From the IMG/VR virus record IMGVR_UViG_3300005613_000303, positions 1 through 29,890 of that record: a stretch of DNA of 29,890 nucleotides. The stretch is one strand, 5' to 3'. A program made the position numbers and the translations under genes. This DNA comes from a virus. Positions 1 to 29,890 of the stretch are shown in pieces (positions within the stretch are counted from its first letter, which is position 1; the number at the start of each line of letters is the position of its first letter). The notes beneath the pieces are model-generated. The model saw only the letters and a list, made by a program, of their open reading frames with translations, had not been told where the DNA came from and did not search any database.

Positions 1-707
1 GTAAACGCAAAATCAATAAATCCTTTTTCCAACTCAACAATTTCTCTCGCCATACTATATATGTGTAGTTTAAATGTATCGTTAACTTCGCTACTGTGTT
101 CTTCACACCATACCCTAAATAGTTTAGCATTTCCCTCAACGTGTAAAGACTCATCTTTTAAACTCCAATCATTTATTTGTGTCATTCCTAAATACTTACC
201 TAGTCTTTCAAAGTTCTTAAGCATAATAAAGCTACCGAATAATGAAATACCTTCTAGTAGTATTCCCTTAGCCAAAGACAAACCAAAGTTATCTTTAAAC
301 ACCTCATCTTGCATATAGGTATTCTTCTCAGCTGTTTCTTTGTGCCGTAAGAAGTCTGTGTAGTATGAGTCTGGAAACCCTAAGGTATCATTCAGGAGGT
401 TGTACCCTCTTTGATGCTCGAACTCTCTACACATAAAGCTTGTAAGCATACCTCTTACTTCATTGTTCTTGATGTAGTTAAGAAGAGGTAGGTACCCTTG
501 TGCTACATTCTTATCACTCTGTGTAAAGATTGAGAGAATATTCTTAATAAACTCTTTCTCTTCTGTAGGTGCTTTCTTATAGTCTTCTACATCTTTAGAG
601 AGGTCAGCCTCATCTGAAATCCAATGCATATTCTCACTCAACTGTCTGTAGTCCTCAGCCCAAGGGAATCTAAATTCCTTGTAGGCTATACTATACTCTG
701 TCAACAT
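1..707 (-). CDS. nrdB: Ribonucleotide reductase class Ia small subunit (3' end outside window)
   Basis: Makes and holds the diiron-tyrosyl radical that NrdA needs to reduce ribonucleotides. The reading frame opens at the ATG at 707, five bases after the nrdA stop, behind AAGGTT, and stays open to the left edge (235 codons seen). Expected ligands are visible: D65, E95, H98, E152, E186 and H189, with the radical tyrosine at Y102 (the E. coli D84/E115/H118/Y122/E204/E238/H241 pattern; the last two spacings match exactly). The E95-E152 distance is about 30 residues shorter than in E. coli, so the protein is compact. It forms one transcription unit with nrdA. The 3' end is not in the window. Confidence 0.93.
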   Translation of the reverse strand, partial: MLTEYSIAYKEFRFPWAEDYRQLSENMHWISDEADLSKDVEDYKKAPTEEKEFIKNILSIFTQSDKNVAQGYLPLLNYIKNNEVRGMLTSFMCREFEHQRGYNLLNDTLGFPDSYYTDFLRHKETAEKNTYMQDEVFKDNFGLSLAKGILLEGISLFGSFIMLKNFERLGKYLGMTQINDWSLKDESLHVEGNAKLFRVWCEEHSSEVNDTFKLHIYSMAREIVELEKGFIDFAF

Positions 708-711
708 CTTT

Positions 712-2454
712 TTAACCTTGGCAACTTATACATTCTGTTTCTCCTTGTACTCCATCTTTAAGAGCGTTACGTTCAATCTTAACGTTTACCTTCTCTACTT
801 TACCAGCACTCTCTGTACGTAAGTAGTATAGTCCTTTTAAAGGAACTCCCATACCGTACTCACTAAAGGCTCTTCTATGTACATCATTTACATAACCTCT
901 ATCAGCTCCTGTTTTAAAGAATACATTAACTGATTGTCCTTGACAGATATACTCCTGTCTAGCCCGAGCTTGTTCTACTACCCAACGCTGGTCCAATTCA
1001 AAAGAGGTTTTAAATACCTTCTTATCCTCTTCACTCATCCATTCTAAATGTTGTACGCTACCATCATGTTCCATAATAGATTGCCATACTTCATCTTCAG
1101 TAGTACCATAACTTTCTAAATCAATACAGAATAAGTATTCTTTTAAAGCTGGATTCTTAACTAGATAACTACCTACTCTCGTCTTATGTGTATAGCAGTT
1201 AGACGCCCTAGGTTCAATACTAGCAGAAACACCAAGAATAATACTACTGTTAGCATTAGGGGCAACAGCAAGAAGATGAGTATTACGTACACCATAACCA
1301 ATAGCATCCAATGCCTCACCCTTCTCTGTAGCAAGTCTCTTCGTAGCTTCAAGTGCTTTCTCCTTTATGTGTTTAAACATTCCTCTATTTACACTAATAG
1401 CTAGTGATGATTCAAACGGGATAGAGTTCCATTGTAAATAATCATGGAAGCCCATAGCTCCTAAACCTAAACTTCTTTCCATCTCAGCACTATACTTAGC
1501 TCTATGTAATTCATCTGGTGCATTGTCAATAAAGAATTGTAGTACGTTATCTAGCATCTCAATCAAATCACCTATAAAATATTCGTCTTCTTTCCATTCA
1601 TCATAAGTCTCTAAGTTAACAGAGGATAAACAACAGACACCACTTCTCTCTTCATCCGTTGGTAAGTGTATCTCATTACATAAGTTACTCCCATTTATCC
1701 TAAGCCCTTTTTCTTTTAAAGCTGGATGCATTTTATCATTAGCTTCATCTAAGTAATTAATATATGGTTCACCAGTTCTAAATCTAGTAGTTATAATCTC
1801 TTCCCATAGCTCTCGGGAATCTACAATCTCTGTGATATCTAAGGTGTGTGGGTCAACTAAACACCACTTCTCTCCATTGTCTACAGCTTTAATAAAATCA
1901 TCTGTAATGTTTACTCCATGGTGTAGGTTAAGGTTCTTTCTGTTGAGGTCTCCAGTAGGTGTTCTCATCTTAATAAACTCTAGAATCTCAGGGTGGTCAA
2001 TGTTTAAGTAAGCACCATAGCTTCCTCTTCTAGTCTTCCCTTGTCTGTACGCTATCATATCAGCATCTACTGTGTGAAGGAAACCATTCACTCCTGGTGT
2101 TACATCACTCATGCTTCTAACGTCTGACCAATGCCCTCCAATACCACCACCTTTAACAGATAACCATCTAATCTCGGTAGTGTGGTCACATAGTCCTTGT
2201 ATACTATCATCAACATAAGTAGTAAAACAACTTATAGGCATACCTTTAGGTTTCTCTCCTTCTAATATAGCATTACTTAGGATAGGAGAACTAAACATAA
2301 ACCATTGTTTTTTAATGTATTGGTAGATACGCTTAGAATGTTCTTTGTTACTACCAAAACAAGTACTTGCTCTAAGGAAAGCATCGTCAATAGATTCCCC
2401 CTCTCTACAATAATGTTTTTGTAGTAGCTCAGTTGCAAAATCTGTGAATGGCAT
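712..2454 (-). CDS. nrdA: Ribonucleotide reductase class Ia large subunit
   Basis: Reduces NDPs to dNDPs together with NrdB, feeding phage DNA synthesis. 580 aa. Catalytic motif N257-L-C259-N-E261 matches the E. coli N437/C439/E441 site; redox cysteines are C76 and C274 or C275; the radical-transfer pair is Y543-Y544; the C-terminal shuttle pair is C575/C578. The protein starts directly in the helical domain: the ~90-residue N-terminal ATP cone of E. coli NrdA is absent, so dATP overall-activity inhibition is probably lost, as in many phage enzymes. ATG preceded by AGGAG. It overlaps by one base the small exported protein gene upstream and is followed at once by nrdB. Confidence 0.95.
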   Translation of the reverse strand: MPFTDFATELLQKHYCREGESIDDAFLRASTCFGSNKEHSKRIYQYIKKQWFMFSSPILSNAILEGEKPKGMPISCFTTYVDDSIQGLCDHTTEIRWLSVKGGGIGGHWSDVRSMSDVTPGVNGFLHTVDADMIAYRQGKTRRGSYGAYLNIDHPEILEFIKMRTPTGDLNRKNLNLHHGVNITDDFIKAVDNGEKWCLVDPHTLDITEIVDSRELWEEIITTRFRTGEPYINYLDEANDKMHPALKEKGLRINGSNLCNEIHLPTDEERSGVCCLSSVNLETYDEWKEDEYFIGDLIEMLDNVLQFFIDNAPDELHRAKYSAEMERSLGLGAMGFHDYLQWNSIPFESSLAISVNRGMFKHIKEKALEATKRLATEKGEALDAIGYGVRNTHLLAVAPNANSSIILGVSASIEPRASNCYTHKTRVGSYLVKNPALKEYLFCIDLESYGTTEDEVWQSIMEHDGSVQHLEWMSEEDKKVFKTSFELDQRWVVEQARARQEYICQGQSVNVFFKTGADRGYVNDVHRRAFSEYGMGVPLKGLYYLRTESAGKVEKVNVKIERNALKDGVQGETECISCQG

Positions 2455-2681
2455 TAGAAACTCCTATACGAGGTAAGTGTACAAATCTCTTGTGTTACTG
2501 GTGTATGTGTAAGGATACATACTACCTTAAGAATTTTAACCTCTTTCTTTTCTACCTTACAACATTGTGTACAGGACTCATTGTTGTTATCCTTATGTAG
2601 GAAAGGTATATCACCATGTTCTACATTTGCTGATACAGTTATTGTAAGTGTAGCTACAATAGCTAATAGTTTTTTAATCAT
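2454..2681 (-). CDS. Small exported cysteine-rich protein, function unknown
   Basis: 75 aa. Residues 1-18 form a typical Sec signal peptide: MIKK, then a hydrophobic stretch, then a likely cleavage site after VSA. No lipobox is visible. The mature part is about 57 residues with a C-x-x-C-C cluster and two more cysteines, so it could form disulfides or bind metal in the periplasm. Start ATG sits behind GGAGGAAG inside the end of the DUF3310 gene, and its end overlaps the nrdA start. A periplasmic product inside a nucleotide-metabolism operon is unexpected. I do not recognise the family. Confidence 0.7.
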   Translation of the reverse strand: MIKKLLAIVATLTITVSANVEHGDIPFLHKDNNNESCTQCCKVEKKEVKILKVVCILTHTPVTQEICTLTSYRSF

Positions 2682-3027
2682 TTTCTTCCTCCTCTTTATT
2701 TTTAATTAGTATTTCTAAGTAGTGTTGTGCTTTTTTTAAATCTTCAATACCATTTTTGTTTTTGTACCTAGAAATATACTTTATAATATTTCCCTCTATG
2801 TAATCTATCTTATTCTTTGTGATGTAGTCTATAGGTTGTATTGCCATCTTGTAGTGGTCTCCTCCAACTTGCTTATCCTTTTGCTCGGTAGCTTCCTTAC
2901 CATACCTACCATAGTAATCGCCTGGCATACCACTATACTCTTGTTCAAATGTAGGCTTACTCCAACGGTTCTTCTCCCATTGTTTCATCTCTTCCTCTGC
3001 CTTTTTGTATGCTTCATGATATCCCAT
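2674..3027 (-). CDS. DUF3310 protein, related to T7 gp1.7 nucleotide kinase
   Basis: 117 aa. The C-terminal half (about residues 50-110) carries the DUF3310 signature: VGGDHYK, QPIDYI, then EGNIIKYISRYKNKNG and DLKKAQHYLE. In T7 this domain is in gp1.7, reported as a nucleotide kinase acting on dGMP and dTMP; assignment of that activity here is inference from the family. The N-terminal ~45 residues are charged and Trp/Tyr-rich without a recognised domain. Strong AAAGGAGGT ribosome site eight bases before the ATG. It lies between the MazG-like gene and the exported small protein, with nrdAB downstream, which fits dNTP supply. Confidence 0.8.
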   Translation of the reverse strand: MGYHEAYKKAEEEMKQWEKNRWSKPTFEQEYSGMPGDYYGRYGKEATEQKDKQVGGDHYKMAIQPIDYITKNKIDYIEGNIIKYISRYKNKNGIEDLKKAQHYLEILIKNKEEEEND

Positions 3028-3028
3028 A

Positions 3029-3331
3029 TTAAGCTACCTCCTTTACAAATACTCCATCACTTCTTAAGTATCCTTTCCTATCTTTAATCTCATTGTAAGC
3101 TTGGTTCACACAAGAATCAAACCATAAATCAGATACTAAAGCTAATCCTCTTAGTGTAACATACACATCACCAATAGCATCAGACAGTTCATCCTTATCA
3201 TTTATAGATAGGGCTGATATTACTTCAGTAGCTTCTTCAAGCATCTTAACTGCCTGACCTAAAGGTGTACCATACATAGGTATCTGTCTCTCTATAAACC
3301 ATTGGTCTATCTTTACATTTAGTTCATCCAT
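3029..3331 (-). CDS. MazG-like nucleotide pyrophosphohydrolase
   Basis: 100 aa. The all-alpha NTP-PPase metal motif is visible: E32-E33-x-x-E36, then E48-x-x-D51, followed by IGDVYVTL (D55). Single-domain MazG proteins of phages hydrolyse (d)NTPs or related nucleotides; a role in nucleotide recycling or in lowering ppGpp has been proposed for marine phages. The gene starts on an ATG that overlaps the stop codon of the upstream gene (TAATG) behind AAAGGAG, so it is probably translationally coupled. It sits in the nucleotide-metabolism block with DUF3310 and nrdAB. Confidence 0.8.
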   Translation of the reverse strand: MDELNVKIDQWFIERQIPMYGTPLGQAVKMLEEATEVISALSINDKDELSDAIGDVYVTLRGLALVSDLWFDSCVNQAYNEIKDRKGYLRSDGVFVKEVA

Positions 3332-3732
3332 TAATACTCCTTTAATGTTTTCATAAGTTTAAGTAAGTCTACTAGTTGTATTTTACTAGCGTTATTATCT
3401 CCTCCAAATACAATACGGTTAGGTATTCTATCTAGTATTTCTCTAAGGACATCAGTAGGTATAAGTATACTAGCTAATACTTTATCCCCCTTTACCAGGT
3501 TCTGTACCCAAATATCAGATTCAGTTGCATTAATACCACTAGGCTTTCCCCAGCTCTCCAGCTCTATACAGATATTACCTGTAGTAGCCCATCTATCCCT
3601 CTCTGTTTTAACCTCACAGGTCTTAACACCTTTAAACAAATCATCTATATGTTGTTCCCAATGTTGCCCGAACTCTAAGTCTACATCAAACTTCTTTAAT
3701 TCTTTAATATCTTTACTATTATTTAAGCTCAT
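3331..3732 (-). CDS. Putative PD-(D/E)XK-type nuclease
   Basis: 133 aa. The first ~75 residues look like a small restriction-endonuclease-like core: an acidic pair near residues 30-31, then E40-V-K42 (the E-x-K of the D...(D/E)xK motif), followed by the ERDRWATTGN and WGKPSGINAT blocks I associate with a widespread phage protein family. It may supply host-DNA degradation or the exonuclease role that T7 gp6 fills, since no gp6-like gene is seen; that is inference. It overlaps the upstream small gene by 14 bases and sits just downstream of DNA polymerase in map order. A fold search would settle the assignment. Confidence 0.5.
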   Translation of the reverse strand: MSLNNSKDIKELKKFDVDLEFGQHWEQHIDDLFKGVKTCEVKTERDRWATTGNICIELESWGKPSGINATESDIWVQNLVKGDKVLASILIPTDVLREILDRIPNRIVFGGDNNASKIQLVDLLKLMKTLKEY

Positions 3733-3994
3733 TTAAAACCTTTAGTTCTGTCTCTACTAGCCTTACTATAGTATTTAGTATAGTAACCTCTTCTTTTTTT
3801 ACTTCATCTAAAAAGTAAGATGACTTGGAGTATTCTATAACCTCTTCCTCAATCTTTTTGTACTCTTCTTCATCATCAATAGTACCAAACTTTTCTTTTA
3901 ATTTATTTGCTGTTACCCAAGCGTACGTGTCTAGACTAGAGGCAAGTTCATTAAAGACTTTTGCTTTCCTTGCTTGATTATCATTCTCTACCAT
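3719..3994 (-). CDS. Hypothetical protein, helical
   Basis: 91 aa, highly charged and predicted helical throughout, with Glu/Lys-rich central region; no domain recognised. ATG behind AAGGAGAG. It follows the DNA polymerase gene after 15 bases and overlaps the putative nuclease gene, so it belongs to the replication operon. No membrane segment, no cysteines. Confidence 0.65.
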   Translation of the reverse strand: MVENDNQARKAKVFNELASSLDTYAWVTANKLKEKFGTIDDEEEYKKIEEEVIEYSKSSYFLDEVKKEEVTILNTIVRLVETELKVLNELK

Positions 3995-4009
3995 TTACTC
4001 TCCTTATTT

Positions 4010-5740
4010 TTAGTGGGTATCTGCCCAATTTATGCCTACTTTAGCTTCACCTTCAAGCTTACATCTCCATAATATCTTTTCTTCAACTATGCTGAAACAT
4101 TCAACAGCTATTCTTGAGGCAAAGTCTGCATCACATTCTCTTACTTCCATTTGTATCTCATCATGTATATTACCCACGAACTTATAGTCCAGGTTCTCTT
4201 CTTTTAATCTTCTGTCTAACTCTACTACATAGTACTTCATTATGTAAGCACCTGCTGATTGTAGTAGTACATTAAGAGCAGCGTGTGGGCTTCTTACAAA
4301 AAGTCGTCTGCCAGTGACTCCTCTGAGATACCCTCTTTTAGCAGCTGTTTGTACTCCTTCGACAAGTCTAGCAAGTCCATTTGTCTTCGCAAGAAATTGA
4401 CCTTTAAGTCTTTTACCTTCTGACGCCGTTCCATTGACGATTTCTCCAATCTTAGCATCTCCTGCTCCGTAAAGAAATCCATATATAAATGTTTTGGCAT
4501 TGTCTCTAGTTGGCAGTCCTGCTGCTTGTTGGTTAGCCGTGTGTATATCTTCTTCAATAAGTTTCTTACCATATGCACCTCCATCATATCGTGCTAAGTA
4601 GTGACTAAGTGTTCTAAGTTCTAGTCCACTAGCATCACATCCTACTAACCTATATCCTTTTGGTACAGTAAATAAACTACGAGCATTCTCACCTTGATAA
4701 GCACGTACACTAGGCACCTGTGCTAGGTTTGGGCTACTATGTGTAAATCTTCCAGTTACTGCACCAAGGATGTTAGCTCCTCCGTGTATTCTATTATCTT
4801 TTCCTACTTTTTTTAACCAAGCGTTATCACCTTCTGATAACTGCCCTAGTAACTTCTTAACCTCTTGGTAGTGTAGTAGAGGGGATGCCCAATCTTTATC
4901 TCTAAACATATCTTTAAGTGTTCTACTATCAGTCCTAGGTTTGCCTTTGTCTGTAAGTAGCCACTGTTGTTTACCATATAACTTCTCTACCCACCATACA
5001 ATATGGTTACCACTGCCTGGGTTGAAGTGAGTAAGCTCTATAGGTTGATTCTCCCCTACTGTGTACACATTAAGCCTCCTAAATGGATTCTTAGGTGTCC
5101 TTGTCTTTCCTTTAGGTAGAAATAAAGGTGTAAACACATTATGTAATGCATCAATAGCCTCTTCTAGCTCAGTCACAAGCTCTAGGTGTAATTCTCTTGC
5201 TTTTTGGAGGTCAAAGTACCAACCGTTTATGTGTTGTTGTGTTACTATCTTTTGTACGTTCTGTTCTAGCTCTAATGCTTCCTTTGGGAGCCAAGGTGTC
5301 TTTCTTTTTAAGTGTTGATATACTTTTACAGTTACTTCAACATCTCTTTTACAATAGACGTCCATTTCTTCTGAATATTTTGACCAATCACTATGAGTTC
5401 CCTTAGCATATCCTAATCTCTCCCCATAAGCATCTAAACTATGACCAAAACTAATATCTTTATCATAATATGCTAGTCTACCAAGTAATAGTGTATCTAC
5501 TACCTCTATATCCTCTCTAATCTTAGTTGTACCTAGTTTATTTAAGGCTGGTATATCGAACCCTATGATATTGTGCCCTACTATTGTAGTAGCTGTGTTG
5601 AGAGAATCAATTAATGTATTTACGTCTAAAAATTTTTCATATTTTTTCGATTCCATACAATAGGTGTACCCTACCCAAAACTTAGTACACTCAAGGAGTA
5701 GATTATCTGTTTCTATATCAAAGACTAAAGTCCTACTCAT
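4010..5740 (-). CDS. Family A DNA polymerase, T7 gp5-like
   Basis: 576 aa replicative polymerase with 3'-5' exonuclease. Exonuclease acids D8, E10, D62 and D133 (in YCKRD) are present. Polymerase motif A is D369-ASGLELR, motif B is R412-DNAKTFIYGFLYGAG (K416, Y420), motif C is H526-D527-E, and the chain ends in the terminal His typical of T7 gp5. T7 gp5 is 704 aa; the missing length is spread over the exonuclease region, the thioredoxin-binding insert in the thumb (shortened but with a basic PKGKTRTPKNPFRR stretch still there) and the segment between motifs B and C. ATG behind AAAGGAAC, overlapping the end of the endonuclease VII-like gene. Confidence 0.95.
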   Translation of the reverse strand: MSRTLVFDIETDNLLLECTKFWVGYTYCMESKKYEKFLDVNTLIDSLNTATTIVGHNIIGFDIPALNKLGTTKIREDIEVVDTLLLGRLAYYDKDISFGHSLDAYGERLGYAKGTHSDWSKYSEEMDVYCKRDVEVTVKVYQHLKRKTPWLPKEALELEQNVQKIVTQQHINGWYFDLQKARELHLELVTELEEAIDALHNVFTPLFLPKGKTRTPKNPFRRLNVYTVGENQPIELTHFNPGSGNHIVWWVEKLYGKQQWLLTDKGKPRTDSRTLKDMFRDKDWASPLLHYQEVKKLLGQLSEGDNAWLKKVGKDNRIHGGANILGAVTGRFTHSSPNLAQVPSVRAYQGENARSLFTVPKGYRLVGCDASGLELRTLSHYLARYDGGAYGKKLIEEDIHTANQQAAGLPTRDNAKTFIYGFLYGAGDAKIGEIVNGTASEGKRLKGQFLAKTNGLARLVEGVQTAAKRGYLRGVTGRRLFVRSPHAALNVLLQSAGAYIMKYYVVELDRRLKEENLDYKFVGNIHDEIQMEVRECDADFASRIAVECFSIVEEKILWRCKLEGEAKVGINWADTH

Positions 5741-6143
5741 TATGTTCCTTTAAATAAGCTATTGCCTTAGATAGGATTCGTATATCGTCCTTACAATTTC
5801 CTAGCATTAAGTTGCATTTACTACATAATACACCCCTAACTTTTCCAGTAGCATGACAATGGCCTATATGTGTATGGAAGTCTCTCAACTTTATCTGTTT
5901 ATTACAAATACCACAGGAATTCTTTTGTAATGTATATAGTTCTAGTACATCTTCTGGTGTAGTTCCATATAGTCTCTTTATATCTGATGCATACTTCATT
6001 TCTTTTTTATCTGGATTACTGTAATGTATTTGCCTTGCAATCTTAGTACATGCTCTACATTGTGCCTTAACTCCTTTACCATCTCCTCTGTTATAAAAAT
6101 CAGAAGTCTGTTTCATCTCCAAACACTTTGTGCATTTCTTCAT
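5733..6143 (-). CDS. Endonuclease VII-like (T4 gp49 family) protein
   Basis: 136 aa. N-terminal zinc ribbon C4/C7/C29/C32; C-terminal endonuclease VII motif with C77/C80, HCH at 95-97, GKVRG, and C107-x-x-C110-N. Family members cut Holliday junctions and branched DNA before packaging, and related HNH-type proteins also act as homing nucleases. Odd point: where the family normally has Asp in (V/I)DHCH there is Gly94 (codon GGC; Asp would be GAC), a one-base difference at a metal-binding catalytic position. The gene starts inside the primase-helicase end behind GAGGAG and overlaps the polymerase start, so it is fully embedded in the replication operon. Confidence 0.8.
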   Translation of the reverse strand: MKKCTKCLEMKQTSDFYNRGDGKGVKAQCRACTKIARQIHYSNPDKKEMKYASDIKRLYGTTPEDVLELYTLQKNSCGICNKQIKLRDFHTHIGHCHATGKVRGVLCSKCNLMLGNCKDDIRILSKAIAYLKEHNE

Positions 6144-7749
6144 TAACTTTCTCCTCTACATTCTCTGGTACTAGTCTTCCTATTTCAGGATAATATTTAG
6201 CATGACCAAGTATCCCTACTTTCTCACCCTCTTCCCTATCTTTTAAACATCTAAGCACTCTTAAGTTTTTATTTTCCTCATCTTGTTGATTCCCCTCTAA
6301 TCCTATCACCTTATCACTAAGTTGCCCTATACTTCCAGAGCCTCTTAGGTGTGATAAAGATGTTTTCTCCCCATCTTCATGCCCTTTAGCCCCTGGGAGC
6401 CTCTTTAGATGAGAGACTAATATCATCCCTACCCCTGTTTCTTCCACAAGGCTTCTAAGCTTAGTCATTAGAACATCAATTACTCTTCTCTCGTTATCCC
6501 CCATATCTTCAAGCCCAGATACAACGATACTAATATGGTCTAATATTATCACATCACATTCTGCCCCTACAGCTAAAAATCTTAACTTGTTTAATAAATT
6601 ATCACTATCTAGTGAACCAAAGTGATTGTATAAGTACAACTTTCCTGGTTCAATTATTTTTTCATAAGCTGCTTCTATCTTTGGTATGTTTTCCTTGTTG
6701 CCTCTAAAATCATTCCAGTTTTTCTTTCCTGTTATAGACGCATCCATTTCTATGCCTAAGTATGCTCTTTTTGATACATTATTACTCTCCTCAAGTGCTA
6801 CGTGTCCTATAGTAAGTCCATGTGTTGTTAATAGATGGTGCCCTATTTCTTTAGTTATTGTAGACTTCCCCATACCAGAGCCAGACACTATAGTAGTTAT
6901 AGCCCTTTTAGATATCTCTAGCCCAGTATATTTTGTGGTGTATACTGAATCATTATTATCATCATCTAATAGTGATGCTATTCCGCCATCATTCGCATTA
7001 ACGATACCGTCTGGTGTGTACTTCTTTATCTCATAATAATGTTTAATAACACCAGCTTTGCCCAGCTTCTGTAAAACATCATTGAAGTCTTTATACTCTC
7101 CAAGGTCTATTGTGCGTATCTTACCTGGTGTAAATAATGTACTACATTCTTGTATTGCTCTCTTACCTGGCTCATCATTATCAAAGGCTAGAAGTATCTC
7201 TTCATATGAATTGATAAATTCTAAATGTTCTTTTAAATCTTTCTTAGCTGATTGGGCACCATTATTAATACTAATAACTGGGTACTTGCCCCCTAGTGCA
7301 TCTGCTATAGATAAGGCATCTAATTCTCCCTCTGTGATAACAATTCTTTTACCTCCACTTCTCCATTTATTTAAACCAAAAGGCACAGCCCTCTTAGCAT
7401 CACCTTTCCAACTAAATGTTTTATCTGCGTATCTAAACTTCTGTGCTACTATTTTTCCATCTTTATCAAAGTGGTTAATAATATGTGTACCATCACTTCC
7501 TTTGTAGTAGTTGTACTGTTTAAACATATCGGGTGAGATACCTCTTATCTTGCTAACAATAGGTACTGTTTCTGATTTACTCCATGTTTCATCTTCAAAC
7601 ACTTCTTTATTTCCTTTTCCTTTGTACTCACTATCTACCCAAGCACTATCGCAACTAAAACATTTCATCATTCCAGGTACTTCTGCATTGGGAACCTCAC
7701 TAGCTGCGTCAGAGCTACTACAGTGTGGGCATTCTATATGTCTCTTCAA
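6100..7749 (-). CDS. Primase-helicase, T7 gp4-like
   Basis: 549 aa bifunctional replisome protein (T7 gp4 is 566 aa). N-terminal zinc-binding domain C7/C10/C30/C33 reads the priming site. TOPRIM primase core has E140-G-E-L-D144 and D190-N-D192. The RecA-type helicase has Walker A GSGMGKS at 290-296 and Walker B ending VIILDH, so full primase and helicase functions are expected. Start is TTG: AAAGGAG sits five bases before TTGAAGAG, and the TTG overlaps the TGA stop of the RusA-like gene, implying coupled translation. Its 3' end overlaps the endonuclease VII-like gene by 44 bases. Confidence 0.95.
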   Translation of the reverse strand: MKRHIECPHCSSSDAASEVPNAEVPGMMKCFSCDSAWVDSEYKGKGNKEVFEDETWSKSETVPIVSKIRGISPDMFKQYNYYKGSDGTHIINHFDKDGKIVAQKFRYADKTFSWKGDAKRAVPFGLNKWRSGGKRIVITEGELDALSIADALGGKYPVISINNGAQSAKKDLKEHLEFINSYEEILLAFDNDEPGKRAIQECSTLFTPGKIRTIDLGEYKDFNDVLQKLGKAGVIKHYYEIKKYTPDGIVNANDGGIASLLDDDNNDSVYTTKYTGLEISKRAITTIVSGSGMGKSTITKEIGHHLLTTHGLTIGHVALEESNNVSKRAYLGIEMDASITGKKNWNDFRGNKENIPKIEAAYEKIIEPGKLYLYNHFGSLDSDNLLNKLRFLAVGAECDVIILDHISIVVSGLEDMGDNERRVIDVLMTKLRSLVEETGVGMILVSHLKRLPGAKGHEDGEKTSLSHLRGSGSIGQLSDKVIGLEGNQQDEENKNLRVLRCLKDREEGEKVGILGHAKYYPEIGRLVPENVEEKVNEEMHKVFGDETDF

Positions 7750-8168
7750 GTAATCTCCTTTACCTCAATCTCACACCTTGGGTTATCTCTATCAATACCA
7801 CCGAACTCATATATTATTTTATCTAAGTGTGTGTAGTTATCATCAGGTAGGTTCTCATTTTCTACCAATGCATCACACACATATTTATCAATTACACTAC
7901 ATACGTTACTTATATCCCTTAACCTACTATCAGGTAAATATAACCTATAAACAAGGTTAAACTTCTCGTATCTAAACTCTAATCCTAAATCATTTACTAT
8001 CTTTTTCATAGCCTTTTTTAGATTATTGTTTAGGTGGAAAGGAATGTTACGGTAATTATTAAGGTTTAGGTAATGTCTTTTTTTCTTTCTTACCCCAACC
8101 TCAATGAATAGAGGAACTTCAAATACTGTAATCTCGGTTTCTATTTTTTTAGTATTTTCTATTTCCAT
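7746..8168 (-). CDS. RusA-like Holliday junction resolvase
   Basis: 140 aa, in the slot where T7 has its gene 3 junction endonuclease. The C-terminal half fits RusA-type nucleases: RD-I-S-N, then a helix ending DKYVCDAL, then a D-D pair before a beta-rich end (EFGGIDRDNPR, EIEV). In E. coli RusA the first motif is D-x-D-N; here the second Asp is Ser, so one catalytic acid is not where expected. A phage subfamily with the same GG(V/I)D..NPR ending exists as far as I recall. Start ATG has only AGGA nine bases upstream. Downstream primase-helicase is translationally coupled. Confidence 0.6.
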   Translation of the reverse strand: MEIENTKKIETEITVFEVPLFIEVGVRKKKRHYLNLNNYRNIPFHLNNNLKKAMKKIVNDLGLEFRYEKFNLVYRLYLPDSRLRDISNVCSVIDKYVCDALVENENLPDDNYTHLDKIIYEFGGIDRDNPRCEIEVKEIT

Positions 8169-8191
8169 AGATTATATCCTACTAACACCCC

Positions 8192-8827
8192 CTAGAAAGG
8201 GATGTCCTCGTTAGAATCGAATGGTGTCTCCTCATCAGACTCATTTCCAAAAGGTGAGCTGTTACCTCCACCTCCAGAATACTCTACAAGGTCAATTACT
8301 TGGACTGCGTAGAACTTAAGACTAACACCTACCATCTTAGAGGATGCCATGTAGTATGGAGTCAATAGATAAGCTACACCTACCTTTGAGCCGTTACCAA
8401 TCAGTTTACTCCAATCTTCTACTAATAGTCCATGTTCATTATAAACTTTAGGTGGAGTATTTTGTGAGCCATCCCCTTTAGTTCCTTTACGTTTGAATTG
8501 TACAAAATCAACACCATCTGTATCAGTCTTGATAATATCCTGTACACCATTTACTTTCTTACCTGATGCTTCTACCAACGCTTTAACTTTGTTAATAATA
8601 GTAGTAGCTTCTTCTTCAAAATGATTAAGTGTGTTACCGTGTGGATATACATCTACTGCATAGTTATCATATTGGTCAGGCTCTAACACCTTACACCATT
8701 TACCAGTACCTTTGATTGTACCAAAGTGTGTGAAGTTGGCTGTTGTTCCATCCTCTTTCTTAGTTACAAAGTTTATTCTTCCGTTGCTCGATACTAATTC
8801 TATATCTTTTACATCTATGTTTGCCAT
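8192..8827 (-). CDS. Single-stranded DNA-binding protein, T7 gp2.5-like
   Basis: 211 aa. Beta-rich body followed by a flexible Gly/Ser linker and an acidic tail rich in Asp/Glu that ends in DIPF; an acidic C-terminus closing with an aromatic residue is the hallmark of gp2.5-type SSBs, which use it to bind polymerase and primase-helicase. Position between RNA polymerase and the resolvase/primase genes matches T7 gene order. The ATG overlaps the stop of the small upstream gene (TAATG) behind AAGGAAG. Assignment rests on tail, size and position rather than on sequence motifs in the fold. Confidence 0.75.
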   Translation of the reverse strand: MANIDVKDIELVSSNGRINFVTKKEDGTTANFTHFGTIKGTGKWCKVLEPDQYDNYAVDVYPHGNTLNHFEEEATTIINKVKALVEASGKKVNGVQDIIKTDTDGVDFVQFKRKGTKGDGSQNTPPKVYNEHGLLVEDWSKLIGNGSKVGVAYLLTPYYMASSKMVGVSLKFYAVQVIDLVEYSGGGGNSSPFGNESDEETPFDSNEDIPF

Positions 8828-9036
8828 TATTTTTCTTCCTTTTCAATTAGTTTTAAATCAGAAAGTATTTCGTTATATGAAATCTCTCCTCCTGTCATTG
8901 CCGATAACTGTGTAGTTAGTTGTACTAGTATACTAAATAGTTCCCTAAACTCACAGTTAATAAGAGTTGTAACCTCTTCTTCTTTTTCTACTACAGAAAG
9001 TAGTATTCGTTTTTCATCATCATTTTGTAGCATATT
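8827..9036 (-). CDS. Hypothetical small acidic protein
   Basis: 69 aa from the ATG at 9036, chosen because AAAGGAG lies five bases before it; a longer frame from 9069 has no ribosome site and would begin inside a conserved intergenic repeat. Helical, Glu-rich, no domain recognised. It is the first gene after RNA polymerase in transcription order and is coupled to the SSB gene by a TAATG overlap. Confidence 0.65.
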   Translation of the reverse strand, partial: NMLQNDDEKRILLSVVEKEEEVTTLINCEFRELFSILVQLTTQLSAMTGGEISYNEILSDLKLIEKEEK

Positions 9037-9061
9037 TCTCCTTTCTTCTATAATGTCAATG

Positions 9062-9093
9062 TGGTACATTTCCTTAAGTTTACTTTAAGGTTT
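9062..9093. repeat. 31-bp repeat downstream of RNA polymerase (copy 1)
   Basis: About 31 bases that recur at 11778-11808 with only a TTT/AAA difference in the middle. Shared parts on the plus strand are TGGTACATTTCCTTAAG and ACTTTAAGGTT. It can fold (CCTTAA/TTAAGG stem). It lies in the short gap between the RNA polymerase stop and the next gene. It could be a promoter, an RNA-processing hairpin of the T7 RNase III type, or a terminator. Confidence 0.7.
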
Positions 9094-9117
9094 GTATTTG
9101 TTTATACTAAATACATT

Positions 9118-11562
9118 TTATGATATGATATATTTACTATCTCGCACCTCCTTTAAATCTAATTTTCCAAACGTAGGGAAAGGGATACTTTCCTCAGGGT
9201 CTATTTGGTTTTGTATGTTTCTTAGAGGGTCTGCCTCCATAACAGCAATAAAACCCTCTTTATACTTTTGCTGTATCTTATCACCCTCATTTGGGTGTAC
9301 TAAGAAACAATCATGTATACAGCCTATCTGTTCCTTCATGTTATCTACACAATATAATAATACTGTACTGTCTATGTTATGTATGAAGTTAGGTGCTATA
9401 CTGTTAGCCTGTCTTCTCTTATTAAGTTTAGGTTCCTCTACAGATAGTAGGAGTGAACCGTATACTGTCTTAACCCTTTTCTCTTTTAGTACAAGAGATG
9501 TTTGTCTGACTGGGAAGTTGTATAGTACACTAACCCATGAGGCTGGTTTGTCCAACAGTCTACTTAATGAAACTAAGTACTCCTGCCCTTGTTGTGCCCC
9601 GCTTACAGTCTCATAGATAGCTTCTTGGTTAAGTGTAGTTATAAGTTTATTTACAATCCATTTACTACCTTTCCAAAACTCTTTACCTTTTAATGTAGCT
9701 TCATCCATCATATCCCATATCTGATTACTCATTCCTCTAGTAGTAACACCATAAGGAACCGTCATAACATTTCTTTTTACTAAGCTCCTGGTTACGTTAC
9801 CTATTAAAGATGTAGCCTCTACTGTTGTACTCTGTGTATGGTGTACGCCCTCTTTATCTGTATACTCTAGGACCTTAGGGTAGTTACCATTCACTAGCTT
9901 ATCTGTAACCTTATCAGCTACTACCTGGTACACATCATTTCTATTATCTCCTATAACATTTACAGATGAGGCACCATCCTTATCTCGTAACAGTCCACTA
10001 TACATCTGTAAGCCCGAACACGTAGCATCTAGCTGTATAGGTAGGTGTACAAGTGCCCCTGCTTTATGTTCTGTCCAGGCAACACAAGCAGCTACAAATT
10101 CAAAAGGACTGTCTGACGTCAACGCCCATTCCTTAAGGTTATCTATAGGGTTTAGTCCTATGTTTATTATTATATCTTCATTATCTTCAAACCACCTTAA
10201 CCGTTCTTCATATGCTTCTTTGTCTTTACCATATACGTTAGCTGTGTGTATCTTTAACCAATAAACACCAGTCTCATCTAATTTCTTACCATCACTAAAC
10301 TCTAACATAGCTTTGATATAGTGTTGTCCTTGTGGTGTAAGGAAACTAACGTCAGAGTACACCCTACCCCTATAGTCTAGCATATAAGGAAAGTATAGTT
10401 CACTGTACTCCTTCATCCTCTCTGCTATAGCTAAAGCATATACAATATTAAGTCTCTTACTATTCTCAGCTGCTTGTCTTATCTCTATATCTTCTTTAGC
10501 TCTCTTAAACGCACCCCAATCACCATAGTCTTTTTCGTTAATAAAGTCTTTCCATGTAAGTCTATCCCTTGTAGGTAGTCCCCCATATAACATAGGAGCC
10601 TCTTTAGGTGTAGTGGGGTCTATCATATTGTTAGAAAAGATATGCTGTACAACCTCTAGTACCTGTGTGTTAACTCTCCAACCTGTTTGTTGAACCTTAT
10701 TAACTATTCTGTACACATCTTTGTACCTATTATTCTTTAGGTGTTTACGTACATCATTAGACTTAACAGTAAATAGGAAGTTGTTACCTTTATAAAAACC
10801 TCCATCATAGTTGTTAGTCCAATTCTTAGGTGGTGCTACCATAGGTAGTTTATTAACTACTGCTATAGGAGTTTCTGAGAAATCTAAGTTGGTCATAATA
10901 TCTGATACTTCATCTGTAAGTGATAGTACATTCTTGGTGTGTGGTGTACCTGCTTTAAGTACCTTACGTACCTCTATTATATTACTACCAGATAGCTCTA
11001 CTAACTGTATTAACCTTGTACCTAACCTTACCATCAAGGCTTTACCATCACCCTCGGAACCTAATTTGTACAACCCTTCTATATTCCTCTTAATAAGGGA
11101 CTTCTTATGTCTCTTACTAGCTCTTCTAAACCTGGAACCTAAGTAACTATGTAGCTTAGGGTTATCTGTAGTAAGTTTATTAAGTAAGAATATATCCTTT
11201 AACTCACCTACTATAGTAGAGGAAGTAGTAGTAAGTGACTGAAACTGTATAGCACTACTTATACAATTCTTTAGTACAATAAAAGCTACTACTTCAGCAT
11301 CTTCTGATATAAGTCTTAATAAACTTTGTACCTTCTTCTCTTGAGACGTCTTAAGGTCAGCTACTAAATACTCTTGTACCTTTCGTACAACCTCTTTGTA
11401 ACTAAGTTGCATAAGTAATCTACCATACAAAGTCTCACTAAACGTACCATTTTCTACTGCTTTACTTAATTCCCTAGAGGCTTTACGTACACCCTCTTCT
11501 GTCTTTTCCTCTTCAAGTTGGAGCTGTTCTTCTACAGTTCCTTTTCTTCTTTTTATTTGCAT
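9118..11562 (-). CDS. Single-subunit RNA polymerase, T7 gp1-like
   Basis: 814 aa (T7: 883) from ATG at 11562, preferred over a TTG at 11613 because AGAGGAAG precedes the ATG. Catalytic residues of the T7 family are in place: D512 in LDATCSGLQ, K596 and Y604 in VKRNVMTVPYG (K and Y eight residues apart as in T7 K631/Y639), and H750-D751 in CIHD. The specificity-loop region lies just before NSIAPNFIHNID. The first ~60 residues are very charged and helical. It transcribes phage middle and late genes from phage promoters; candidates are listed separately. The gene is flanked on both sides by a near-identical 31-bp repeat. Confidence 0.96.
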   Translation of the reverse strand: MQIKRRKGTVEEQLQLEEEKTEEGVRKASRELSKAVENGTFSETLYGRLLMQLSYKEVVRKVQEYLVADLKTSQEKKVQSLLRLISEDAEVVAFIVLKNCISSAIQFQSLTTTSSTIVGELKDIFLLNKLTTDNPKLHSYLGSRFRRASKRHKKSLIKRNIEGLYKLGSEGDGKALMVRLGTRLIQLVELSGSNIIEVRKVLKAGTPHTKNVLSLTDEVSDIMTNLDFSETPIAVVNKLPMVAPPKNWTNNYDGGFYKGNNFLFTVKSNDVRKHLKNNRYKDVYRIVNKVQQTGWRVNTQVLEVVQHIFSNNMIDPTTPKEAPMLYGGLPTRDRLTWKDFINEKDYGDWGAFKRAKEDIEIRQAAENSKRLNIVYALAIAERMKEYSELYFPYMLDYRGRVYSDVSFLTPQGQHYIKAMLEFSDGKKLDETGVYWLKIHTANVYGKDKEAYEERLRWFEDNEDIIINIGLNPIDNLKEWALTSDSPFEFVAACVAWTEHKAGALVHLPIQLDATCSGLQMYSGLLRDKDGASSVNVIGDNRNDVYQVVADKVTDKLVNGNYPKVLEYTDKEGVHHTQSTTVEATSLIGNVTRSLVKRNVMTVPYGVTTRGMSNQIWDMMDEATLKGKEFWKGSKWIVNKLITTLNQEAIYETVSGAQQGQEYLVSLSRLLDKPASWVSVLYNFPVRQTSLVLKEKRVKTVYGSLLLSVEEPKLNKRRQANSIAPNFIHNIDSTVLLYCVDNMKEQIGCIHDCFLVHPNEGDKIQQKYKEGFIAVMEADPLRNIQNQIDPEESIPFPTFGKLDLKEVRDSKYIIS

Positions 11563-11724
11563 TACACTTCCTCTTCTTTTAGTACGTACAATACTTTTTA
11601 CTTTTTTGTACAAACAAATAATATAATATTAGTATATAGTGTATATATAATATATATATTTAATATATAGTATAATAGTATAGTATACGTTAGTATAATA
11701 AGTATAATAGTATAGTATTAAAGG

Positions 11725-11785
11725 TTAATATTATATACTTAGGGTATCTTTCCCTTGTTCTTCATATATTGTAAACTTGGTACAT
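11725..11785 (-). repeat. Long imperfect repeat, copy near RNA polymerase
   Basis: Matches 17461-17536. Both contain, on the plus strand, TTAATATTATATACT, a variable piece ending in CTTG, TTCTTCAT and GTAAACTTGG(T/A)ACAT; the other copy is longer by about 15 bases of pyrimidine tract. One copy precedes RNA polymerase, the other follows TerL. Confidence 0.65.
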
Positions 11786-11808
11786 TTCCTTAAGAAAACT
11801 TTAAGGTT
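11778..11808. repeat. 31-bp repeat upstream of RNA polymerase (copy 2)
   Basis: Second copy of the element at 9062-9093, 28 of about 31 positions the same. It begins at the stop codon of the 11807-12019 gene, so it occupies the upstream intergenic region of RNA polymerase. Read on the minus strand it shows CTTAAAG and CTTAAGG spaced by 11 bases, like the early-gene promoter elements. Confidence 0.7.
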
Positions 11809-12019
11809 AGCGCCCGAAGTCTTCAAGTATCCTATCTAATTCTTCTAGTCCTCTATTTAACTCTTCCCTTTGGAGCCCGTCCAACATTTCCATAGCATAA
11901 TCATAATTGTTTATGTACAAATAGTTAGCTAGTTTATCTGCTGTTATCTCAACTGTTAGCTCATCTAGTACCTCATACATATACACTTCTTCTCTATCTT
12001 TTTTCATATTAATCATCAT
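11807..12019 (-). CDS. Hypothetical small acidic protein
   Basis: 70 aa, acidic and helical, no recognised domain. ATG at 12019 is preceded by GAAAGGAAAG. It is the last gene before RNA polymerase and is preceded by a promoter-like repeat at 12080-12111, so it may head its own transcript. Confidence 0.65.
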   Translation of the reverse strand: MMINMKKDREEVYMYEVLDELTVEITADKLANYLYINNYDYAMEMLDGLQREELNRGLEELDRILEDFGR

Positions 12020-12079
12020 TTTACTTTCCTTTCTTATATTTTTATATTATTACCCGTTCCATATATTTCTTTATAGTAC

Positions 12080-12111
12080 TTTAAACAAACGTAATGGTAC
12101 CAAATTCTGTT
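12080..12111 (-). promoter_or_regulatory. Phage promoter candidate P1
   Basis: 32 bases that match 15009-15040 at 28 positions; the minus-strand core is ATTTGGTACCATTACGT then TTGTTTAAAG. A shorter form (14 of 15 bases of the ACGT..GTTTAAA part) occurs upstream of the gp14-like gene at 27293-27320. Position before genes in both the early and the late region suggests a promoter for the phage RNA polymerase. The strand is inferred from gene direction. Confidence 0.5.
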
Positions 12112-12158
12112 AGAAATACTTCACTAATACCTTTACCTACCTAAGTGTATAAATAGGC

Positions 12159-12500
12159 TTATTTCTTATCCTTTACAAATTCTTGGAATAGGTACGTATG
12201 CTCATCTGGTAGCACATCATACATAGCTCTTGCTAAATCCTGTATCTCCCATAAGGCACTCTTGTCTGTCCTAAGGGATAGGAAGTTCTGAAGACTTCTA
12301 GCATTGATAGTCATTACCAGGGATGTCTTGTATGCTTCGGGAATATTAGGCTTTACTTTATCATTGCTAACACCAACAACTACTTGCTGTCTTAGCATCT
12401 CTAATTGACCTATAGTCACATCATCAATGACTGGGTTTCCAGTTAAGTGAATATATTTACCTGCTCTTTCTCTTTGTTCTTCAGTTATTCTAATCTGCAT
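12159..12500 (-). CDS. thyX: ThyX C-terminal half (split flavin-dependent thymidylate synthase)
   Basis: 113 aa with its own start and AAAGGA site, located inside the last codons of the HNH gene. The sequence is the C-terminal part of ThyX: PEAYKTSL, then N66-ARSLQNFL-x-L-R77 (the conserved dUMP/FAD pocket block) and the closing helix with LPDEHTYLF. From memory it reads much like the end of Helicobacter ThyX. It lacks the RHR motif, which is on the other half at 13084-13428. Together the halves cover a normal-length ThyX (about 220 aa). I infer that the two chains assemble; inactivation is the alternative. Confidence 0.85.
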   Translation of the reverse strand: MQIRITEEQRERAGKYIHLTGNPVIDDVTIGQLEMLRQQVVVGVSNDKVKPNIPEAYKTSLVMTINARSLQNFLSLRTDKSALWEIQDLARAMYDVLPDEHTYLFQEFVKDKK

Positions 12501-13041
12501 AATTTCCTTTCTTATTTTTTATCCAACTTACTGTAGACGGAGATATGTTATATTTAAGTGATATTTCTTTTCCAGTCATTGTTTTACAATCTTCTCTTAT
12601 AAGAACTACCTGCTCAACAGATACTTTTTGATTAGATTTACCCATAGACTTCGCTTGTATTTTTGCACTCTTTCTGTGTTTGTCGGTTACCTTCCATAAT
12701 CCATTATCTACTGCGTGCTTTTGATTTTCACTTCTAGTACACCACTCTAAGTTAGTTGCTACATTATTTGTTTTATCGCCATCAATATGATTTACTACTG
12801 CTTCTTTAAAATATCCTGAAACAAAATGCTCTGCTACTAATCTATGGACACTTACTGTTTTGTATTTTCCGTCAATATATAGGTTTTGAACCTCATAACC
12901 TGCTGAAGTTATTGCTCCTTCAGTTTTAACAAATTCTTCACTATATTGGTTTTTTGTTTTTCTAGCTTTGCTTTTAATTCTACCTATATTAGATATTTGG
13001 TAATTAATTTCAAAGCCTATAATGTCTTTCCATACTTCCAT
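12490..13041 (-). CDS. NUMOD4-HNH homing endonuclease inserted in thyX
   Basis: 183 aa. Residues 1-55 are a NUMOD4 module (EVWKDIIGFEINYQISNIGRIKS). Residues 62-115 are an HNH_3 nuclease core: VHRLVAEHF, NHIDGDKTNN, NLEW, ENQKHA. Residues 143-178 look like a helix-turn-helix DNA-binding end (GKEISLKYNISPSTVSWI). Such proteins cut a specific target so that their own gene is copied into it. It lies exactly between the two thyX halves, 42 bases after the first and overlapping the second by 11, so it is the element that split the gene. ATG behind AAAGGA. Confidence 0.92.
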   Translation of the reverse strand: MEVWKDIIGFEINYQISNIGRIKSKARKTKNQYSEEFVKTEGAITSAGYEVQNLYIDGKYKTVSVHRLVAEHFVSGYFKEAVVNHIDGDKTNNVATNLEWCTRSENQKHAVDNGLWKVTDKHRKSAKIQAKSMGKSNQKVSVEQVVLIREDCKTMTGKEISLKYNISPSTVSWIKNKKGNYAD

Positions 13042-13083
13042 GCTAATCCTTTATTATTTGATATGTAGTATTATACCATAGGT

Positions 13084-13428
13084 TTATTTAAAAGTACAAA
13101 AAGATTTCTCGTCTTTTATTTCTTTAATAGTGTATCTGCTGGACTTTACTGACATAGATGCCATTCTATGTCTAGCTAACTCTTGTAAAACATATCTAGG
13201 TACTCCGTCTATATCAAATGTATACACCAGGTGTTCTAAGGTGGACTTATGCTTGTTCTTGTTACCTACTCTGTCTATTAGTTCTTTATCTTTTTCTCCA
13301 CATACATATATAATCTCTGTGCTATAATCATCCTGATATGTATCACTCTTATCCTCACTTGCCCAACACTTCCTAATAGCCTTAGAAGCAACCCATAAGG
13401 GCGTGTTATGTAATAGGTTTATAATCAT
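13084..13428 (-). CDS. thyX: ThyX N-terminal half (split flavin-dependent thymidylate synthase)
   Basis: 114 aa. Makes dTMP from dUMP with FAD and methylene-tetrahydrofolate when joined with the C-terminal half. The ThyX signature RHRxxSxxxxSxR is intact at residues 86-98 (RHRMASMSVKSSR), and the upstream helix with HKSTLEH is present. The frame runs about 12 more family-like residues (IKEIKDEKSF), then ends in CTFK-stop, where an uninterrupted ThyX would continue with the sequence now found at 12500. ATG behind AAAGGAG. Upstream lie a Fur-type palindrome (13496-13510) and a GGCGA/TCGCC hairpin (13454-13466). Confidence 0.9.
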   Translation of the reverse strand: MIINLLHNTPLWVASKAIRKCWASEDKSDTYQDDYSTEIIYVCGEKDKELIDRVGNKNKHKSTLEHLVYTFDIDGVPRYVLQELARHRMASMSVKSSRYTIKEIKDEKSFCTFK

Positions 13429-13453
13429 CTTTCTTCTCCTTTATCTTATTATC

Positions 13454-13466
13454 GGCGATATTCGCC
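13454..13466. promoter_or_regulatory. GC-rich hairpin in the thyX leader
   Basis: GGCGA-TAT-TCGCC, a perfect 5-bp stem with a 3-base loop, standing out in AT-rich sequence 26 bases upstream of the thyX start. It could be an operator or a leader hairpin; no U-tract follows it, so it is not an obvious terminator. Confidence 0.4.
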
Positions 13467-13495
13467 TATTCTAATGCCCATCTCTTTTACTTAAT

Positions 13496-13510
13496 TGATA
13501 ATCGTTATCA
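13496..13510. promoter_or_regulatory. Fur-type palindrome upstream of thyX
   Basis: TGATAATCGTTATCA: the 7-1-7 Fur-box layout with one mismatch from a perfect inverted repeat. It lies 68 bases upstream of the thyX start, just after a possible TATAGA -10 element on the minus strand. Two perfect copies are at 17100 and 17131. Confidence 0.45.
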
Positions 13511-13544
13511 ACTTCTATACTAATAATGTCATGTAAGTATGTCA

Positions 13545-13730
13545 TTATATATTATCACTCTCCTTTTCTTTTTTTACTATGTCTATGTGTATCTCACGTA
13601 GTACTATTGGGTTACCATATTTATCTACGCCCCATACTCTACCAACCTCATAAGTACTGCCCATATTCTCGGCATAATATGAGAACTCTTCTTTAATATT
13701 ATCTTCACCTTTTATTCTTAACTCGTACAT
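13545..13730 (-). CDS. Hypothetical early protein
   Basis: 61 aa from ATG at 13730, chosen because GGAGAG lies just upstream; a start at 13742 has no ribosome site. Mixed alpha/beta, no domain recognised. It follows the 49-aa GTG-start gene within the early block. Confidence 0.6.
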   Translation of the reverse strand: MYELRIKGEDNIKEEFSYYAENMGSTYEVGRVWGVDKYGNPIVLREIHIDIVKKEKESDNI

Positions 13731-13745
13731 TTCTCTCTCCATAAC

Positions 13746-13759
13746 GTAGCGTCAGCTAC
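13746..13759. repeat. GTAGC-GTCA-GCTAC hairpin
   Basis: 5-bp stem, 4-base loop. The same stem occurs at 14892-14905 and 14921-14934 with loop TAAC. All three are in spacers between early genes. Confidence 0.5.
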
Positions 13760-13764
13760 TTATT

Positions 13765-13914
13765 TTATAATTTATCTGTGAATATCCAATCTAAGGATAA
13801 ATCTAATGTGTTCTCTATCCACTTCATACATTCTGTATCATCTTTAAACATCTTAATGTATTCTGTCTTAGTCCTATTGCTGTACACTCTGTACCTCTTA
13901 TGCTTCTTAGCCAC
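13765..13914 (-). CDS. Small basic protein with GTG start, hypothetical
   Basis: 49 aa. Preceded by a near-perfect AAGGAGGT three bases before a GTG, which decides the start. The N-terminus is basic (MAKKHKRYRVYSNRTK), the rest amphipathic with two Trp. No homology recognised. It lies between the zinc-ribbon gene and the 61-aa gene in an ordered early operon; without it this stretch would be an unexplained gap. Confidence 0.6.
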   Translation of the reverse strand: MAKKHKRYRVYSNRTKTEYIKMFKDDTECMKWIENTLDLSLDWIFTDKL

Positions 13915-13927
13915 AGTACCTCCTTAT

Positions 13928-14131
13928 TTATGTTCTTACCCTAACTGTACATTCAAAAGTAGTAGCAGTACCAGTATTACTTATACTACCTCTCTTTAAA
14001 TACTTAGGGTTTACAGTACCTTTATAGCTATCTCTATCTTTCTGTATCCTAGCGTAGCTACATTCTGTACACCATATACTATCTGAATTTATCTTAAGCC
14101 TTGCTTTACAATCTCTACATAGTAAGCTCAT
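13928..14131 (-). CDS. Small zinc-ribbon protein
   Basis: 67 aa. C5-x-x-C8 and C21-x-x-C24 form a rubredoxin-type zinc knuckle in the first 25 residues; the rest is polar and Thr-rich. Such small proteins in phage early regions often bind host nucleic acid or polymerase, but no specific function can be given. It starts inside the last codons of the upstream gene, behind AAGGA. Confidence 0.65.
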   Translation of the reverse strand: MSLLCRDCKARLKINSDSIWCTECSYARIQKDRDSYKGTVNPKYLKRGSISNTGTATTFECTVRVRT

Positions 14132-14318
14132 TCCTTAACCTTTCTCTACGCTTTATAACTGCTCCATATGTTCTACATATAGTCTTAGCCCTTTCCTCTA
14201 AGGACACTATACTCTCTGCCATTATAATAGCATCCTCTTCGGGCGTCCATCTTCTCTTCTGGTTAGGTTCTTCCTGTCTTACTAGCTTAGCCCATAACTT
14301 TATTATCTTTTCAATCAT
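14115..14318 (-). CDS. Small Myb/SANT-like DNA-binding protein
   Basis: 67 aa from ATG at 14318, chosen because AAAGGAG precedes it (a longer frame from 14351 lacks one). Centre reads RRWTPEEDAIIM followed by a second helix and a final basic helix R-T-Y-G-A-V-I-K-R-R-E-R-L; this W-x-x-E-E-D pattern with a basic third helix is typical of Myb/SANT helix-turn-helix domains. Possibly an early regulator of host or phage transcription. Overlaps the zinc-ribbon gene by 17 bases. Confidence 0.6.
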   Translation of the reverse strand: MIEKIIKLWAKLVRQEEPNQKRRWTPEEDAIIMAESIVSLEERAKTICRTYGAVIKRRERLRNELTM

Positions 14319-14341
14319 CTTTGTTCTCCTTTGTATTAAAT

Positions 14342-14602
14342 TTAACAACATCTAAAACTGTTTGTGTTTTCCTCGTAGTCTTGTTCTTGTGCATTGAACA
14401 ACCAATCTAAAATTTCTTCATCTGTTCTTGGTATATGTTCTACATAAGACTGAATCCTCTCAATTGAGCAATGAATTCCGTCCAAGAAACTTCCTAACTT
14501 AATAACATTAGTTCCATCAAACTTCTCGAATACAAGTTGGTTGCCTTTTGTAATTAATTTTCTGCTGTTGGGCAAGTTCATGACTTGATATCTAGTTTTC
14601 AT
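14342..14602 (-). CDS. Hypothetical early protein
   Basis: 86 aa, ATG behind AAGGAG. Mixed composition with an acidic C-terminal part and a final C-C; no domain recognised. Part of the closely spaced early gene run. Confidence 0.6.
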   Translation of the reverse strand: MKTRYQVMNLPNSRKLITKGNQLVFEKFDGTNVIKLGSFLDGIHCSIERIQSYVEHIPRTDEEILDWLFNAQEQDYEENTNSFRCC

Positions 14603-14617
14603 CTTTATTCTCCTTTT

Positions 14618-14824
14618 TTATAATAATGTTTCTAGTTCAAACAGCACATCTTCTGTGAAGTCGTAGCCATCATACTCCTCTGCCATAGCATAGCATTCAT
14701 CTATAAGCTTTTGTATCTCTGCTATATTATCTTCGATTGCTACCATAAGTGATTCGTAGGCAATCTCTTGCTTCTCTTGCTCGTTTTCATACTGTCTAAG
14801 TGCAGCTGTGTTCCCATCAATCAT
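14618..14824 (-). CDS. Hypothetical acidic early protein
   Basis: 68 aa, very acidic and helical (many Glu/Asp), which would suit a small inhibitor or nucleic-acid mimic, though nothing proves it. ATG behind AAAGGAG. First gene after a 316-base spacer that holds promoter-like repeats, so it probably heads a transcript reading through to thyX. Confidence 0.6.
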   Translation of the reverse strand: MIDGNTAALRQYENEQEKQEIAYESLMVAIEDNIAEIQKLIDECYAMAEEYDGYDFTEDVLFELETLL

Positions 14825-14891
14825 TTTATTTCTCCTTTTTAGCTAAAACTAACTAGCTATTTGTATTTTTGTACTGTTTGCCAATCCATAC

Positions 14892-14934
14892 GTAGCTAAC
14901 GCTACCTATCTATTTAATATGTAGCTAACGCTAC
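14892..14934. repeat. Pair of GTAGC-TAAC-GCTAC hairpins
   Basis: Two identical 14-base hairpins 29 bases apart (start to start), each followed by C and AT-rich sequence. A related one is at 13746-13759. Possible protein-binding or RNA-processing sites upstream of the 68-aa gene. Confidence 0.55.
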
Positions 14935-15008
14935 CTAATGCATACCTATTAACAGTATATCGTAATAAACTTAAACTAGTAGCGTATCTAAAGATATCTA
15001 CATATACA

Positions 15009-15040
15009 TTTAAACACACGTAATGGCACCAAATTTCGTT
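15009..15040 (-). promoter_or_regulatory. Phage promoter candidate P2
   Basis: 28 of 32 bases identical to P1 at 12080-12111. Minus-strand core ATTTGGTGCCATTACGT then GTGTTTAAATG. Lies upstream of the 14618-14824 gene. Confidence 0.5.
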
Positions 15041-15140
15041 TATATACTCTATCCCTACGTATCTTACTATAGGTTAACTTAAAAGACGCTTATATCCTTA
15101 GGTATTATAGGTATACCTATATTATCTGTACCTATATATT

Positions 15141-15341
15141 TTAGGTATATTTTATATTGCTATAATCTATTATCTCTAGCACACGTGGTTCACTATACCT
15201 TATGTAAGTTATCATATCCTCTAATAATACACCTACTTCTGTACTATGGTATACATCTTTGAGGGCGTAGGAGCCATCTAGATAGTGTATGAGTACCCGG
15301 TTATCCTTAAACTGTGTGTCCTTTACTTCTAACTTAATCAT
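15141..15341 (-). CDS. Hypothetical early protein
   Basis: 66 aa, beta-rich start then a helical end; no domain recognised. Its ATG overlaps the stop codon of the 30-aa membrane micro-protein (TAATG), so translation is likely coupled to it. Confidence 0.6.
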   Translation of the reverse strand: MIKLEVKDTQFKDNRVLIHYLDGSYALKDVYHSTEVGVLLEDMITYIRYSEPRVLEIIDYSNIKYT

Positions 15342-15433
15342 TAGTTACCCTTATCATTTAACTTACTTATCATTACATGAAGTAATACATACCCCATAAC
15401 TATGAACATCACTACTAATACATTTTCTTCCAT
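15341..15433 (-). CDS. 30-aa single-span membrane micro-protein
   Basis: MEEN, then about 18 hydrophobic residues (VLVVMFIVMGYVLLHVMI), then a charged tail with SKLNDKGN. AAAGGGG lies six bases before the ATG, a promoter-like element is 23 bases further up, and the stop overlaps the next start. This combination makes it likely real in spite of its size. Function unknown; small early phage membrane proteins sometimes target host envelope functions. Confidence 0.6.
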   Translation of the reverse strand: MEENVLVVMFIVMGYVLLHVMISKLNDKGN

Positions 15434-15455
15434 TTCATACCCCTTTATTTAATTT

Positions 15456-15496
15456 ATATTATATTGTACCTAATGCTACCTTAAAAGTAGCTTAAG
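15456..15496 (-). promoter_or_regulatory. Early promoter element (copy 1)
   Basis: Minus strand: two TTAAG(C/G)TA boxes 11 bases apart (15488-15495 and 15477-15484), then 17 bases between TTTTAA (15481-15486) and TATAAT (15458-15463). The same layout is at copies 2 and 3. Likely read by host RNA polymerase. Confidence 0.6.
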
Positions 15497-15498
15497 TA

Positions 15499-15783
15499 TT
15501 ATAACCTTTTAGATTTTATACTGTTTACCTTATCTTGTAAACCGTCCGTGATATAATCTACCGTGTTTAATATCTTAATGATGTTTAACTGTAATTGTTT
15601 AACCGTTTTATAATCTATAAAGTAACCAAATATAATTTCATCATCACTAAAATATATATTTCTATCCTCAAAGCTAATCCCTACCCTATCTATATTAAAC
15701 TTATCGGATAATATTGTTAGTATAGTATCCTGTCTTTTGTATATCTCTGTGTATTGTCTTTTTGTAAAGTTTAAAGCTCTCAT
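15499..15783 (-). CDS. Hypothetical early protein behind a poly-G ribosome site
   Basis: 94 aa, Ile/Lys/Asp-rich, alpha/beta, no domain recognised. Its ribosome site contains a run of eight G (15790-15797) between AAA and TATAAC-ATG. Changes in run length would change spacing from the Shine-Dalgarno to the start. Promoter element copy 2 lies just upstream. Confidence 0.6.
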   Translation of the reverse strand: MRALNFTKRQYTEIYKRQDTILTILSDKFNIDRVGISFEDRNIYFSDDEIIFGYFIDYKTVKQLQLNIIKILNTVDYITDGLQDKVNSIKSKRL

Positions 15784-15813
15784 GTTATACCCCCCCCTTT
15801 ATTTATTTTATAT

Positions 15814-15853
15814 ATTATATTGTAACCTACAATAGCTTAAAATAAGCTTAAAT
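15814..15853 (-). promoter_or_regulatory. Early promoter element (copy 2)
   Basis: TTTTAA at 15837-15842, exactly 17 bases, then TATAAT at 15814-15819 on the minus strand, with phased TTAAGC boxes upstream. Serves the 94-aa gene. Confidence 0.6.
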
Positions 15854-15858
15854 TGTAG

Positions 15859-16521
15859 TTAATGTTGTACAAATACTACCTTAGTACCCGGTACCATACA
15901 TTTATTACACGTTACCCCACACTTCACAGCGTCTTTATTCTCACCATAGGTAGCATCACAAATAACTGCGCCCTCATCCTTTACCAGTTTTGTAACATAT
16001 GATACACTCCCATAATTTCTTTTACCATTTAATACACTCTTAATTATATTAACATTATTCAACGTGTTTAGCTTGTCTACGTTCAATAACTTATCCACTT
16101 TTGTATAACCATAGAATGTAAGATTAGGATATTTTATTGCTAAGCTATACCACATATCTATATAAGCATTATTGATAAAATCCCCGCTTTGATGTATTCT
16201 TACAGTTTTTATACTGCTTCTACTCTTATCTATTTTATACAACTCATTGTCTAACCGTCGGTACAATTCTTTAAGGTTAGTACGTGCTAATGTATAGTTA
16301 TAATCCCATAATGCTTTGCAAGATGGGTACTGTCTATAACTTTTTACAGCATAGCAAGTACTAGCACATGACTTATGATTAAGGCAAGATTGTATTGGCG
16401 GTAATGAAAATAAATACGCCTTTACCTTTTTATTACTGTTAGTTAATACGTTGCTGTTGATGTTCTGTGCTTTGTTCATATATGCTTTATTGTAAGCGCG
16501 TGTAAAATTAGTGCTGTTCAT
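15859..16521 (-). CDS. GP88-family-like Cys-rich protein
   Basis: 220 aa. Resembles the phage 'gene product 88' family (mycobacteriophage Gp88 type): early cysteines C46/C52/C56/C68 with an ST-C-YA block, RIHQSGDF around 108-115, an NLTFYGYTK block, and a C-terminal cluster C188/C201/C205/C208 (CGVTCNKC). The cysteines suggest an Fe-S or zinc site. Function of the family is not established. It is the longest protein of the early block, with its own promoter element (copy 3) and AAAGGA before the ATG. Confidence 0.6.
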   Translation of the reverse strand: MNSTNFTRAYNKAYMNKAQNINSNVLTNSNKKVKAYLFSLPPIQSCLNHKSCASTCYAVKSYRQYPSCKALWDYNYTLARTNLKELYRRLDNELYKIDKSRSSIKTVRIHQSGDFINNAYIDMWYSLAIKYPNLTFYGYTKVDKLLNVDKLNTLNNVNIIKSVLNGKRNYGSVSYVTKLVKDEGAVICDATYGENKDAVKCGVTCNKCMVPGTKVVFVQH

Positions 16522-16545
16522 GTTGTTATCCTTTATTTATTTTAT

Positions 16546-16585
16546 ACTATATTGTATCTAGCCTAAGCTTAAAAGTAGCTTAAGC
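16546..16585 (-). promoter_or_regulatory. Early promoter element (copy 3)
   Basis: TTTTAA at 16569-16574, 17 bases, TATAGT at 16546-16551 on the minus strand, with TTAAGCTA boxes 11 bases apart. Upstream of the GP88-like gene, overlapping the end of the 82-aa gene. Confidence 0.6.
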
Positions 16586-16828
16586 AGTGATTAGGCTATG
16601 TATATAACCGCTTTTAGTGTTATGTTTCATAGTGTGAGTAATTGTGACACTACTAGAACCATCATAAGATGTAACGCCTGTGAGCTTTAATACACTATAG
16701 GTAAAAATACCCTCAGTGTAACTAGATTGTTCTACCTTAAAAAGGTCGGGTGCCTTTCTTACTAACTCTAAGTAACTATCACGCGATGCCATAAAATCCG
16801 ATGAGAGAGTGCCTTGTACTAAATCCAT
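16580..16828 (-). CDS. Hypothetical protein, first early gene
   Basis: 82 aa, beta-rich with many Ser/Thr in the second half; no domain recognised. ATG preceded by AAAGGATTTAAA. It is the first gene after the terminal region, so by T7 analogy among the first to enter the cell and be expressed. A TTAAGCTA pair (16873-16891) lies upstream. Confidence 0.6.
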   Translation of the reverse strand: MDLVQGTLSSDFMASRDSYLELVRKAPDLFKVEQSSYTEGIFTYSVLKLTGVTSYDGSSSVTITHTMKHNTKSGYIHSLITA

Positions 16829-16872
16829 TTTAAATCCTTTTAATTTTTAAGATAAGGTAGTATAACGCAACA

Positions 16873-16891
16873 TAGCTTAAATATAGCTTAA
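16873..16891 (-). promoter_or_regulatory. Early promoter-type box pair (copy 4)
   Basis: Two exact TTAAGCTA boxes 11 bases apart on the minus strand, as in copies 1-3, but the -10 region downstream is less clear (TATACT or TTATCT at other spacings). Upstream of the first early gene. Confidence 0.45.
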
Positions 16892-16913
16892 GTTGTACAA
16901 AAAGTATTAAAAA

Positions 16914-17002
16914 GTACAGAAAAAATAGCTCGATAATATCTTTTGGAAATGTACAGAAAAAATATCCCGACGCTATCAGCTCGATACTATCCTTTGGGAA
17001 AT
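16914..17002. repeat. Imperfect direct repeats in the terminal region
   Basis: GTACAGAAAAAATA occurs twice (16914 and 16951), and AGCTCGATA followed by TATC, CTTTTGG or CTTTGGG, and AAAT occurs twice (about 16927 and 16979). On the minus strand each copy gives a run of six T after a short GC patch, so they may also act as weak terminators. Confidence 0.5.
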
Positions 17003-17099
17003 CTTTGTGTATAAGTTATAATTATGTATAGTGTGTGTATAAGTTGTAATAATATGTATGAGTGTGGAGTGTGTGTAGTGTGTAGGTAGTTATTGTAAG

Positions 17100-17114
17100 T
17101 GATAATCATTATCA
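17100..17114. promoter_or_regulatory. Perfect Fur-type box 1
   Basis: TGATAATCATTATCA, a perfect 7-1-7 palindrome and an exact match to the core Fur-box model TGATAATnATTATCA. Non-coding, upstream of all early genes. Confidence 0.6.
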
Positions 17115-17130
17115 AAAAGAAATAAAAGAC

Positions 17131-17145
17131 TGATAATCATTATCA
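17131..17145. promoter_or_regulatory. Perfect Fur-type box 2
   Basis: Same 15 bases as box 1, 31 bases further on (three helical turns), so two dimers would bind on one face of the DNA. Confidence 0.6.
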
Positions 17146-17235
17146 ATAAGATTTATTCTTTAAGCTATCTCAAAGGGGTGCCTATGGGGGGTCTGTGCTA
17201 AGCTCAAGCAAAAGAGAGACACCTCAGATATTTTT

Positions 17236-17322
17236 AGTATTTTTGGGGATACTAAGTAAGTGTGTATGTGTAGGTATTTTAGTATTTTTGGGGATACTAA
17301 GTAAGTGTGTATGTGTAGGTAT
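17236..17322. repeat. 45-bp tandem direct repeat, two copies
   Basis: Copy 1 is 17236-17280; copy 2 begins at 17281 and is identical through 17322. Unit begins AGTATTTTTGGGGATACT and contains GTAAGTGTGTATGTGTAGG. A third, degenerate GTAAGTGTATAGTGTA follows at about 17361. Similar short repeat arrays flank the terminal repeat of T7. Confidence 0.85.
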
Positions 17323-17417
17323 CGTTAGATACTCGGGCTCCTTAGGTATTAGTTTGTATAAAGTAAGTGTATAGTGTACTACTAGTTTTAATTACTTATT
17401 AAGGGAGTCGCCCTCAC

Positions 17418-17434
17418 CTATTACTTCGTAATAG
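17418..17434. repeat. Perfect hairpin CTATTAC-TTC-GTAATAG
   Basis: 7-bp stem with 3-base loop between the two CTCGGGCTCCT repeats (17332-17342 and 17435-17445). No U-tract follows, so it is not a clear terminator; could be a packaging or protein-binding site. Confidence 0.5.
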
Positions 17435-17460
17435 TCTCGGGCTCCTATACTAACGTATAC

Positions 17461-17536
17461 TTAATATTATATACTAAGGTATATATGCCCCTTGCTTCTT
17501 CTTCTTTTTTCTTCATTAAGCGTAAACTTGGAACAT
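17461..17536 (-). repeat. Long imperfect repeat, copy after TerL
   Basis: Partner of 11725-11785. Placed just after the terminase gene, where T7 has a promoter/origin near its right end. AT-rich DNA follows it on the minus strand. Confidence 0.6.
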
Positions 17537-17561
17537 AAAATCTACAGGAAACTCCCTATAG
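17530..17561 (-). terminator. Possible late terminator at the TerL stop
   Basis: The last TerL codons form CTATAGG / CCTGTAG, a 7-bp stem (one G-T pair) with a 6-base loop, followed by ATTTTAT on the minus strand. The U-tract is short, so this is a weak call. Confidence 0.3.
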
Positions 17562-19215
17562 ACCGACTAGAGTTATGTTTATTATATATCTTCTCATCTA
17601 ACCACTTCTCTAGCTCTCTTTCCTTATTACGTTTAATAGTACTTTCTGTATCTACTAATACCATATCCTTTACGTACTGACAAGCAATAGCTAGGGCATC
17701 TATTCTATCATCATGTACAAGAGAGTTCTTATCTCTAGTTATATGTGTAAACTGATACATAAGTGAGTATATAATACTATTAGGTTCTTTTTGTACCTCT
17801 TCAGCATCTCTTTGTACAAGCTCATAGTTAAACACTAACTTATGGTTAGTAGTTAAAGGTTCTATATTATTAATAATACGTACCTCTTTCTGTCCTTGTA
17901 CTCTAAAATCATCTTCTACTGTACAAGGATATATATCTGATAGTACTTTAGTAAAGAGGTTATAGAACATACCTCCTCCCCAGTTCTTCTCAGGTACAAT
18001 AACATTTACTTTATGTTCCTTAGCTTTATTAGACAAGAATACTAAAGCTTCTTCTGAGTAACCTAATCTAGTACCACCAACATCTATTACATAAACATAA
18101 CCATTCTTAACACCTACAACAGCATATGTAGTCTCATCTGTACCACTACCTGAAGGGTCAATAGACATTACCTTTAAATCATAGGCTTCATAGTCTTGGT
18201 GTACTCTAGAAGGTTTATGGAATACATCTCCTGAAAAGCCCAAATTTACAAGTTCTTTAATAACATAGTCAACACTACCAGAATATGAAATACCTATAGG
18301 AACTTCATCTGATGTAATACTATGTACAATTAAATCTTTATTCTTTAAAGGATATCTTTCAGCATCTGATAAAGTAGTATCTAAGTTATACTGTAGTTTA
18401 AAGTTAGCTAGTCCCATATACCCTTGTCTTTCCAACAAGACTTCATTAGGAAACCTAATCTTATCAGTAGCTTCACCAGCTTTACCTTGTAATAGAATCC
18501 AATCATCTAATTTACCATTGTATATAGTCTCATCTTCGGGCACCTGAGCAGGTAGTATTTTAGTAGGATACTCTAACTTACTATATATACTTTCCATTGA
18601 TTGAGGTGTACCTAACATAAGTACACTACTAGGTACATCTGGTATAAGTAATGCTTCAAACTCTGTTACTCTTTGTAGTAACTTCTCTCTCATCAACTCA
18701 GTCATAGAGTTACTAGGAACCTCAACATCATCTCCTAGTACAAGAGAAGCTCTTCTTCCTGTTAGCTGAGAAGTAATACCAACAGCTGCAAAAGAAGGAG
18801 CAATAGCTGGTTTACATCCAGCAACATCAAAACTTAATACACTATCTCTAGATTCACTGCCTGGTCTTAAATGTGTAAGTAATGGTACTTCTTCAAATAA
18901 CCTACGTACAAAAGTAGCTATCTCAATAGCTTTAGGACCTGAGGCTGATACAATAAGTACCTTTTCATCTACATTACGTAGTATTCTCCAGGTAGTATAT
19001 ATAGCACTAATCCAAGATTTACCTGTACCCCTAGCAGCTTGTAGTATAAGTCTCTTTTGATTCTCCCCTACAATATTAGCTATCCTATCCTGTAAAGGCG
19101 TAGGGCTAGGTAGTTGTATATTACTATATACATATGCTAAGTAATCAGGAAAACTAGTTACTAGCCTTTTTAAATCTAAATCTTTTTGTTCTTTATTGTT
19201 ACTAGTAGTATTCAA
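17542..19215 (-). CDS. Terminase large subunit, T7 gp19-like
   Basis: 557 aa packaging motor and nuclease (T7: 586). Walker A at A61-RGTGKS67, Walker B LVLGDD at 158-163, then the RNase H-like nuclease with SIDPSGSGTDE and the late HDDRIDALA acids. It pumps DNA into the prohead and cuts the concatemer at the terminal repeat. Start is TTG at 19215, supported by AAAGGAG five bases upstream and lack of an in-frame ATG before the ATPase domain. Last late gene before the non-coding terminal region. Confidence 0.93.
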   Translation of the reverse strand: MNTTSNNKEQKDLDLKRLVTSFPDYLAYVYSNIQLPSPTPLQDRIANIVGENQKRLILQAARGTGKSWISAIYTTWRILRNVDEKVLIVSASGPKAIEIATFVRRLFEEVPLLTHLRPGSESRDSVLSFDVAGCKPAIAPSFAAVGITSQLTGRRASLVLGDDVEVPSNSMTELMREKLLQRVTEFEALLIPDVPSSVLMLGTPQSMESIYSKLEYPTKILPAQVPEDETIYNGKLDDWILLQGKAGEATDKIRFPNEVLLERQGYMGLANFKLQYNLDTTLSDAERYPLKNKDLIVHSITSDEVPIGISYSGSVDYVIKELVNLGFSGDVFHKPSRVHQDYEAYDLKVMSIDPSGSGTDETTYAVVGVKNGYVYVIDVGGTRLGYSEEALVFLSNKAKEHKVNVIVPEKNWGGGMFYNLFTKVLSDIYPCTVEDDFRVQGQKEVRIINNIEPLTTNHKLVFNYELVQRDAEEVQKEPNSIIYSLMYQFTHITRDKNSLVHDDRIDALAIACQYVKDMVLVDTESTIKRNKERELEKWLDEKIYNKHNSSRSIGSFL

Positions 19216-19344
19216 TTAATCTCCTTTATTATATACGTACTGTTTAATGAGCCTAGAGTGTACCTTAAACCCTTTATCTCTCTTTAGGCATACCATTGCT
19301 TACCTAAGTAGTTTAAAAGGCTTATATTGGATTCTAGGCTACTA

Positions 19345-19959
19345 TTATGCTTTTATATCTAAAATAGCAGATATATCAAATATAGTTAAGGTATCTCCAG
19401 CACCATCTTTCTTTGCTTGTATTTTTATATCTTGTGTAGTTGTAGTAATATTAAGTACCTTAATAAATGTAGTAACTATTTTATCATCAATATCTTTTGA
19501 TTCTCTACTAAGTTCTGTCCAAGTACTTCCTCCATCTAAACTAAATCTAAAACTAGGAGAAGTAGTAGTATTATTATAATTATGCATCATACTTAATGTT
19601 AATGTGTATACACCACTTACTAATCCTGTCCACGTAGTATTAATTACATCTGAATAACTAGTAGTAAAAGAAGTTAAGTTAACTGCATTTTCATATTTGA
19701 ATATATGCATTCTTTCTGTATCTTCTTCTAGTGCTATAATATCACCCGTATTAGTAGCTACCTCAGCCTCTAGTGTAGCAATATCAGTTGCATTAGTTGC
19801 AATAGCTGTTGTGTTAGTAGTTATATTAGTTGTATTTGTATTTGATGCAGAAACAACAGTAGCTACTTCTGTTACAACACTATTATTAAATGTATTTAAT
19901 TTATTTCTAATACTTAATGCATTCTCACCGTTATTAAATGATGTCCAAGTTAAAGCCAT
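19345..19959 (-). CDS. Small trimeric coiled-coil fibre/adhesin-like protein
   Basis: 204 aa. N-terminus MALTWTSFNNGENALSIRNKLN resembles the base-attachment part of short tail fibres. Residues 43-76 form a coiled coil with Ile/Val exactly every seven residues (I46, I53, I60, V67, I74) in a Thr/Asn/Ala-rich setting, typical of trimeric fibres. Residues 88-204 are beta-rich, likely a globular head. It sits between TerS and TerL, an unusual place for a fibre gene, suggesting a mobile adhesin module. ATG behind AAGGGG. Confidence 0.65.
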   Translation of the reverse strand: MALTWTSFNNGENALSIRNKLNTFNNSVVTEVATVVSASNTNTTNITTNTTAIATNATDIATLEAEVATNTGDIIALEEDTERMHIFKYENAVNLTSFTTSYSDVINTTWTGLVSGVYTLTLSMMHNYNNTTTSPSFRFSLDGGSTWTELSRESKDIDDKIVTTFIKVLNITTTTQDIKIQAKKDGAGDTLTIFDISAILDIKA

Positions 19960-19961
19960 TA

Positions 19962-20183
19962 TTATGCCCCTTCTTCTATTAATTCTTTTATCTTATAAGA
20001 TAGATTCTGCATAGGATTACTATTTAGTACATCTATCTTTATATCATTGTTTTTTAAAAAAGTATTTATTGCAGCTAGGGTGCCAGATGATAACTCATCT
20101 CCACCATCTAGCATATCTGTATAATACTTAGCTAATAGTCCATGAAGTGCTTCTACTTCTTTCATTGTTGCTTTGTTACTCAT
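19962..20183 (-). CDS. Terminase small subunit (DNA maturase A)-like
   Basis: 73 aa (T7 gp18 is 88). ALHGLLAKYYTDML, then a helix with AAINTFLKNNDI and an acidic helical end; this 'LH..LA...L ... FLK(N/D)N' arrangement is common in podovirus TerS. It would recognise phage DNA and hand it to TerL. It follows the gp16-like gene by two bases and precedes the small fibre gene; the split from TerL by a fibre gene is unusual. Confidence 0.65.
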   Translation of the reverse strand: MSNKATMKEVEALHGLLAKYYTDMLDGGDELSSGTLAAINTFLKNNDIKIDVLNSNPMQNLSYKIKELIEEGA

Positions 20184-20185
20184 AA

Positions 20186-23100
20186 TTAATCTCCTAGTTC
20201 TTCAATAATTATATCAGTACCTTCTTTGATTAAAGGTAGATTCATAAAAGGAACTAAACTTCTAAACCTTTTAAAGTCTCTTTCTGTTCTAAGGTCTCCT
20301 TCTACTCCAGCTCTCATTAGTTGTATTAAGTCTTCTCCTAGCCCTCCTGAAGGACCGAGTAAAGACATCATACCATTTTTAGATTGCCATTCTCTTCCTA
20401 GTTCTGGTTTACCTGTTGCAATAGCTCCGTAGTTCCATACTGAAGACATCATTCCTAAAGGAGCTGTATAGTTTAAAGATTCTCCGATAACTCTCATCCA
20501 TTCATCATTTGAAAAGTTTTCATAGTTATATTTTCTATCAATCTCTTGTACAGTACCTAAAGATACAGCAGCTTCTTCTCTAAGATACTTAATTCCCATA
20601 TACGTTACAATAGAGGATAGCGTACCAGATACCAGCTGTGCTTGTTCATCAGACATACCTCTTCTAAGTAGTGTTTCTTGGGCTATCATAGGAAATCTCA
20701 TAAACTGTGTTAATACTTTAGCAAAAGGACCAGGAGCTTTCATCCAGTTAGGTAGATGTATACTATCCCCTTGAACTACTATCTCTTCAATTCCCTTTAC
20801 TATTGCTAGTTGTACTTGGTCTCTTTCTTTCTTACTAAGTTTACTTAAATCCCAAGAATCTTCCTTAGTAACAGCTCGTAATTTAACTTGTAAGTTTGCT
20901 GCATCTTGTTCAGATAACCCCCACCTAGCTAATCTCTTAAGTGGCATATTACCAGTTTTAATTTGTGTTATAATAGCAGCTCCAGTATAATCTTCCATTA
21001 CTCCTAGAAAATACCTCATACCATTATACTTCATCAATTTATCATTTAAAAAGTTTAGTTTATTTTCTAACCAACCTGAATTAAAACCAGAGTCTGAATC
21101 TCCAAATCTATTAATTCTACTAGTGTGAAGTGTATTCTCCATAAAACCAGAATTAATTAAGAATTGGGAAAACTCATCATTTGTACCTTTACCTTTAAAC
21201 ATTAAATCACTAGATGATTTTAAAGATTTAAATAATCTTCCAGTAAGTAATGCCTTAGTTCCTTGCATTACAATACTAGACATTAATTCTATAAATTGGT
21301 TTCCTCCAAAGCCTCCCCCTTGTCTTAGTGTATTGTAGGAACCTAAGTTTCTAACAAAAGTCCATGCAGGAGTATCGGCTAATTGGTTCATCCTTAAATC
21401 ACCAACTACATCTTTTACTACTCTTTCAAAAGCTTGTACTTCTTCTGGGGCATACAATACACCTTTACTAAGATGTTCTTGCTTGACTGCCTCCATAATA
21501 TCCGTAGGTTTATCTGTACCAAAAGCAAACTGAAGTCCTTGTCTTCCTTGCATCTGGTAGTGGTAAGCTCCAGTTAAATCTCCTAAATTATTATTCAGTA
21601 CATTCGGCATATAAGTTTCATTTAAATAAAGTTTTTGCTTTTTAAGACGCCCTCCAAATGGAAGCCCTTTTACCATAAAAGAAGTAGTTAAGTTATTTAA
21701 ATCAAATACTGATTCATTCAACATTTTTACTACATAAGCAACTGCCTCATTTAGTTCTTCAGCATTCATCCCTTTGTTTCGTACATCATGCTCTATTCCA
21801 GCTCTTACTTCAGCTTGTACAGTAGCCTGACTAACAGAACCTTTATGTATACCTTTATAATTATATGTTCTTGGTACATAAAGTTTATTAGGATTAATCC
21901 CATTTAAACCTTCAAGTTTTAGTTCTTGTCCCTTTTGGAGCATTCTTTGAAAATAAACTTTATGAGATTCAGCTCCTTTACCTAGAGGAGTATCTTCAAA
22001 TTTAACTTTATAATCATTATAAAAGTTATTCATATACTCTTCTTTAAGTTTAAGCTCCTCATCTAATCTAGCTTGTACTTCTTTTTTAATATCAGCCTCA
22101 AACTTAGCTTTTTCTTTTTGAGTAGGAAGTCTTCTTTCTAGTTTCTTAGCAGGAAGATAATCAGGCTTAACTGGCATATCTTCTCTAGGTATTAATTCAT
22201 CAATAGTTTCTCTAAGCGTTTTGGCTAACTCTTTTATTTCATCTTTATTTACTACACCTTCTAGTTTATACTGAGCTAGATTATCTTCTATATACTTAGC
22301 TCTTTCTTCATCTAGAAGTTTATTCTTAGCCTCTACTTCTGCTACTTGTTTAGTATATTCAGTTTTAGCAGCATCATTAGCTTCTATAACTTTTATATCT
22401 TCAGGTGTAATAGGTTGTAGTTTATTTTCTGCATCTCTATAGTACCAAGCACCTTTATCAAACTCAGTTGTTCTTTGTTCAATATCTTTAGTTAAAGCAA
22501 TCTCTTCTTGTTGTTGTCTACCTAAATTAACTTTATCATATTCAAGTTCGACTTCATTTGCTTTACTCTTTTGATTATTTAGTTCTTTTATTAAAACTCC
22601 CCAAATATCTTCATTAAACTCTTCAATGTTTCCCGTGTATCCATTAAGCTTAGCTTGACCATGTAGTTGAGAAATCTCATCAGTAAGGTTATTATGAATA
22701 CCTTTTAATTCTCTTTGGTAGTTTTTAGCTGTTTTACCAGTTACTGCTATATTACCTTCATTATCTTTTAAAGCTATAGTAGCATCAGAGAGTCTAGTCA
22801 TAAGTCCTCTAAGGATATCACTATTAGATTGGTACACAGTATGTACATCACTTCTTAGCCATTTTCCTAAAAAAGGAACTTTATCAAGAAGTGTTTTATC
22901 CATCTGAGCTACATCTTTAATTTTAGGAATACCACTACCATCATCTATAAAAGATAGAATAGGGTCATTTGTATAATCCATACTAAAAGTATCATTCTTA
23001 GGGTCTAGTGAATTAGCTATAGATTTCTGAGTAGGTCCTGATAAAGCACCTCCTATTAAACCTAATCCTCCTCCAAAAGCCATCCCTATACCAGCTGCCC

Positions 23101-23686
23101 CTAAATAGTTAGTAGGCATACCTTGTAAATCAAATAAAGCCTCATCAGCCATGTTAGCTATAGCTCCTACAGCCCCACCTACACCAAAACCAATTCCAGC
23201 AGATTGTAACCTATTAACAGTCTTAGCTGCCTGGGCTCCTTTAAAAACAGCACCTATTGGTAGTAAAGTAGTAGGAGAAGCAAGTGCAGGGAGAACACCC
23301 ATACCTAGTTGTGTAAGTATTCCATCCTGTTCTATAGCTTTTTGAGAATCTACAAAAATACTTCTTCTTGCTGCTATCTTTAATGCATCACTTTTATTAT
23401 TAGCCTTAAGCATAACTCTTTGAGTTTCAATATCTGAAGCTTTATAAACTGCTTGAAAGTCTTCATCATCAAACCCAAGGGAACCTCTATAATCTGTTTT
23501 CCAATCATATCTTAGTTCTGGATTATTAAAAGGTAAAGCAGCAGGGTTAACTGTGTTCCAGTAATCTTCAACTGTGCTTTCTCTTTGTACTTTCTCTTGG
23601 TAGACAGGAGGAGCTTCAAATGTAGGCTCTTCTTGTTGTAATGTTATTGTTGGCTCTGAGGCTAACATTTCTTCTTCTTGCTCCAT
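20186..23686 (-). CDS. Internal virion protein, T7 gp16-like
   Basis: 1166 aa (T7 gp16: 1318). After an acidic N-terminus, residues 128-216 are rich in Gly/Ala with GxxxG-like stretches (GIGFGVGGAVGAIA, GIGMAFGGGLGLIGGALSG) that could enter membranes. A long charged coiled-coil-like middle (about 370-560) follows, and a C-terminal part with QFMRFPMIAQETLLRRG. No transglycosylase motif is seen at the N-terminus, unlike T7 gp16; the lysozyme is on the neighbouring protein instead. Expected to form the ejection tunnel for DNA entry. ATG behind AAAGGAG. Confidence 0.75.
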   Translation of the reverse strand: MEQEEEMLASEPTITLQQEEPTFEAPPVYQEKVQRESTVEDYWNTVNPAALPFNNPELRYDWKTDYRGSLGFDDEDFQAVYKASDIETQRVMLKANNKSDALKIAARRSIFVDSQKAIEQDGILTQLGMGVLPALASPTTLLPIGAVFKGAQAAKTVNRLQSAGIGFGVGGAVGAIANMADEALFDLQGMPTNYLGAAGIGMAFGGGLGLIGGALSGPTQKSIANSLDPKNDTFSMDYTNDPILSFIDDGSGIPKIKDVAQMDKTLLDKVPFLGKWLRSDVHTVYQSNSDILRGLMTRLSDATIALKDNEGNIAVTGKTAKNYQRELKGIHNNLTDEISQLHGQAKLNGYTGNIEEFNEDIWGVLIKELNNQKSKANEVELEYDKVNLGRQQQEEIALTKDIEQRTTEFDKGAWYYRDAENKLQPITPEDIKVIEANDAAKTEYTKQVAEVEAKNKLLDEERAKYIEDNLAQYKLEGVVNKDEIKELAKTLRETIDELIPREDMPVKPDYLPAKKLERRLPTQKEKAKFEADIKKEVQARLDEELKLKEEYMNNFYNDYKVKFEDTPLGKGAESHKVYFQRMLQKGQELKLEGLNGINPNKLYVPRTYNYKGIHKGSVSQATVQAEVRAGIEHDVRNKGMNAEELNEAVAYVVKMLNESVFDLNNLTTSFMVKGLPFGGRLKKQKLYLNETYMPNVLNNNLGDLTGAYHYQMQGRQGLQFAFGTDKPTDIMEAVKQEHLSKGVLYAPEEVQAFERVVKDVVGDLRMNQLADTPAWTFVRNLGSYNTLRQGGGFGGNQFIELMSSIVMQGTKALLTGRLFKSLKSSSDLMFKGKGTNDEFSQFLINSGFMENTLHTSRINRFGDSDSGFNSGWLENKLNFLNDKLMKYNGMRYFLGVMEDYTGAAIITQIKTGNMPLKRLARWGLSEQDAANLQVKLRAVTKEDSWDLSKLSKKERDQVQLAIVKGIEEIVVQGDSIHLPNWMKAPGPFAKVLTQFMRFPMIAQETLLRRGMSDEQAQLVSGTLSSIVTYMGIKYLREEAAVSLGTVQEIDRKYNYENFSNDEWMRVIGESLNYTAPLGMMSSVWNYGAIATGKPELGREWQSKNGMMSLLGPSGGLGEDLIQLMRAGVEGDLRTERDFKRFRSLVPFMNLPLIKEGTDIIIEELGD

Positions 23687-23702
23687 ATCACTTCTCCTTT
23701 AT

Positions 23703-26657
23703 TTATTTTTGTTTATCATCATAAGCTTTTTGTTCAGCAGCAGTTGGTGTATACCCTACGGCTTTAAAAATTTCTAAGTTTCTATTATTATAAAATCTTT
23801 TATTACCTTTTGTGTCTGTCCAATACATATCAGCTGTTTGTATATAAGCTTTACCTAAATTACCTTTTTTAAGTTCTTTCAAGAAAGTCCATTTAGATAT
23901 ATTTCCAGCTCTATGTGCTACATCAGCAGCAAGGAATTTAATTTCTTCAGATTTACCTTCAAGTCCTAAGTTCTTAGTAAGCCTTTCTTTATCTTTTCTA
24001 TAGATAATTAATACTTCTTTTTCTGAAAGTCCTTTTTTATAAGGAATGCCAAAAATCTCACCACTTTTTATTTCTGCTTTAGTAAGTTTATGTCCATGTC
24101 CTACAGTATCAGTGCCTCCCTCTATAGAAGGATAAGGTCTGTAGAGTCCATCTTTACCTGGCTTTCCTCCCTCAGCTTTAATAGATATAGCTTCTAATGC
24201 AGTAGGAGTATTTATTTCTTTTGTATCATTTGAAAATAAACTACTAATGTATTCAGTTAAATCATCAATCATAGCACTAAACCCATCAGTAATACTATCT
24301 ATAAGACTTTTCTCTTTAGGTCTAGGCATTGCACCAGCAACTGTAGGACCAGCTGTACGCTTACCAGGCACCATATCAGTTTCAGGAGTAGCACCACTTA
24401 AATCAGTTTCTAGCATTTGTTGTGCTAATGTTACTTCTTCTGTTGTAGGAGCAGTAGCCTGTGTCTTTTCTTTTAAGCTTTCAAGAAAACCATCTATTGC
24501 TTCTTTATTTAATTTATTAAGCTCCAATGAGTTCTTTAAAGAGTCTTGCATATTAGGAGTCATAGTATTATTTTCTACTTCTATTTCTGTTGAAGTATCT
24601 AATAGTGTACTTTGTTGCTTAAGAGTTTCCATAAAATTATCTTCTAATTCTCTTTTAACAACTTCTTTTACTTGAGCAGGATTATCCATTTCAATATCAG
24701 TAAACTTATCTACAAAGGTTACAAAATTTTGTACAAACTCTGGAGAGTTAGCTACATCTTCTTTGAAGTTTCTAGAAATATTTCCCCATAAAGCACTCCC
24801 GATGTTTGCTCCTGTTTCAGTAAGGACATCAACTGCACCTGTTAAAAACAAACCTGAGTTATCTAAAGTTGCTCTACTAGCAGATTCTATAAAATCTCCT
24901 AAGCTTTTTTCTTTTAAACCGTGTCTTGCCTCATACTCTACATCTTTGTTTGATTTATCTACAAGTCCTTTAGAGTTTACTATCTTAACTGTACCACCAA
25001 TATCATCATATCCTATTATGTAATCTTGTACATAAGCAATGCTAGAGGGATTATTTAAAGCAGTATCTATTATTTTATCTGTCCTTTCAGGCTCTAAACT
25101 ATCTGGTACTGTACCCATAGAGTTATCTACTTTTGTTCCAGTAGTACTTTTACCTACTTGTTTAAGATAAAAACCAGCTACATCTTTCATCATATCTTTA
25201 GCCATTGCTACATCAGTTGCAATAAGAGCATCCATAGTGGCTTGAAACTTAGGTCCTTGTTTCCCTAGTTCTACTGCATACTCACTCATTCTAATTTTAT
25301 CTGTAGTAAGAAAATCAACTTTAGCTACATTTTTAGAAGCTCCCTCTATATAGTTACGTGCTTGTTCAACAGTATACTCTGGTCTAAACCTTTGTACATA
25401 TCTAGTCTTAACTAATTTAGTATATTCATCATCTGTCAACATCTGTCTAAGTACAGTAGCTCCTTTAGGAGTCTCTAACACTTTATCAAACATCACCATC
25501 AACTGTTCTTTTTCTTTAGGTTTTGCAAGACCAAGTTGTGCTATAAACATAGTACCAGCATCTTTAGTAAGACCTTTTTCATTAAAAGCTATTCTTACAA
25601 ATTCACTAGAATTACCAGTTAGCCAAGTATCAGTAAGAGTATTTGTAACTAGTTGTTGACGTTGTTTCTTAGCTGTATCATTAGGATAAAAGCCAGGGTT
25701 ATTTCCTATAGGGTTTTCAGCCAGGTAGGAGACAGCTTCTGTATGTTCAGTATAGTCTTTAGTATATTTATTTAATGCTGTCTGTGCTGCTACCGGGTTA
25801 GAACTTGTTGCTTTAATGTCTGCTTCTATTTCATCCGGGCGTAGTGTATAACCACTATCAATAGAATCACTTATGCGTTGGTAAGACTGTTGTTTAAACT
25901 GTGCTATTTTACTTTTTATTAATGTATCTTGGTCTGCTTTTTGTTTAGTAATAATTGGTAAAAACTTTTTAGACCTACTATCTAGGAATCTAGGGCTTTT
26001 ATAAGCACCTTCTTTTTCTTTTATATCAGCTAATACAGCTTGTAATTCTGTTGGAGAATTAGCAGCATTTATTAAAACAGCAGAATCAGTGTAAAAAGAA
26101 CTAAGCATAGCATTTCTAACTTGTTCTATTGGAAGTCTAAACTTACTAGAAGCTTTAGCAGCGTACTCTTCTATATTAGGTATCTCTACATTATTACGTC
26201 TAGAAGAATCTATTAATGTACTAAAACCACTACTAACTACATTTAAAGACCCTACAATTCTTTCTTCTTCTTTTCTGGTTAAAGCTTGTGTATATCCATA
26301 ATCAAGAATAGAAAGATAACCTTCTTTGTACCCTATAGAATAATCACCAGAAGATATCTCTTCAATTTTACTTTTTATTGTAGTAGATAAATCAGCCCCT
26401 GATAAATGTTGGTTTGATGCCATAAACTCAATAGCTTCTACTTTAGTTTTATGAGCGTCTATCATATTCTGTTCTTCGTTAAGAACTCCTATTGTTTCAG
26501 TAGCTACCTTAGCAACTCCTAAAAAATCAAAAGGCTCTGACTGCGCTTTAAACTTTGCTTGTACATCAGCGACCTCTCCTTGTGCCTCAGCAACTTTGCT
26601 ATAATCTCCTACTACCGTAGCAGCAGGGTTAAAACCAAATGTTGTTTGTGATTCCAT
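23703..26657 (-). CDS. Internal virion protein, gp15-like, with C-terminal lysozyme domain
   Basis: 984 aa (T7 gp15: 747). Residues 1-800 are helical and charged, as in gp15. Residues about 825-984 form a GH24/T4-lysozyme-like domain: E829 followed by GG, a loop, DTVGHGHKLT (T851), and later AADVAHRAGN and WTFLKELKKG. The Glu-to-Thr distance (22) is longer than T4 lysozyme's (15). A virion muramidase lets the ejection tunnel cross the cell wall. In T7 that activity is on gp16, so the enzyme has moved to a different subunit here. ATG behind AAGGAAAT. Confidence 0.8.
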   Translation of the reverse strand: MESQTTFGFNPAATVVGDYSKVAEAQGEVADVQAKFKAQSEPFDFLGVAKVATETIGVLNEEQNMIDAHKTKVEAIEFMASNQHLSGADLSTTIKSKIEEISSGDYSIGYKEGYLSILDYGYTQALTRKEEERIVGSLNVVSSGFSTLIDSSRRNNVEIPNIEEYAAKASSKFRLPIEQVRNAMLSSFYTDSAVLINAANSPTELQAVLADIKEKEGAYKSPRFLDSRSKKFLPIITKQKADQDTLIKSKIAQFKQQSYQRISDSIDSGYTLRPDEIEADIKATSSNPVAAQTALNKYTKDYTEHTEAVSYLAENPIGNNPGFYPNDTAKKQRQQLVTNTLTDTWLTGNSSEFVRIAFNEKGLTKDAGTMFIAQLGLAKPKEKEQLMVMFDKVLETPKGATVLRQMLTDDEYTKLVKTRYVQRFRPEYTVEQARNYIEGASKNVAKVDFLTTDKIRMSEYAVELGKQGPKFQATMDALIATDVAMAKDMMKDVAGFYLKQVGKSTTGTKVDNSMGTVPDSLEPERTDKIIDTALNNPSSIAYVQDYIIGYDDIGGTVKIVNSKGLVDKSNKDVEYEARHGLKEKSLGDFIESASRATLDNSGLFLTGAVDVLTETGANIGSALWGNISRNFKEDVANSPEFVQNFVTFVDKFTDIEMDNPAQVKEVVKRELEDNFMETLKQQSTLLDTSTEIEVENNTMTPNMQDSLKNSLELNKLNKEAIDGFLESLKEKTQATAPTTEEVTLAQQMLETDLSGATPETDMVPGKRTAGPTVAGAMPRPKEKSLIDSITDGFSAMIDDLTEYISSLFSNDTKEINTPTALEAISIKAEGGKPGKDGLYRPYPSIEGGTDTVGHGHKLTKAEIKSGEIFGIPYKKGLSEKEVLIIYRKDKERLTKNLGLEGKSEEIKFLAADVAHRAGNISKWTFLKELKKGNLGKAYIQTADMYWTDTKGNKRFYNNRNLEIFKAVGYTPTAAEQKAYDDKQK

Positions 26658-26674
26658 TTCTATTTCCTTATTTA

Positions 26675-27262
26675 TTATTTAAGATTCTTTTCTAAAGTAA
26701 CACCAGTACTTACCCCACTCATTATATTTGTTAATTGAGTAGAAGCACTAGGTGCCTGTAATGAAGAGTATTGAGATACTCCAGCTAATGATAACAACAA
26801 ACTATTGTAAGCCTGTTGTTCCTGTGCTTTAATAGCATTAGATGCTGCATCTGCTCTATCTGCAATATCTATTATTTGTGTAGTAGTCTTTTCTTTAATA
26901 CTACCTATCTGTTTAGAAGCTTTAGTATAAAAACTACTTAGCTGTCTAGCAGCTGATACTCCTCCTGTTATCCCCTCACTCTGAGAGGCTATTGTACTAG
27001 CACCTTCTTTTACTTCAACACTAGCTTCACGTACAGTAGCAGCTCCTGCTCTTTCAGCTTCAACTATGGCATTAGCAGCTGACATCTCATTAATACTTCC
27101 TTGAAGTATAAGAGCATCTACGTTCGCTTGATAAGACGCTTTACTTGCTGCCATAGACGCTAATTTAGCTTCTGTTTCTATCTCTATGTTTCTGGTATAT
27201 TGGTTAGTTGCTGTGTAGTTTTGTAATAAACCTAAACCAGCGCCTGCTATTGCTCCCCACAT
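26675..27262 (-). CDS. Internal virion protein, T7 gp14-like
   Basis: 195 aa (T7 gp14: 196). Gly/Ala-rich start (WGAIAGAGLGLLQ) and long Ala/Ser/Glu helices throughout, the typical make-up of gp14, which forms the outer-membrane part of the T7 ejection channel. First gene of the gp14-gp15-gp16 block and preceded by promoter candidate P3. ATG behind AGGAGG. Confidence 0.75.
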   Translation of the reverse strand: MWGAIAGAGLGLLQNYTATNQYTRNIEIETEAKLASMAASKASYQANVDALILQGSINEMSAANAIVEAERAGAATVREASVEVKEGASTIASQSEGITGGVSAARQLSSFYTKASKQIGSIKEKTTTQIIDIADRADAASNAIKAQEQQAYNSLLLSLAGVSQYSSLQAPSASTQLTNIMSGVSTGVTLEKNLK

Positions 27263-27292
27263 TACTCTAAATCCTCCTATAATATAATATAC

Positions 27293-27320
27293 GTTTAAAC
27301 GAACGTAACTGCCTGTTAAC
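27293..27320 (-). promoter_or_regulatory. Phage promoter candidate P3
   Basis: TTTAAACGAACGTAA (plus strand) matches P1 and P2 at 14 of 15 positions; the other half is not conserved. It lies 31 bases upstream of the gp14-like gene in a 129-base spacer, a place where T7 has a late promoter. Confidence 0.45.
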
Positions 27321-27391
27321 GGCTCTAAAGAAACTTACTAAGGGGTTAGCCTAGGTAAGTCTCTAACAACCCTCTAATGGGCTCCTATCCT

Positions 27392-27487
27392 TTATTTATA
27401 TGTAATACGTTTAACTGACTTAATTAACTTCTTTTGTACCTTTGCTGTAATGGTGTGAGTTAGTTTTTCATAAGTACGGTTATACAT
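27392..27487 (-). CDS. 31-aa basic micro-protein
   Basis: MYNRTYEKLTHTITAKV then a run with KKLIK and KRITYK; ten basic residues, no acidic ones except one Glu. AAAGGA sits five bases before the ATG and the gene follows the holin-like gene by 14 bases. Function unknown. Confidence 0.5.
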   Translation of the reverse strand: MYNRTYEKLTHTITAKVQKKLIKSVKRITYK

Positions 27488-27501
27488 TATTATCCTTTAT
27501 G

Positions 27502-27936
27502 TTATTTTCTTGCTACGGCTGCTGTGCCGAAGTAAAACGAAATAATATCTAGTATTGCAAACTTTAACCAATCTGGTGTTACAATACCCTCGAGTGTTAC
27601 CCACTCTATCCTCGTGTCGACAAAGTCAAAGAAAAGAAAGCTCCATCCTTCATTCACCTCCTGTGGTACATTAGTCGGAAAACCTAACATAGGGGCTATT
27701 AATATGAAGGCTACAAAACACAATAGCATAATTACAATGAAGCGTCTTATCCAAGCTGCACTAGGGTTTTGGTATGCTCTTGCAGAGTCTGTGCTTTCTT
27801 GTGCTTTAGTATGGCGTTCAAGTAAGAGCCTCTGGCTTTCAGCTTTATCTGCTTGAGCTTGTCCCATCATCTTCATAGCACCACCAAGGATAGTAGAACC
27901 AGCCATTGATAATACCTCTAGTGGTAATCCCAACAT
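27502..27936 (-). CDS. Holin-like membrane protein
   Basis: 144 aa. A helical, Gln/Glu-rich N-terminal region, then a membrane segment at 66-84 and a second near 125-142 (WLKFAILDIISFYFGTAAVARK); a weaker hydrophobic stretch near 5-24. Layout and the closing F-Y-F-G motif recall 3TM holins of the gene-transfer-agent type. It would open the inner membrane for lysis. No separate endolysin or spanin gene is seen in the window. ATG behind GGAG. Confidence 0.55.
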   Translation of the reverse strand: MLGLPLEVLSMAGSTILGGAMKMMGQAQADKAESQRLLLERHTKAQESTDSARAYQNPSAAWIRRFIVIMLLCFVAFILIAPMLGFPTNVPQEVNEGWSFLFFDFVDTRIEWVTLEGIVTPDWLKFAILDIISFYFGTAAVARK

Positions 27937-27946
27937 TATGTATCTC

Positions 27947-28225
27947 CTATATTAGTTTCATGATTAACTGCATAACCATCTCATTCTGTGCAGCAAATAC
28001 TCCAATAAGTATCCATAGCATACGCTTGAATACACCTATCTCTTTACTTATATTTACTACATCTGACTTGATGCTGTCGTACTTTTCCATTTCTTCTTCT
28101 GCATGAGCTTTAAGGGCATCAGATAAGACTTTAACGTCCTTAGACAGTAGAGCCAAGTCTCTCTCTTCTTCCCTTAGTCTATTGAAGAGTTCAGATAGCA
28201 TTGCATTGATTTCTGTGTTATCCAT
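27947..28225 (-). CDS. Coiled-coil protein with C-terminal membrane anchor
   Basis: 92 aa. Residues 1-65 are a charged coiled coil; residues 68-92 are hydrophobic (MLWILIGVFAAQNEMVMQLIM). The arrangement resembles XhlA-type lysis accessory proteins, and its place next to the holin-like gene fits. GGAGGG precedes the ATG within the end of the previous gene. Confidence 0.55.
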   Translation of the reverse strand: MDNTEINAMLSELFNRLREEERDLALLSKDVKVLSDALKAHAEEEMEKYDSIKSDVVNISKEIGVFKRMLWILIGVFAAQNEMVMQLIMKLI

Positions 28226-28228
28226 CCG

Positions 28229-28540
28229 TTAGCCCTCCAAACCTCTAATTAAAGCCCTAGCTTCTGCTCTTGCTTCAAGAACACCATCTGTATTGCCATC
28301 ATAATCAGGTAATACTTTGTAGTCTGTGTCTTGTAGGTATTGCTTAGCTTCTGCTATTTTTTTATCTTCAACAATCTTTGCTTCTCTTGCATCTTTAATA
28401 GAAGCACATTCCGTAAGTGTTTTACTGTCAACAATCTCATTAGTATCAAGATACACATAATCCGTGTCTATCATAACTACTGTTTTACCTGTTACCTCTG
28501 ATATAATATCTACCATTGGTATTTCAATTTTATCTTCCAT
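28229..28540 (-). CDS. Possible tail-fibre assembly or tail accessory protein
   Basis: 103 aa from ATG at 28540, picked because GGAGGTAGAATA precedes it and its ATG overlaps the stop of the GIY-YIG gene. The C-terminal part (YLQDTDYKVLPDY, then VLEARAEARALI) resembles the end of fibre-assembly chaperones, which also end in an R-x-x-AR-x-x-I helix. It is two genes downstream of the fibre, interrupted by the homing endonuclease, which supports a fibre-linked role. Weak call. Confidence 0.5.
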   Translation of the reverse strand: MEDKIEIPMVDIISEVTGKTVVMIDTDYVYLDTNEIVDSKTLTECASIKDAREAKIVEDKKIAEAKQYLQDTDYKVLPDYDGNTDGVLEARAEARALIRGLEG

Positions 28541-29181
28541 TATTCTACCTCCATTAAATGTGAACAAGCAACTTCGTGTGAACTATCCACATATTGCCCC
28601 CAGTTATCTATATTTATTATTACTTTAGAGTCTGACTTAGATTGCGTATTATAAATAGGTGAATGTTTTTCGATTAAATACACCTCCAAAATATTTATAG
28701 TAGAATTGTTTTGTATCAAGTGCACATTAACAGTATCAAATATTATATTTGCATTATTATAATGAGAATATAGCCTATGGGATACTGAGCTGTTTGATTT
28801 ACCTATATACACAATAGTATCTTTATTAGAGAGTATATATATACCAGAATACCCCCTAAACTCAGTAAAAAGTGTATTTGGCTCTAATACTTCCATATTA
28901 CTAAACAGTTCTTCTGTAAATCCGTTTCTATCTGCAAATCTATATGCAGACCTTTCTGCTAGTATAAAATCTGTTTTTGAATTGTATTTTTTAGCTATAT
29001 CTAAAACGCTTTCTTTTGTAAACCTATTGTGCTTATACACCATATGTTTACATATCACATCTAAGATTCCACGCTTTCTTGAAATTTCGTAAGCACTCTT
29101 GTTAAAAGTAGTAAACTCACCTCTGCTACGGTACTTTAAAGCTTCTTCTCTTAACATACTATCAGTCCAAATATTACTCAT
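28540..29181 (-). CDS. GIY-YIG homing endonuclease
   Basis: 213 aa. Two copies of a DNA-binding repeat at 10-47 and 58-96 (each with A-x-K-Y, then F, then SAY, then a G and a final M), followed by a GIY-YIG nuclease: GIY at 113-115, YIG at 125-127, R136, H140, E166, N178. Mobile gene, inserted directly at the 3' end of the fibre gene: its ATGAG start overlaps the fibre stop by eight bases. It sits beside the GC-rich variable tip of the fibre, so it may cut an allele lacking the insertion. Confidence 0.88.
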   Translation of the reverse strand: MSNIWTDSMLREEALKYRSRGEFTTFNKSAYEISRKRGILDVICKHMVYKHNRFTKESVLDIAKKYNSKTDFILAERSAYRFADRNGFTEELFSNMEVLEPNTLFTEFRGYSGIYILSNKDTIVYIGKSNSSVSHRLYSHYNNANIIFDTVNVHLIQNNSTINILEVYLIEKHSPIYNTQSKSDSKVIINIDNWGQYVDSSHEVACSHLMEVE

Positions 29182-29890
29182 TTCCTATACCTTCGCAACA
29201 AAAGCGACAACCAATCGCCCAAGCCGAAAGCCAAACATAATAGTACCAAAGCGAACAACGAGAACCCGCATGCACGCCATTGCCACGATCGCCACCCAAT
29301 ATCACTGCTGTGATGTGGTTATTGTGGAGTGCATAAATATCCCCACGGCTATCAGTTAGTCCTGTCCTCCATGCCCAACTAGTTGACCCTTCATCACGGT
29401 TACCTGCAACATCTGCACCCCAAACATACTCAACTCCAGTAGCTTGCTCAATACCAAACTTAGAAGTAAGATTGGAATAATGTTCTACTCTTCCAGCTAC
29501 TGATTCGTATCCATCATTACTGGAAGATTTACCTTCATTAACTCCATAAGCTATTGTAATAAATTCTTCATAAGGTATTAGTGTTTTTCCGTGAGATTTT
29601 CCAACTTCACAAGCTTGAAACCAAGTAAATTTACCATAATTAGTAGAACCATTCCCACCAAACTCTAAAGGTATTTTTGGAATTGCTCTACCATATGATG
29701 TTGCTCCTGCTGCAATAGTAGCCCCTGCTTTAGAAGTACCGTTTGTAATATGCTCACTATTTAATAAATATATATCGTACCATCTACCCAATATATGAAC
29801 CATACCTTCAGGTTCACAAGTAGGTCTAAACCAATTTGTCCAAATTGAATATTTATTTATTCCTGCAATAGCAGTCATATCAGCAGAAGT
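29174..29890 (-). CDS. Tail fibre C-terminal part with C-type-lectin/Mtd-like tip (5' end outside window)
   Basis: At least 238 codons; the frame stays open to the right edge and the first ATG (29878) has no ribosome site, so the gene starts outside. The end resembles the C-type lectin fold of DGR target proteins such as Bordetella phage Mtd: a GKTLIPYEEFITIAYGV block, then VWG, then (counting from ATG 29878) residues 195-234 with ILGGDRGNGVHAGSRC, LWY, and IGCRFCC, in line with Mtd's GG..., GSR..LWY and GARGVC. The coding strand of this tip is about 53% GC with only 10 A in 106 bases, unlike the rest of the gene. Would bind the host receptor. Confidence 0.8.
   Translation of the reverse strand, partial: TSADMTAIAGINKYSIWTNWFRPTCEPEGMVHILGRWYDIYLLNSEHITNGTSKAGATIAAGATSYGRAIPKIPLEFGGNGSTNYGKFTWFQACEVGKSHGKTLIPYEEFITIAYGVNEGKSSSNDGYESVAGRVEHYSNLTSKFGIEQATGVEYVWGADVAGNRDEGSTSWAWRTGLTDSRGDIYALHNNHITAVILGGDRGNGVHAGSRCSLWYYYVWLSAWAIGCRFCCEGIGNE
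29191..29296 (-). other. Candidate DGR variable region
   Basis: Last 106 bases of the lectin tip: 10 A, 40 T and 56 G+C on the coding strand. Adenine loss is what repeated adenine-specific mutagenic homing would leave. A 4-bp TCGC/GCGA hairpin (29193-29207) lies at its 3' end. No template repeat or reverse transcriptase is in the window. Confidence 0.6.

Follow-up and report, generated by a model that had tools for sequence, protein, structure and literature searches.

An adenine-depleted Mtd-family tail-fibre tip beside a putative homing endonuclease gene in the slot of a DGR cassette

The diversity-generating retroelement (DGR) of the Bordetella phage BPP-1, comprising mtd-VR1, bbp7/avd, the template repeat (TR) and brt, is the closest described system, and efficient retrohoming in BPP-1 requires a hairpin within 24 bp after the variable region (VR) (PMC3240598). 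In the present study, we analyzed IMGVR_UViG_3300005613_000303, a linear, metagenomic virus record of IMG/VR with 29,890 bases, the whole of which is called the window here. The window shares with BPP-1 the Mtd fold, the C-terminal VR and the variable codons, and the gene order of BPP-1 is identical in relatives of the window. The window itself differs from BPP-1 in that avd, TR, the reverse transcriptase (RT) gene, the VR-side flank and the hairpin are absent and a GIY-YIG gene lies in their place, and in that its backbone carries a T7-type RNA polymerase and terminase. The features are listed in Table 1; related loci are designated by L numbers and related genomes by G numbers.

Table 1. Positions of the features of the window
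Feature	Position	Strand	Basis or remark
Mtd-family tail-fibre/receptor-binding protein, C-terminal part	29174..29890	-	PHROG 11262, PDB Mtd, AlphaFold2 and Foldseek
VR, orphaned, adenine-depleted	29194..29303	-	Alignment to 11 TRs of relatives; BPP-1 variable codons
Region 3' of the VR	29120..29193	-	VR-side flank ACCACYTG... of DGR-bearing relatives and GRNA-tetraloop hairpin both absent
GIY-YIG endonuclease gene, putative free-standing homing endonuclease	28540..29181	-	Pfam, UvrC-type matches, L006 homologue, motif residues
Small conserved gene ('PLVDIL...'), slot boundary	28229..28567	-	Directly after RT in relatives
Split thyX	12159..13428	-	
N-terminal Thy1 half	13084..13428	-	
C-terminal half of thyX	12159..12500	-	
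NUMOD4/HNH_3 endonuclease gene	12490..13041		Between the two thyX halves
Recombination endonuclease VII-type gene	5733..6143	-	PF02945, 5e-22
45-nt unit, exact tandem duplication	17232..17321		Non-coding
55-nt intergenic repeat, three copies	15442..15496, 15798..15852, 16530..16584		
44-nt repeat, two copies	9049..9092, 11765..11808		Flanking the RNA polymerase gene

The phage backbone and the Mtd-type tip

Profile searches of the window yielded matches to PF00940 (2.7e-76), PF00476 (5.6e-43) and PF22530 (2.3e-31). With a single-subunit RNA polymerase, PolA (family A DNA polymerase) and a T7-type terminase, the window represents a T7-like podovirus (Autographiviridae-type). The nearest phage by terminase was G016, a syntenic, T7-like phage of 42.3 kb whose terminase was 84% identical; compared with G016, the window is a fragment from which about 10 kb of structural genes are missing. 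Neither mtd nor RT was found in the near-complete G016. Neither a T7-type polymerase nor a window-type terminase was found in the DGR-bearing relatives tested, which suggested that the mtd module probably came into the T7-like lineage from another phage type. Several further features of the backbone were observed. The thyX gene of the window is split around an endonuclease gene, with no Rfam intron match at the split, and the relative G015 carries a single intact Thy1 ORF. The endonuclease VII-type gene lies between a primase/helicase-like ORF and polA, and different relatives are present in L006 and G015. The 55-nt and 44-nt intergenic repeats are possible phage promoters or terminators.

The tail-fibre ORF, which runs past the contig edge at its 5' end, matched PHROG 11262 ('tail protein') with E=1.3e-58, BPP-1 mtd in tblastn with 36% identity over 95% (E=5e-28) and Mtd in the PDB (1yu4) with E=5.6e-44. 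An AlphaFold2 model was built from 44 homologues and reached a pLDDT of 73 and a pTM of 0.75. The top five Foldseek matches of this model were all Mtd variants (Mtd 1yu4, E=3.1e-19, TMq 0.77), which supported a C-type lectin fold. These results demonstrated that the gene is an Mtd homologue, and its tip presumably binds a host receptor. An earlier note on this DNA, made from the letters alone, had pointed to a parallel between the protein pattern of the tip and the end of Mtd and had proposed a fold check for a C-type lectin. The motif is as described there, the parallel reflects true homology, and the model agrees with the Mtd fold.

On the reverse strand, positions 29191-29296 contained 10 A, 40 T, 38 G and 18 C (52.8% GC), compared with 190 A, 175 T, 135 G and 82 C in the 582 nt that precede this stretch in the gene. 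At most 10 A per 106 nt were found at only 12 overlapping positions of the minus strand, all at this site. The composition reported in the earlier note (10 A and 40 T in 106 coding bases, 53% GC) and its contrast with the upstream part were thus reproduced. The site was also correct; its extent needed a small revision, as alignment with the relatives' TRs gives a slightly longer VR (approximate bounds in Table 1).

Relatives of the tail-fibre protein with 45-73% identity were found in IMG/VR and in Campylobacterota MAGs (Sulfurimonas, Arcobacteraceae and Sulfurospirillum), and those with an intact DGR (mtd-VR, avd, TR and RT) showed 57-73% identity. In each of 11 relatives, mismatches between VR and TR numbered 7-12 at TR adenines and 0-1 at all remaining positions, which is the DGR signature. 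We then used the consensus of these 11 TRs as the reference for the window, with non-adenine sites restricted to the conserved ones. The window VR departs from this reference at 12 of the 20 adenine sites, compared with 6 of the 60 conserved sites occupied by other bases (Fisher p=1.9e-5), so that its divergence is adenine-specific with respect to the TRs of relatives. The variable codons of the window were co-linear with codons 344, 346, 347, 350, 357, 359, 360, 364, 366, 368 and 369 of BPP-1 Mtd, where the window carries D, G, N, H, L, Y, Y, L, A, A and I, respectively. A scan of IMG/VR with the VR framework pattern found no other allele. Collectively, the Mtd homology, the adenine-specific divergence and the shared variable codons strongly supported a history of DGR diversification for the tip, and the suggestion of the earlier note that the phage had inherited a diversified tip was borne out by the same evidence.

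The cassette slot and the DGR machinery

Where the slot was complete and identity reached 54% or more, mtd was in most loci followed by avd, TR, RT and then a small conserved gene; in these loci of relatives, avd matched bAvd (PF22296) and NF033474, and RT matched PF00078. In the window and in L006, a 102 kb record with no RT, the order was instead mtd, GIY-YIG and the small gene. The GIY-YIG gene of the window encodes 213 aa, and its start lies over the mtd stop, so that it overlaps the last 8 nt of mtd. The protein matched Pfam GIY-YIG with E=4.5e-4, just below the curated cut-off, and UvrC-type GIY-YIG proteins with values down to 7e-6. A gene encoding a 57% identical protein was observed at the same place in L006, and the GIY, YIG, R, E and N residues of the catalytic motif were kept in both proteins. 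The kept motif suggested that the gene is probably a free-standing homing endonuclease, which may be active and mobile. Searches of IMG/VR for other relatives of the internal virion protein, or of the GIY-YIG protein alone, yielded nothing new.

No RVT_1 match was obtained in the 29.9 kb contig, which is a fragment. There was also no TR-like near-repeat in the window, where the 106-nt stretch, placed whole at any other site, had at best 23 non-adenine mismatches, and locus-specific HMMs detected neither avd, which is present in most relatives, nor RT. In DGR-bearing relatives, the sequence ACCACYTG... lies directly 3' of the VR and is followed by a hairpin with a GRNA-type tetraloop, which was observed in nearly all DGR-bearing loci. 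Standard DNA folding did not show this hairpin, and we therefore adopted a purpose-written rule that allows G.A pairs and a GRNA-type loop and that 6% of random 110-nt segments pass. By this rule, the hairpin was not found 3' of the VR in the window or L006, and neither was the VR-side flank; the window thus has no IMH and hairpin after its VR. The missing hairpin argues against the action of a DGR in trans. The earlier note had also considered a DGR as the means by which this phage varies its receptor binding, and had proposed a search for an adenine-specific near-repeat of about 100 bases and a DGR reverse transcriptase. Neither was found within the 29.9 kb contig, and with the slot held by the GIY-YIG gene and the hairpin missing, an active DGR in the window is not supported.

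Loss of the DGR among relatives and rival explanations

The slot was occupied in several different ways among the relatives. L011 carried an HNH_3 gene in the slot after mtd, L007 had a deletion through TR/RT, L132 was without avd and TR, and the slot was empty in L012, L138 and L176. In a tree of the Mtd body, made without the VR, L006 paired with the DGR-bearing L005, L002 fell among L001 and L003, L138 with L126, and L007 with L009. RT-less loci thus stand beside DGR-bearing loci several times in this tree, which indicated that DGR loss is recurrent. L006 proved to be a mosaic, L005-like in the middle and L003-like in the VR. An origin of the window and L006 arrangements by VR-TR recombination, which a TR-like Glu codon after the VR might suggest, was not adopted, as the flank similarity was marginal in the window (shuffle 0.03) and absent in L006 (0.53).

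Other states of the DGR were observed in individual relatives. Two MAG loci carry decaying DGRs, with a frameshifted RT in L174 and an in-frame avd-RT deletion fusion in L177. In L011, positions 322-3080 hold a different fibre-like gene with an RT directly after it. This pair lies one gene upstream of the mtd with the HNH gene and is possibly a second DGR. The upstream RT was rejected as the partner of the L011 mtd, since its neighbour is another fibre gene and the search for a TR of that mtd found none. Second, remote mtd genes are present in contigs with an mtd-linked DGR (L005, 5493-6059; L014, 10001-10585; L155, 5001-5609), and those of L005, L014/L151 and L155 lie several kb from the RT. 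The remote genes of L005 and L014 indicated that trans targets exist in this family. The remote copies in L151 (the L014 contig), L155 and L178 have kept the post-VR hairpin or a similar motif, as is expected of trans targets.

With the retroelement genes and the landing signal missing and an endonuclease gene in their usual place, the tip is most likely an inherited, frozen variant made by a DGR, whose cassette was displaced by a homing endonuclease or was lost before an endonuclease occupied the slot. In this reading, a BPP-1-like DGR once diversified the C-terminal lectin face of the Mtd-type receptor-binding tip, with TR-templated cDNA carrying adenine errors replacing the VR. The lineage of the window phage has since lost its cassette, with IMH flank, hairpin, avd, TR and RT, and carries the GIY-YIG homing-type gene in the interval from mtd to the small gene. 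Such a tip would now change through ordinary mutation and through recombination with other mtd alleles. The adenine-poor composition might instead reflect an ordinary compositional or structural constraint of the lectin tip with no DGR history, as a Trp/Gly/Cys-rich tip itself favours T and G. However, the changed sites coincide with adenines in the TRs of close relatives and with the codons that vary in BPP-1, which makes this explanation highly improbable. Alternatively, the VR could be the trans target of an active DGR encoded in the roughly 10 kb of phage sequence missing from the contig or in a prophage of the host. The remote mtd genes with intact hairpins in related contigs, the fully diversified appearance of the window VR residues and the fragmentary contig are consistent with such action, but the VR-side flank and the hairpin needed for efficient retrohoming in BPP-1 are absent from the window and present at the remote targets, the 6 changed non-adenine sites indicate drift, and G016 has no RT. 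We consider trans action distinctly unlikely and infer that no DGR acts in trans on the window VR.

How the cassette of the frozen tip disappeared is a separate matter. The GIY-YIG endonuclease (an HNH enzyme in L002 and L011) might have cut a DGR-bearing allele near the end of VR/TR, and repair from an endonuclease-bearing phage might have replaced the whole cassette; this is a mechanistic extension of the frozen-tip explanation and not an alternative to it. Endonuclease genes were present in 4 of the 8 RT-less slots of the clade and in none of the 15 RT-bearing slots (Fisher p of about 0.008, uncorrected for relatedness). In L002, a truncated avd (PF22296 positions 1-68) is in frame with an HNH_3 domain, in L006 the homology to its DGR-bearing sister L005 stops at the VR end and resumes in the small gene, and the HNH gene in thyX is a further insertion in the window phage. 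Against this, L007, L012, L138 and L176 show deletion without an endonuclease, the cleavage site is putative, the identity between the window and L006 is not raised next to the junction and so gives no signal of co-conversion, and phage intergenic gaps often gain endonucleases anyway. Displacement is therefore a tentative possibility, and that the endonuclease caused the DGR loss is unproven. The broader proposal is one of repeated invasion: homing endonucleases would enter the DGR cassettes beside mtd genes, take their place and convert a self-mutating tip into a fixed allele spread between phages by homing and recombination. It appears rather unlikely at present; if it were true, two kinds of selfish or helper element would compete for one slot.

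Comparison with known systems

Intact, decaying, empty and endonuclease-occupied states all occur in one gene neighbourhood, which links a well-studied tropism-switching system to its loss. Such a range of states makes it possible to study under what conditions targeted hypermutation is retained or abandoned by phages, and whether its loss is driven by mobile endonucleases. The findings also call for caution, as an adenine-poor, Mtd-like tip alone is no proof of an active DGR. In the literature searched, which was not exhaustive, we found no report of a homing endonuclease replacing a DGR or lying in the cassette slot.

An orphan Mtd is not new: Marinomonas P12026 and Synechococcus S-CBS1 and S-CBS3 also have an Mtd gene and no RVT_1 match in the whole record. 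Unlike the window, they have no endonuclease gene in the slot adjacent to mtd, P12026 keeps an avd-like remnant, and S-CBS1 and S-CBS3 keep an inverted repeat. The engineered T7::BPP-1 chimaera (LR745707/LR745708) is likewise a T7-like phage with an Mtd tip, but according to its record note it is a laboratory fusion, whereas the window comes from a metagenomic record. Free-standing phage homing endonucleases of the GIY-YIG and HNH types resemble the window gene in their motif residues and in insertion between conserved genes, and the HNH gene with NUMOD4 in thyX resembles them as well. The GIY-YIG gene differs from these in that its homing is putative, based on slot comparison, and in its location, which is otherwise the place of a retroelement cassette.
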